Assembly: GCA_030770425.1 (NCBI GenBank)
Contig: JASJFT010000093.1
Span: 107,973 to 171,972, forward strand
Length of the DNA: 64,000 nucleotides
Reading direction: 5' to 3'
DNA from: Darksidea phi
Taxonomy: Eukaryota > Ascomycota > Dothideomycetes > Pleosporales > Lentitheciaceae
Below the pieces are notes generated by a model. It was not told the DNA's origin. It made no database searches and was given only the letters and a program-made list of their open reading frames with translations. Both the position numbers and the translations under genes were made by a program. Positions 1 through 64,000 of the stretch are shown piece after piece (position 1 is the stretch's first letter; each line of letters opens with the position of its first letter).

Positions 1-1828
1 TGTGGCTGCGGATTGCAACATTAGTCTTTCCCAAGTCAGCGCTGCTGAAAAGAATTGCCAGATCTGCGCTCTGCTGCTTCGTGCAGTTCGTGCAGTTAAA
101 CGCTACTACAATGAACGCAATGCTCAAATCGTTCGGATAGGGTCAGCGTTGAAAATAGGAAGCAATGGACCTCGAATTCTCCGACTATGTTCCGATTTAG
201 GTTAGTATTTTCAATTCACGCGTGTTTGGTAGGGCCGTTACTAATTGCATATCTTTACTGCAGAATCTTCGACTGCCTTTCGTAACAACATCAAGGTCAG
301 CTTTCCAGTCTTACCCGAACCTCAAAGTCCCGCACGTTTTGCGCTACTTCGCGCATGGCTTCGCTGGTGTGACAATTCCCATGGTTGCAACTGTCATTCC
401 AAGACAGCATTGCCAACTAGGCTCCTCTACATTGGAGATCCCAATCCGGATTTTCTGTGTCTCTACTGTCCCAAGAAAAACGAAAGGGTGGAATATATCG
501 CGTTGTCCCACTGTTGGGGTAAACTCACTGAAGAGAAGAAGCGTGAATTCTGCACAGCCGACGAGAATATTGAAGCACGACTAAAGGGGTTCAGTTTCTC
601 TGAGCTACCGAAGACATTTGGGGACGCAGTTCGAGTAACCCGGGAACTGGGCATCCAATACCTCTGGATCGACTCACTTTGTATCATCCAGTGGAACAAG
701 ACAGACTGGGAGCACGAGGCCAAGCGTATGGAAGACGTCTTCGCTTCAGCCTATTGCACAATCGCTGCAACTGCGGCTGTCGATTCGGAAGCAGGATTCC
801 TTGAGCGGAAGGTAAGCAGTGAGTATGCTTATGCTCAAGACGCCTCGGGCCGGCGATTCTATGTCTGTACCGACACGGATGGTTCCAACAACCATGTGGA
901 TATAGATGATTTCGACGAGCATGTAGAGAAGGCTCGGCTCAACACGCGAGCATGGGTAATGCAAGAAAGGGTATTGTCACGACGAACGATCCATTTCAGC
1001 GACAAGCAAATGTTCTGGGAATGTGGTGAGGGGGTGTACTGCGAAACACTTACTAGACTCAAAAGGTAAGAGCTTCACAATATTTAACAGCTAGATATCT
1101 TCCTAACTTGAGTATTTCTTAGCTCTTTCCGAAAAGAGTTCTTTATGCTCGATCCAAACTTCCCCGAGCGGCTCCTCGAATCAGGCGACCAGCGTATCAT
1201 CGAATTTATTCACTTTCTTTTGGATAACTACTCGAAGCGTGACCTAACAGAGGATACGGACAGATGTATTGCAATATCCGGGCTAGAGGCCCGTATTGCA
1301 CGCGCTAGAGGATGTCAAAGCAGATACGGCATCTTCGAGACGTTCCTTCACAGGAATCTCCTGTGGCAGTCATCTCACAATATGATGAAGCGAATAGAGT
1401 ACAAACCGCGGACTGTGCCATCGTGGTCATGGATGGCATATAATGGAGGCATCCAGCTCATGGACATTCCTTTTGGCAAAGTTGATTGGATCGATAGCCT
1501 CCGGTTCGATGAGCAATGCCGATCTACATTAATCGCCGACGTGGGAAAGTTTCGGAATTACACCATAAAACCCGACGGGGATCATTATATCATCTTGAAT
1601 TTCTTCAGAAGGAAAAGAGGATGGATACGGTATGACGTTGAGCAGGGCAAGAATCTACGCGAAGAACGATGTGTTGTCGCCGGGAGGAAGTCCGGCAAGG
1701 GTGTCAAGGAGTACTACATATTAGTTGTCAGGCCAACCGGCGTGGATGACAAGTATAAAAGAGTTGGAGTAGGGTTGATTCAGAGTGACTTCGTGGTGAG
1801 AGAGAAGGTCGGCGTACGAGTTGTGTGA
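1..1828 (+). CDS. HET-domain (heterokaryon incompatibility) protein, 5' end cut by window
   Basis: Three exons join in frame: up to 200, 264-1065 and 1123-1828. Both introns have GT..AG ends, and the second has a ctaac branch site. The reading frame is open to the left edge with no ATG, so the start lies outside the window. The translation carries the HET block: an ALSHCWG motif, then a TFGDAVRVTRELGIQYLWID-type stretch, a DWEHEA segment and a YCTIAATAA-type segment. HET proteins take part in fungal self/non-self recognition and can trigger cell death when incompatible alleles meet. The C-terminal third (exon 3) has no motif I recognise. The family is large and polymorphic in Pezizomycotina, so the specific allele role is unknown. 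No frame break is seen. Confidence 0.9.
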
Positions 1829-3314
1829 ATGACTTCGAGTACTTTCGCCATAGGCTTATCTCCACCCAACGGTTTCAGACGCAGCAAATTTAGCGGTATT
1901 TACAGTTGATGATAAGATGCATAAATACTTCAAACTCGCCACCGCTAGCAGGGAGGATGGCCGACCCGTTCCAGCACAGACCTTGTGAGGTGGCGAATCT
2001 ACAAGAGGTGAGCCGGTCGATGGGAAAGCAGCAATTGATCGCAAGGCAGCGAGGCTTAGGTCGGCCCGCTTGCTAAGAATTTGCACAGCCACAAGCCTGA
2101 CAGCCACAATCTTGCTCCGTCAGATTACAGTACGATTATGTAGCAATTCTGCGCTAGCTAGAATTAGTAGTTATTCCAATCAGAGGTACCGACTAGGATT
2201 GCGATCCCGAATAATTTGAGCGATATTTGCAGCCCTACTGCTAATTAATATTTCTTAGTAGTGCTATTAAATTCTCTAGCTTCTGTAGAAACGCCAAAGA
2301 CGTTACGATAGTAATAAAAGCGTAGTAGCGGCCTTCTAGTGTATAAAGCTCGTTTTGTTCGAAATACAGTAGCACTGTTTGCGAAATATGTAGCAAGGAG
2401 TCTGCGTAAGCGTAATTTTTGTATAAGTAGGATTAAAGCGCTTTAGAAATGCTCTGAGCATGTAGCCTAAGGCGGATATAGTAGAATTCAAGATGCGTGG
2501 AGAAGTTCTATGGCATTGAAATAGAAGTACCTCTAATTTGTTCCATTACGGCGGTTGTTCCGTTACGGGTGGATGCACGTTATGTGACTGCCTTTTTGCC
2601 CTCATTATGATTGGCTTGCACCATTATCGAGACCATGTGAACAGAATTCAGAAAAGGAATGCAGGACAAATTCTTCGTGTCACGAGGAGGAGCCAAAATT
2701 TTCAGACTTTGTGCGAAACCGAGTCACGTTGTAATGTTGGAAAAGTGCTTGAACAAGCTTGTGTTAAAGTTCCCAATGATGACAGAGACCGATTTTCAAT
2801 CCTCATCTCCTAAAAAACTTGCATATTTCCCCTTGAATCCTGCATCACATTCCTGAAGCAGGTGATAAGCGGAATTCAGAGTGGTATCCTTGCCGGAGAC
2901 ATCAGGTCGTTGGCGACGCTGGATACGAATTACCTCTTTACCAACTCAAAGCGACACAAGGCGGAGTGGGCAAGTCATGAGTTGAGTGCCGTACGACGAC
3001 CAAAGTTTCCAAAGCGGGAGGCGCACCGAAGAGGAGAGTCGGAGGAGCATATGGTCATTCGAGAAACAAGTGAAGTGGATGTGACTAGTACGATTATCGA
3101 CACGACGGAATTGGTGCGGGCCGTTCCGCGTCTTTCACTTTAACACTTTGTTGTTCTAATACTTGCACTATCATGAAGGCCACTACTGAGGCACCAATAT
3201 TGATTACCAAGCAGGCCCAAAGACCTTACATGTGCGTGCTTCTGATTCTCACATGATTCTGAAGACCCGGGCGCGGCTTTAGGCTAAACGTACAGGGAGA
3301 CCACGCCACAAACG
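1829..3314. other. Gene-poor interval with AT-rich block
   Basis: About 1.5 kb lies between the HET gene and the acetyltransferase. The part from about 2110 to 2480 is TA-rich with many TAG/TAA triplets in all frames, as left by repeat-induced point mutation of an old repeat. Short open frames at 2538-2813 and 2862-3143 have no recognisable motif, and I do not call them genes. Confidence 0.4.
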
Positions 3315-4077
3315 CTACTTGGCTATATTGCAGGTCTGCTTGGCTCGAACCATCCACCAGAACCACTGTGTCTCCCTTCCCGCCCACTTCTCTGGCAAAG
3401 AAACTTTATATTTGTACTTTACTTCGTAACCTGCAGACTTATAGAGACCTAGGCCAGGGTCGGTTGCTTCTACAACCGCCTAAAAATTGGTTAGATGCAA
3501 TCTGCACATGCGACATTAAGTCCAGGATGTCTCGCCTCAACCTCAAGCTTGTCTGCGACTTCAGTGCCCCACTTCAACAGAGCGCCACCAGCTCCTTGCC
3601 TCTGATACTCAGGGTCGATTGTCATGAGATCAAGTGCTAAGAATGGAGTTAGCGTACTCCCCAGTATCTGTGCCGCGGCAACCTACAAACTATGTTTCCA
3701 CCGGAGTTTTTGATAGCCTCTCGCCTCGGCACTAAGTACTGACTATACATCCACGCCGCAAACTCCTTTTGCTCGTCGGTCTCCCAATAGTCGCCACTGA
3801 GCTCAAATTCAGGGGGCAGGGCGCCATTGCATACGACCCACCTCGCGTGACCGATCATCTTTCCCGTCTCCGTGTCTACGGCTTTGATGTTGGTGGCGAA
3901 GGGGTCCGCCTTGCGAAAGCCCAGGAAGCGTTCGCCCCCGATGCGCCGGCCTTCGGGGGTCTCGTGAGCCGGAAAGACAGCCTCGATGTAAGGATGCTCA
4001 TGGCCGAACGCCACCGAAAGCAGTTCAAAGGCTCTTGGCATATCGGCATCCGTACATTCTTCGACAATGAAAGGCAT
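3315..4077 (-). CDS. GNAT-family N-acetyltransferase
   Basis: Three exons on the minus strand: 4077-3687, 3636-3542 and 3479-3315, giving 216 residues. The introns (3686-3637 and 3541-3480) are in phase and end in TTAG and TTTAG. The spliced product contains LDLMTIDPEYQRQGAGGALL, in which the QRQGAG loop is the acetyl-CoA pyrophosphate-binding motif A of GNAT enzymes. It is followed by a GLYKSAGY-type segment corresponding to the usual C-terminal Y-x-x-x-G-F motif. The first exon carries the expected N-terminal MPFIVEECTDADMPRAFELL. It resembles the small fungal GNATs of unknown acceptor, and the substrate cannot be told from sequence. Without splicing only 142 residues would be read, lacking the catalytic core. 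Confidence 0.85.
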
Positions 4078-4617
4078 CTTTCGGGGGGTGAGGCGAGGAA
4101 ATTCAACTAGCAGAGAACGGGGTGTGGGCGGTGGAAAGTAGAGTCGAAGCGATAAACAGGCTGTGAGGTCATGGGCTAAAAGTGCTTAGCGCGCAGCAAT
4201 TCACGCTTGGCACCGCTACTAGTGGCGTGGCACCTGGATGCTGTGCCGTCACCCCTTTTGCTAAAAATGCGGCCTGGAAGGTGTCATCGTATCCGGCCCG
4301 TTGCTAACAATTAATGCCCAAGTCTGTGCTCACCAATGAAGGCGCGATGTGTTATCACGAAGGCTGGCCAACACAATGTCGTGCAGCCTCGCATCGAATG
4401 GCAAATGTTACCTTGTCCGCGTCGGACCCCGCAATGCGGTTCGTACACCCCGTTTTCGCAGACGTGCGGGGTCGCCATCATCCCATCATATCAGCTTCTC
4501 CATTCACCTCCATCTTTGTTCGGGACGCAAACGAAAGACGCGTGCTCGCGAAAACGACGTTGATCTAATTAGCTCACTCCTGTCTTGCCCCAGTACGCCC
4601 CGCAGATATCCTTTACC
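4078..4617. other. Intergenic, permease 5' region
   Basis: About 540 bases lie between the divergent starts of the acetyltransferase and the permease. Three short overlapping open frames (4314-4621) lack motifs. I see only a likely bidirectional promoter and untranslated leader. Confidence 0.4.
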
Positions 4618-6544
4618 ATGAATACTCGCGGAGACTCGGTGATGCTGGACGACCTGTCCTCTGCAATTGAGCCAATGTCCTCCGATGTGGATGCTCGGCG
4701 GCACAAGCAAGATGAGTCTGACTTGGCAAGGTTTGGGAAGAAGCAGCAGTTGAAGGTACGCTCACGCTGAAACATCCTTTCTCGTAAGATTAATAGCAAC
4801 AGCGGAATTTCAAACTCCTTTCCATCATTGGCCTCACTTCCACGCTGATGGTCACATGGGAAGGGTCATTGAGGTAGGCTCTTCTGCCCGCAAACAAACA
4901 ATCGCTGAAACCGGAGCCAAAGCACTTTCCAAGGCGGCCTTACGAATGGAGGTCCAGCGGTGTTGGTGTACGGCTTCATTTTTGTTTGGTTAGGCACCTT
5001 CCTCCAAGCAGCTGTGATGGCAGAATTGGCGTCTATGCAAGCCCCCATGCCCATACCAAATATTCAGTGTTAATGTTCTCCTAGGGTTCCCCTCTCCGGT
5101 GGCGCTTACAATTGGTACTATTTCTAATCATGGTACGGAACTTTGACTGAATACTACTTAGGGTCGCCGTCCTCTCCCCGCCATGGTGCTCGAAATTCCT
5201 CAGCTACCTTACCGGCTGGATAAGTGTCATCGCATGGCAAGCTGCATTGGCCAGTTCGGCTTTCCTTGGAGGTACCATGACGCAAGGCCTTGCCACGCTG
5301 AACTATCCCACGTATGTGTTCGCGAGATGGCACGGAACGTTGATTTTCTACGCCATCATCTTCCTCAGCTTGTTCGTCAATACATACCTCGCGCGGATCC
5401 TACCGGAGATCGAGGCCATAGTGCTTGTCCTGCATATTATTGGCTTTTTTGTCATACTTATTCCATTGGTTTACTTTGCACCTCATGGTTCTGCAAGCTC
5501 AGTCTTTGCGACATTTACAAATGAGTCCGGGTGGAGCAAAGGACTATCGTTCTGCATTGGCTTGTCCACTTGCATGTTCTCGTTCATTGGTGAGTTTGTC
5601 TAACGCTCGGTAGACGTCTTCATCAGTTCGCATGTCTAACACATGGAATAGGTTGTGACGCAGCGAGTCACATGGGTACGTGCTCCTTCCTCCTTGAGCG
5701 GTGTACGCGATGTTTCTAAGCATTTGCAGCCGAAGAAATACAATCAGCATCAAGAGTAATACCTCGGAGCATGCTCGCCTCCGTCGCCCTCAACGGCACC
5801 CTCGGTTTTGCCATGGTCATTGCCATGCTCTTTTGCCTGGGCGATCAAAAATCCGTGCTCGAAACGACAACGGGGTTTCCGTACATCCAGGTGTTCACAA
5901 ATGCGACAAAATCGAATCGGGGGGGTACACTCATGGTCCGTTCACAATTTCATTCCTCTCGTAAGCCACTCCACAAGCTAATAGATACTTAGTCTTGCGT
6001 GATTATCATGTGTATGATCTTCGCCGCGATCGGGTACCTTGCAACCGCGTCTCGAATGGCCTGGGCCTTCGCCCGAGAAGGCGGTCTTCCCGGATCGACC
6101 ATGCTCGCCAAGGTGGATAAGAAGACCAAGCTCCCTATTTACACGATCTGCCTTTCCACGGTGATATCACTCCTCCTCGCGCTTATCAACATTGGCTCCT
6201 CCACCGCGTTCAATGCCTTGACGTCTCTAGTCATTGCTGCTTTCTACAGTACTTTTGTCCTATCGGCAGGGGTATTGCTACACAAACGTCTCACCACACC
6301 CAAGGGCCACATTCCTTACGGTCCGTTTAGCCTAGGGCGTTTTGGAGTTCCACTCATCATTCTATCAATTGCGTATAGTTTGATTGGCATATTCTTCTCG
6401 TTTTGGCCGCCAGTGCCTGAGCCGGATGCCGTCTCGATGAACTGGAGTGTGGCGGTATTTGGTGGTACGCTCATACTCAGCATGATTTTTTGGGCATTGT
6501 ACGGAAGAAGGTTTTACAAAGGACCATTGATAGAGATAGGATAG
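4618..6544 (+). CDS. Amino-acid/GABA/choline permease (APC superfamily)
   Basis: Eight exons give 520 residues: 4618-4755, 4803-4873, 4923-5036, 5085-5114, 5162-5589, 5652-5675, 5730-5935 and 5993-6544. The product has the fungal AAT/GABA permease layout: a hydrophilic N-terminus, then RNFKLLSIIGLTSTLMVTWE, GGPAVLVYGFIFVWLG, an AELASMVPLSGGAYNWY block, KFLSYLTGWISVIAWQAA, and CMIFAAIGYLATASRMAWAF, with about 12 hydrophobic segments. It should import amino acids, GABA or choline across the plasma membrane, and the substrate is not fixed by sequence. The third intron appears to use a GC donor (see findings). Exons of 24 and 30 nt are typical of this family. The frame is intact throughout, unlike the transporters downstream. 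Confidence 0.9.
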
Positions 6545-7360
6545 TTTGATTGTAATAGGCAGGTCTCTAGTCTTGTTTCATAGCGTTCGTCTTCTGATGT
6601 TAGTTATCATAATTTTGTTTTTATATCTCTATATGCTTCTCTCTGCTATTAGAACGAACAACAAGGAAAATACCTAGGTGGAACAATGTGCCTAATCATT
6701 GTGGAACTTTGCCTGTTGCGAGTCATGGATAAACTCGAATGTCTTACTCGGTGACTAGTAGGTCGATCCTTACACTCACCAAAGTATGGCGCATGCGAAT
6801 TACCAAGACTGTTCATTAAATGGAAAGCTGCTTGGGAAATGGCTTAACGCGGTGAGAAAGGTTGGGGTCCGAAGGCCAGGATTCTGGAGGCCTCAGCCGC
6901 ATGCGTAAGGCATATGTTGTCCTTGGCGCAATACCCAATCCGAAAGGCAACCTTACAGGGATAAAATTCCGCACCGCCCGGTTAATTGAGTAACGGTACA
7001 TTGGTGGGCCAGCTATAGGTGTAGAGCTGACGCTTGTTTTCGGGGAGTACGGGCTGATGTCTTCTCCTACGCCGCAGAGATGCAGCGAGTCGAGCTTCCT
7101 CTTGCTGAATCGATCCAAGGGCGGGTGGCGCCCTTTCTTAGCAGGTCCCACTTAGTGCTACCGCAATTAAAATGACACGTTCCTAACCTGCCACGTAGGA
7201 TCCAACCATCTCCCTAAGGCGGCACCACACCAACAGCATCAATCTTCTCGGACTTGGACAAGTTTGGTAGCTTTAATTATCGTATCCGATTTTATAGGCG
7301 GGCCGCTCTCTCGGGACCGCAGACGAAGAGGGTGCTACCCAATCTTCACCGGTCGAATCA
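6545..7360. other. Intergenic stretch, nothing recognised
   Basis: About 800 bases between the permease stop and the broken MFS gene. One open frame on the minus strand (6816-7151) has no motif and no gene-like context. I see no promoter or repeat that I can support. Confidence 0.35.
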
Positions 7361-7809
7361 ATGCCCGCTGTACCCGAAGTAGGCATCCTATCGGAGCCCG
7401 AAGCAGCAAAATTGATGCGCAGGATCGACTTGAGGGTGTTGCCCATGCTGTTCGTCGTCTACGTCGCTGCATTCTTTGACCGGTAAGGCACCCGCATGCT
7501 CTCCATAGTTATCTGCTGACGAGGTTGTGGTGCAGGGCAAACATGAATAACATACACGGAGTGAGTAACTGGAGGCGGATATTTATCCTCGAAGTAATCC
7601 TTACGATCTTGATCGGAGTCGCAGCTTATTTCTTCGTAAGCGATTTCCCTAGCGAGGCGCAATGGCTCTCCGAGACAGAGCGACGATTTGTGCTAGCGCG
7701 GACGCATGAAACTACTTCGGGAGAAGTGACATGGAGTGATATGCTGGAGTTTTCTAAGGATCCGAAGAACTACCTCGCCGCCATCACGTATTTTGTTATG
7801 CCCTGTTAG
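7361..7809 (+). pseudogene. MFS transporter (anion:cation symporter type), internally deleted
   Basis: The start at 7361 gives a typical N-terminus ending in a first membrane segment, LPMLFVVYVAAFFDR. A clean intron (7482-7535, GTAAGG..GCAG) follows. The next exon reads RANMNNIHGV and then jumps to NWRRIFILEVILTILIGVAA, which in allantoate/nicotinate permease-like MFS proteins is membrane segment 6. Segments 2 to 5 are therefore missing. The frame continues with SDFPSEAQWLSETERRFVLAR and stops at 7809 in FVMPC, before the second half of the transporter. Of a usual protein of about 500 residues, about 130 remain, so no transport function is expected. The deletion lies in the exon sequence around 7550-7575. 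Confidence 0.75.
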
Positions 7810-8570
7810 TGTTATTAGAGAGACGTAAGCTGAGCAGCAGTGGGGCTGATAAGCCAGCGATATAACTATCCTGTCACGATGCACGCATTTTTACGGTACA
7901 ATCAATCTCAAGATTTGCCACCTTTCCGGGGAGCAAAGCCGAGTTACATTCATTCGGAAAGTTGGTCGCTCTCACGAAGATTCCACTTACAGATACCGCA
8001 TGTGATAGCTGATTGACTGATTCCACGAATTTAGGTCAGCCACAGGGCTATATATATTCCATATCAAGCGCTGTAGAGTAGTGCCATACTGACCTTCACA
8101 CTGGTTCAATCGCCAACCATGAACGTGAACATAGAGGCGGGCAGACTATCATCAGACGAGGGCAACACGCAAGCATAATCACTGACTGAGATGGAAAGTA
8201 ATGAGGGACGCATCTTCTCTCAACACCAACTCTCCTGCTGAAGTAGCGGCCACCTTCTCAACGACATGGTACTTATTTGTTCCCCGCTGAGGAGCTGCGG
8301 GCCGACAAACACAATATGGTGTATAGAAGCGGAAGTTGTTCATCTCCACAACAATCATCCCGTTAAAATTTCATGTTATAATGGGATCTTTTCTCCCCAG
8401 TGGTGCAGCGGCGACACTGAACACTCACTTCAACACCACTCCCGAGTACTAGAAGTCGTTGCCGGTGGCAGTCTTCCTTATTGGTTATGGTGCGTAGGGT
8501 TTGAGACCACCGCCCATCCGTATTTCCTTGCCAAGTCAAATGACCGTGAATGTGAAGCATGCTCATAATT
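7810..8570. other. Degenerate stretch between two broken transporters
   Basis: No continuous coding frame or splice-consistent exon series is visible. The interval may hold further eroded transporter sequence, but I cannot align it to a family by eye. Confidence 0.3.
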
Positions 8571-9705
8571 TTCCGCCTTAGTCTTTGGCCCAATAATATT
8601 TGCCTCAATGTCTGAGCCCTGGGGATGACGCCCGGTCTTCCTCATCTCATTCTCCACCTACACAGCCTTCACCCTAGGATGCGGTGCCGCCGCTCCTCAA
8701 ACCGTATCCGGCGGACTCTTCTGCGCTATTTACCGGGAACTAGGCTCTCGCGGCATGGTCATAACGATGCTCGGTCTGACTAGCAATGTCAGACCGCTCG
8801 TTGGACCCATTATTTCGGGCTTCACTTCGACTAGGGTTTAGCAGTGGCATATATGGTGGGCGCTCATCCTAGCAAGTATCGGCTAGTCTTTGTTGCTGCT
8901 CACCCCGGAGACATTTGCGCCAGTCCTCACGACTCGAAAGTCAGCGGATACCAGTCAACCCATGCCGTCCAGCACCAACGCCAGCCCCAGCACAATTATT
9001 CGCCTAAGAGTGTCCGTGAGAATTTTCATGCGCCTCGTGCGCATTCTTTCTGTTCTCCCCTTCTTTACCAACTATTTCATCCTTGACCAATACGACTTCT
9101 TCTTCCACTACTTCGGTGCATATCTCTTCGTTTTCCGATACACATGTGGCATGTCATACGGCGTCTCCGCTTTGATGTTTATCCCTGCGGGCATTGGTGC
9201 GGTTATGGTGTCGCCATCTTCATTGCCTGGGATTAGGTTTCACAAACGGGGCGTGGCGCAAAAAGACCCTGGATGCTGAAGGAGGAGTATCGCCATGTTC
9301 CGTTAGCCTGTTTAGGAGAACCACTTTTTTGCTATTTCGAAGTTCTGGCTAGGTTAAGCAGCTAGACCTAACGTGAACTGGGCTATTCCGGGGCTATCTG
9401 GTATATCTTTAGGCACCGGAATCGATCTCACTTTCCCGGTGTTGAACAACTGTCTTATCGACGCGCGCGACATCTACAGTGCGTCGGCGTTGGCTTCCAG
9501 CGCTTTTACTCGCAACGATCCTGCTGCGGTTCCGACCGCCTACGGCACAGCCCTGCTCTATGAGAATCTAGGCGCTGAATGGGCCTGCTCGCTACTGGGA
9601 TGTCTGGCCTCCTGTTGCCGCCGATCCCATTCGCATTCATCTACTGGGGTCCGACGTTGAGGAAGTGAAGCCCATTTTTCCAGGAGGTTACACGGCTCAA
9701 GGAGG
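8571..9705 (+). pseudogene. MFS transporter (DHA1 drug/polyamine type), broken by stops and deletions
   Basis: Fragments in order match the DHA1 (FLR1/polyamine-transporter-like) layout. A GPIIFASMSEPWG-stop-RPVFLISFSTY segment covers the membrane 2-3 region with its G-x-x-x-D/E-R-x-G-R-R-P loop. Then come GPIISGFTSTR, a WHIWWALILASIG segment, and LLTPETFAPVL. Finally, after a frame break, 9373-9660 reads GLSGISLGTGIDLTFPVLNN and DIYSASALASSAFTRNDPAA, which matches the last third of the family. In-frame stops fall at TGA (8624-8626) where arginine is expected and at TAG (8838-8840 and 8885-8887) where glutamine or tryptophan would fit. These are changes of C-to-T type. The N-terminal part is not recognisable. 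It is non-functional as read. Confidence 0.75.
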
Positions 9706-10186
9706 AAAGAGAAGGGGCGAGACCTCGCTGTGCCGATCTGAAGTAGCCGGGGATGGGGGTTTATGTGGCGTAGTAGCCGCAAGAATGTTCGCTTGACGTC
9801 CCAGCGTTCTGGTTATTGGTTATTGGTCATTTGCGGAACCCCAATATACGAGAGTATGGTGGAAATGAATTGATGAGTCCATCTAAGTTACCAACAAAAC
9901 GGGTCGGCGGGAGGGGGTTGGCCATGGCAAGGGTCGGAGTGAGTGACTCGCGGAGAAGTTTGTTTGAGATAAGAGATGGGTGTGGTGAGTGATGGGCGTG
10001 TGTTGTATTAAAAAGAGAGGTTTTTATACTGTGGGCAGAAGTGTGTGCAGCGCGTCAGTGGTGCTGCTTCCTCGCTACCAGTGTTGGGGCACTCAACGCT
10101 CTCCCTCAACTCTGCGGCTCGGCAGCACATGTCATTTCTGATCGCCTGTCAACATTCGAAATATCGCCTCTTCAGTCGTGAAAATC
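9706..10186. other. Intergenic, nothing recognised
   Basis: About 480 bases with G-rich and TA-containing stretches downstream of the broken transporter. I see no open frame, repeat or RNA gene that I can support. Confidence 0.3.
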
Positions 10187-10897
10187 CTACTGTGTACAGC
10201 TCTGCAGCTTTATTGTCGTGTATAAGCGTGGATATAGCACCTCTACTTTGTACAAACTCCTACTGTGCAAATCCAAAACAAATGTCATCTCGCAATTCAC
10301 ACACTTGCGTATGACAGTCGAGTTTGAAGTCGGATTTAGGTACTGAAATACCCAGTCGTAAATCCCCCAGCCGAGGTCAAAATTGCGCATTAAGCTTTGT
10401 CGAATATGATCGACGTAGGGCTTATAGTGGTACTCGTATAGCTTAGGAATCTCTTCGGTCTTACAAATGATGTTTAGGAAGCGGTTGCGGTGATGATCCC
10501 ACAATATATAGTATAGATAATGTAATTAAACGTCCCAATAGTGGTTGTGGCGTACCTTGTTCCCGCTTCGTGCGAAAATTGGACGGCTGGTCGTGTTGAA
10601 CGGTTGACGCACTCATAGTTAGAAGCAGATACGGTGATCATAGCGTATTGAATTACGGATTTCCACGCTTCTTCCACAAGGAGCGACACGGTACGAGCAG
10701 ACTTATCCAAGGCCCACTGTCAGCGCGAAGACCTGCACTCTGACCTCTTTGCTTCTTACCTTGGATTCTGTCACACCTCTCGCAAAGCTATCTCCTATTT
10801 CTTGTCTTTCATATCCAGTTCTCAGACGAATACTGACGCGGTTAGGTTTCGAGACGGATGCGCTGCTCTAGCCTCGAACTACCGACTAGTCTTCTCA
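10187..10897 (-). pseudogene. Unrecognised gene or gene remnant
   Basis: On the minus strand a likely exon runs to a GTAAGA donor near 10760. It is followed after an intron ending GACAG by a frame encoding WALDKSARTVSLLVEEAWK and ending HEAGTR near 10557. A second coherent frame (10504-10187) encodes NRFLNIICKTEEIPKLYEYH and a C-x-x-C-containing tail, VIRKCVNCEMTFVLDLHSRS. The two blocks look like one protein. However, the frame changes between them in an AT-rich stretch with no AG acceptor in the right phase, and no start ATG is found upstream. I do not recognise the family. It could be a recently broken gene or a model I cannot splice correctly. Confidence 0.4.
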
Positions 10898-11175
10898 CGC
10901 CAGCACGTGGGGCGTGTTTGAGGCCGATCTAATGCTTCAAGCCGACTTTTTCGAGCCTTTCTATGCAAACAAATGAACCAACTTCAAGCCGGACGTTATG
11001 CTTGGGGCAAAGGAAAACGCCGAATCCTCGCACGCGACTAAGAGGGAAAAGACTGAGTCTGCCGAAATGCTCCAGCTAAGTAGCGCGAATTCTACCTACA
11101 TAAATGAGCACACTTGATGTGAATGATTGCGAGAAGTAATACGATTGTCACGTTATCTCCTGTGAGAAGCTTTTA

Positions 11176-12168
11176 GTGGGTACTTCGTCGTCGCTCATGT
11201 GCTGGGTCCGCACTTCGCTCGTTAGCCTATGGATTAGATGGACTAGAAGGAATACCGAATATCGGCTTGTACCAAACAACATAAGTGGCATTGATCACAA
11301 CGTGCAATCTTGCAAATATATTGCGGTCACACCCGGTCGCGCCGTCGTCAAGGGCGACGTCGCGATCAAACTTCCGGACTCGATGAGTTTCGAAGAAGGC
11401 TCTACGCTTGGGGTTGCAGTAGCCACTACTGGACTCGGTCTTTACCAAAAGCTGGGTCTAGCGTTGCCTGATCAACCAATAAAGGAGCCGGACTGGGTTT
11501 TCATTCATGGCGGCTCAACCGCTATGGGAACGTTTGCCATTTAGATGGCTAAATTGTAGGATTGTCAACGATTGCCACAACAACCGTCCTAGAGTACTGG
11601 CTCACCGCCGGTCTTGAAGGTCCGGATACAAGGTCGTTTCTACAAGCTCGCCCCGCAACTTTGACTTGGTTAAGGCTTATGGAGCTGATGCTGTCTTCGA
11701 CTACAACTCGCCAGCATGCGCTGCCGATATTCGCAAACAGACGGACAACAAACTCTCCTACGCGTTCGACATAATGTCAGGTCACGGGCCCGCCTCGGCA
11801 AAGCTCTGCGCAGATGCTCTTTCAACTGACAGCGCCACTAAGCAGCCCCTGCACAACCCTCTGCTCTCGGCATTAGAAGATTTTCCCGTAGCGATGTTAA
11901 AAATACATTCACGCTCGCCTATACCTTCACTGGAGAGGCTATGAGGGCAGACACATTCATCTTCCCCCCTCAACCGAGGACTTTGTATATAGCAACAAGT
12001 TTGTCAAGATTCGTTGAGAAGCTGCTTGAGCAGAACAAGATCAAGATGCACCCCATTGAGCTAAAGACGGACGACTGGCAAGGAGTGCTAGCGGGAGTAG
12101 ATGAACTGAGGCCGGGCAAAGTCAGCGGAAAGAACTTGGTCATCAGAATTTCAGAAAGTGCTTCGTAG
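11176..12168 (+). pseudogene. Zinc-type alcohol dehydrogenase / trans-enoyl reductase (ToxD-like), broken
   Basis: Blocks in order match the fungal medium-chain dehydrogenase/enoyl-reductase family. GRAVVKGDVAIKLPDSMSFE and a TTGLGLYQKLGLAL segment come first. A VFIHGGSTAMGTFAI nucleotide-binding loop is interrupted by TAG (11542-11544). After a frame shift come VKAYGADAVFDYNSPACAAD and YAFDIMSG, and then at about 12003-12150 the C-terminal KLLEQNKIKMHPIELKTD and GVLAGVDELRPGKVSGK. At least two stops and two frame changes separate the blocks. The expected N-terminal GroES-like part is poorly preserved. Members often serve secondary-metabolite pathways, but no polyketide synthase gene is present in this window. 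It is non-functional as read. Confidence 0.8.
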
Positions 12169-12917
12169 ACAAGACTGCAAGGGGGCGAATACAGACCGTT
12201 CTATTGGGTGTAACCCGCAGCGCGCTAGTCTAGGGAATTACTTTAATCTAGTGCCTCCAACCTCCACTGCAGCGAATAGCGACTGTTTTAATAACAAAGA
12301 CCCTCGATTCGGTAGTACCCGGACGATCCGAGTTCAGCCTTCACGTAGGCATGCCAGCACATGGCCGAGTCTGGTTTCCGCATGATCACATGGATGGCTC
12401 GTGATTTGGTAATGTGGCGAGAGCGAGTCCAGCAGTACCACGTTGCCGTCTCAACTATAGTTCTATACCTCGAAAGCTCACGCCTCCTCTTTTCCTCCCA
12501 CCTGTTCCGCTTCCTGCCCATCCAATTCTTTGCGTCCTCAAAACACCAGAACCGTTGCGCTGAAAAAGTGACAGCCCCGCCGCCTTCCGCCTGCCCCTCG
12601 CTTGTGGCGTCCGTTATCGGCTTACCGGCGTTAGCGCAATACCTAGTGCGGAGCTTCATCACGTCACAAGGCCTTGTATCTTACCACCGACAACGCGCTC
12701 AGCCTTCAACGGGAGGCTGGACGCTTCACGCGGCACTGCCAAAGCTCCTCTTCTCTTCTCTTTAAATATACGAATCTTCACACGCTCCTGGTTGAGCAGA
12801 GTTTTGGTTGTTTGGAGCTTGATACCCCACTTTGTCTCTGGAGCTCGAGCTTCGGTCTGAACTTGCGACTCACCGCTCCGGCTCCCCGCCGACGAACAAC
12901 TTCGCTCTCGTCTCACA
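12169..12917. other. Intergenic, yippee promoter region
   Basis: About 750 bases upstream of the yippee-like gene, pyrimidine-rich towards its start, as expected for a fungal leader. Overlapping open frames on both strands lack motifs and are not called. Confidence 0.35.
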
Positions 12918-13619
12918 ATGTCTCCAACCAGCAGCAGTCCTACTACGCCCTTCCCTCTCTACCTCCTCTCCAGCATTCCTTTCCGCCGACGCCGCAGCTC
13001 CGCCATCTCCGCGTCCACCAACTCCACAACGCCCTCGCCGTCGTCTTCGCCGCCTACGCTTCCAACCTCTTTCCTCAGCTCAAAGTCGAACTCACACCTG
13101 CGCTGCTCGAAATGTCTCACCGACCTCATCCCCACAGCCTCCATCATAAGCAAGGGATTCACGGGTAGACACGGCCGCGCATACCTGGTCGCCCCACCTA
13201 CGGCCTCTACGCTATATACTCCTACCCTCCCACCTTCTGAGCTCGGCAACGGCGACCTCCCGAACACGCACACGCACAAGCCCGTTCCGCGCCAGCTAGT
13301 CACCGGCGCACATACCGTATCTGACATCTCGTGCCGTAACTGCGGGAGCGTGTTGGGATGGAAATATGTTCAGGCAGACGAAGAAAGCCAGCGATATAAA
13401 GTGGGCAAGTTCATCCTGGAAACGAAGAGAGTTGTGCGTGCAACGGGATGGGAGGTTGAAGAGGACGACGTAAAGAAGGATCAGGTCAACCCGCTGGACG
13501 ATGAGCTCGAGTTTGACAGCCAGGACGAAGACGAGTGTGAGGATCTATTTTCAGGCATATGGAGTCCGCAGCTTGCGAAGCGGAGACGCAAGAACAAGAC
13601 TTGGGGACGCGACGACTAA
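12918..13619 (+). CDS. Yippee/Mis18-type zinc-binding protein
   Basis: Single exon, 233 residues. A Ser/Thr/Pro-rich N-terminus (about 1-57) precedes a zinc-binding fold with CxxC pairs at C63/C66 and C139/C142. The second pair sits in DISCRNCGSVLGWKYVQA, followed by YKVGKFILETKRV, the hallmark end of the yippee domain. Between the pairs, SKGFTGRHGRAYLV matches the family's F-x-G-x-x-G-x-A segment. The tail is acidic and ends in basic residues. Yippee proteins form a beta-tent fold related to Mis18 and cereblon, and the exact function in filamentous fungi is not established. The low-complexity N-terminus and linker make it longer than animal yippee (about 120 residues). It converges on REV1. 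Confidence 0.88.
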   Translation: MSPTSSSPTTPFPLYLLSSIPFRRRRSSAISASTNSTTPSPSSSPPTLPTSFLSSKSNSHLRCSKCLTDLIPTASIISKGFTGRHGRAYLVAPPTASTLYTPTLPPSELGNGDLPNTHTHKPVPRQLVTGAHTVSDISCRNCGSVLGWKYVQADEESQRYKVGKFILETKRVVRATGWEVEEDDVKKDQVNPLDDELEFDSQDEDECEDLFSGIWSPQLAKRRRKNKTWGRDD

Positions 13620-13982
13620 TACCGGTGCTTATGCATTTCAACATATGAGCCTTGTTTTAACTTTTGATCTTTTGGCGCATTGGATATATGGAAACAGGCG
13701 TTCGGATACACGATACCCTCAACACAGCAGCATGCTCATCACATTACGAATACCTACATACAGATACCCTCGAATCCAGACCACCACTACGCAAAGGCAT
13801 GGGGATAGGCGCAACAGGCTGGATTTCGTTCCATCATAAGTCCATAGGGCACATAATACTAATACAAACACACTTTCCTTCAGGTCAAAAAACGCCTTGT
13901 TGAAGGAGTAACATGGTATCACCTTTCGAGGGAGCAACCGCCGACATCTTTGCAACGTGACCATATCACGAAATGCCATAGC
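13620..13982. other. Convergent 3' intergenic region
   Basis: About 360 bases between the stop codons of the yippee-like gene and REV1. It presumably carries both 3' ends. No separate gene is seen. Confidence 0.5.
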
Positions 13983-16900
13983 TCAATTGAAAGCGAGCGG
14001 GCCGAGTCCTCTCTCCTTAGCCGCATTCTGCACACCATTTTTAATCCTTTCAATAGCCTCCACCCACTTCTCCCGTTCGAACTCATCGTCGTCATCAGCA
14101 ACCTCATTAACAACAAAGTCTAACCACTTCACAATACCCACAGTTTTGCTCATATCCCTCTCTTCCCTGACCACTCTCGCCAAATACTTGACCAGCGCAG
14201 CGACATCCTCTTCATACGGCCCTTCTTCACTAAACTCTCCGATCCACTCTTTCGTCGCAAGCCGCAGATCCTGCGCTGCCGACAGTCTCTGCATGGTGAA
14301 TGTTGGCTTGGGCGCTCTGGGTACTTTGATACGTTGTGCGGGTTCGGAAGCCTGCGCTGGAGGCGGTAGTGCTGCTTTGCATGTCGTTTGGACCTGCAGA
14401 CGAGAGGCTTGGAGTTTATTGCGCTTGTGCTCTTCGATGACTTCCTTGCGGATGTCTTTAGGAAGGGCAGATAGAAAATCAGAGTCTAGGCCATCGACAA
14501 TGGACGTCGTGTTGGCTGCCTCGGGGTTAAGGGGAGTCGGTTCAACGGCGGCGGGTTCTGCAGCACTGAGGTCTGCGGACCCTTCTCTACTGTCTCGCGC
14601 AGGATTCTTGAGCGAGATGAAGTTTGCTTGCATGAGTGTCTTGCCGCTCTTGTCTTTCGCGCCAGCTAGTGCCGCTGCAGCTAACATGGCTGATCTCGGT
14701 GGGCGACCACGACCGCGTTTGACAGGCGGGGCAATGGGCCTTTTAGCAGGTATACCAATGATTCGATTCTTGTGGGGTGATTGGGGAAGGATGGTTTGGT
14801 CCATGTGTTTGGGCCGATCAGAAGGAGACCGTGGTGTTGCCCCAGCGGCGTACTGAGAGAGAACCTCAGCGCGGACGTCTGGTGGGAGTGCAGCGAGTAT
14901 CTCCGGATCTAGCTGAGAGCGTGCGGGGAGAGCTGTAAGAGGGAAGGATACGTGTTCTCCGGGAGAGGACTCGTTGTTCTCGTAACGAGCATTGCGCGCC
15001 GCTGGTGTGGGAGAAGTTTGGCGAGCTTGCCGGAGAAGCTTCGAGCGAATGTCTTCTGGCAGTTCGGCGAGAACTTTGGGGTCGACTTGTGAGGGCATGA
15101 TGAACTGCGTCCCTAGCATGTTCAGAGGCCGCCTTGACGGGGTAGAATGGTTGAGCGCAGCAGGGCCAAATGAGATATGCTCATCCTCTGCTGCTGCTTT
15201 AGGCTTTCTAGGCGTCTCTGGATCATCCTGGATGGGGTCTGCTTCGACCGATTCTTTGGCTTTGCTCACGTTCTTCGGCGCGGCATTGTTGACCTTGAAT
15301 TGCAGCCGGCGTTGAGAACTCTCAAGACTTCCATCTATAGAACTCTTCATAGGTTCCAACTTGGTCATCTGTACACCGATGCCTCGCAACTCACCTGGCG
15401 AGAAGCCAAAGCCCTTGAGAATGCTTAGCGCCTCTCTCACCAGAACCTCCTTGTTGTTAGTCGCCACTCCAAGCACTAGACTCTTGTTGTAGGTATCGCA
15501 CTTTCCGTGACCAAGGTGTTTTGGTGGATCCAGCGGGGCATCAGGCGAGCGTCGCATAATCTTCATGGTGAACTGCTTGCCTTTGACCTTCTCCTTCAAC
15601 AAGCGTTTCTGCAGCTCGCCACATAGGCTTGAGATGAACTCGTCGGCTTGCTCTTGGTTCTCGAAGCGCACACCCCAGTTCACCTCAGCCGAGACAGACT
15701 TGCGGATGACCTGCTCGCCCACTTCCTGCCTATCTATACCGCGCGAGTACTCCCAGAGCTTCTCTCCAGTTTTCGGGCCTAGCGTTTGCACGAGCCTCTC
15801 TTTCGAGAACTCGCGGATGTCTTTCACGTATTTGATGCCAATCTCCTCAAGCTTGCCACCAATCGACCACGCGACACCCGGAAGATCTTGAACCTGCAAT
15901 TGCCCTATAAAGTCAAGCACCTCTTCAGGCTTGATTTGATACTGGCCTGCAGGCTTCGCCTTTCTCAAGGCTACCTTAGCTAAGAGGATATTGCTGCCGA
16001 TGCCAACCGATACATTGCAGTCTGTCTTTATCTTGACTTCATCCCGCAACGATTGTGCGACCTCGTCTGCTTTGGCCTGCTCACGGTAGATGCTTCCTTC
16101 AGACATCTTCTTACCGTCGCTGCCACCAGAGGCGATGCACAAGTTGGACACATCAACAAGCGCTTCATCGATGCTCACACTTTGCACGCGACCTCCAGTT
16201 GCTAAAATGGCATCGTAGAATGCCCGACTTGTCTCTTCGTAGGCAGGAAAGTCGTACGGTAGTATTTTCAACTCGGGACACAGTTCCTGGGCACGCTTCA
16301 TCCACATGCCGTTCTTCACGCCGAATTTTCTTGCGGGATAATTACAGCTCGCAATTTCAGATCCACTGCCGTTACCATGAGCAACAACGGCTGGCTTGTC
16401 CTTGAACTGCGGATATTTCTTGAGGCTCACCGCTGCGAAGAAGCTGTCGAAGTCGACATGAAGGACGTACCGCCTCGCCCCAGGTGGCCTCTTCTGTTTC
16501 GCTATTTGCGACGAGCTTTTCTCATTGGCGAGGGCTTGTAGTTGGCATTTCAGGTCAGCCTTCCACGTTGATAGATGATGTAGACGGGATTCGCGGTAGT
16601 ATTGTTCGAGAAAATTTGGATCGACCACGGTAGATTTGCGGATCTTGGGGTCTCGAAGTAGAATAGCGTTGTGCTCTTCAGCTGTGAGAGCTCTCTTTGT
16701 TTGAGGGAGGGCTTGCTCTTGTAGGGGCGCATGCTCCAGCTGTTTTCCATCAACGGTTCGCTGTGGGTGTGCGAGGTCATTATCGGGGATCGGTTCAGCG
16801 TAAAGATCGTCAATCTGGCCTTCCGTGCTATCGTTCGTGGGTACGAGACTGCCTTCATCAGGTTGAGGACCGAGAGGAGGACTGGTCTTTGGGGGCGTAA

Positions 16901-17714
16901 CAAGCTCGTCGGCACTTGAAGTAGCACTCTGCCCTACTTCGCGTTGAACATGACTAAAGGAAAGTGGCTGGGGCTGGTGTGATGGCGGTAACCGTTCGAT
17001 TTCATCATCGGGGGTGGGCAATCTTTGCTGGGAGAAGCGCGAACGCATCGAAACACTTGGGGTAGGTGGGACCGTAGGGTCCCCAAGCTGACTGCTTCTA
17101 AGCCGGCCGGTGTACCAACTCGTATCAGTCTGGTCGCGATAACCCTTGGCTTTGTTGTTCACTTGGCTCATAATTTTGCCGCTGTCGAAACCCAGCACCT
17201 TTTGCTTTTCACCTTCATCGACGACGCGATATTCGTTCCATGGCAACAGCTTCCCGGCTTGTATGCTGTCGACGACCCACGCCGGCTTCACTATGCGATA
17301 TTTGCGGAATTCCACGACCTTCTTTGGAGTGAGGTTGCTGGCGATGATATGTGTCACAGTGGTCTTCCCGTCGAGGTACTGCATAAACCCACCGCCATGC
17401 TGGACGATGAGCGTGTGCAGATCGTTCAGCGAGGGTTGCGTGTAGCCATTCACATGCGCCACAATGCCCTTGAATATCTGCGGCTTGTCGGCAGATTGCA
17501 ATCGGATGTCGGCGTCCAGATTTTGAAGTTTTATCTTCTTCCGTCGGAAGTAGTCGCCAAAGCCGCCGAATTTGGATCCCGCATACTCGTCGCCATCCTC
17601 GTCCTCAAAGGTGTGGGCCGCGATGCGCTTCCGCACCGAGTCAGAGTTGCTCTCGAGGCGCGAGCCCATGGTAGGTGCTAAACGGCGTGTGCTGGCTGGG
17701 CGGGTCGAGGGCAT
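13983..17714 (-). CDS. REV1: DNA repair protein REV1 (Y-family polymerase, deoxycytidyl transferase)
   Basis: Single exon, 1243 residues from the ATG at 17714. A second in-frame ATG at residue 16 is an alternative start. REV1 inserts dCMP opposite abasic sites and scaffolds translesion polymerases. A BRCT domain spans about residues 75-165 (FKGIVAHVNG, THIIASNLTP, IVKPAWVVDSI). The catalytic palm begins YVLHVDFDSFFAAV, with the metal-binding DFD at 421-423 and SIDEA at 514-518, and the polymerase core and little finger follow to about 800. The C-terminal half has three ubiquitin-binding-motif-like segments: VDPKVLAELPEDIRSKLL, LDPEILAALPPDVRAEVL and LDSDFLSALPKDIRKEVI. The last ~100 residues fit the helical domain that binds other polymerases. 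It is divergent from the FKBP gene. Confidence 0.95.
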   Translation of the reverse strand: MPSTRPASTRRLAPTMGSRLESNSDSVRKRIAAHTFEDEDGDEYAGSKFGGFGDYFRRKKIKLQNLDADIRLQSADKPQIFKGIVAHVNGYTQPSLNDLHTLIVQHGGGFMQYLDGKTTVTHIIASNLTPKKVVEFRKYRIVKPAWVVDSIQAGKLLPWNEYRVVDEGEKQKVLGFDSGKIMSQVNNKAKGYRDQTDTSWYTGRLRSSQLGDPTVPPTPSVSMRSRFSQQRLPTPDDEIERLPPSHQPQPLSFSHVQREVGQSATSSADELVTPPKTSPPLGPQPDEGSLVPTNDSTEGQIDDLYAEPIPDNDLAHPQRTVDGKQLEHAPLQEQALPQTKRALTAEEHNAILLRDPKIRKSTVVDPNFLEQYYRESRLHHLSTWKADLKCQLQALANEKSSSQIAKQKRPPGARRYVLHVDFDSFFAAVSLKKYPQFKDKPAVVAHGNGSGSEIASCNYPARKFGVKNGMWMKRAQELCPELKILPYDFPAYEETSRAFYDAILATGGRVQSVSIDEALVDVSNLCIASGGSDGKKMSEGSIYREQAKADEVAQSLRDEVKIKTDCNVSVGIGSNILLAKVALRKAKPAGQYQIKPEEVLDFIGQLQVQDLPGVAWSIGGKLEEIGIKYVKDIREFSKERLVQTLGPKTGEKLWEYSRGIDRQEVGEQVIRKSVSAEVNWGVRFENQEQADEFISSLCGELQKRLLKEKVKGKQFTMKIMRRSPDAPLDPPKHLGHGKCDTYNKSLVLGVATNNKEVLVREALSILKGFGFSPGELRGIGVQMTKLEPMKSSIDGSLESSQRRLQFKVNNAAPKNVSKAKESVEADPIQDDPETPRKPKAAAEDEHISFGPAALNHSTPSRRPLNMLGTQFIMPSQVDPKVLAELPEDIRSKLLRQARQTSPTPAARNARYENNESSPGEHVSFPLTALPARSQLDPEILAALPPDVRAEVLSQYAAGATPRSPSDRPKHMDQTILPQSPHKNRIIGIPAKRPIAPPVKRGRGRPPRSAMLAAAALAGAKDKSGKTLMQANFISLKNPARDSREGSADLSAAEPAAVEPTPLNPEAANTTSIVDGLDSDFLSALPKDIRKEVIEEHKRNKLQASRLQVQTTCKAALPPPAQASEPAQRIKVPRAPKPTFTMQRLSAAQDLRLATKEWIGEFSEEGPYEEDVAALVKYLARVVREERDMSKTVGIVKWLDFVVNEVADDDDEFEREKWVEAIERIKNGVQNAAKERGLGPLAFN

Positions 17715-18087
17715 TCATCGGTGTCGGCATCATGAAGCGTGGGCGATGGGAGGCGGCAGCATGTTGCGGATGGATGCTCGAGGTTGAGTGAGGCACGTCG
17801 CGTCCGTGTGGCGTCACTCGCGTCGACTGGGGCGTGTTCGTCCCACTCTTCTGCCGCTAGGTGGGCGGTGAGCAGTGGGCCCATGCGCGAAATCTTGGCA
17901 TGGCAGGATCTGAACTTTTTGTACCTCGACCAGTAGCCGACCAAGATTTTTTCCTTCCTAGACCTCGACAAGCTCAAAAATTCCGACTCGAGCTGCGTGT
18001 ACTCTTTTTTGCTCGGTAACGATTGCGCAGAGCTTTTTTAGCTTCTGATACACATTTCCCGAACTCGACTTCCTACAGTTTTTCGAA
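17715..18087. promoter_or_regulatory. Shared divergent promoter, REV1 / FKBP
   Basis: 373 bases separate the REV1 start (minus) from the FKBP start (plus). It is the only space for both promoters. A T-rich tract near 17945-18040 precedes the FKBP start. No specific factor site is claimed. Confidence 0.5.
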
Positions 18088-19831
18088 ATGGCCAATATTA
18101 TCCCGGCTGGCGTCTACGGACTGCGCGTCCCTGCTCGTGGAGGCCCCATTCCTGCCTCCGTCGACCCCGCTGTTGCCGTGAGTATCTTCCAGTCGCGCTG
18201 TTGCGCTGGCGAGTGCGAAAGTTGCTTTCATATTCGAGCCGCTTTCGGATCGCCATGTTCATTCCAGCTAATAGCTCTAGTTCCGCATCACCATGGCCGC
18301 GATCGACCCCAGCGCCGACCCCAACACCGAGGACAGCGAGCACAAGACTCCTCGCGCCACCCTAAAGCTCCTCCGCATTCCGAGCGAGGACGATGATGAA
18401 GACGACGAGGACTGGGAAGACGAAGACGACGTCGATACGCTGAGGGCTCGGCTGCGCGAAGCCGGCGTCCTTGGTTCTGATGACGACTCGGACCTCTCTG
18501 AGGACGATGAGAGCGAGGAAGAGACGAACGGTGGACCAAGCGACCCTGCCAAGTCGAAAAAGGCTAAGCGTGAGGCTCTGGAGAAGAAGCTCAAGGAAGA
18601 TCTCGCTGCCGAAGAGATGGAACTTGATCAAATGACGAACGGTGCTAACGGTAAATCCAAAGGCAAGGAAAAGGCGATCAATGGCGACATCAGCAGCGAC
18701 AGCGAGGAGGACGACGAGGACGATGAGGGTTCTGAGGTGGAAGAGCTTGTGCTCTGCACTCTTGACCCGGAGAAGGTAAGCATGTCGTCCTGTACATTTG
18801 TGAATCCTTTTGGCTAAACCATATGAAGCACTGGCAGCAGACCCTGGAAATCACTGTTCGCGAGGGTGAGGCAGTTTATTTCGTCGCCAACGGCACTCAT
18901 GACATTTATCTCACCGGTAACTACGTCGCTATTCAGGACCCCGAGGATGATGAGAGTGAGGACGGCGATTATGGCACGGGGATGGACTACGATCTCTCCC
19001 CAGACGAGGATGAGCTCGATGAGGATCTGTCTGAGTCTGAAGACGACGAATTAGATGGTCTACCCGATCCTCGTATCGTGGAAGTCGACTCCGAGGAGGA
19101 GGAAGCTCCCAAGCTCGTCAAGGCTGACAAGAAGAGCAAAAACAAGCGCCCTGCCGAATCCGACGACGAGGAGGGCGCCACCTTGGATGAGCTCATCAGC
19201 AAGACTAAAGCTGAGGCACCTACTACGAATGGGGAGCAAAAGTTGAGCAAGAAGCAGGCGAAGAAACTGAAGAACAATGAGGGCAAGGCTGTTGCTACTG
19301 CCCAAGAACCGGCGAAGAAGCAGGGCAAGGAGAAGGCCGAAACGCCCAACAGCGACAAGAAGAAGGTGCAGTTTGCTAAAAACCTGGAGCTGGGTCCTAC
19401 TGGGTCGCCCAAGGTCGAGGAAGCAAAGGCAAAGCCCGCCAACAACCCACGAACCGTCCAGGGCGTCACCGTAGACGATAAGAAGGAGGGCAAGGGCCGC
19501 GCTGCGAAGGCGGGCGATAAGATCGAAATGCGCTACATTGGCAAACTGACAAACGGGAAACAGTTTGATGGTGAGTCGGCCTTCGTTTAGACTGTTGCAA
19601 CGCAGATAGCTAATCTTTGCGACAGCCAACAAAAAGGGAAAGCCTTTTAGCTTTAAGCTAGGTGTTGGCGAGGTCATCAAAGGCTGGGACATTGGTGTTG
19701 TTGGCATGAAGGCTGGCGGTGAACGTCGTCTCAATATCCCTGCGAAGCTCGCATACGGCAACAAGGCGATACCCGGCATTCCCGCCAACTCGGAGCTGAT
19801 CTTCGACATCAAGTGCATCTCGGTCAACTAG
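18088..19831 (+). CDS. Nucleolar FK506-binding peptidyl-prolyl isomerase (FPR3/FPR4 type)
   Basis: Four exons (18088-18177, 18281-18775, 18829-19570, 19626-19831) give 510 residues. The N-terminus, [20 protein letters not shown], is the nucleoplasmin-like start seen in FPR4-type proteins. Long acidic stretches follow, with a CTLDPEK block continued across an intron by [19 protein letters not shown] and then Lys-rich nucleolar-type segments. The C-terminal FKBP domain starts near [19 protein letters not shown] and continues [35 protein letters not shown] and [14 protein letters not shown]. This is the complete rotamase core with the active-site Trp. Such proteins isomerise proline, act as histone chaperones and sit in the nucleolus. 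All introns keep phase. Confidence 0.95.
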
Positions 19832-20632
19832 ACGGGTGCACCTGTCTTCCGACTGTCCGTACACACGCTACACTTCCCTCTTGTACAATGCCACGGACTC
19901 CACTCCTGCGCATACGGCTCGCGCAGGGATTCCACCTGCAGGGTGCCTGTGTGCTTCGCTTTTCTGTTCCTTTCGTCTAATTTCCATGCATAGCGCTATG
20001 AGATATCCCACTTGCATAATGTGTTTCTTAGGAGATTCGTGCAGGGAGGACGGATTTCTCACCGGATGCCTCCGTGTCGCGAATGCGTTTACAAGGCCCA
20101 CCTGTCTATTTGTCTGATATAGCGAGGCGATACTGCCATTATAGGCCACGATTTTGCTGAGGATGCTATTTCGAAAAGTTGAGAGTTCGTGGTGTGTTCG
20201 TGAATTTATGTAGTCAATAGATTGTCCTGAAGTATCATACTCTTATGAAGTGAGACCATCAACATCTTTCTTGGTTATGGGTAGTCGATCGGATGTTTGC
20301 CTGAGCTATTGGTGCATATTATGGTCATCTAGATGCTTCTGGATACTAAATGAGGGCTACAGCCAATCAGCGTGCGGGACGCCTCCATGGCGCGTGCACG
20401 GACCGTGCACACAAGGATTTGAGTCTCCGCTTTTAACTCCTCACCCTCCGGAATCCTCTCGCTCGCACCCGACAGCCGACCATATCAACCACCACACGTC
20501 TATAGCAAGCCACCACAGCGACCTCAGTCTTCTGACTATCATCGTATCGGTCAACGATATCTATCAACTTCTTGCACACGGCCCCTTCCCAATACCGAAC
20601 CCCACCCGACGTAATCGTGGCAATCCTGAACA
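19832..20632. promoter_or_regulatory. FKBP 3' end and antizyme promoter/leader
   Basis: About 800 bases with no supported gene. The last ~230 bases before the antizyme ATG are C/A-rich and look like a long 5' leader. An in-frame TGA at 20627-20629 directly precedes the antizyme start, fixing it as the first ATG of that frame. Confidence 0.45.
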
Positions 20633-21571
20633 ATGGCGATTACCTCTAGTAAACGAAGCAGCAGCAGTAGTAGTAGTAATCGCAGCATCCTGTCTACTGC
20701 CAATGTCCGCGCGAGCGCCTACGTAGTGAACGCCTCTACGGCTTCGCTCCAGGGCTTCCATTACTCCACTACGGGGGCTGGCGGGGCTGAGTGGTGTTCC
20801 TGAGGTGGGCTCGGTACGTTCGCCTTGGCTGGTACAAAGACTGCTATAAATGCCTATTAACGGATTGCACAGGGAATACCATCACCGCCGCCGAGTCCCC
20901 CCCTCGCCGCCCATAACAGGTCCAAGCTCTCGAGCGGACGGGCGCGCAGAGGGGGGGCTGCATACACCATAACGGAAAAGTGTGAGAGGCTTTTCTGTGA
21001 GACACTGAGCTCTGTTTTCCTTGGTGAGGGGAACTTGGTTCGTCAGGACTCACTTGTTACGGGTATGCATTATCATCAAGATCGTACCAACACCGTCGAC
21101 TATGCTCGGTTCTCGGACAGGGCCATGGACTCGCCGTCGCCGGATGCGGTGGGCATGATTCATGAGAAGAGCCTGGTCAGTGACTGGATCGAGGTCTGGG
21201 ACTATGTTGGTGGGATTAGGTTCCGTGGGTTTGTTGCGGAGAAGAAGGGTGAGAAGGCGCTTTTTGTCTTCTTCGATCAGGATGTCATCGCGGGCAAGAT
21301 CAAGGCTGGGTGAGTACCATGCGTAATTGATTTAGAGGGCTCCACGCTAACGATTGCCAGACTTGTGGCCCTGCTCGAGCTCTGCGAACTTGACTACTTC
21401 TCCTGCTCCCGCCTCATCGTCAGCATCGACCGCAACACCGATCAACGTGCCATGGAAACCCTGATCAAGGACCTAGGCTGGATCGGCTTCCAGCTCACCA
21501 CCCTCAACGACTTTACCGAAGAAGGCGACATCATTAGCGACAAGTGGTTGTTCCTAGAAATGGAGACTTAG
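20633..21571 (+). CDS. Ornithine decarboxylase antizyme (programmed +1 frameshift)
   Basis: ORF1 starts at 20633 and reads 56 codons to TGA at 20801-20803, ending ...TGG TGT TCC TGA. Skipping one T and continuing with GAG at 20802 opens ORF2. It splices at 20814-20872 and 21310-21360 and ends at 21571, giving a 275-residue product. ORF2 holds the antizyme core: TITEKCERLFCETLSSVFLG, then WIEVWDYVGGIRFRGFVAEK, ALFVFFDQDV, LVALLELCELDYFSCSRLIV and FQLTTLNDFTEEGDIISDKW. Antizyme binds ornithine decarboxylase, sends it to the proteasome and limits polyamine uptake. Shifting rises with polyamine level, giving feedback control. Without the shift only a Ser-rich 56-residue peptide is made. Start choice is set by an in-frame stop just upstream. 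Confidence 0.93.
20792..20803 (+). promoter_or_regulatory. +1 ribosomal frameshift site (UGG UGU UCC UGA)
   Basis: The ORF1 end TGG TGT TCC TGA matches the conserved antizyme shift site, in which the ribosome slips one base at UCC-U before UGA. The downstream +1 frame encodes antizyme, which supports use of the site. The known mechanism in this family is polyamine-stimulated +1 shifting at the UGA stop. Confidence 0.92.
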
Positions 21572-22196
21572 GCTTTTCCGAACGATCGTTTCTTCCTATG
21601 GTTTTCATACTGTCCTGTACGGTACTCTCTGATTAGTGCTTCTTTTTGACAGATTAGTGGCGCTGGAGGGTGAAATTGATCATCCATGTTCTGTGTGCCA
21701 TGCCTTTTGACGGCGTCCTAGGCTAGTACGTGGTTTGAGATAGCGTATACAGTCCTTTAAAATTGCCTGCGTTTGCCTGTGCCCATGTGAATCAAAAGAG
21801 GTGAATACTTCAATTCCTGCACGATGGAAAGATCTAGGCGACCTAGCCATGCACAGCAATGTCAAATATGTAGCTCCGTATACACACCCAGACTCCGAAA
21901 TACGATGCACAATACTTGCGAACAGTAGCCGAACATGTCATTGGTAATTGGTCATTTGGTCATTGCTTATTGAATGTGTTTATACATCTAGAAGAGCAAC
22001 CCAGCCAATACCAATAGCCTCCCCTCCCAAATGCCTATTTCAATTTCCTACGAGAAATCTTCTTCCAGAACTTCACCGCGTCGTGGTACTCCATGCAAGT
22101 GTCGCACCAAACATACAGCTGATGCACCCTCCCCACATGCCGCACACGACAAACATCGCACCATCCGCGCGGAGAAGGCGGCGGCGAAAGCGGTTT
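21572..22196. other. Convergent 3' region, antizyme / XPD
   Basis: About 625 bases between two converging stop codons. It holds both 3' untranslated regions, and no gene is recognised. The short open frames here are motif-free. Confidence 0.45.
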
Positions 22197-24714
22197 CTAG
22201 CCATCCAAGTCCGCCATAACCTCATCCATTCCATGGCCGCCAAACTCATCATCAACCTCCATACGCTCGGGCACGGCCCTGCCCTCCAAAAGCCTCGTAG
22301 CCGGGTTCTCGGTGCCAGAAATAGCTTCGTTTTTCTTCTTAGCCTGGTGACGCTCTAGGTCTTCAAGACTCCAGGACGAATGGCCTTCCTGCTCGCTGCG
22401 CGACCAGGGCACGCTCATCTCGCGCAGAAAGGCTTTGGCGTGCGAAACGGCCTGGTCGACGCTGAGTTTGGTATTTTTGGTGTCGAGCGCCGATTGGATC
22501 CATTTAGGGAGCTGGGTTATCTTTTTGCCGAAGCGCTTGTCTGCTAGGACCATGATGCCGTAGTCGTCTTTGCCGCGGATGACGCGGCCGAGGCATTGCG
22601 CTGCGTGGCGCATGGCGTCGAAGGAGAGAAAATCAGCTTCTTTGATGCGGTATGTTTCGCGAAGGAATTCTAGGCGCGCTTTGAGAATGCGAGATTCGGT
22701 GTATTGGTAGGGCACGCCCATGTTTATGACAGTGCGGCCGTAGTGATGGTCGAAATCTATGCCTTCGCTTACCTTGCCACGGGCGACGCAGAGCAGGACA
22801 GCGCCGCGTCCATTGTTGCATGCGGTGCGGAAGGTTTCGAGGGCGAGGGATGTTTCCTGCGCGTCGGGTGTTTCCACGAGGATGAGTTTGTATTTCCAGA
22901 CTGTGTCGAGGACGCCCATGCCCTGCCACATGCTAATGATGCTTTCCATATACAAGTAAGACGGGAAGAAGACGACGACACCATCCGGTGTCAGCTTGCA
23001 GAATTCGATAAGGAGGGCGCCGAAGTTTCTGATTACGGGGCCGTCGTTGCGGTGCTCGAATTGCGATGTAATCTGGTTCTGGTCGCTGCCGCGGTCGACG
23101 ATCATGGGGAGGAAGGATTTGCGTGTTAGTGTCATGGTGAAGGATTCTTGGACTACGGTGTTGAAGTTTAGCATGCGGGGGTACATGTCAAGCGGTGACA
23201 TCGTTCCTGAAGTGACGATAACGGAGCTAAAGCGTTCGAAGACTGGCTTGATTGCGATGGCGGCGTCGAGGCATGTAAAGTGCATTCTGGGATTAGGCAC
23301 AGTGGCGGTCGCGGACTCGAAGGGTTCGAGGATGAGGAGGAAGCCTGTTTCGTATGTTGCGACTAGTGTGGCGAAGGTTGCTACTTCCTGCAATGGTTGG
23401 TAATCTTCGATGTTTGTGAGTTCGAGAGTGCGGACGAGGGAGGTTAAACGTTCAGCACAGAAACGGAGGGGTTTGCGTTCAATAAATGTAAGTTCTCTAA
23501 GATGGCTGAGGAAGGACGGCGGTGTTTCTGAAATAACGTGGAGGACTTTCATGCGGGTTTTGAGGTATTCGATGAAGCGTTTGAGGAAGGCGACGAAGTG
23601 TTCAGCCCGTCTTATATTTCCAGGTACGGCTTCTTTTAGGAGATCGTCGGGGAGAGCGGGATTCGCCATAAAGGCATTCTCATCGCGCGCTTCGTCTGCT
23701 GCTCGCAGGCCTTCGACTAATTTGTTGTATTCGTCCTGAAGTTTTTTGGCGTCTGTGCTTTTCATTTCGGTGATTCTGCGATCCAGATTGTTGACTCCAC
23801 GCGTCGCTTTTCGTAATGAATCTTCTGTCAAGTCGATGCTGAGAGACTCTATGCATACGTTATCGATATTGTGGGCTTCGTCGAAGACTACTATACAGTC
23901 TTTTGACAGTTCTTTTGATACTCGCTCCGCAATCTTGGGATCGAGCAGGTAGTGGTATGAGTAGATGATGACATTGCAATATGACATCATTCGGCGCGCG
24001 GTAAAGTAGGGGCATTGTTTCTGTTGCTCTCCGTACTTGAGTAGTCCATCAAACGTCCAGACACCGGGGGGGATGAGGTTGTGCGGTTCCAGTAGATCGA
24101 GATTGTCGTGGTACACGCAAAGCTCGACATTCTCGCCCCGCTCTTTCTTCTCTTTGACGAAGCCGGCGGTCAAACTGCGACATCTCGCGTCGACAATCGC
24201 GCCGCTCTTCTCCCGCTTAACTGAAGGATGAAGACACAGATTTTTTCGGCTCGTCAAGCCCAGCCCTCTAAACTCCTCTTCATAGCCCAGCTCTTGCGTG
24301 CGGTACCTCATGAGCGCTTTCAGTTCGGCCAGCGCCTTCTCGATCTCGGACATGGTACGCGAGCAATAGATCAGTTTCCTCTTTTCAGGATGAAACTGCT
24401 GGTATGCTACGATGAGAGATAGCAAAGACACGGTTTTACCCGTGCCTGAAGGCATCTCTAGGACACAGTGGCCGCCGGCGTCCAGGGTGCGCTTGAGGTC
24501 GCACATGTAGGCATACTGCTCAGGGTATATCCGTGGATACGGGAAGAGCACCGGAAGCTCGCTGCAGAGTGTAAGTGTGTTTCTTCACGTCGCAAATGAT
24601 TCCATGAGGGACGGTTTCGCAGCTAGGGCAAGCCAGATATTTGTGAAGAACTCTGGCTGTGGGCCGATGACCGGAAGGATTAATCGGACTGACTCACTCT
24701 ATGAAGAACTTCAT
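22197..24714 (-). CDS. RAD3: TFIIH helicase subunit XPD/Rad3
   Basis: Two exons (24714-24698 and 24561-22197) give 793 residues. The tiny first exon encodes MKFFI plus part of an Asp codon, and splicing restores the canonical start MKFFIDELPVLFPYPRIYPE. Walker A MPSGTGKT is at about 42-49 and the DEAH box at 233-236. The four iron-sulfur cysteines fall at about 115, 133, 154 and 189, spaced as in yeast Rad3. Later motifs include TSGTMSPLDMYPR, VARGKVSEGIDFDH and the QCLGRVIRGKDDYG motif VI. XPD is the 5'-to-3' helicase that opens DNA in nucleotide excision repair and is part of TFIIH. All catalytic features are intact. It is divergent from LTN1. Confidence 0.96.
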
Positions 24715-25002
24715 CTTGACTGCCGCTAGCCCACACGAGTAGCGTAAGGATGGATGGGTATGTAGTGGTTGAAAGAAGTTGTGAGTTCGCCCACGGTTGC
24801 CTTCAATGCTCGGATGAAGTGCGGTCTGAACTATCCGCTTACGTACTAGCGTGAACGGCAGGGATCAGCCCCACCAGCGCCTTTCCGCCCTTTCGCTGCC
24901 GTCATCGAGGAAAAGAATCGCGGCACAAACTTCTGTACATATTTGCCCGCGTGCCTCCTCGGCCTTCTCAACCTCACCCCTTCTTTTCTCTCTCCTCGGA
25001 TT
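24715..25002. promoter_or_regulatory. Shared divergent promoter, XPD / LTN1
   Basis: 288 bases separate the two start codons, so both housekeeping genes must be driven from this short interval. A CT-rich tract lies just before the LTN1 start. No individual motif is claimed. Confidence 0.5.
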
Positions 25003-28000
25003 ATGAGCAAACGACAAGTAAAAGCACAAGCTAGCAGCGCGCGGGCTGCTTCGAGCGCGCTGGGGTTTGGCTTCGGCACATCAGTGTCTGCCTTCAGCAC
25101 CGCGGCGTCGCAACTATCCTACGTGGCAGAGCCGCCCGACCTCTCTTCCATATCCGATCCGAACGTCGTCGTATACTTTAGGAATCTGTCGAAGAGGGAT
25201 AGCACCACCAAGACAAAGGCGCTGGAGGACCTGCAGGCCCATATCGCGTCTTTGAAGGAGCCGGTCGAGGATGGCTTGATCGAGGCGTGGGTGCGTGAAC
25301 CCATATTTGTACATATGCTCCATGTAGTAATGAAGGGTGTTGCAGATCAGAATGTATCCTCGTACCTCAATAGATAACGCGAAAGCCGTCCGTCAGAGTG
25401 CCCATGCCCTGCAAGGTCAGTTGGCGGCCGCTGCTGGGAAGAGGTTCGCCAGGCATATGCCCACGTCGGTTGGCGCTTGGCTCTCTGGCCTATATGATGG
25501 AGACCGGTCCGTAGCGGAAGCGACACAGAACTCGCTGCGACAGGTCTTCAACACGCCCGAAAAGGTACAAAACATTCGGAAAGCATACCAGCAGCCGATA
25601 CTTGAATACTGCCGCGACGCGATAGACCAGGAGAGTGCGCAGACCCTCAGCGACGAGCGGACTGTTAGCCCAGACGATGCGGAGGCGAAGTACAGCAGGG
25701 TCGTCTCAGCGTGCATATCCCTTTTGGGCAGTTTGCTCGCGAACCTACAGCCAGAGGAGTTGGCTAAGCGCCAGTCCGATTACGAGAGCCTTCTTGGCGA
25801 CAAGAAACTTTGGGAGTTTGCATCTTACGGCGATGCATCCATACGGCGGTCAATACACCGTTTCCTAAAGACTTGTCTGGTTAAGCAGCCAGGTAGGCGC
25901 AACGAGTGGCTACGGTTAAACTTTCGGGCACTAATATCATGTATAGAAGCAGTGCGACCGAACCTCGACGCCATAAGCAAATCCTATCTTTCCGTTGCGC
26001 TTAACTCGGATCAAACGAGCTCCGCATTCGATTACGTCGATACGTTAGCGCTACTTACGAAGCAATTTCCGACGATATGGACAGACCATTACAAGAGCAA
26101 GACAACTGTCGATAGGAGGCTGCGTCAATTCCTAAAGAAGGGCTCTCAATCTGGTCCGCGAGATTTTTGGGATCGATTACGTGACCTGTTCCAAGCTCTT
26201 CCGAAAGATGCTCTTCCGAACAATGCTCCCGACGCTGCTGAGTTGCTTAACGCCCTACACGGTGGTATTACGAGGAAGGATGAGTCGAGAATGAGCCTAG
26301 AGTCTGCGTTCGGTGCCTATCTTGAAATCACAGCCTCTATCGGCACGTATCTTTCAGAAGATGACCAGCGGAAGCTCCTAAGCGAAATGGTGCTACCGTT
26401 GCTCGCCCAATATTTGCGCCCTTCACCCGATAACAGTCAGTGGAGCCTTCCGCCTCACTCAGCCAAGCTGCTTGCTCAAATCATGCGTCTGAACGCGATG
26501 CCTACCATTGTCCAAGAGAAATGGCCCGAGCTCACTCAACAATTTGTCAATGATATCAAAACCTCTGCACCAGAACAGTCTAAAGACTATGAACGGTCAC
26601 AGCAAACTTTGATCCAACAAGCCACTCGCTTCGCAACAGTTCAAAGACAAGCTCTGAGCGAAGAACCCTCGCTAATGCAGGATATCTTCGGCGCATCGTG
26701 CTCTGTAGTCATTTCTGAAGCTCTCACAGTTGTGAAGAATCGAAATGGGAAGCCGTATGGGGCGACGGGTGTTATTGCTGAGCTTTTGAATCGCAACCGA
26801 GATCTTGTGCTTGCTGATAAAGTAACCTCCCGCCGACTGGAACACTTCATTAGCGATGACCTCCCAGAGTTGGTCCTCTCACCATCGTCATCGTACCTTG
26901 TGGACATTCTATACTCATTTTCTGATTTGGATTTCTTCAAGGATGCCTGGATTGCTGCTCTGAAATCCGTATTGAAAGAGGCCGACTCCCCCGCGAAATC
27001 TAAAGCATTAGACGCCCTCCTCACATCGCCTAAGATCTCCAAGACATTTGACCTTGCTTCGAAGGATCCCCAGTTGCAGCAATACATCAAGTCCAGCGTG
27101 CAGGCTGCAGTCGGCGGGTCTGCAGAATGGGATTCCTTCACCCGTATCTTGCAATCACCTGCCAAAATATTTTCGCCTGATACTACCGATGAAATTCTTT
27201 CGATTATGACGCAGTCACTATCGTTGTCACTCCAGGCTCCATATGCTTTACAAGGCCTTCGGCAAATCGTGAAGCAGAACCCTTCTATCTTGAAGGCCTT
27301 TCTCGCGACTCCACGAGGTTACAATCTCTTACAAGGATTGCTCCTAGCTTCCGAGTCTCCAAACGAGGAGATCTCCCAAAATGCATCCTCCGTCAGTGCT
27401 TCTATTCAGACCTTTCTCTCGGCAGGAACAGACACGAAGCAGTCCGTGTACGACTTGATACAGTTGGGTCTTCGGGAGGCTATGCAGACATCCGTCTCGG
27501 TTGAGACCCTAGTCGAGCTTGCAAAGCAGTTGGTTAAACCTGGAAGTTCTTGGGACGAAATGGCGGGTGTCCTCCCAAGCAGTGAGGTTTGGAGTTTGGC
27601 ATTAGCCCCATTCCTTGATACAGCTCCCAAGACTTCATTAGCTATCGCAAATCCACTAGGTGGCGCCGTGTACCTGGTAGATCCGAACATAGCCGCACCA
27701 CAGGCGAGGAAAGTCCCAAGAGACGCAGATGGGTACTCCGCTGCTTACCGTATCACGCAGTATGTGACGAAACTTTTCAAGGAAAGCACCCTCTTTCCAG
27801 TTGAAAAAGTCCCTTCCGACCTACAGCAAACTTTCCTTCGCAACATTTCTCTCACGATACAGCTTGCAGATGACAACCTCGGCCTTGCTGGCGCGAACGG
27901 ACTCTGGGCTGAGTATAATGCCGACGTGGAGGCTGATGCCATCTCATTCATGTCCGATGCGCAACTGTTCGTTACACAGATGCTGAAGCGTCTCGAAATA

Positions 28001-30238
28001 TCGTGGTCAAGTTCTGATACATCCACCTCATTACTGACTTGGGCAACCGAACTGCTTGCGAAAGTCGATCCAAACACATCGGCGCGAGCGTACTATTCAG
28101 CCCGCGCATACAGTGTGCTTATCGCCGATGCAATTGAGATCTCTGGCTGGAAGAACTCAGAGACTTCCAAGATCCAAGAGATCTTGAAGACTATACGCAG
28201 GAGCAAAGGTAGGCCAGAAACTCAGAGCAAGCTAGTGAATCTGACCTTATTTACAGAAATATTCCCTCTTATCGCCTTCCTGAATGCTTTCAAAGAACCT
28301 TTGGCCGCTTCACAGTCCTGCGACAGGATGTGCAGTGAGTTAGTCGCAGACTTGACTGGTTTGGACCATGAAAAGAAACCTGGAGAAGGTACGGAGATTT
28401 CGCTGTCAATATCACCGCCTATGCTAACCTCCAAACAGTACTTCGGCAGCTTGTACTTCTGAACAGCCTTCTATACGGACAACAGGATATCGCACAGAGC
28501 TTCGCCGCGACTTCAAGCGCCAGGCAGCGGCTTGTCTTCTTCGTCCAGCATGTTGTAACGTGGCTGCAAGATTCGAATAGTATCTCGCTCCGAGCCGAAA
28601 GTTGTCGCGCATTCACGGTATTGCTTCCGTTGATAGCTGACGTTTACGGCGAACACTGGGGACAGATATTAACTGCTTTGGCTGCAAGTTGGTCAGCTAC
28701 ACAAGAGCTAGAGGAGAATGAGTCGGGAATGGATAGGTACGCTAGTCTTTAGCACCATAAAGCCGAACGCAAACACTGACCCTCAAGCAGCTCAATCCCG
28801 TTTGTGCACGCTTCCCTTAAGCTCTTCGCACAAATGCGGGCCCTGACGCAAGACGACGACCCGAACGATGACCTCCTAGAGGTCTGGAAGGAGGCCGAAC
28901 AGTCCATTGCGAACGGCCTCGTCAATCTCCTAAAACATTCGCAGCACTTCCCAGACGAATTCCACCAGCCATTGAAAATGGTCAATGAAGTTCTCTCACG
29001 CCAAATTGCTAAAGTACCGCTTAAGCATCTTGAGTCAGCCGAAGATCTGTTCCCTCTTTTGTACGTTGAATCGCAACCTGTCCAGCAGACCGCGTTCGAT
29101 ATTTTGCATAAGCAAATACCCACTGCGCAAGAACAAATCTCGATCGATGCTGCTCTTGAGAAGACCACTGCGCGACTACCCGAGGAACTACTTTCCCTCA
29201 TTCTTGAGGCGCCAACGGTCGCAGCACTAGCAGATGCGAACTTCGAGCGCAGTGTTCCATTGCCACTTCGAGGCTACTTGCTTAGCTGGATACTGGTTTT
29301 CGACCACATCGAGCACGCTGTTAGTTGCTTGACAATGTATTGTCCAAACATTATCGCTAACAACCATCTAGTCTTTCAAGGTCAAGAACGACTATGCAGA
29401 TCACATCAAGGAAGGCGAGTACCTACCCGGACTGCTCAACTTCATGTTCGACTTTCTTGGCCATGCCCACAACAAGCCGGCAGACATCTCTAAGCTCGAC
29501 ATCACTACCTATACGCCAGACGTGGAGCTACCCAGGCGAGACACACAGTGGCTGCTTACTCACATTTACTACCTGTGTCTACTTCACGTGCCATCATTAA
29601 CAAAGTCATGGTATATTGACTGTAAGTCGCGGCCGGTTGTCGTGACCTTGGAGCCCTGGACCGAGAAATTCGTAAGCAATCACACTCTATTATAGCTAAT
29701 CCCGCTGACCACATCATAGATTTCGCCGCCCGTTATCTCTGCGGCTCTCAAGTCCGTTCAGGAATGGGCCAACTCCCAAATCGAGACCGAACCTGCCTCC
29801 CCGTTCGCCATAAAAGTCGCACCCCGCGCTAAAGAAATAACAGCCTCATACACGCTGGACGAGCAAGTAACATCTATGCGGATCTCTTTGCCTAACTCTT
29901 TCCCTCTGACCAATGCTCGCATCGAAGGCCTCAACCGGGTTGCCGTCAACGAGCAAACGTGGCAGTCGTGGCTTCGTACCAGCCTTGGCGCCATCACCAT
30001 CTTCAATGGCAGCTTGATCGATGCGCTTACGACATTTAAGAGGAATGTAGAGGGCGCCATGAAAGGACAGACTGAGTGTGCAATCTGCTATAGTATCGTG
30101 GGAAGTGATCGGAAATTACCGGATAAGCGATGTGGAACTTGTCGGCACGCATTTCATGGAGGATGTCTGTTTAAATGGTTTAAGAGCAGTTCAAGTAATA
30201 GTTGTCCGCTTTGCAGAAATCCGTTCAATTACGGGTAG
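25003..30238 (+). CDS. LTN1: E3 ubiquitin-protein ligase listerin (Ltn1/Rkr1)
   Basis: Exons: 25003-25290, 25346-28388 (probably with a further 48-nt intron at 28209-28256), 28439-28736, 28791-29319, 29372-29671 and 29720-30238, about 1642 residues. The N-terminus has the listerin segment SALGFGFGTSVSAF and, after splicing, EAWIRMYPRTSIDNAKAVRQ, followed by a long helical-repeat body. The C-terminus has a RING of the listerin kind: CAICYSIV, then RCGTCRHAFHGGCLFKWF and SCPLCRNPF. Ltn1 ubiquitylates nascent chains stalled on 60S subunits in ribosome quality control. All junctions keep phase and give family-like joins. Length agrees with yeast Ltn1 (about 1560). Confidence 0.95.
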
Positions 30239-30970
30239 GTGCTGGAAGAACGGGGCGGAGAAATTGCGGGGTGTAGAAAACGGGGTGCGATAGGTATGAG
30301 AATGGAAAGAGCTCCGAATAGACGCTTTTTTTTTTGGCATAGTGCATTGGAGTTGTGTCTATGGCTCCCACGTCGCTGGTTTGAAGGAACACAGCCTTCA
30401 TGGGTGTCACACTTGGATTGGTTGTATGTCCGGGATATTTTTGCATTACTAAAGTTCGGAGTAGGAAGTCGGTGAAGCTGATCCAGAGCGGTGTCAAAGG
30501 TTGTTACCTTACACTAACGGTCGCACTGTCTCCGGATCGCCTATTGGCTCCTAGCCGTGGTACAAAGCCAGGGGTCTTGACCGACACCAAGTCACAAGTC
30601 AAGGAGTGTTCTCTCTTACGGGGAAGCTCGTGGGAGGTAGTCATACGGGTGCCTCGGTTTTCTTGTGGGCGAGTTGGAGGGTGCTGTTGATTCTTCGTTT
30701 CTGCGGCAATAGATGCCCACTCTGATTGAATACAAGCGGAATGTAGGAAATATGTGACCTGTTGAATCCCGCCGCCCCGATAGCGGCAGCCGTATATGGG
30801 CAATTGATTATCGCTCATATGATCGCCGTCTTTGGATTAGTGATTTTGCTCAATGGTATAAAAGCTCCGTTTGCGAGGCTTTTGGGAGAATCAAGACGGC
30901 GGCTTTCGACAGTAGACCTTCAAAACTCTAGTTCGAAGACCTCCTATTTTCATCTACATAACTACGCATC
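30239..30970. other. Intergenic, nothing recognised
   Basis: About 730 bases between listerin and the secreted protein. Motif-free short frames only. The final ~150 bases include a TATAAAA-like run at 30858-30864 that could serve the downstream gene. Confidence 0.35.
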
Positions 30971-31875
30971 ATGAAGTCCCTCATGGCGCTCGTCATGATT
31001 GGCGCTTATTCCATCATTGGCACACCTCTCAAGGCTGGTGATCTCGACAAGCCCGTTCTCAATACCCCAGTCGACCCGGATAATTGGCAGTTCAGTCACA
31101 CGCTGCTCCAGCAGCTCCAATCTACCTCCGGCACTATCACCCAAACAAACTTCACCATCAAGATTTGTTGGGACTGCCAGAATCGGTTTGAAGAAGAAGG
31201 CTATGATTACCGCAACGAGATGGAGTTGTTCAATGTAACGTATGCGGATTGCGGCGAGCCGTGGATCATGTGCCGCCATTCGCATGCGTCAATTTCGTAA
31301 GTGGGTGGCTTTGTACTGTTGAAGGGACTGACACTAAACCCCATTAAAGCCAAAACGCTATCATGAATTTTGTCGCGCTCATCCCACTCAACTTGCGCAA
31401 GTACATCCGCCACATCATCACCCTCCCCGATCGCGATGATCCCGACAGTTTCGAGCCTCTAGACGGCACAGCCGAGTACGACGAGGGCAATCTCATCTTG
31501 CGTGGCCGCGTCTCCTCCATGACTCTACTCGCAGGCGCTGCTCGTGCCCTCGCCGAGCACGGTCTCTCCAGCTCACCCCCCACTCCTTACTGGGAGTCTA
31601 AGGCGTGGCTCGACGCTTATACCGCCGACACAGCTCTCCTCAACAACATCGCCAAGACATCCCAGGAAGAGAACTTCAAGCAGATGACCGTCATGGCGGT
31701 GTACGACTCGCAGTCTCCTGGCTTCACGAATGGCAATCTTGTCTCTGAGTGGCAGAAGTTTGAGCATATGCTTAGGCGCATTCAGAGTGATGCTAGTCCT
31801 GGTTCTTTGAATAAGACGGAAGAGTCTACGTGCGACGGGAGGATTCCTAGTGACTGGCCTGGCACGATGGAGTAA
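30971..31875 (+). CDS. Secreted protein of unknown function
   Basis: Two exons (30971-31296 and 31350-31875, GTAAGT..AAAG intron) give 283 residues. The first ~22 residues form a signal peptide, MKSLMALVMIGAYSIIG followed by a polar segment. A Cys-containing region follows, with WDCQNRF, YADCGEPWIMCRHSHASI and an N-glycosylation sequon (NVT). The second exon encodes a mixed helical region (FVALIPLNLRKYIRHIITLP) and ends with a single Cys near the C-terminus. The layout is weakly reminiscent of conidiation-associated or metallopeptidase-like secreted fungal proteins, but I see no HExxH motif and assign no function. It converges on the dehydrogenase gene. Confidence 0.75.
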
Positions 31876-32254
31876 GGATATGTCGTGGAGAGGTTGACGG
31901 TCTAGTGACTGGATTTCTGATGGCATGCATTTGGAATGATGTCTTTTCTGGTATTTGTGGTGCGGGTGATTTACAGGAGTACGGAGTACGAACGGTAATG
32001 TGCAATAGGGTAATAGTGTGAGGGTAGACAAACACTAGGTAGTTAAAAAGAAACTTGTGGTTTGCTGACAGCCCTCGTCTGAACGGCGTTGTATTAGGAG
32101 TCAATCTTGCGGACCATCACATCTGGCCGGAACAGGAAGCCACGAGCATTGAAATTGGTCCTTATAGTTTATTTCTCTTAGACTGACGGAAATATATTGG
32201 AATGTAGGAGACAAACATAGGCCGACTTAGTACCATCAACCGCAAAAACCAGAG
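31876..32254. other. Convergent 3' intergenic region
   Basis: About 380 bases between the stop of the secreted protein and the stop of the dehydrogenase. No gene is recognised. Confidence 0.45.
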
Positions 32255-33145
32255 CTAAGCAAACGGCCACCCCACAAGCCCATATTCTAAAAGACCCTTC
32301 TCGATCTCGTCCTTCCTCGTCTTTAACTCTTCAACATCCCAATTAGCCCACACGAACTTCCCCTTCAAAAACACTGCCTCTGGACTAGCCAGCCACACAC
32401 AAAAGGCTCCCGATAACTCCACGTCATCAACCATTTTCAGTAATTCCTTCTGCTTTTCCGTAAAGTCTGCTTCATTTCCACTGAAGCCAGCCTCCTTGGC
32501 CATGTCAGTCATCACTATGCCCGGCTGCACATTGTAGATGGTTAGGTTGGGATGCTCGTGAGCTAATGCGTTGAAAAACCGCATGATAGCGGCTTTAGAG
32601 ACAAGGTAGGAGGAGTCTCCGCCATCCAAGTTGAGGTGGATTACGGCAGAGGAGACGTTAATTAGGATAGCATCAGGTGCAGCGTAGCGAACAAAGGATT
32701 GAGCCACTGTAATGGAGCCTTTGATGTTACTCTCGATACCCGAGAACCATTTGTCGACATCTGCCTCTTTGATGGGCGACCGGAGTCCGAAGGTACCTGC
32801 ATTACTGACAAGAACATTGATCAGGCCGTTCTCGGAGAACTTGGCAAATGCGGCGTCGATATCGATTTTCTTTGTGAAGTCGGCGGAAGCGTAAGAAATG
32901 CTGACGTTTGGGAAGTCCGTTTCGATGGATGCTTTAGTCGAACGGAGGGGTGCTTCTCTGCGGGCGATTATGAGGATCCTGGATGCCCCTGCTTTGGCGA
33001 AGGAGCGGGCAATCTCTGCTCCAATACCAGTACCACCGCCAGTGATGACAATGCTTTTACCCTTAGCTGAGAGTTCAGGACGGGTTGGATCAATGGCTGG
33101 GTAGGGTTTGTGGTGATAGGTCGCAGTTGGGGCGGGCATGGACAT
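32255..33145 (-). CDS. Short-chain dehydrogenase/reductase (classical SDR)
   Basis: Single exon, 296 residues. The Rossmann cofactor motif TGGGTGIG is at 35-42, the NAG motif at 115-117, the catalytic Ser near 165-166 and the Y-x-x-x-K pair at Y180/K184 (SSYLVSKAA). The IYNVQPGIVMTDM segment after strand 6 is also typical. The enzyme should oxidise or reduce a small alcohol or carbonyl with NAD(P)(H). An Arg-rich stretch after strand 2 (IIARREAPLR) suggests NADPH preference, but this is inference. Fungal relatives are often annotated as peroxisomal short-chain alcohol dehydrogenase-like, with unknown substrate. It is divergent from a zinc-cluster regulator, which might control it. Confidence 0.92.
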   Translation of the reverse strand: MSMPAPTATYHHKPYPAIDPTRPELSAKGKSIVITGGGTGIGAEIARSFAKAGASRILIIARREAPLRSTKASIETDFPNVSISYASADFTKKIDIDAAFAKFSENGLINVLVSNAGTFGLRSPIKEADVDKWFSGIESNIKGSITVAQSFVRYAAPDAILINVSSAVIHLNLDGGDSSYLVSKAAIMRFFNALAHEHPNLTIYNVQPGIVMTDMAKEAGFSGNEADFTEKQKELLKMVDDVELSGAFCVWLASPEAVFLKGKFVWANWDVEELKTRKDEIEKGLLEYGLVGWPFA

Positions 33146-33534
33146 TATGATTGTTTTAGGGAAATCTCAAAGAAGAGAAGATTGACTCTTAGACAGTGTT
33201 TCGTATGTTGGGATATGAGGCGATGGGGAGTCTTGCTTGGTCGCTTGATCTCTATTCAGTCCAGCACTCAATTGTACATATATACTATCCTAAGCTTACT
33301 AGCAAAATTGAAGCGCTCCGATGCAGTTGATAGGAAGGATCCGTACACAGGTAGTCGGAGCAGTATCATGAACAGTTACTTCCCAATGGGGCTTAGTGTA
33401 GCTACAAACTGTCCCGTCCCGACGGATACTTACTCATCCAAGCTGACAAATAACAGTTATCTGACGCTGACGAATTGACATTTATAACTCTTTTTCTGAC
33501 ATTGTACACCCGTCACGGAACGGTCAAATTTACA
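33146..33534. promoter_or_regulatory. Shared divergent promoter, SDR / zinc-cluster regulator
   Basis: 389 bases lie between the two start codons. A regulator next to and divergent from an enzyme is a common arrangement for pathway-specific control, though nothing here proves it. I did not find a clear inverted CGG pair. Confidence 0.4.
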
Positions 33535-35172
33535 ATGGAGAACGGCGACCAAATACTGATTCTGCGATGCGAGCGGTGCAACAAGCCGTTTGACAGAGGT
33601 ACGGATAGCTCCTACCAGCAGTATATCGAAGACTAATCATGTATCGTTTTAGAGGCTTCGCTAAAAAGACATGGATACTATTGCCGTTCACGACGAGGAG
33701 AAAAGCGACTGGCTTTACCTCGATCTTGCGTATCATGTGCCAGGGCAAAGGTTCGCTGCGATAAACTTGCGCCAAAATGCTCGAAATGCGTAGCGAAGAA
33801 TATTGACTGCCGTTACCCATCAAACAGTAGCTCAGGTCGCGAATCCAAGACTCAGCAGACCCGACTGGAGAATGATGCGCCGACGGTTCTAACAGAGGCT
33901 TTGAATTGTTTGGAACTTGACACGCTCATAAATCCACAGTCTACTGAAGGACTGCGCACTGAAGGGCTGTGCACTGAAGGACCGTGCACCGAAGTACTAG
34001 AGCCCGAAATTGCCAACAATACGACCAATGACCTTGCTCCTCCAGACTCAGCAGGCGAAACATTTGCCTTGGACTTCTCAAACATCGGTCCCGCGGGCTG
34101 TTCTACGGACTGTCTCCTCTTCAATAATGCCCAGATCATGCCATCCACCAATCTAGACTCCTCACCAACTTCTACAAGAGTTGAAGGCACTTCATTGCAG
34201 AGTTCGGTTACCGAAGTTCAGCTCACGACCTACGCACCCATCGCTAGCGCCAACGCCCGAATCCCTCAATCCCTAGGCTTCAACCCGCGCGCCATGTGGA
34301 CTCGGCCAAAGCCAAAAATCGGATCCCAGGTCATAGCCAACCAAATAGCACGTATCCTAAGTTCATACCCAAAGATGATGCTAAACCACGGCGCGCTTCC
34401 ACCATTCATCCACCCGCAGTGGATCTCTTCAACTGGCTCTGAAACGTTCTTTGAGCCTCTCGCAAACTGCATGAGCCTGTTGGGTATGCTTGGTGTTGGC
34501 CCTAGGGGAAATGCGAGCCTCTTCTGGCGGAACGTAAGAATGGAATGCGATCGTCTCTCATCTACTCGTGACATGCTCAGCAAGCACGGCGTCCTCGCCG
34601 CAGTTCAAGCCCTTCTTCTGTACCTACTCATTAGATTGGCTGAGGGAGAAACACAACACAACAACCATGACACTGTACTCCTCGGTACATTGACCATGAT
34701 GCTAAACGAAATGGAGAAGAAACTCCAGTGCATGGCACTCAAGTTCCAACCTTTCGAGCTCGTCCATCATGAGGATAGTTGGAGCAACTGGATTTTTGAG
34801 GAGAGCAGACGCAAGACGGCGACTTTGCTTCGCATTATCAACATGCTGGTTTCTGTGGAGCCGGTGACTTTTTGTGCAATGCATCCTGGCCTCCTTCTTG
34901 CTCCTCTTCCTGCTCGAAAACAACTCTGGGAGGCTGGGAGCGAGGAACAGTGGCTAGATGAAGTTCGGAAGACAAGAGCCATAAACAATGGATTTGGACT
35001 TGCGGTCAATGGCGACGTGGTAGCGATGGATGAATATAGAATGAAGTTGCTAAGCAGACAATCAGTCGAGCCTTGGACGAGTTCGCGGAGCACGGAAAAT
35101 TGGGAGGAATGGTGTGCGGGCATGGATGAGTTTGGAGGACTAATTTTGATGACTGCTTCACTATCTACATGA
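33535..35172 (+). CDS. Transcription factor with C2H2-type and Zn2Cys6 DNA-binding domains
   Basis: Two exons (33535-33598 and 33653-35172) give 527 residues. The intron splits the first finger, and splicing yields CERCNKPFDREASLKRHGYYC, a C2H2-type finger with Cys as last ligand (C12, C15, H28, C32). A full Zn2Cys6 cluster follows, CVSCARAKVRCDKLAPKCSKC with the sixth Cys at 74. Fungal regulators with both domains are a known minority class. The middle has a short tandem repeat (TEGLRTEGLCTEGPCTEV). The C-terminal half is helical, without recognisable motifs beyond the usual fungal regulator type. Without splicing the Cys6 frame has no ATG. It is probably nuclear, and its target is unknown. 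Confidence 0.9.
33943..34002 (+). repeat. Short tandem repeat in the regulator (15-bp unit)
   Basis: About four imperfect copies of a 15-base unit (actgaaggrctgtgc-like) encode TEGLR, TEGLC, TEGPC and TEV. The number of copies could vary between strains. It lies between the DNA-binding region and the helical half, in a linker. Confidence 0.6.
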
Positions 35173-35991
35173 GCTACTACTTGACTACTCACAAATAAGG
35201 CTAGTAATCGTAGCGACAGCAATAGTGCCCAAGGGTGTTTGTTTTAGTGTTGCAACTCAACGCAGTATTCTCAAAGCTGGATCATAACGTACACCATAAC
35301 TCTATTACATCTACGACATGTGGTAAGACGAGGAAATGAACCAGATTTTCATGGAGAGCATTTATAAAAGCTGCTGATCGTGCAGATTTCTACCTGCCTC
35401 TCGTCTGTTGTCCTTGAGATTTGAGAGACAGTTTCGGCCGGCTCATGCTACGTTGTCTTCATTTGGATGATCATCAATCTTCTAGGGATAGCACGAGCTT
35501 TCGTTGAGCTAGCAACGCCATTCTGTACTCGGCCGCGGATGAAATCGTTTTCTCGAATTTCGCATCGCTTGAATCTGCAGTAATCAAAATTACCGCCTTG
35601 CTCTAGTGAATACCCGAAAGGTTGAAAGATCATCGTTCACAGGCGGTCTGCCTCCTACTTTGAAAAGGGTGGACATAAAGTTACACATATCACTTAGCTA
35701 GCTTACGAAGAATACTTAATGGCGAAGGATTCAGTCTCAACCGAATCATACGTTGTCATCGACTGTGATGCAATATTGAGCACCTGGGAATTACGCTGTG
35801 AAGAACAAGGACATAAAAAACACGTTGCCACCAACTGGACGACAGGAATACGTAAAAGAGTCTCGTATTGTTTGTAGCTGTATTTGCGTCGAGCAATGCG
35901 CCAAACTGGCCACTCGCGCATCAACGGAATAAAAGACCGACCTCATCGTTCGGGTTCCGTACAACTTGTGGGAGATCATATCGATCCGCGC
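35173..35991. other. Intergenic, nothing recognised
   Basis: About 820 bases after the regulator gene. The short minus-strand frames at 35448-35979 have no motif and no splice-consistent partner. Confidence 0.3.
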
Positions 35992-37070
35992 TCAGCACTT
36001 CGATGTTCGTTCCTTCTTGGTACTCTTGACCGAGTCCTTCATCTCCTCTTCCTCCACACCTGTGCTCGGGCGTTGAGTCCGCAAATAGTATATAAGAACT
36101 CCTATGATGATCGCAAAGAGTCCAACTACCGCCGATAGGGCAATGATGGCCCCCCGTTCATGTCGATTGAGGTGATGGCGTGCTGACAGGGCGTTGAGAT
36201 GAAGAGTCGGCTTAAGCTCTGAGGTGATGGAGCGTGGAGAAGTCATTTGATCGATTCCCAGCGTCGTAGTTTTGGAAAATAAATGTAGCTGTTCCCAGAG
36301 CTAAGAGCTTGCGATACTTTGGATACAGATCCTAAAATTGTCAACGCCGTAGAACGCACTACCCGAAAAGTTCACATACCGGTCTGTGGGACGGCCTGCC
36401 GCTGCCGATCACGTATGATGCCAGCCCCGAACGACTTGCTAGTGGCGCGCGACGAGTGGACTTCAGCAGGTGGAGCCGTATCAGTGGGAGTAGATGACTT
36501 TTGCAGTCGTCTTAGCACCTGATACTGTAGGTGGACGCTGATCAGGTCTTTGCGCTGGAAAGGAGGGGTAGATATATTTTGTCAAGGGTCAAACAAAAGA
36601 TTTTCAGGTTCTGGTCGTATCACATTGTAAGACGTTGTCCCAAAATCTGTGAGACGGCCGATCGCGCTTAGTTCCGGGTCTGTCATTAGCATCAGTATCT
36701 AGTACCATGGTAATGTCAAAGGCGAGGCTGCCATTGGGTAAAATCACACATTGTTTTAAGCGAAAGTGAGGGATGCTAGTTTTGTAACGATAGTTATGCA
36801 GTTGTGCTTCGCCAAGCGGTCGGAGAAAGCACAGTTCACATGTTGCAAGACCTGTAACGTTGCGCAATAGAAGGTCATCGGTGCTTCTCCATCAGGATGC
36901 CTTAACCAAATAGGTGTTGCACTGCCCTTCACTGGGCACAAGCAGTCCTTCTTCCCTGTTTTCGTTCGATATCAACGAAGCTAGCGACCCTCATTAACAA
37001 GCGCAAGTGAAACTACGATGCAGGGGCTTATGAAGATCATGATATTGTGTTGTCTAAAGTCCAAGCTTCA
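35992..37070 (-). pseudogene. Unresolved membrane-protein gene or remnant
   Basis: The 3' part (36300-35992) encodes a Ser/Thr-containing stretch, then a strong membrane segment (GAIIALSAVVGLFAIIIGVL) and a charged tail ending KKERTSKC. Upstream pieces include a Ser/Thr/Pro-rich frame ending near 36380 before a GTATGT donor, a Cys-containing frame (36867-36604: TCELCFLRPL, KQCVILPNGS), and near 37060 a signal-peptide-like start MIFISPCIVVSLALVNEG. These pieces suggest the same type-I layout as the genes to the right, but I could not join them in phase. The gene is either broken or has exons I have misplaced. Similarity to the neighbouring family is only in layout. Confidence 0.35.
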
Positions 37071-37109
37071 ATATCGCAAAGCTACTAAATTTACAATTGG
37101 AATGGACTC

Positions 37110-38200
37110 TCAAAAGTTGGTGCCCATATGCGCACTCCTACTCATAAAAGCTCGCTGCGCAAAATCTCCCTGGGGCTTACTAACTGTCCTTATCGGTAAT
37201 GGTACTCCACCATCGTAATGTTGTTCAGACCATTCCGAAGGATATATGTTCCCGAAACGATCGGTTGTGTACGTCGCTTCCACCGCTGGTAGTGATGTAG
37301 GTTGAAAGTGGGCCGCAAATCTATTTCGGTGCCGATGAACTAAAAAGATAGCCATGCCGATAGCAATAGCTAGTGCACCTATGCTGCCGCCAGTGGCACC
37401 CGCAACCTGTGCCGTACTCAACCGGGGTTTGCCGTCGGGTTCTGTCGTTGGTGGTACATAAGTCGTGCTTGTGAAAGTAGGGTCAGCCGTTACACTCGCA
37501 GAGGCTTGCAAAGGCCCTGTGGTCCTTTGAGAAGAAGCCGACGTCGAATTTGGCCATGGCTGCGGCTGCGGCTGTGGGGAACGGGTGGGCGGTTCTGTGG
37601 TTTTGGACGCTTGTGCGCCTGTAGATATGGAGGTTTGAAGGGTCCTGCTCATCGTAACTGGCTCACTAGCCTCAGATGTCTTATTATCTCGGCTTTCGGC
37701 GGTCTTTTCATGTTTGCTATTAGTCGTTTTTCCCTCGCCACTCTCAGTGGTCGACTCCTCATTTATGTTCCTGCTTTCTAAGATACTTGTCAAAATCCCC
37801 ATCTATCCTCAAAGGTGGACATGTGACAGCGTTACACTCATTCTTGAAGGCGTCGATGAATTCTATATCAGTGTAAGTTAGTAAGTCGCGAACCTCGACC
37901 CGTATGTCTACTATAGCGATCCTCATCCCCTGAGCAATCATGTAGCAAACAGTCGCTGTGTTTACCGAAGCACTCCTCAGTGCCGTCGCGTATGCATACC
38001 TCACGGAAGTTGGTGAGGCATACTCCTCTTACGTCTCCCTCTCTCCAGCAATCATCCTACTCTTGATGTTAGTTTTCCCTTAGCCAAGTTTAGCTTACTT
38101 ACCGTGCATCGAGGAAGTGGAAGGGAATCTCGAGAATTTTTGCAAGTGCGCACAAAATTTGTAGCTGTGACTAAAAGCGCAAAAGTACCGTAGAGCGCAT
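37110..38200 (-). pseudogene. Cys-rich single-pass membrane protein, family copy B, frameshifted
   Basis: Paralogue of the intact gene at 38615-39768. Exon 1 (38200-38103) encodes a signal peptide but needs one extra base in a T run near 38181 to stay in frame with TCKNSRDSLPLPRC. A phase-0 intron follows (38102-38057). Exon 2 (38056-37912) encodes DDCWREGDVRGVCLTNFREV and ends HDCSGDEDRY, matching the relative's HVCLDNLRGICQ and KDCKEDKDRF. A phase-1 intron (37911-37863) is shared. Exon 3 encodes FIDAFKNECNAV and DFDKYL, then runs into TGA at 37758-37760. A Ser/Thr-rich stalk, a membrane segment (GGSIGALAIAIGMAIFLV) and a tail to 37110 continue in another frame. Two frame changes make it likely non-functional, unless a further intron near 37785 is used. 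Confidence 0.6.
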
Positions 38201-38614
38201 ATTCGGTCTTGATTACTTTTGTCCTATGCCTGAACTATTGCAATATATATTTATGGACCTTAATATTGAAGTGTTGCCTGTGAGCTGTCAAGCATGTTAT
38301 GGACAGGCCTGGCATTGGCGTCAAACACTTCCATTGACCGCCACGCACGCGCTTGAATAGCGGAATGGATTCTCTATTGTTTTGAAAAGTTACATGGTGA
38401 TCAATCTCCGAACCGTCAACACTCTCCCGGAAATCCTCATCACGTCTTCTGGTCCCAGAAATCCGGCCAATTATCGTCCTCCACGGCAGTCGCCCATCTT
38501 TCAATTTCTTCGTGGCCAACCCTAAATACCGTTATAAGGTTTGAGCATCCTCCAAAGATGCCAGCAATAGCGACTAAGCCAACAAACATTGAGATCATAT
38601 GCGCACTGTGACCA

Positions 38615-39768
38615 TCAATAGCGCCTATCGTCAGCTCTATCGTTCTTGTGCAAGCAGGTTGGATGTACAGTTTGACTATCAAGCTCGCTTACTACCGGAC
38701 CCTCAAGCTCACAAAGTCCCCGACTTCCCAGTACACTGGCTTCAGGAGCGCTCATCCAAGCGACCTGCGAGCCATCGAGCTCGTTGATGCCGGATGGTAA
38801 TTTCGATACGCTTTCATGCAAGGGTATCGTGCGATATTGTGGTAAGAAATTTTGTCCATCATACTGTGGCTTATCATTCGCACCTGGAACTGCAGAAGAC
38901 GGTTCTTCTTCCAAAAGAGTCGCCACACGTCTCCGTCGACATATGGCAAAGTATGTCATGCCGACAGCAATTGCCAGTGCGCCAACTCCACCCACAACTG
39001 TGCATACCGTTCTCGTTGTGCTCAATCCGTTCTTCTTGCCCGACTTGGATGCTTGATGTGGAGTACTTGCTTCGGTGGTCGTGGTAGATTCTCTGTTGGT
39101 GCTCGTTGGAAATGTGGGTGGAAATTGTTGAGGAGGCGAGGCTATCGTCGCAGTAAGACCATTGAGAGAGGGCTGAGCGGAGTGCGGTAATTGAGAAGGA
39201 GGCGAGCTTGGCGAGCCTGGATCTAGCTGCGATATCGAAGCTGGCATTTGGGAGTCGGTCAAACTTCGGAATGTTGTTGGAGTTGGATTGATGGTGCTTT
39301 TGGTGGCGGTTTCAAGATATTTTCCGAAGCCACCAGGTATACTACTGACCGTTCGTCCCACTGAAGAACATTCGCGCTTTAGCATCTCGACGAGCTCTAG
39401 AAAAGGTCAAAAGATGTAGACTTCAGGGTCAAGGAAATGTCTGACCAAAGCGATCCTTGTCTTCCTTACAATCCTTGAGCAGACTGTCGCCGTATCCATT
39501 CTGTGGTCCAAAAAACTTCTCGATACCGTTGGCGAGCTGGCATATGCCTCGGAGATTATCAAGGCACACATGATCAATCATTTCATCGTTGAAAGTACGT
39601 GACTTGCACTCCGATTAACACTAATTATCATAAAATGGAATTTGAAGTTCATACCATGCATGGAGGCAAGTGCAGAGGATGATTCGCCTCTGCACAATCG
39701 CGGGCGGCGAAAACAACTGCTATCAGGAGTAGAAAGATGAGCATGGCTTTTGAGATCGAAGAAATCAT
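38615..39768 (-). CDS. Cys-rich single-pass membrane protein, family copy C (intact)
   Basis: Three exons (39768-39655, 39608-39446, 39396-38615) give 352 residues, with phase-0 and phase-1 introns. A signal peptide (AMLIFLLLIAVVFAA) leads a small ectodomain with cysteines in DCAEANHPLHLPPCM, CKSRTF, HVCLDNLRGICQ, LLKDCKEDKDRF and KRECSSVG. Then come a long Ser/Thr/Pro-rich stalk, one membrane segment (TVVGGVGALAIAVGMTYFAI) with a CRRRR stop-transfer, and a cytosolic tail of about 95 residues. This is the layout of fungal cell-surface sensors or anchored wall proteins, with the N-terminus outside. I do not recognise the ectodomain family: it is not a clear CFEM or WSC pattern. Copies B and D lie on either side. 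Confidence 0.75.
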
Positions 39769-40205
39769 GCTGACTAGGCTTGACAGTGGCGCTCACAGAA
39801 ATATGTCGACAACGTGAGCTTTGGCTCGAAGGAGAGACGTCAACAGCGCACGGTACGCTAAACGTCGAAATTTTTGATGCGATCACGTTCCATCAAACAA
39901 ACGGCGAAATCCGCGGTACAGCAAACGCCCATCTGCTCTGGAGCATGGTTGGCTTTTCGAATGGTTCAGCCGGAGAAAAGGAAGTGTACGTTGCACAAGG
40001 GAAATTAGTCAAAGCGTTCCGGGAGTTGATTGGACTATGTTCAAAAGCGAGCATCACACAGTGCTGTGTTTGCCGCGGTTGTACGCAATCTAGGGATACG
40101 AACTGCGTGGCAATCATAAACAGGGCAATCTTTGATATGAGCAACAGGCACTGCATTGCCCCCGGTAGCTTCACCTGCTCTTCAACACTACCAGAAGGCA
40201 AAAAT

Positions 40206-41096
40206 CTAGCTGAAAGTGTCCTTACTGGAATTTTTCCATAGATGCAGTAAATAAAGTACCAACCCAATAATGAGAGCAGTCCCAGCTGTACCACCGACTA
40301 GTGTGAGTGCGATATGCGCTCTGCTGAGCATGGTTTTTCCTTCAGGCACCGCAGACGCTGTTGGGGAATGCGTGGAGGCAGAGCTTCCCTTCGGCCTTGT
40401 GGATGAACGCTCAGCTATTTCTGATCGGTCGACTGTGGCCGCAATGGTAGATGTTGCTTGTGAAGGCGGAGGGCTGCTAATTTGTGGGGATGGAGTTGCA
40501 TCTGTTGTAGTGGGAGCGTGGACGGCCGTTATTGTGAGCGGGCCTAATGATGACATGAGTGCCAGTGGAGAGCTCGGCGCCGTGACGACAGAAGTGAAGA
40601 TCGTTGTCCCTTACTTAGTGGTCGAAGTATTTCTCTCCCCGCTGGAGGTTGATGGTCTCGTGAGATAGTCGCTGAGCCTTCCTGGGATGTAGGTGATAGT
40701 TATACTTGCTGACGCGCACTACTCTTGAAAAATTTCAACAAACGCTATCAGAGTTAGCAGTGGAACTGATAGAGTTTCGGATGAGATACCCACTGAGTCG
40801 TTCATCATCCTCCGGACAACTCTCCAACAAACAATCGCCATAATACCCGAAGTACGCTCTAGCACCATATGAAAGATGGCAATGACCTCTAAGGTTGTCT
40901 GAGCATGTGATATCATAGCGGTACATCCCCAGCTTTTCGAAGCAACCCTCCTAAGCCAAAGTGAGTGGCTAAGTCCATTTCAGTATAAATTGATACTGAT
41001 GGTGCATTTGGGGAGATCCAATAGATAGTTACGTGGACTGAAGTACCCCTTTACAGCAACAGCGGTAGCTAACGCAAAGATGAAGAAGTAGTTCAT
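40206..41096 (-). pseudogene. Cys-rich single-pass membrane protein, family copy D, broken
   Basis: The ATG at 41096 gives a signal peptide (MNYFFIFALATAVAVKGYF) and ends LPKCT, aligned with LPRCT and LPPCM of the relatives. Exon 2 (40950 to about 40790) encodes EGCFEKL, ITCSDNLRGHCH and LLESCPEDDERLS, clearly homologous. Exon 3 starts AFVEIFQE and then hits TAG exactly where relatives have Arg before a Cys. The frame continues CASASITITYIPGRLSDYL to another stop. A Ser/Thr stalk and membrane segment (LTLVGGTAGTALIIGLVLYL) end at 40206 in another frame. The first intron lacks a GT donor in phase at the conserved site, and the second donor is also out of phase. It is very likely a pseudogene. 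Confidence 0.6.
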
Positions 41097-43765
41097 CGTG
41101 CGAGATTGATTGAAGAGATTGGTCTAGCAAAGAGGGACCCGTGGAAAGCATGACAGTGAGAACCCACATCTGAATACTTAATAAAAAGATTTTTTTAATG
41201 AGAGCATATTCTCCCGTCGAAAGTGACCAAATATTAGCCACGGTCCTTCCCAACACGTCTGGAAGGCATCACAAGCCGGGTGGGTATACATTGGGCGCAA
41301 AATCAGCGCAAATAGGTGGGTCTTTTGTGCATCTCTGTCACAAACCACCATCGGAATCGGGGTTGCGTTTGGAACGTGACTAGACACTCTGCCCTATCAT
41401 ACGGATGACCGGAATTCTCATTCGAGCATCCAGCGGACAAATTTTGCTGCCCCCTTCACTTTAGGGGAAACGATTTGGAAACGCGCTTTCTAGACAGGAG
41501 CGTTTTCTTTCTACAAGTTTAGATGTTTCCCAAAAAAGCACAGGACATCTGAAGAACCGTAATTGCTATGGCTGCGTTACTTTTCGCTTGCGACGATTTC
41601 GTCATTGACGCAACTCACCGCGCATTCTAAAAGCTCTACATCGAAGTCCTGAGCATTCCAATCAAGCACATAACCAAGCAGCAGGAAGACAGTGGGTGCT
41701 GGAAGCAAAATTGGTGTCATCCATGGGTTTACCCGGAGGACGTGAGACGTGAGCGTTATTGAAGAAGTCCGGAAGTGTACAAGGTGGACGGCAACCATTC
41801 TTGCTCTGGCGATCGAGCGTACAAACAGAGTTGCCTACTTTTTCAATGCAGAAAATACGTTGGTTCACCCCGTGTCACGCCGTTCTAAAGTGTCGCAATA
41901 AACCGGCTTCACGACAAGCACGGCGTATCGTGTAACTCCACACAACATCAACACACCACCGTTGCGCTACAGTCCAGTCAGGACCTAGGTCTGAGGAACA
42001 GTACCTACCAGGTTGCTGAGCCAAGGATGGTCATCATTGGCTCTACATACTACACGTGCAATCCCAATTCTCGTGCACTGACTCAGGCGTTGTAGCCTCC
42101 TTCCTCAGCTGCTCAATCCTCGCAGTAATGCCATCGGAATGCAAGGAATCTGCCAGAATGGCAGTATGTTTTATTGTCTCTTCATTTTACTTCCATATCT
42201 TGTATAGAAGATAGCCACACGAAGAGATGAGAGGAAAGCAAGAGTGCTTTATACCGCACCACAAACCGGTAACTGGAGCCGCGAGACAGTCTGTATGAGC
42301 GACGCAGTCGCGATCGAAGTAATAGAAAGACTTTTCAATCTCATAGCGACATCAAAATATATAATGTTGGGTGAACGCAAAGAGGGTTCATTCGAAAAAT
42401 GACAGCGCGTTACGCTTCACGCTGTGATAGCTTTGATCTTGCCGCACCTGAAGACTAGCGTGCGAGTTGCCACTTAGAGCTTATCATGCGCAAAATACCA
42501 AGCCACGTTCTAGATCTTCGGGATTCGGCCACCCCATACTGACTCGCCTTTCAAGCCATGCTCACTCCAACAAAACCGTGTGCGCATCTTTGACTTGCTC
42601 GTGCCGAAAACTTCTAGTAAACATGTATCGCACACACTTCGTCTCTAGCTAAGTGTCGCGCGTTGCTGAGTTCGACGCCCAGTTCGATATTGGCGAGTGT
42701 GGAGAGCACAAAGGAACCTGTTCGTTATAGTTAAAATGCTACGCTTGTTCAACAACTTGTTGCTCTCCATGTGATAGTCTGGTCACCGGCGCCAGGCAAT
42801 TTCAGAGTTTATGCGCGCTTCTATGGTGAGTGCTCGCTCACATCAGTGCGCACGACTTGTAACGTTAACATTACCTGGTGCAAGCAACACCGGCAACTAT
42901 TGCCGGTTCACCCTGCTTATGTAAAGCCCCAACGCATTCAAAGATTGTCCATGCCTTTTCGATACGCGCACATTTGACTCTTCTTTAACGCGTTTGAATT
43001 GAACGGATCAGGGACTCTACAAATCCGCAATTGGGCGTTCGCGATTATTTGCTTCGTCTTCTCTCTATCACTGTTATAGAACGTTTTTTGCTAAAGCTAC
43101 GAGGCGTACCATGTCGATAGTATGCGCGCGCGAGGATGCGAGCTGTCGGACCGAACTCCTGCGTCGCCTCGCCTATTCCCGGCCAGTTCCTCCGTGACGT
43201 TTGACAACTACGACACCAGTGGCTTGGCACCGTTGTTGACCGATCCGGCCATCTCCAATGGGACTTGGGGTGGGCAGTTGCACACTCCGTAGAACTTTGT
43301 ACAGGACTGTCCTGAGAGATTTAACGAAGATTGCTCCGGCAACACGGGCACTGGCACTTTGGAGAACATTTTTCCGTTTGGGCCCCTTATTTCTGATTGA
43401 ACGGCCATGCGCATCATACGGCCAAGCTTTATGGGGCTCAGGTTTGGCGCCTCACCCGATGGAGTAGGAGTATAGAATAAACAATTCCTACTTGGAGTTA
43501 GCGGCAGCCTCGTGAAAACCAGCTCAACGCTGCATGTCCAGCATTTCGATACGGTTCGTATATGCGAATTATTCCGAAATTCAGGCGCGAAACAGTTAGG
43601 ACAGCGCCTCTGTGTTAGATTTTTTGGCAGGTTTCAAAACTGCAGATATATACTCGAGATCCATCTCCGACGATATCAAATCCTCAGGCTCACAACTCCA
43701 CTTCTTCTATTCGCCCTCAACCCGATCTTCGAAGCACTCCCTTAACTTGCCATTAATCTTTCAAA
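41097..43765. other. Gene-poor interval upstream of the peptide precursor
   Basis: About 2.7 kb without a gene I can support. Minus-strand frames at 41577-41868 and 43208-43417 contain several Cys (for example GCRPPCTLPDFF and SCTKFYGVCNCPP) and could be relics of small secreted proteins, but neither has a signal peptide or consistent splicing. The last ~180 bases before 43766 are C/T-rich and look like a leader. Confidence 0.35.
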
Positions 43766-44611
43766 ATGCTCTGGAAGCGATCGTTTATTTTGGCCGCCGT
43801 CCTGGCTTCGCCCGCCTTCTCGGCCCCTGCACCCCAGAGAAAGGTCCCTGAATCCCAACAACTCAATTGCACACCGAACAACCAGGGTGTGGATGTCTGC
43901 TGCGATCAGTTCGGTGGCTGCATCTTGCGCGGTGGTAGGCTCATATTTTATGTTTGTATTATGTGGCCATGACAAATTCTAAAACCCTGTAGATCTGAGC
44001 CCCCAGTTCGAGGATCGTATTGTCAACAAGAGGGAGGCCGAGCCGCAGGCCCTCAACTGCAACAAGAACAACCAGGGCGTAGATGTGTGCTGCGATCAGT
44101 TCGGTGGCTGCATCTTGCGCGGTGGTAAGCTCATATTCATGTTTGTATTATGTGGCCGTGACAATTCTAAAACCCTGTAGATCTGAGCCCCGAGTTCGAA
44201 GATCGCATCGTGGACAAGAGGGACCCTGAACCGCAGAGGAAGGTCCCCGAATCCCAGCAACTCAATTGCACACCAAACAATCAGGGTGTGGATGTCTGCT
44301 GCGATCAATTTGGTGGCTGTGTTCTCCGCAATGGTAGGTTCAGATTAATATCATGTGATCACGACAAGTTCTAAAACGCTCTATAGATCTGAGTCCCGAA
44401 TTCGAGGATCGCATTGTCAACAAGAGGGAGGCCGAGCCCCAGGCTCTCAACTGCAATAAAAACAACCAAGGTGTTGATGTGTGCTGCGATCAATTTGGTG
44501 GCTGCATTCTCCGCGGTGGTAAGTTCTTCCCTGTGTCTCGTGGCCATGACAAGTTTTAATACCTTTTGTTTAGATTTGAGCCCCGAGTTCGAGGATCGCA
44601 TCCAGAATTAG
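43766..44611 (+). CDS. Secreted precursor of four Kex2-separated Cys-rich peptides
   Basis: Five exons (43766-43934, 43993-44124, 44181-44333, 44387-44518, 44574-44611), all split by phase-1 introns of 53-58 nt, give 207 residues. A signal peptide (RSFILAAVLASPAFSA) is followed by four repeats. Each repeat has NNQGVDVCCDQFGGC preceded by one more Cys, so the spacing is C-x9-C-C-x5-C, and then LSPEFEDRI. Lys-Arg at 69-70, 113-114 and 164-165 separates them, followed by EAEPQ, DPEPQ and EAEPQ. KR-EA is also the arrangement in yeast alpha-factor precursor (Kex2, then dipeptidyl aminopeptidase trimming). Released peptides would be about 42 or 49 residues with two disulfides each. The repeats alternate in type as A-B-A-B: A carries a 7-residue insert (RKVPESQ). 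No frame break. The family and target are not recognised, and no tailoring enzyme gene is adjacent. Confidence 0.88.
43766..44611 (+). repeat. Tandem exon-intron duplication, four copies (A-B-A-B)
   Basis: Exons 1-4 each end at the same place in the repeat (LRG or LRN, then a split Asp codon) and are followed by related introns. Introns 1 and 2 share long stretches including the start tcatatt and the end ctaaaaccctgtag, while introns 3 and 4 are more diverged. The unit of about 190-200 bases was therefore duplicated as DNA, with introns. Exon 3 is closest to exon 1 and exon 4 to exon 2. Confidence 0.85.
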
Positions 44612-47141
44612 TGGACCGGAGAGACTGGGCGGTAGAGATTTGTGAGGTCAAAATTTTTCAGCGTGTGGACACAGGCATTAAGTGTCTATAGTGGCCTGGG
44701 ACTATGTCTAGATAAGAAGGCAGATTTGCCTCGCCCAAGAATGACAGCTACGATTGCTTCTCAATCATGTTCCTCCTGCCGCTGTGAAGTTTGCGCTTCT
44801 TTCTGGTAGTGCTAGCTTAACGATAGGACTATGTTTTATAACCCGCCGATCTCGCTACTTCGATGTGAATAATTCCACGGAATATTATGGACTATGTAGG
44901 GATCATACCTTAAAAGTGGTCCGTTGTAGACTAATCGAAGTTTTAGTCTCGCTACTACTTTACGACTAGAGATACGGCGCGGGGTATATAATACTCGTAT
45001 TACTCTGACACTAGGCTATTGCTAGAGCCAAATCTACGATACTAGCGCTTTGAAGGATCGCGACGGTATATGGGAAGACTATAGGCCACGACATTAAAAC
45101 GGCTGCTAGTGGCCATCGCAAATGGGAGGCTACTCTGAAGAGCAAGGGGACAGACCGATGGAAAAGTATAGCCAGCATTACTATTCACATGGCCAAAGCT
45201 GGATGGACCTAGACGTCAGAATATCATCAAGATGTATGGGAGATCTACATGTTTGATACTAGTAGGTCATTGGTTTCTAGGCATGTGACTGATCAGGGTC
45301 GGTTTTTCCTATGGGTATAATTTCCCTACAACCCATTGAGCCGCCTGACCCATCCGCCCGAGGTGACTGGCGTGATGACTTAGCATTTTGCTCTGTGCCA
45401 CTGGATTGTCGAACACAACGTAGGGCCATTCGTGCCATTCCACACGTCGCAACAAGGTCCCGCAACATACCGCGGGCCACCGGAATTATGGTGTGGACAA
45501 GCAGCTTCCACCGCCAAAACTGGATTTCAATGTATACCGTATGTTCGACCGGTCCGTGAGAGTTCCCTGTCTGACTAATTTGGTTTGGATTTTCATAGTG
45601 GGAGTCTCTTTTGTAAGGTCCGCACGAAACAGTAGGTGCTTGTGCACAATAGAGGTGCTGTACCTATACCTTATACACGATGATAAAGCTATAGAGCTGT
45701 ACACAGTACTATAGATCGTGAGATACCGACGAGGTGATGTTTCGAACATTGACAGGCGGATCATAATGCCGTATAAGCAAGTTCTTTCATGTTTTGGGTG
45801 GTTCAGCTAAGCCTAATATAATTCCAAAACAAGCGCAATGTCTACGTACCTCCCTGGGCTACAAACTCCATGGGTGAAGGGTTCAACATAGGAGAAGGAA
45901 CGTCCAAAGGAGGACTGGATTAGACATAGATGTGAGATGCACAAGATAGGGACAGCGAAGTCTAACCGCTTCGTAACAAATACTACACCCTGTCTCTATA
46001 GCTGTATATAAAAGCGGAGGGCTGTATATACTTATCTCGTAGAAGAGGTAAAGATTACGGCTACTCTATAAGTAGATACGCTACGAATTACTCCTAGCTC
46101 TTAGTTACACCTAAATACGTAATTACATCAAATATGCTACTATTTAATCTACCCCTCTAAAAAAAATTCGAAGGCATGGCGCGGTGGAACCCCTCGTCCG
46201 CGCTAAAGATTGTCGGGATGTAGCTTGCACTGCAATCTTTAGCGCGGACGAGGGGTTCCACCGCGCCAAGCCTTCAAACGTGCCTCGGCACTATAGATTG
46301 TAATCGTGAATTCTCCCGCAGAGACACAATACCGAATACAAATACTGTAGGTGGGCTGGGCCGCTCCCTGCTCTTGGCTTATTCAAATACTATTTTTATG
46401 GATTAATTAGATTAGAATAGAAAGGTATCTTATGGGAGTATGTACAAGGCTATAAGGGACGTTAGATAAAATCGAAATTCGAGGGGATACTGCGGCAAGT
46501 TTTCTTCGGCACGACATTCACCGTTTTCCCGCACTAAGTGTACATAGGATTATGTGGTGGGAATGCGTTAAATTTTGTTTGTCTCTCTTCCTAAAGAATG
46601 AAAAAATCCTCCTTGACCTCAAGGCTTCAGATGTTCTGCTTATCTCTCAAACACAAGGGATCCTAGGCCGTTCGAATTGGTAGGACTCCTCAAAACCGTA
46701 TCTTTCCAGCAAAAGTCCTAGCTCAGAAACACAAAACAGCGCTGTACGCAAGCCCACGGACGAGCGGCAAAGTAGCTCGTCCGACCTACCTTGCTCCAAG
46801 AACAAAGAGTCACCCATTCGTCGCTCCTCCGTACCAGAATGACACAATATAGTACGTTTAAATATCGTAAGCCATAAGCAACAACAGAGCGGGGTCATTG
46901 CGCCTTGCCTTCTACAAATCCCACCTATGAGTTAACATAAGAGAATGCTGTGTAGTACATAGTCCTGCAAAAGCACAAGCAGAGAACAATCTGACAGCTG
47001 TACATCCATCCGCATCTTCGCTATCGTGCACCGCACAGAGACATTGACCCTACTAGCTCCATCACCACAACCCGGTCTATGCTTTAGCATAGTACATTTT
47101 GTATCACTCTTCGCTTCGAACTTATATACAAACACGCAGTG
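44612..47141. other. AT-rich gene-free block
   Basis: About 2.5 kb with high A+T, frequent TA steps and stops in all frames, especially 44780-45110 and 45950-46150. It resembles RIP-mutated repeat relics, but I cannot name the element. A 46-bp inverted repeat lies inside (46167-46278). Short frames at 45311-45714 show no family motif. Confidence 0.5.
46167..46278. repeat. Near-perfect inverted repeat (46-bp arms, 20-nt loop)
   Basis: Left arm 46167-46212 and right arm 46233-46278 pair at 44 of 46 positions, including 36 uninterrupted pairs (46177-46212 with 46233-46268). The loop is 46213-46232. The arms are GC-rich, within an AT-rich block. It could be a foldback/MITE-like element or a recent palindromic duplication, since pairing this exact has not yet decayed. 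Confidence 0.85.
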
Positions 47142-48964
47142 CTATACCACGTACCCATTTCTTATCACCGGCTTTCTCATGCCCTGCTTTGATGGCACAG
47201 CGACCCAGTCCCGTTCATCGAGCGCTTTCTCCAATCCTGTACCCCTCTCCTTCCACCCATTCCCCCTCAACTCCCTGGTCATTAGCCAAGCCGCCTTGAT
47301 ACAATCGTTGACACCAACCCCATGATATAGATTACCCACGACTCGAAGCCTCCCTCTATACTGGTCCCTGATCTTCTGCGCATAGTCTTTCAATCGATCC
47401 TCATACCCTACTGTGTACTGCGGAATACAATCTTCGGAGAGATTGACGTGGGATGCGACGGGTTCGGCGGTAATGCCGAGATGGCGGCGGACGATGGAGC
47501 GCGCGAGTTCGAGGCCTTCTTCTTTGTCTGGGAAGTGCTCCCAGCCGTTCCACCAGTGGCCGCCTAGCATCACGGTGAGTTTGGTGCCTTCCGCAGTGTC
47601 CTGGCCAGTGGTGACGTCCGAGTCGAAGATTACACCTAGAGCACGCTCAGGGTTCTCTTCGAACGGAACGCTTTGTGGGATGAGGTAACCGAAGCCTTGG
47701 ACAGGCAGAAGGACTGACTTGGCGAAGAAGAGGTTTACTGTCATGACGGTGACATAGGGGGCGAGGGACTTGTCGCGGAGCGAGGAGATAACGAGGTCGT
47801 AGGTTCGAGTTGTTTTGTCGGATTCGGTCTGCTTGCAGCGTCAGCCGGATGAGTGCGAATAGTGAGAGGATGCTCTCGACTTACCCCTGTTACGAGTTCG
47901 ACTTTTGGCTCCGCGCCTGCGATGTACTTTAGATCGCCAGCTTTGGTGTTGAACTTGAGTTGGACCCGATCATTCCCTTCGAGCTTCTGCTGCAATGCCT
48001 TGATCATTTCCTGCAGACCGTTCCTAAACGAGAACATGGTACACTCCCCAAGATCGTCGACAAACGTGTCTTCGAGTCTGATGTCCTCCCTCATACCATT
48101 CCATGCATCCGCATCGTATGGATGACACAGCGACACGCGCTGTAGATGGTTGCTCTCCTGATTGATAGTAAGATTACCTCTCCATACACCCCCATACAGG
48201 CCCTCTAACTGCCACGCTTGTGCCAGCAGTGTCCTTGCACTAAGCTGCCACACATCTCCCGCATAGATGCCATGCATGACTGCCGAGACAACATTATTTG
48301 CTATCCGCTTGTCGGCCCGTCGCGCTATGAAGGAACCTATCGATTCATCCATCAAGCCCAACGGCCGCCGTGGCCGCCATGGCTCAAGAAGTGTGTAAGG
48401 TGCGCCGGCCAGCAGACCGCTCCGCACCAGAGGGAAGATAATATCGAAGCTTAGAGGTTCGCCGGGAGAAGGCAGACGATTGAGACGATCGGGGTAGTAC
48501 AGGAAGCGGTTCTTTGCGCCTACCGAGGTGCGTTTGGAATAGAGCACGTTGTCCACGAGACCGAGATCTTGGATCTATAGAGAATCAGCTTGAAAACAGT
48601 GACCAATGCCTTTAACACTCGCCAATTGCGCCGTGGGCAAGCAATTCACCCCCGGTCTCAACGTCCGTGGCCCATACTCGAAGAGCACGTTGCCTCCTGG
48701 AACCTCTACTCGTCTCGACTGTATCCAGCCACCGGTCTCTTTTCCGCTTTCATAGACTGTAATTTTGCTCCGAGGAAATTCCTTCGACACAAAATAAGCA
48801 CTGGCAAGTCCAGAGACACCTCCGCCGAGCACCGCAATATTCTCAGGATACGCAGTGGATGAGGCGTAACGACGACAGTGGACGCATAGAGACGGGGTAG
48901 ACGACCGGCCAAGGACAGATTTCAAGGTCGATTGAAGGAGCGGGACATGACGCCTGAGTCGCAT
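47142..48964 (-). CDS. HEM14: Protoporphyrinogen oxidase (haem biosynthesis)
   Basis: Three exons (48964-48617, 48574-47885, 47831-47142) give about 575 residues. The third exon could also begin at 47828, using a later CAG. The enzyme oxidises protoporphyrinogen IX to protoporphyrin IX in the mitochondrial inner membrane. The N-terminus is basic, as in a mitochondrial targeting peptide. An FAD-binding motif AVLGGGVSGLASAYF lies at about 45-58, followed by VYESGKETGGWIQS and a FEYGPRTLRP block. The C-terminal region includes GGHWWNGWEHFP and VGNLYHGVGVNDCIKAAW, the family's FAD-contacting end. Introns keep phase and restore ASIQDLGLVDNVL. Copper, oxygen or haem control cannot be read from the sequence. 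Confidence 0.93.
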
Positions 48965-49380
48965 TGCCGCGTGTCGAGGGCGGGGTTTGCAGCTTGCAGA
49001 CGCGGGCCATGCGAGACTATGGTGACGAAGTTCGGCACGGAAGACGGAGCTCGGGCCGTCCTCGAACTAGTGGGCGGCCCAAGGGCATCATATAACGAGA
49101 CTATTTGCACCAGCACATCACATGTTGCAATGGATATAAATGTAAGGAGCAACGCAGCCCGCAGGCCGCCGAAAGAAAATAACCATTTAGAAAAGAGCCC
49201 TCCAGATGGCATCCGATAAGGTCTGCCAGTCCAAGATATGCCATCCCAACCACGAAACGCCACCCTTTCGGTATCCTGAACTATATTACAATAGTGGTTC
49301 TGCTGCACTGCAGCATGAAGCCCGCCGCTGCTGGACTTCTAGCCGCGTTTGCCAATGCCACACTTTCCAATCTACACCAT
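48965..49380. other. Intergenic, HEM14 upstream / NAB2 3' end
   Basis: About 415 bases. It must hold the HEM14 promoter and NAB2 3' region (both genes are on the minus strand). No separate gene is supported. Confidence 0.45.
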
Positions 49381-51153
49381 TCACAACACCGGTTCCGCCA
49401 TCTCCGTATTCTTGTCCGGTATAATGAGCTCCTCTTCTTGCGACTCATCAATGAACTTCCTCTCGCTCACGTGCTCCTTCTGTGCTTCCTCCCCATTCTT
49501 CGGTGCTACCCATACGTTGCCCTTTGGAGCCTGCTTCTGACCTTCGGCGTGCTTATACGGGCAGCGCGGATTTATGCATGGGGTGAATTTGCACATGACC
49601 GAGCTGTGCCAGAACTTGCATCCTGGGGTGGTGCAGTCGGCTCCGTTGCGACAAGCAGGCATGGACGGGTGCTTGTACGGGCAGTTTGTGGGGTCGCGAC
49701 AGTTAGGGTAGAATGCGCACTCTTGTTCGGCTTGGAACTGCTGTCGCTGAGCAGGAGACGGATGCTTACCCACACACTTCTTGTTCTTGCACGCCACACC
49801 GTAGCTGCAAGTGTCGTTCATGTCGACAACTGTACCCCTCGGAGCAGCTGGCGAGGAGTGGACGAAGGGGCAATCCGGCTTAGAACACCTCTGGTTGAAA
49901 TTGCACATGGTTGTTGCGGGATCTGGTCGTGATGCCTCGACTTCCATGCCGTTGCCGTTCTCAGCCGCGGGACCATCCGTCATCGCCTCGTCCTGACCTT
50001 CCTTCTTCGTGAACTTGGCCGAAGGTGGTAGACCTTGCTTGCTCGGTTGTACAGATCCCCTAGCGGCACCGCTCGGCTTCTTGCCTCCCCTGCCACCCTG
50101 GAAGTTGGGGTTGACATATGGTGTCGGAGTCTGACCAGAGAAGATTTGCTGCATCATGTGTGCTTGTTGCTCGTACATTTGCATGAGAGCCATCTGTTGC
50201 TGCGGGTTGAGCATGCCATTAGACATCCCCCCGGGCATCGCATTAGGCATCCCGCCAGGCATCGCACCCTGGCCCATGGGGGACATGGGCATACCGCCCA
50301 TGTTCATGCCGTTCATTCCGGCATGTCCAACATTCACATTGCCCATACCCCTTCCGTTCGCCATCGCTTCTAGTCCACGGCCGAGATTCTGGCTGTGGCG
50401 GGGCCCTTTCGGAGGCTCACGGGAATGCGAGTTGATGCGGCCGGCGCCCTGTGAGCCCCGGACGCGGTGTAGAGCGGAGTCGTCGGTACGGTTCATCTGC
50501 TTGTTGAGCTGGCCGATCATGCCGCCTCGTCGTGGTGTCTGCTTAGCACCGCTGCCATTGCGCATCGCTTTGGGTCCAGTGGGTCTGCGGACTGTCAGTT
50601 TCTGTTGCCGCAGGAATGAAGCTTTCCGGCCGGACACCAGCTGCAATGGAGACTCAAAGGCGTGAACTGGAAGTCCACATGCGTTGTTGCGAGGCTCGCC
50701 CGGAAAACCATTAGACAAGGGGAAAGGGACTAGAGTGTTTACATACATGTTGCCCGCCGAGGCCTCCGTGGCGCCCTCCATCTCGGTGTCATGCGCAGGT
50801 GCCGAAACGTGGTTGGAGGCGTCTTCCATCTGGTCCTCGCTGGTGTTGGTGTGTTGCACGTCAACCCCAGCGTCACCACCCGCGAGCTGTTGACGAAGCT
50901 GGTGGATCTGCTCGAAAAGCCATTTCGCAAACTGCTGAGTCTCGGGGTTATCAGGACCCAAATCGAGGAGGTCGTTTGAGAGCTCGGAGGCAACCTGAGC
51001 TTCATTCTTCTCATTCGCGAGCATTAGGAGGATGTAGTCGAATAGCGTCGTGTCGTCGTCGCTCGTCAGCCAGCCTAGCTCGGTGAGCTTGGACTGGACG
51101 ATGTTTTGCAGCGCGATCGCCAGCGGCGAGCCATTTGCGAAGTCGACAGCCAT
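49381..51153 (-). CDS. NAB2: Nuclear polyadenylated RNA-binding protein NAB2 (CCCH zinc fingers)
   Basis: Single exon, 590 residues. The N-terminal helical domain (SPLAIALQNIVQSKLTELGW, LFDYILLMLANEK) matches the Nab2 PWI-like fold that binds mRNA export factors. A Gly/Met-rich middle (GMGNVNVGHAGMNGMNMGGM) and an RG-containing segment follow. The C-terminal part has tandem CCCH fingers of short Nab2 type: CNFNQRCSKPDCPFVH, CSYGVACKNKKCVGKH, CAFYPNCRDPTNCPYKH, CRNGADCTTPGCKFWH and CKFTPCINPRCPYKH. That makes five clear fingers, which bind poly(A). NAB2 controls poly(A)-tail length and mRNA export. It is divergent from an SR-type splicing gene, another RNA-processing function. Confidence 0.93.
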   Translation of the reverse strand: MAVDFANGSPLAIALQNIVQSKLTELGWLTSDDDTTLFDYILLMLANEKNEAQVASELSNDLLDLGPDNPETQQFAKWLFEQIHQLRQQLAGGDAGVDVQHTNTSEDQMEDASNHVSAPAHDTEMEGATEASAGNMYVNTLVPFPLSNGFPGEPRNNACGLPVHAFESPLQLVSGRKASFLRQQKLTVRRPTGPKAMRNGSGAKQTPRRGGMIGQLNKQMNRTDDSALHRVRGSQGAGRINSHSREPPKGPRHSQNLGRGLEAMANGRGMGNVNVGHAGMNGMNMGGMPMSPMGQGAMPGGMPNAMPGGMSNGMLNPQQQMALMQMYEQQAHMMQQIFSGQTPTPYVNPNFQGGRGGKKPSGAARGSVQPSKQGLPPSAKFTKKEGQDEAMTDGPAAENGNGMEVEASRPDPATTMCNFNQRCSKPDCPFVHSSPAAPRGTVVDMNDTCSYGVACKNKKCVGKHPSPAQRQQFQAEQECAFYPNCRDPTNCPYKHPSMPACRNGADCTTPGCKFWHSSVMCKFTPCINPRCPYKHAEGQKQAPKGNVWVAPKNGEEAQKEHVSERKFIDESQEEELIIPDKNTEMAEPVL

Positions 51154-51965
51154 AGTGAGGTTGGGAGGTACGAGTGCGGCTGCGAGAGGACGCGGGCAGA
51201 GGGTCTGGAGACAAAGGGAGTGGCGACGGGTGCGCCTGGAGTCGCGTTTTCCTTTCGCACTAGTCGTGAAAGAGAGGCGACAAAGAGTGGAGATTCTTTG
51301 CGATGGGGTCTGGCGGTTGAGGGAGGCGACAGAAAAGTGGTCGTGGAAGTGAGAAGCAATTGTTTGGAGGTTCTCAGAGCCTTAGCCTTAGCCGCGAACC
51401 GCATGGGCTTGGCGAGACTTCATGGCACGTGCACGCTCTGCATCCGTTTCGATTTGCAATAACGTCGCTTGCTTCGATTCGCTTCTATCAATCGGCCGTG
51501 TTCAACTTTTAGAACAATAGACAGTCACTTGTCATGTTTATTTGCTGCTCCTTTGCCTACGAATTCAGCTTGCGGACATCTCATCAGCCCCTCGGCGATT
51601 TGCCTCAACACGTTGCCTACGACGGGATGAAGACATAGTGCATGTGATAATCACCTGTACTGATATACTACCGTCAAACCCGCGTCCGCTTCCCACGGCT
51701 CTTTTTATTTTTTATTTTTTGCATTCACTATACACTTACATTTGTAGCCTGGAGTGAACGAGTATTGTGCAGGCACGTCCGGACTAGAGAGCCGCAATTA
51801 GACTAGCGCCTTTCAGTCTTGGCGAAGCATTACGTTGGCCCTTGAAAGGTTCTCGCCAGCCTCGCCCTCTCTCTCCTCCACCATCCCCACTGGAGCCCCG
51901 ACTTGTGACTTGCCAATACGATCACAACCACCGCTCCGAGCCCCAGTCTCTCACATACACACACC
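51154..51965. promoter_or_regulatory. Divergent intergenic region, NAB2 / SR protein
   Basis: About 810 bases between two start codons, including a T-rich run at 51700-51720 and a C-rich leader before the SR gene. No further gene is supported. Confidence 0.4.
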
Positions 51966-52926
51966 ATGTCTCGCGGCGGAACGACCCTCTACGTCACCGG
52001 CTTCGGCCACGGCACCCGCGCCCGCGACCTTGCCTACGAGTTCGAACGGTATGTCTTTTAACGCCTCGCCCTTCCCGATCGTCGTCGTTTGCGTCGTATC
52101 CAGCGCCTGCATCGAGCTCGCACACCCTACATCCCCGCCGTTCCCCTTCGATCTCGCTCGAAACCAGCGCGCGATGCTTTACCTAGTTCTGCCGTCACCC
52201 GTGCGCGACGCCACCGATCTCAGCTCTCGCCTTCGCCCCTTCCGCACGAACCGCGTAGCAGCCTCATCTAACAACACCCAAGGTACGGTCGCCTCGTTCG
52301 CTGCGATATTCCCGCGCCGCGTTCAGCTTCTAGTCGACTGTGAGTCTTAAGGATCGTGCATCAGACCGGCAGACAACTGATACATGTAGGTTTGCCTTCG
52401 TGGAATACGAGAATCGCCGCGATGCAGACGATGCGTACCACGAGATGCATAACAAGCGCATTGGTCGCGACGATCTGCTGAAGATTGAGGTTTGTGACGT
52501 TTCGCCACAACAGACCGAGCTTTCCCTAACAGACGTCAGTGGGCTCGCACTCCACCTTCTGCTTCTTGGCGCTTCGATTCTGGCCGAGAGGGTGGTCGTG
52601 AGGGAGGTCGCGAGGGTGGCCGTGATCGCGGTGACCGATCGGAGCGCCCTCGCCGTAGTGATCGTTCTCCGCGTCGTCGTAGCGGGTCCCCCCGCCGCCG
52701 CGGCTCGTACTCTCCGCGAAAGGACGATATCCGCCCGGGTCGGGAGCGCGACTACGATCGCCGCGACCGCGACCGGTCTAGGAGCCCCGATGGTGACCGC
52801 GAAATGAAGGACGTTCGTGACCGTGACGACGACCGCGAGCGTGGCGATCGTGACCGCGACGTCGGCGCAAATGGCGACGATCGCAAGAGTGAGCCCCCCG
52901 TTCCGGGAGATGAAGAGCTCCTCTGA
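51966..52926 (+). CDS. SR-type RNA-binding protein (one RRM plus Arg/Gly/Ser/Asp-rich tail)
   Basis: Four exons (51966-52048, 52283-52339, 52390-52489, 52540-52926) give 208 residues. The RRM is assembled across the exons: TLYVTGFG (RNP2), ARDLAYEFERYGRLVRCDIP, then FAFVEYENRRDADDAYHEM (RNP1) and a DDLLKIEWARTPP end. The tail has Gly-Arg-Glu repeats (GREGGREGGREGG), SPRRR-type RS elements and long alternating Arg-Asp stretches, and ends PPVPGDEELL. It fits fungal SR proteins of the Srp1/Srp2-like class that act in pre-mRNA splicing. Without splicing no RRM is seen. The long first intron (234 nt) is unusual for this window and could carry autoregulation, as known for many SR genes, but this is inference. 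Confidence 0.88.
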
Positions 52927-54389
52927 TGATGCGCGCAGACGACTCGCCTCCGCCCGTCGCTCATGACGACCTGGATGTGGCAGAGTAGATTCTCCACTGC
53001 CTTGTCTTGTCAATCCATTGGGCGGGGGCTTGCGATGGCCACCTAGAATGCAAAAGCAACCGGAGTTGTGGGTTGCAGCGAAACGGCTAAGGGTTTTCTA
53101 TTCTCTCTTCTCGGCGGTAGTTCTGAGGTCTGTTGATGAAGGCCGCGGCATTAATCGACAAGCAGTCTACAACGTTTCGGAACTTTGTTTTCTTTGCGAT
53201 CGGTATCGGCGATATATCCCTTACGGCTCGGTCGGTGGTTCTTTTCTCGGTCGGTCGATCGGCGCCATCTGGCGAGCTCCCATACTGTACTTTACACGAA
53301 CGAATCCTGTAGAACGTCGAACCCTTAACATCCATCTACCATCCCCGATTCCCTGCGACGCCTCGATACCATACTTCCACAAAGGTTTGTAATTGGCAGC
53401 CATGCTGATACAGAACGAATGTGATCGTTGGATACCGTCCGTGATGTTTGTGTGCCTGACTCACACAAGCCACTGACATGTTTCTCTCTAAACAGCTCTG
53501 ATCCTTGCCCACAAACGCGAGCCAGTAAGGTTTAAAGTTTCATTCCGCGTTTATCCTCCACATAAACCACGCTATAGTGCAATACCCGCTGCTTGGGAAT
53601 AACCTGCAAAAACGATTGAGGTTCGCCACTATGCGCTCCCTCGAATGAAAAAGAGCTGAGCCCGCTACGCTGCAACGGGACACTCATAAGCATTTAAGAC
53701 CCTTTCTCAAGTTGCAAGGCTATGAGCTATGTAGATTTCTTCCAGGTCGTAGTCATAGTCACATAGTTGCCGCGTAGTGATTAAGTGTATACTCAATGAA
53801 CAGAATACTATTCATACTCTACCGACCGCTAATTATATGGAAGACCAAGTGCATTCTTGATGACATTGCATCTGTTGTTGCTCTGTACCACTGGTTAAGC
53901 CTTGTTCATCGCTCCTTGCTACATCGACCTATTATCTCAAATCATCGAAGCTTCACAGAACGTCGAAAGATTATATCGTGTGGTGTGAGCTCAGATACGC
54001 GAAGCTCCTGATTGGTTGGTCAAATCTGCGCAGTCAGCCAAGTGGCAGCGACAACGTCCCTTGTCCATCATTCCCACCTCACACTGCTTTCGTCACATTT
54101 CTCACTCTCACTGAGGCTCAAATCCAGCGCTGCTTTTACGTACGATTGCGCCTGACATCGGCAATACCATGTCTAGCATTCCTACATTCAAGGTGCTCTT
54201 TAAAACGAGCGCGAAAAGAGGTCGCGTGCCCACCTTCCCGATTAATCCCTCATCGTCCCACGAGACGACATTAACTTAGCGCCAGTCAACACCGGCAGAG
54301 CCGACTACCCATTATTACATTCAGATACGGTAGATGGTACCCGAATCCCCCCAACTTATCTGACACGGCCTCAACCGTCATGACCTGTG
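52927..54389. other. Intergenic, nothing recognised
   Basis: About 1.4 kb with only short motif-free frames on both strands. I see no repeat, RNA gene or transposon end here. Confidence 0.35.
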
Positions 54390-56330
54390 AGTGTTTGGAG
54401 CGCTTTCCTCCAGGCTGCCAAGCGTTCACGGGCCCTACGACCAGCACTCCTCATATTTGCACGCAGTCCAATTATCTGGTTATCGTCCATCTCCAACCCC
54501 ACCTTCCTCTTCCCAAGAGTCTCGAGCGACTTGCTTGGTAATGCCCAGCGGTCGCTAAACGTCCTCTGCGGCCTTCTGTTGGAGTCTTGGCCTTCACCAT
54601 CCTGCACCTCCGAGCCACGTCCATCTTGTACGTCTGGTATCCAAACCCATGCGAAAAGAGTATCGAAGGGCATGAGCACGGCAAATGATATGAGCAGATA
54701 AGCGAAAGGGGCGGGTTCGGAGCCCGTCTTAGTGATGTGGGATGAGCTTACACAGGTTGAACACTAACTGACAGCAAATGTAGAGCGCTATGGCAAGTGC
54801 ATGTGTATGTTGGCTTGATACGCACGAAAGAAGGATCCACCGGCAACAGCGAACAGAACCGCTAGTATAACAAAACTCTACACTAACCACGTCGAGCGAG
54901 GCCAATACTTGATCACCTTCAACAGCAAGAGGGAGCCGAGCAATGACCCAACCGATATAGTCACCATGGAACGCTCGATATCCTGCCTCAGAACTTTATA
55001 GATGGTCGCTTTCGGGTCCGAGAAGTCCGAGTTCCACGTCCGCTACACTCCCGTTACATGACCAGGCTCCAACATCCAGATCTTTGATATCGTCCGAAGA
55101 TTGTCCAACCAAGGCCGCAGAAACCCACATCCAATATTAGCCAGCAGAGCGACGTACCAGCGAGGAGTCGAATGTTTCCTTTTTGATAAAGAATTGGTAG
55201 ATCTCTTCCCATGTGAACTGGCGTATCCTTCGACGATTGTCATTCTTGGCACTCCGCTTCTTTTTCTTCCTCTCCGTATGTTTCACGGTGTTACTGTTCG
55301 ACATATCCACCACGGCCGGTCCGCCTGTCGTGCGTCTTTCCGCAATATCCTCCATGGCACCCTTGGGTTGGAAGATGCGGCTGCTCATTTGCGCTGACGT
55401 AGGGTCTATCGTATCACCGTTTATATCCTGCTCTGCAATACGGACTGCTGGGCGTGATTGTGCTTTCTCTCTACCCTCGGCCAATGGAGTTGGTGCATTT
55501 GCCGCTGAGCTGCCCGGGCCATAGACTTTTACGACATCCTTGCGGGCTTGGGAATCATTCTGCTCGATGAGAAGGGTATATCGGGGCGTTTCCGAAATGG
55601 TCAAACAAGCTGTTATAGCCAGCAATGCCGGAAAGGCCCTCACCCAAATGACACATCGCTAGACGGAGTCGATGATAGGGGCAGCAACCTCATAATTCGG
55701 TCTCGTTGGGATTGAGGCCACGACTACGACTGATTCCTCTCAATGCACCCAAGCCTACGAGGTATGCCAGTAGCTGCCTCAAGGGCTGCATCATAAATAC
55801 CGCTACCAACATTCGAGCCCGGGACTTCTTCGAAGCCCATTTTCCTGTTATCACAGAAGATAATGGATGTTCCGCGCCTATTCCTACGCCGAGGGTGAAC
55901 CTCCAGAAGATTTTCCAGCTCGTAAAGCTCATTAAAGACTCGCCGGTGTGGTTCTGGAAGCCAGATGAGCTCTGTGCCATTCCGAGCGTTGCGATGATGA
56001 CCATACCGAGCTCCCAACCGTATAATTTCTGGCGTCCATATCGATCGCATAGGTGCCCGAACAGCAGCATGCCGAGGAAGCTACCGCACAGCGTTGCGAC
56101 GTTGTTATCGCGCTCATTGCGGGCAGAGGTTTCGCCGTTCCAATAAATGTATGCGAGCGACGGAGATATGACGTTCGTGGCGGACAGATTGTAAGAGTCG
56201 GTAAGAAGCCGGAGGCGGCTACTAGGTACACGCGAACGTTGAAGCCGTGCTCATCGATGATAGCCGTTATGCGCGTTTCGTATTGTTCGTCTGTCTACAG
56301 CAGAGGGTCGGCTCGGCTCAGTGGCGTTAT
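54390..56330 (-). pseudogene. MFS transporter of phosphate/H+ symporter (PHS) type, decayed
   Basis: Minus-strand fragments in family order: EHGFNVRVYLVAASGFL; then, after a one-base loss near 56200, TDSYNLSATNVISPSLAYIYW; LLFGHLCDRYGRQKLYGWEL with the family G-x-x-x-D-R-x-G-R-x-x loop; and SWKIFWRFTLGVGIGAEHPL, MVAVFMMQPL-like and ETPRYTLLIEQ. A polar loop carries RRRIRQFTWEEIYQFFIKKE. The far C-terminal AWVWIPDVQD and LPSKSLETLGKRKVGLEMDD end near 54460. Several stops and frame changes intervene, and membrane segments 7-11 are scarcely visible. Phosphate is the usual substrate of this family, with glycerophosphodiester carriers also related. It is non-functional as read. Confidence 0.75.
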
Positions 56331-56811
56331 CGGTAAAACAGCTCGGAAGCTTGCCTTGATGTCCCGGCCCGGTGGTCCAGGCACAAGCGTCCGCCAGATG
56401 TCGAATGACTACCGCATACTTGGATAGTCTCGAGATGAGGCTCGCTCGTTGATCTCTGAGGGGGAGGCAAACCGGAAGGAAGTACTCCGATGGTTTAAGT
56501 TTTTGGACCGAATCCTGGGGTCAGCATCGTTTTGAGCTCAGCCAGTTTGCCACTTCAAATGGCCGCAAATGCAGGGCGACATCGAAGCAGCCATGGCGCT
56601 TGCTGAGAAGCCTCGTTGCCTACTTTGCCACGAATGAGAGTACTCTTCTCTACGCGAGGGGTCCAAGGCACAGTCTAGCTCTTGTCATAGGTTTGTGGCT
56701 CACGTCTTATGCGCTGTCTGCCTACCGAAGCCGCCCTGAGCTTTCCGCGTCGTCCAGATCCCCCGCACACCATCATTGTGGATGTGGACTCATCTCACAT
56801 CTCACGTCTCT
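56331..56811. other. Intergenic, nothing recognised
   Basis: About 480 bases upstream of the next gene. No motif-bearing frame. Confidence 0.35.
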
Positions 56812-58870
56812 ATGGCGCTCACATTCCCCCTCGATACTCAGGTATCCGAGCTGATCAAGGCTGTCAACGCATGCAAGTCCATTCTCGATGCTTTTTTCGA
56901 TCAATACGATAATGCACCTGCTAGACTGCGCGAACTCGGACAGCTTATCAGTACATTCGAAGACATCCTACAACAGAACTATAACACCCTCAAACGTCAG
57001 AATACCACCTATCCTGGCCACGAAGGATTAAAGCGAACCTTGGAAGAATGTGCAACATTCCTGCAAAATTATAAATGTCTCTGCGGCCAGAAAAGTCATG
57101 GAGCTAAAAAGATCGTGTTCACCGCCATATACGCGCTCGATCAGAACCACGTTGCGAGACTAGATCGGCAACTCATGCGGCATGCACTTCCGATGCTACT
57201 ATGGAATTCAAACTCATTACTGTGAGTGGCCCGCTTCCCAATTTTGGCTTGGCCTAATGATCGGGTGCAGCAAGTGGGCGTTTGATAGGGGGGAGGAGCC
57301 GCCTGTGATTCAACAGCCTGATCTCCCCCTAAGCAAGCTGCCAGAGGAGTCCGATGTAGAGGAAGATGGCATACAAGAGGCAGAGGCTGCAAGAATGGAG
57401 CTGGATCGCTTTCGAAAAGAGATGATGGAACTGCAGGCGAAGATGCCTCGCCCACTGCAACGGCAAGAGCGCCGCGCTATGTTCTTTCAGGAGTTTCATG
57501 ACGTTGTCAGCCGTCACTGGATGAACCTTGGACTTACTGGAGACGAGCTATTGGAGATCTTCCCGAGCAGCGATACTCCTGATGAACTGTCTTCACTGGA
57601 TGCCTCGCCGTCTCTCCTTTCTTCCACAAGCACAAGCCGAGCAGCGATGAATCGCTGTGAAGTGACCATGTTTGTTTCTCCCCTTTGTTGACGAGTATAT
57701 CGGTACTAACCGGTGTTCAGCCTTTTGGACAAGCACGGGCATATCGAAAGCAGCGGTTATCGCGTTGAAGAGGACCAGCAGATGGAATTACGAGTAATTT
57801 TTTGGTACGATCGACAAAATAGACAACTAATGAAATATCACGGTCAGTCACAGAGTCTCCTTCCTGCAAGAACATAAGATATCGTTAGGTTGTGGCCATT
57901 ACCTATCCGAGCCAATTTACGACTTCACCAAGGATCCTGACTGCAAGGCCTTTCAACGTTTCGTGCGGAACAGAGAATTGCTAGGCAAATTTGACGCACA
58001 TCTCATCAAGTGCGAGGCAGGCAAATTGGCGCAATTGCAACAAATCAAGATCTGGAGACTAGATGGCGCTGATGATCAGCCAACTATTTCGTTCTTCGCG
58101 GATAGACTGGATTACGATAAAGGAGATATGAGCTCGACCCCAGCAACATTCTGCGAGTTGCATTTACGCTGGTTCGAGAGCATACCCCGACACGACTCCC
58201 CCAACGTATTACGGCTAGTCCTAAACAAGCTTCATCTAGACTCAGAACCGCAGTCACCACGACGAGGGCTGTCTTTCATAGGACGGCGACGTTCTTCCAG
58301 CACTTCCCCGACCTCGCCACGCCCATCCGCCAGCATCAATTATGCCGACCTACTCTACGATACCATCAATACATCTCTCATCACTAACACGGAACTATAC
58401 ATGGAGATGAAACTATGTTGAAATTGAGTTCTCGAGTATCGCAGATGTTCAACGTTTCATTCGTACCAGCCGTAACGCGCCTCGAACGTCGTTTAGCAGC
58501 CAGTCCTCTATATTCTTGGAGGAGACCTCTGCTTTTCTCATGACGGGCGCCTTGCCATCACAATCGATACAGTCAGCACAGCCTGGGCTTTCCGCTGCCT
58601 TCGCGTCAACAGGGTTCCCACAGTCGCCCTCCATCCAGTTCTTCCGGCAACGCTCGTGTATCTCCCGTCACGCCTATACAGACTGCTTCGTCAGCGGCCG
58701 CCTCTGTCTCCACTCACCGCTCCAACTCGACATCGATGCCACCTTCACCCGCTCTTACCGAACAAAGCGTTTCGACGTCGCACACAGGGGCCAGGACGCC
58801 AAACCTACAGATGCCAAGCCTACCGGAGGTGAAGATGCTGCCAGGCTTCTATCAGTGGGAGTTCTGAAGA
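56812..58870 (+). pseudogene. Fungal-specific protein of unknown function, C-terminus frameshifted
   Basis: Four exons (56812-57221, 57271-57669, 57721-57842, 57889-58421) join in phase and give 487 residues before TGA at 58419-58421. The N-terminal ~100 residues (SELIKAVNACKSILDAFFDQ, LRELGQLISTFEDILQQNYN) look like the helical N-terminal region common to many fungal STAND-like and signalling proteins. The middle is acidic and helical. Later, a two-strand region (LLDKHGHIESSGYRVEEDQQ, ISFFADRLDYDKGD) has no family I recognise. At 58413 one extra base moves the natural continuation (YVEIEFSSIADVQRFIRTSR) out of frame, and the far Ser/Thr-rich end changes frame again. It is either a broken C-terminus or a truncated but expressed form. 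Confidence 0.55.
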
Positions 58871-58957
58871 TGTTGTTCTGGACTAATATGTTCTGAATAC
58901 GCCCGCGGATAATTGCAAGACTAAGCGTCTACTACATCTTTCACGGGTAAACCCTCC

Positions 58958-60043
58958 TCATAGCTCGAGCTCATTCGCTCTTGGCCGCTCATATCTAGAC
59001 TCCCCTTCATCAGTCCCCCAACTCAGAGGTCTACCCCCGAGTCCTCGCATTCCATCATTCGGCATACCAGTCCCCACCGAGGTAGTCGGGTTCATGAACG
59101 CACTGCGGCTTGGTGTATCTCGCTCATACGCATTGTCAAATGGCGCATCGCCGCGGTCAAAGTTATCCCCCGACCGGGGGGTCGTCGCCGTAACCGGGGT
59201 TTCGAGCCCAATATTCGCTGCATTACCGCGTCTGTATGGGTCTTGGGTGGATATTGGTCTTGGTGGTGCAGATGTTGGCTGGACCACGACCTTGTCGCTG
59301 GTGCTCGAACAGCTACGCAGCAAAACGCGTCGGTATTTGAAGCATAATGCTCCTGCAATGAGGCCAACCGCAGCTATCACACCCACAACGATACCTGCTA
59401 TTTCGCCCGGCTTCAATTTATTTGCGGTAGGTTCGGTCGTTGATATTGGCGCTTGGTTTCCAGTGCTCGTTGGCGTCCGCACGGCTGTGTTCAATGTTGA
59501 AGAGCTACTTGTGTACGCGAAAGATGTGCTAGGCGGAACAGTAGATGTTTCGGTATGCCCCAAACCCTCGATGCCAATGATAGTCTGGGCCCTGCCCGGA
59601 TTGAGATGGAAAGCTCCTTTTGCGCAAGAACACTCTGAATCGTCCGCACAGCAGAACCTGTTATCGCCGCAAGCTTTCAGGTCCCCACTGAGATCGCGGT
59701 CAGTCTATGCAGAGTTAGTATTCGTTGGCGCCTCGCCCCGCAGAGCTCTTACCAAGCAGAAGTCTCCGCAAACTGCGTTGTTCCACTCTGGATTTGTACA
59801 GCTTCCGCGAATCGAAGTCCCCAGTGGATGCGATGAATTTGCTGTCGACGGATCAGTCACTACACACATACTATTCGAGTAGCATGTCCATCCTGTTGGA
59901 CAACACGATGTGATATATGCTGTCGGATCGCAGGCGAAGAAGCCAGATGCCGGTATGCCGTTCGGAAGGTAGCAGGGAGCGTCCGCGACTGCATACGCAA
60001 AGTCGAGGACCAAGAGCGTCGACGGCAATAACCAGTGTACCAT
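58958..60043 (-). CDS. Cys-rich single-pass membrane protein (sensor-like)
   Basis: Two exons (60043-59753 and 59704-58958) give 345 residues, with a GTAAGA..CATAG intron in phase. A signal peptide (LLPSTLLVLDFAYAVADA) is followed by a Cys-rich ectodomain: APCYLPNGIPASGFFACDPT, SCCPTGWTCYSNSMC, CGDFCL, ACGDNRFCCADDSECSC. A Ser/Thr-rich stalk, one membrane segment (GEIAGIVVGVIAAVGLIAGA) and a cytosolic Pro/Arg/Asp-rich tail of ~135 residues complete it. The CYLPNG...CC..GWTCY pattern is a recurring fungal ectodomain of unknown ligand. Its cysteine pattern differs from the 37-41 kb family, so it is not simply another copy. The layout suggests a surface sensor or wall-attached protein. Confidence 0.85.
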
Positions 60044-60784
60044 TGTCGCTCATGGATTCACATACAACCTAACAGTCCAACTGTCAGGCTGTTGTGACGC
60101 GGAGCTGAGCTATATAACGCAAGAGCCTTCGCTACAGTGTGCACATCGCGAAAACCCAATTTCGCCTTGCGCGTGGAACACGGGATATATGCAAGGCGCA
60201 GCGCTCTCTTGACAATAGGCTGCCACGAAAGGCTGCATGATCATATTGTTATTTCTTGTTGGGGTAGGCGGAGCCTATGCAGGCGCCGGAAATGGAATGG
60301 TTCGTCTTAGCCCCTGATATCCCATTCGCGCTCGATGAGCCTTCTTCAAACGAGGCGTTCAGGTGAATGCCTGAGGAGTCAAAAATTCCAGCCACACCAT
60401 GCAAGTGTAGGGGTTGCCGGGATTGGACGGTATCAGCCGCATCACAGGCGAAAGCTACGTCCATCTTGGGAATTGCCGCGCGAATCACGCTGCGCTCTGA
60501 ATCAATAGCTCGAACGATGTATCTCTTGAACGATAAATCACCCGAGCTGACGCCGGCGACTCTCGTCAAGCATCAGGCTTGTTGACACGCAAAGCTGTAT
60601 CTGCTTCCCTGAACCGGTTGACAACTGCCTACAGGAGGGGGGCTATGCGTAGGTAAACGCCACTTTGCGCGCCGAGAGGGGCTGATGTTCCACGGAAGGA
60701 CTCGATGGCGTTCCCTACAAAATTTACACTTCTCGCCCTCTTTACACTTACTGCCTTGTTCGAATTTTCCTCAACGAGTGATTG
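60044..60784. other. Intergenic, divergent promoter region
   Basis: About 740 bases between the membrane-protein start and the next plus-strand gene. A motif-free minus-strand frame (60249-60569) is not called. Confidence 0.35.
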
Positions 60785-63757
60785 ATGGATCGTGTACACA
60801 ACATGGACCCTTCGAACAACCCATACCTCTCTAGGAGAGATATATCGAGTGCCGGCAAGCCTTCACCGTATATGGCTTATCCTGGGACGGGAGACCCCCC
60901 GCAAATGAGTTCCGAGCCTCGGCCACCTTTTGCCGGCGCTCCGTCAAGACCTTCTAGTATCCTAGTTGGAGGCGATGTACAAAGCCGCTTGAAGCTAAGA
61001 AAGCCCTCCCCGTACAACACCCACGATGATTCTCCACAACGCGAATCCGAACCGAGAGCACCATTCTCGAAAGCACCGAGTCGACCCCCGCCGCCTGTGC
61101 CATTGCCCAATCTTGATGGCTTCTCAAACGGACCGAACGAAAACACACGTAGCGAAGCACCGCCTTTGTCTATGGGTGGAATGGAACGTGCGCTCCCAAC
61201 AGAGTCAGCGAGCATACCGGATGGGAACAGTAGCAGCGTCTCTGATGACTACACTACAATTAACGGGAAGGAAGACCGCCACGGCGACGCCAAAGAGCGA
61301 TACAAAAAGGGACTTGAGGTCATAGCCTACATCAAGGAAAAGAGCTCTTACGCGGAGGATGCCTCTCAGATCATATCGAGGCTGCAGGTAGCCGCTGATA
61401 GGAGAGTGAAGAGAAGCTATGTCAGCGGAAGACCAGCCCGGGACTACTATGACGGTGCCCCTGTAATCAAAGTTGGTATTGTCTTCTTGCCTGGCGTTGA
61501 TAAGCCTACAGTCACTCAGCTAGAGCAAGAGATGCTCATGGCAGACTACAAGCCGGATCAGCTAAGTGCGGTCTGGAGAGTAAACACGGCCGGACACTTA
61601 CTCTTCGATTTCGAAGTGACTAAAGATCTCAGAGTCGTCACCAAGGATCTGACATCAGACGTCCTGGAAAATATGAAACGGCGGGAGGATCGGCCGTTAT
61701 CATCGCTCATTCCCGGCCAACGAACAGAAGCCCTCATAGTGGCAGGCAGAGAAAAGCTACCGACTGTCAATATCGATAGCGAGCATGTTACTCTTGTGCA
61801 CGACCTTCGGTATTACGTCGGACAATTCGATCTAGAGAGCACGCTGATCGAAGTGGACTATTCGTCCATGGCGCGACTTCTTGTTAATTTCCAACTCATT
61901 ATCCAGAACAGAAACGCGGCACAAGACCTGGACGAAACAAGGAATCTTCTCGAAGACATGATGGAAGACGTCCGCCGCCTGTGCAACCGTAGCGCTATAT
62001 TGTTTCGAATGTCGACTAGGATGAAGATCATTACATCGAAGGATATCAGATACGGTGTGAACAACGGGCGGGAGTTCACCACGCTGACTACCAGCAAGGG
62101 TATCCGCAAGATCATCAGCTTGTCGTCGGCATACTACACTTCACTCGATCCCGCTGATAAGGTCCAACAGCTTCTGAAGCCTCGATTCCTGCAAATGCTG
62201 GTACTCCTATTGTCGTTTTTGAATGACGACGATCTCCATAACATCCAGGTATTCTTGGAACGCACCTTTCACTTCCATGCCGATCGTAGGAACCTTGAGC
62301 TATTGTTCCTTAAGGTTATTCCGTTCTACTCCATCAACGCCCACATCTTCCTTACATCGATAGTTCCCGCGTTCGAGGGCTGGTCACCAAAGACGCCTGA
62401 AAACCAAGACCACTCGTTCTATTGGGAGACTTTCATTAGTCGAATCGCTGCACATGGCTACCTCCTACCGGGTACCATCGATAGCCTCTGCCGGGCCCAG
62501 AAGTCATGGATTGTACAATGGCCAGAGAAAGGCTTCAAGGACTCTCTCCCGTTCCGCAATCTCCAGTACAGTGCGCAGGATGGCATGCGTACGTTCAATG
62601 AGATCCCGCCAATTGAGAGAGACTACGACCGTCACAACGACAACACGCTGCTGAGCGCTATCTTGACCGACGACAGACGATACATGATCCGAGTAGCGGA
62701 CTACGAGGCCATCGTATGCCTTACGAGAGGAGTCTACAGCATACAAGAGAGCGGTATCAACGGCCAACGGTATGACCTCGTCATTGAAGAGGGTCCTTTG
62801 AACCAGGCTACATACAATGCTGTCGATCAAATCAATCAAGTCATAAGGAGCGTCAATCAGTGGATCACGGGATTCCGCAGTTCATCCCTACGACGTCGCG
62901 AATCCGTGTTGGGCATGAGAGTCTCACGCAATCGCCGCCCAGACGTCGAAATGATCGAAGAGCTCTGCGTCACAGGACGACTGACCCGCTTCCGAGCCAT
63001 TCTTGGCAATACCTTCCTTGCAATAGCGTACAAGCTCGACGGGCGAAAGATAACTCTAGAAGACGCTCTCGCAACGCTTGCCCGCGATAACCAGGTCATA
63101 CAAAGTGTAGTCGACTACTACCAGAATCGCTTGGAGAAGTACGGAGAGGGCTTCACACCTGAAGTCCTTCGACGCATAGCCCACACCCTTAGTACTGTAG
63201 CAACAGAAATTAGCACCGCAGAGTCTTTCCGGCAAAACATTTCAAACGACCCTACCATCTCCGACGAACCGATCGTCACTCTGATCGAACCCCCAGGTGG
63301 CTCCTACTACGCCGCGCCCGTTTGGAACGACTACAGAGTCAGTCTTACGACTGGAAACTTGCTCACCATCGAAGCGAAGAAAAGTTATGTCGCCGAAGTC
63401 TCCTGGGGTCAAGAACTCATCATCGCGTTGCAAAACGATGGAAATCAATACGTGCTAGCGCCATTGGAGTATGTGGAGGAGCGGGATAGAGAGGATCAAG
63501 TGCAGGTGGGCGATGTTGCCGTTTTGGTGGGGCAGTACTTGGTGCTTGCTGAGCCGGTGGAGGATGAGGGGACAGATGCACTTATCATGTCAAATTATCT
63601 GAAGGTATGTTGATAGTACATCGAAGTGGTGTGATTGGCAATGAAGCTAACTGGTTGGCAGGTCGTTCGTGTGGAACAGGGTCCTAGGGTATCCAAGAGG
63701 CAGCAGAGAAGAATGCAATCGGGCACTGTGGCTATGAGTCGCTCTGTGTTTGTGTAG
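60785..63757 (+). CDS. Conserved-looking protein of unknown function, 971 residues
   Basis: Two exons (60785-63604 and 63662-63757) give 971 residues. The intron is GTATGT..GGCAG in phase 0, and the last exon adds VVRVEQGPRVSKRQQRRMQS and ends SVFV. A proline-rich N-terminus (about 1-150) contains a duplicated motif (SEPRPPFAGAPSRP and SEPRAPFSKAPSRP). The rest is folded-looking alpha/beta sequence: VIKVGIVFLPGVDKPTVTQL, LVHDLRYYVGQFDLESTLIE, DETRNLLEDMMEDVRRLCNR, LKPRFLQMLVLLLSFLNDDD, GRLTRFRAILGNTFLAIAYK. There is no signal peptide, membrane segment or catalytic motif I recognise. The absence of stops over 2.8 kb supports a real gene. The function is unknown, and a fungal-specific cytosolic or nuclear protein is a guess. 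Confidence 0.8.
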
Positions 63758-64000
63758 ATTACATTGATTTGGTCACATGTGAATTGGATGGTACATACGA
63801 AACATGGGTATGTATATGGCGATGGGATAGTGGCGTAGATTTCATTTGCTCTGCCTTGCTCACGGCCTCTACTTAACTGCAGCTCTAATGGAACCCTAGT
63901 CTCAGCCTTGTTGGTTGCTTGTCCACACTGTTCGCACTGGAATCTTCTTTTTACCTGTTTGGAGGCTGGGAATTTGGGTTTTTTTTTTTTTTTTTTTTTT
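63758..64000. other. 3' flank, ending in a T homopolymer
   Basis: About 240 bases of 3' flank. The last 22 bases (63979-64000) are all T, cut by the window edge. It is either a true poly(T) tract or a sequence-end artefact. Confidence 0.5.

Follow-up and report, generated by a model that had tools for sequence, protein, structure and literature searches.

A putative Kex2-processed precursor of four similar four-cysteine peptides in Darksidea phi, with relatives in two fungal classes

Results

The peptide gene and its predicted product

The window analyzed here is a 64,000-nucleotide stretch of the Darksidea phi genome, positions 107973-171972 of contig C471 (JASJFT010000093.1); the genome searched alongside it comprises 51.35 Mb in 477 contigs. 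At 43766-44611 on the + strand of the window lie five exons whose predicted splicing yields a 624-nt coding sequence for a product of 207 aa. The features of the locus are as follows.

43640..43765, + strand: putative promoter and 5' UTR, read from the sequence, with a TATATA stretch, a CT-rich leader and a CAAAATG start context
43766..43934, + strand: exon 1, encoding the signal peptide, AP-AP and the core of repeat 1
43935..43992, + strand: intron 1, 58 nt, phase 1, GTAGG...TAG, 95% identical to intron 2
43993..44124, + strand: exon 2, encoding the peptide 1 tail, KR-EA-EP and the repeat 2 core; 1-1 symmetric
44125..44180, + strand: intron 2, 56 nt, phase 1
44181..44333, + strand: exon 3, encoding the peptide 2 tail, KR-DP-EP and the repeat 3 core with the QRKVPESQQ linker; 1-1 symmetric
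44334..44386, + strand: intron 3, 53 nt, phase 1
44387..44518, + strand: exon 4, encoding the peptide 3 tail, KR-EA-EP and the repeat 4 core; 1-1 symmetric
44519..44573, + strand: intron 4, 55 nt, phase 1
44574..44611, + strand: exon 5, encoding the peptide 4 tail, with the stop codon

An earlier note on this DNA, made from its letters, had described the frame, splice sites and cysteines as intact, and we found them so: the frame closes at a single terminal stop after 207 aa, the four introns (53-58 nt, all phase 1) begin with GTARG and end with TAG, and the four-cysteine repeats are complete. The introns are 62-95% identical to one another in pairwise comparison, and T/CGAC occurs in them 20-25 nt upstream of the intron end. 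Exons 2-4, symmetric in phase (1-1), carry one peptide core each, and the frame was preserved in all six exon-skipping combinations computed on them. This exon-per-peptide layout makes exon skipping a possible control on the number of peptides made. A search of the genome for a paralogue of the peptide gene found none, all four matches lying inside the gene itself.

Examination of the 207-aa product confirmed the arrangement first noticed in the letters, with a predicted signal peptide followed by four C-x9-CC-x5-C repeats, whose LNC starts fall at residues 33, 77, 128 and 172, and with junctions that read KR and then EAEPQ, DPEPQ and EAEPQ in order. Repeats 1 and 3 have a common QRKVPESQQ linker and TPNN, and repeats 2 and 4 a short QA linker and NKNN. 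There is a KR within the signal peptide at residue 4, and additional RK sites stand at residues 25 and 120, which could also be cut. By hydropathy alone, the N-terminus is hydrophobic (h-region mean 1.9), and downstream of the leader the 19-aa hydropathy peaks at 0.52, with no strongly hydrophobic segment. By the -3/-1 rule we take the signal cut to lie, in all likelihood, between S19 and A20, after which the precursor reads AP-AP-Q. Tyrosine is absent from the whole product.

The repeat copies were compared by the Nei-Gojobori method, using our own code on 34-codon copies, giving dS values from 0.50 to saturated, dN from 0.01 to 0.10 and w from 0 to 0.12. The high dS and low dN indicate that the copies are old and that purifying selection has preserved their protein sequence. 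Given the 95% identity of introns 1 and 2, gene conversion may have contributed as well. An AlphaFold2 model of one repeat (43 aa, ending before the C-terminal tail encoded by the next exon) has three short strands at the core, with pLDDT of ~79-88 over residues 21-43, a mean pLDDT of 71.7 and a pTM of 0.38. An NCBIfam search of the precursor gave no meaningful match, and a PDB sequence search gave no match below E 0.5.

Other features of the window were recorded as well. A short-chain dehydrogenase gene (32258-33166, - strand) stands beside, and divergent from, a gene for a Zn2Cys6 transcription factor (33637-35169, + strand). Three Ser/Thr-rich open frames lie on the - strand at 37113-37802, 38618-39406 and 58961-59704, two of them close together; each has a single hydrophobic segment, as judged by eye, and none has a Pfam family over cut-off. 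The lowest GC of the profiled 36-56 kb (~0.44) is found at 45500-47000, in the interval that separates the peptide gene from an amine-oxidase-type gene (47744-48574). A neighboring REV1 gene is most similar to that of Lentithecium fluviatile (82% identity), the next named organisms being Byssothecium (76%) and Massarina (75%), among the best 120 of 2506 hits. Lentithecium belongs to the suborder Massarineae of the Pleosporales, which makes membership of that group probable for the fungus studied here.

Relatives share a nearly invariant core

The earlier note had asked for the core to be compared with other proteins. A profile search with 7998 scored candidates returned 11 relatives, five of which had also come from a single-protein search (475 candidates, E up to 10), and the peptide is therefore not an orphan. 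The family nonetheless looks patchy, at 11 relatives among 7998 scored candidates in a search that requires shared 5-residue words. Among the relatives are four from Pleosporales and one from Hypocreales (Ilyonectria). The named sources are, in the Dothideomycetes, Phaeosphaeriaceae sp. PMI808, Exserohilum turcicum, Periconia macrospinosa and P. digitata (PMI808 and P. digitata being placed by name) and, in the Sordariomycetes, Ilyonectria destructans; we take these fungi to be plant- or root-associated.

Across the window's precursor and its relatives there are 22 complete repeat units, a count that excludes the initial truncated repeat of P0008, which lacks the first cysteine. The core octet reads CCDQFGGC in 20 units and CCDEFGGC or CCDESGGC in the other two, and the loop from the first cysteine to the CC pair spans nine residues in 15 units, four in six and five in one. 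The silent-dominated divergence between copies, together with a core common to 11 relatives, places the repeat pattern beyond chance.

One of the 11 relatives has three or more complete repeats, the other ten having fewer. P0001 (Phaeosphaeriaceae sp. PMI808), P0002 (Exserohilum turcicum), P0004 (Ilyonectria destructans) and P0006 and P0007 (Periconia) have the same core and KR/RR-X-A or -X-P junctions, with two complete repeats each versus four in the window gene; their source names are hypothetical, unnamed or uncharacterized, or 'Hydrophobin'. The core of P0002, P0005, P0008, P0010 and P0011 runs on into -GK-, resembling the donor GGTAAG. P0008 continues in frame to the next DLSPEF, and P0010 continues to RSETRIRGS, which is similar to the out-of-frame reading of DLSPEFEDRI in the window (RSESRIRGSH). 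In these five the gene model seems to extend into the following intron, and from the proteins we infer that the intron position is common to the peptide gene and these relatives. Such run-on models suggest that the family is under-annotated or misannotated in public data.

A conserved processing register follows the dibasic sites

Thirteen of the 22 repeats have an upstream KR or RR, and in 12 of these X-Ala or X-Pro comes next, against a background in which A and P make up 13% of residues in the family proteins; the sole exception is repeat 1 of P0003. Most of the nine repeats in which an upstream KR/RR is absent are the first after the signal peptide or belong to incomplete models. In the window precursor, X-A or X-P directly follows the predicted Kex2 site at all three internal positions. 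Such dipeptides are the STE13 signature of precursors of the alpha-factor type. The dipeptides themselves vary across the family (EA-EP, DP-EP, AP-EP, AP-VP, SP-SA, EP-QA, EP-TA, IP) while the X-A/X-P rule is kept, and the register holds in the divergent Periconia forms too. The likeness of the KR-EA junction to yeast alpha-factor, drawn in the earlier note, is thus apt. The genome has one P_proprotein match (Kex2-type) and four DPPIV_N matches.

It might be argued that the precursor stays uncut, as a four-domain cysteine-rich secreted protein whose KR sites, which fall in linkers, are possibly simple spacers. The family pattern makes this an unlikely account, because the dibasic site and the X-A/X-P rule are retained while the dipeptides change (EA-EP, DP-EP, AP-VP, SP-SA, EP-QA), as trimming would demand. 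A Kex2-type protease gene in the same genome also speaks for cutting.

The predicted trimming would leave QRKVPESQQLNC from the long-linker copies, and QALNC from the short-linker copies, or LNC if QA is lost before Gln cyclizes. For peptides of Kex2-processed repeat proteins (KEPs), mass spectrometry has shown STE13-type trimming when they were produced in Pichia, and pyro-Gln ends both there and in Coprinopsis (PMC9769878). When complete ("greedy") trimming was carried out in silico, Gln was left first in just 4 of 13 cases, so that pyro-Glu ends would be no general rule in this family.

KEPs are recognized by a signal peptide and at least three similar repeats between KR, RR or KK, each of 8-100 aa, with the repeats making up at least 15% of the length (PMC6339444, PMC7329392). 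We applied these criteria by hand rather than via the published pipelines. Judged from hydropathy alone, the precursor begins with a signal peptide and has no membrane segment after it. Its four fragments, 42-51 aa long when KR is included in the first three, cover ~81% of its length; exactly three fragments are left without the C-terminal one, which one KEP pipeline initially sets aside (PMC6339444). With KR removed, the fragments are of about 42 and 49 residues, the sizes given in the earlier note, and its reading of a Kex2-processed precursor gains support from the fit to the published sequence criteria, with cleavage itself a prediction.

The predicted peptides are acidic and carry no recognized domain

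The mature peptides are predicted to be hydrophilic and acidic, with pI values of 4.2-4.5, net charges of -2 to -4 and GRAVY values of -0.41 to -0.73. These values bear on two possible roles. As small, secreted-type, four-cysteine peptides made in several copies, they could be antimicrobials directed against competitors. Antimicrobial peptides are usually cationic, however, whereas all four window peptides are acidic, and the core hardly varies across two fungal classes; we regard an antimicrobial role as quite improbable.

Alternatively, the peptides might coat the hyphal surface in the manner of Rep1 repellents or hydrophobins. Ustilago Rep1 is cut by Kex2 into peptides of 35-53 aa (PMC4617103), a similar size, two successive repeats give the order C-CC-C-C-CC-C, and the UniRef name of P0006 is 'Hydrophobin'. 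Against such a coat stand the hydrophilic and acidic character of the mature peptides and the KR that sits between the repeats. For the 12 proteins (the window's precursor and its 11 relatives), Pfam listed no hydrophobin family with E up to 10, in a search whose HMMER filters drop most weak matches. On balance a surface coat seems unlikely, if slightly less so than an antimicrobial role.

We also considered the possibility that the gene encodes the alpha-type mating pheromone precursor of this fungus. The layout is pheromone-like, with a signal peptide, KR, X-A/X-P dipeptides and repeats, and the genome has a STE2 receptor. The window peptides are, however, far longer than alpha-pheromone and have four cysteines, in a C-x9-CC-x5-C core that corresponds to neither a two-cysteine GQxC-type nor a PYGxPxG-type core. 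Pattern searches of the genome gave no match to PYGxPxG, and the two matches to WCx3GQxC equaled the count in the reversed control, neither being in a pheromone-like frame. Cx3GQPC gave 18 matches versus 6 in the reversed control, and by eye only two of these, 225 bp apart on contig C335, fall in a pheromone-like frame. They belong to a separate candidate:

C335, ~132274-132522, - strand: putative alpha-pheromone precursor, a 132-aa open frame with CRFVGQPC twice and AEPVALPEAE-type repeats

Besides KR, this frame has a leader that is signal-like and spacers rich in AE/EP, and it resembles the two-cysteine pheromone class described in PMC6339444. That the window gene is the mating pheromone precursor is, in our estimate, very improbable.

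A dikaritin- or ustiloxin-type RiPP precursor, with cores cyclized by UstYa (DUF3328), was judged just as improbable. The precursor is KEP-like and the genome has 31 UstYa matches, but none of the 31, among the best candidates scored, is on the contig of the window. The product has no Tyr, which is called mandatory for DUF3328 cyclization in known cases (PMC7329392). A Pfam scan of ten window frames assigned four of them, over cut-off, to dehydrogenase, Zn2Cys6 factor, amine oxidase and Nab2-type zinc-finger families. The earlier note had recognized no match to a fungal pheromone, hydrophobin or cyclic-peptide precursor, and this assessment stands: no Pfam cut-off is reached in the 12 proteins, the fungus has an alpha-pheromone-type gene of its own, and none of the 31 UstYa matches among the best candidates scored lies on this contig.

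In the same Pfam searches, PF20007 (fvmRadSAM-pep) reached E 5.4e-5 with 23.7 bits, below its 27-bit cut-off and with no single stretch passing (E 0.017 in P0004), and was treated as a sum over four repeats rather than as homology.

Resemblance to hevein/CBM18 lies mainly in the octet

Pfam flagged a further resemblance, Chitin_bind_1, below cut-off in 6 of the 12 proteins, the best E being 3.4e-4 in P0006 (Periconia). The core could be a reduced hevein/CBM18 unit with affinity for chitin or some other glycan, for instance as a shield over hyphal chitin. We built a CBM18 profile from 20 of the 21 matches in the fungus's own genome (the last being without a locus); four of the 20 are under the Pfam cut-off and three are cut at a flank stop. 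All 22 repeat units scored 13.1-20.8 bits on this profile, versus means of 4.6-10.2 bits for shuffles with the cysteines fixed, 0-9 of 300 of which reached the real score. The hhalign comparison with CBM18 gave Prob 71 over 20 columns, and the repeat core modeled with AlphaFold2 has three predicted strands.

Other results weigh against this interpretation. CBM18 was tested post hoc, Pfam having flagged the family first, and the PF00187 cut-off of 27.8 bits was unreached, the best score being 21.3 (P0006) and that of the window protein 11.4. Hevein has eight cysteines in four disulfides, and each repeat here has four cysteines, so that half of hevein's are missing. With the five residues that separate CC from the last C masked, the mean score fell from 16.8 to 7.3 bits, and shuffles with the octet fixed equaled or exceeded the real unit score in 5-76 of 200 cases. 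In the reverse test, the real score was reached by at most 2 of ~297 shuffles for two of the 20 CBM18 domains and by 13 to 217 for the other 18. By these comparisons the hevein-like resemblance appears largely confined to CC-x-Q-F-G-x-C, and we consider a chitin- or glycan-binding role unlikely.

Discussion

The gene at 43766-44611 probably encodes a KEP with an alpha-factor-like maturation route. Judged by sequence, its product and the 11 relatives make up a real, conserved family of KEP type, with a predicted alpha-factor-like maturation line, a fixed four-cysteine core and internal exons that each carry one peptide core.

We propose that the precursor would enter the ER, where the four cysteines of each repeat would form disulfides. 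Kex2 would then cut after the three internal Lys-Arg sites, the basic residues would be taken off by Kex1, and the X-Ala/X-Pro dipeptides by a dipeptidyl aminopeptidase of the Ste13 type. Four near-identical acidic peptides would result, each ~38-45 residues long or slightly shorter if QA is also trimmed. Outside the cell they might act as ligands for a conserved partner, the four copies raising the dose of one ligand. Among the roles considered, that of an extracellular ligand, in fungal signaling or biotic interaction, is the best fit to a nearly invariant core, multiple copies and acidic, disulfide-type peptides, and we put it forward tentatively. Knockouts of six Coprinopsis KEPs gave no phenotype (PMC9769878), which counts against this reading.

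A bolder proposal, which we regard as doubtful, is that these peptides are a novel, non-mating, peptide-hormone-like family of filamentous ascomycetes that uses the alpha-factor maturation line. The core would be a minimal four-cysteine mini-sheet that may descend from a hevein unit, and duplication or skipping of the symmetric exons, one peptide to each, would govern dose or variety.

KEP repeat types have been described as mostly unique at genus level (PMC7329392), and most KEP peptides as having no known function (PMC9769878). Here the octet is nearly invariant in Dothideomycetes and Sordariomycetes, so that a single conserved partner could be sought. With fewer than three complete repeats, 10 of the 11 relatives fall outside surveys that demand three (PMC6339444, PMC7329392). 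Among the papers searched, none mentions the octet CCDQFGGC and none is evidently about the four-cysteine family, members of which could sit unnamed in KEP supplementary tables, which lie outside that search. In the main texts of PMC6339444, PMC7329392 and PMC9769878, 'disulfide' has 0 mentions; 'intron' is counted 0, 0 and 1 times, respectively, and 'exon' 0 times in the main text of PMC7329392.

The peptides can be set beside several known systems. With hevein/CBM18 they have in common CC-x5-C with Q, an aromatic residue and G in the loop, and 6 of the 22 units have the spacing C-x4-CC-x5-C. In size the predicted Kex2 products are like the Ustilago Rep1 peptides, which are amphipathic and form fibrils (PMC4617103), whereas the window peptides are acidic and cysteine-bearing. 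Ascomycete alpha-pheromone precursors are alike in layout and in dipeptide trimming, but the core of the window peptides is unrelated. The closest likeness in architecture is to KEPs, which have a signal peptide, at least three similar repeats between KR sites and the STE13 signature after KR (PMC6339444, PMC7329392). Unlike the KEPs described in those sources, the gene would give peptides of 38-45 aa with a fixed four-cysteine pattern, and it devotes one symmetric exon to each internal repeat.
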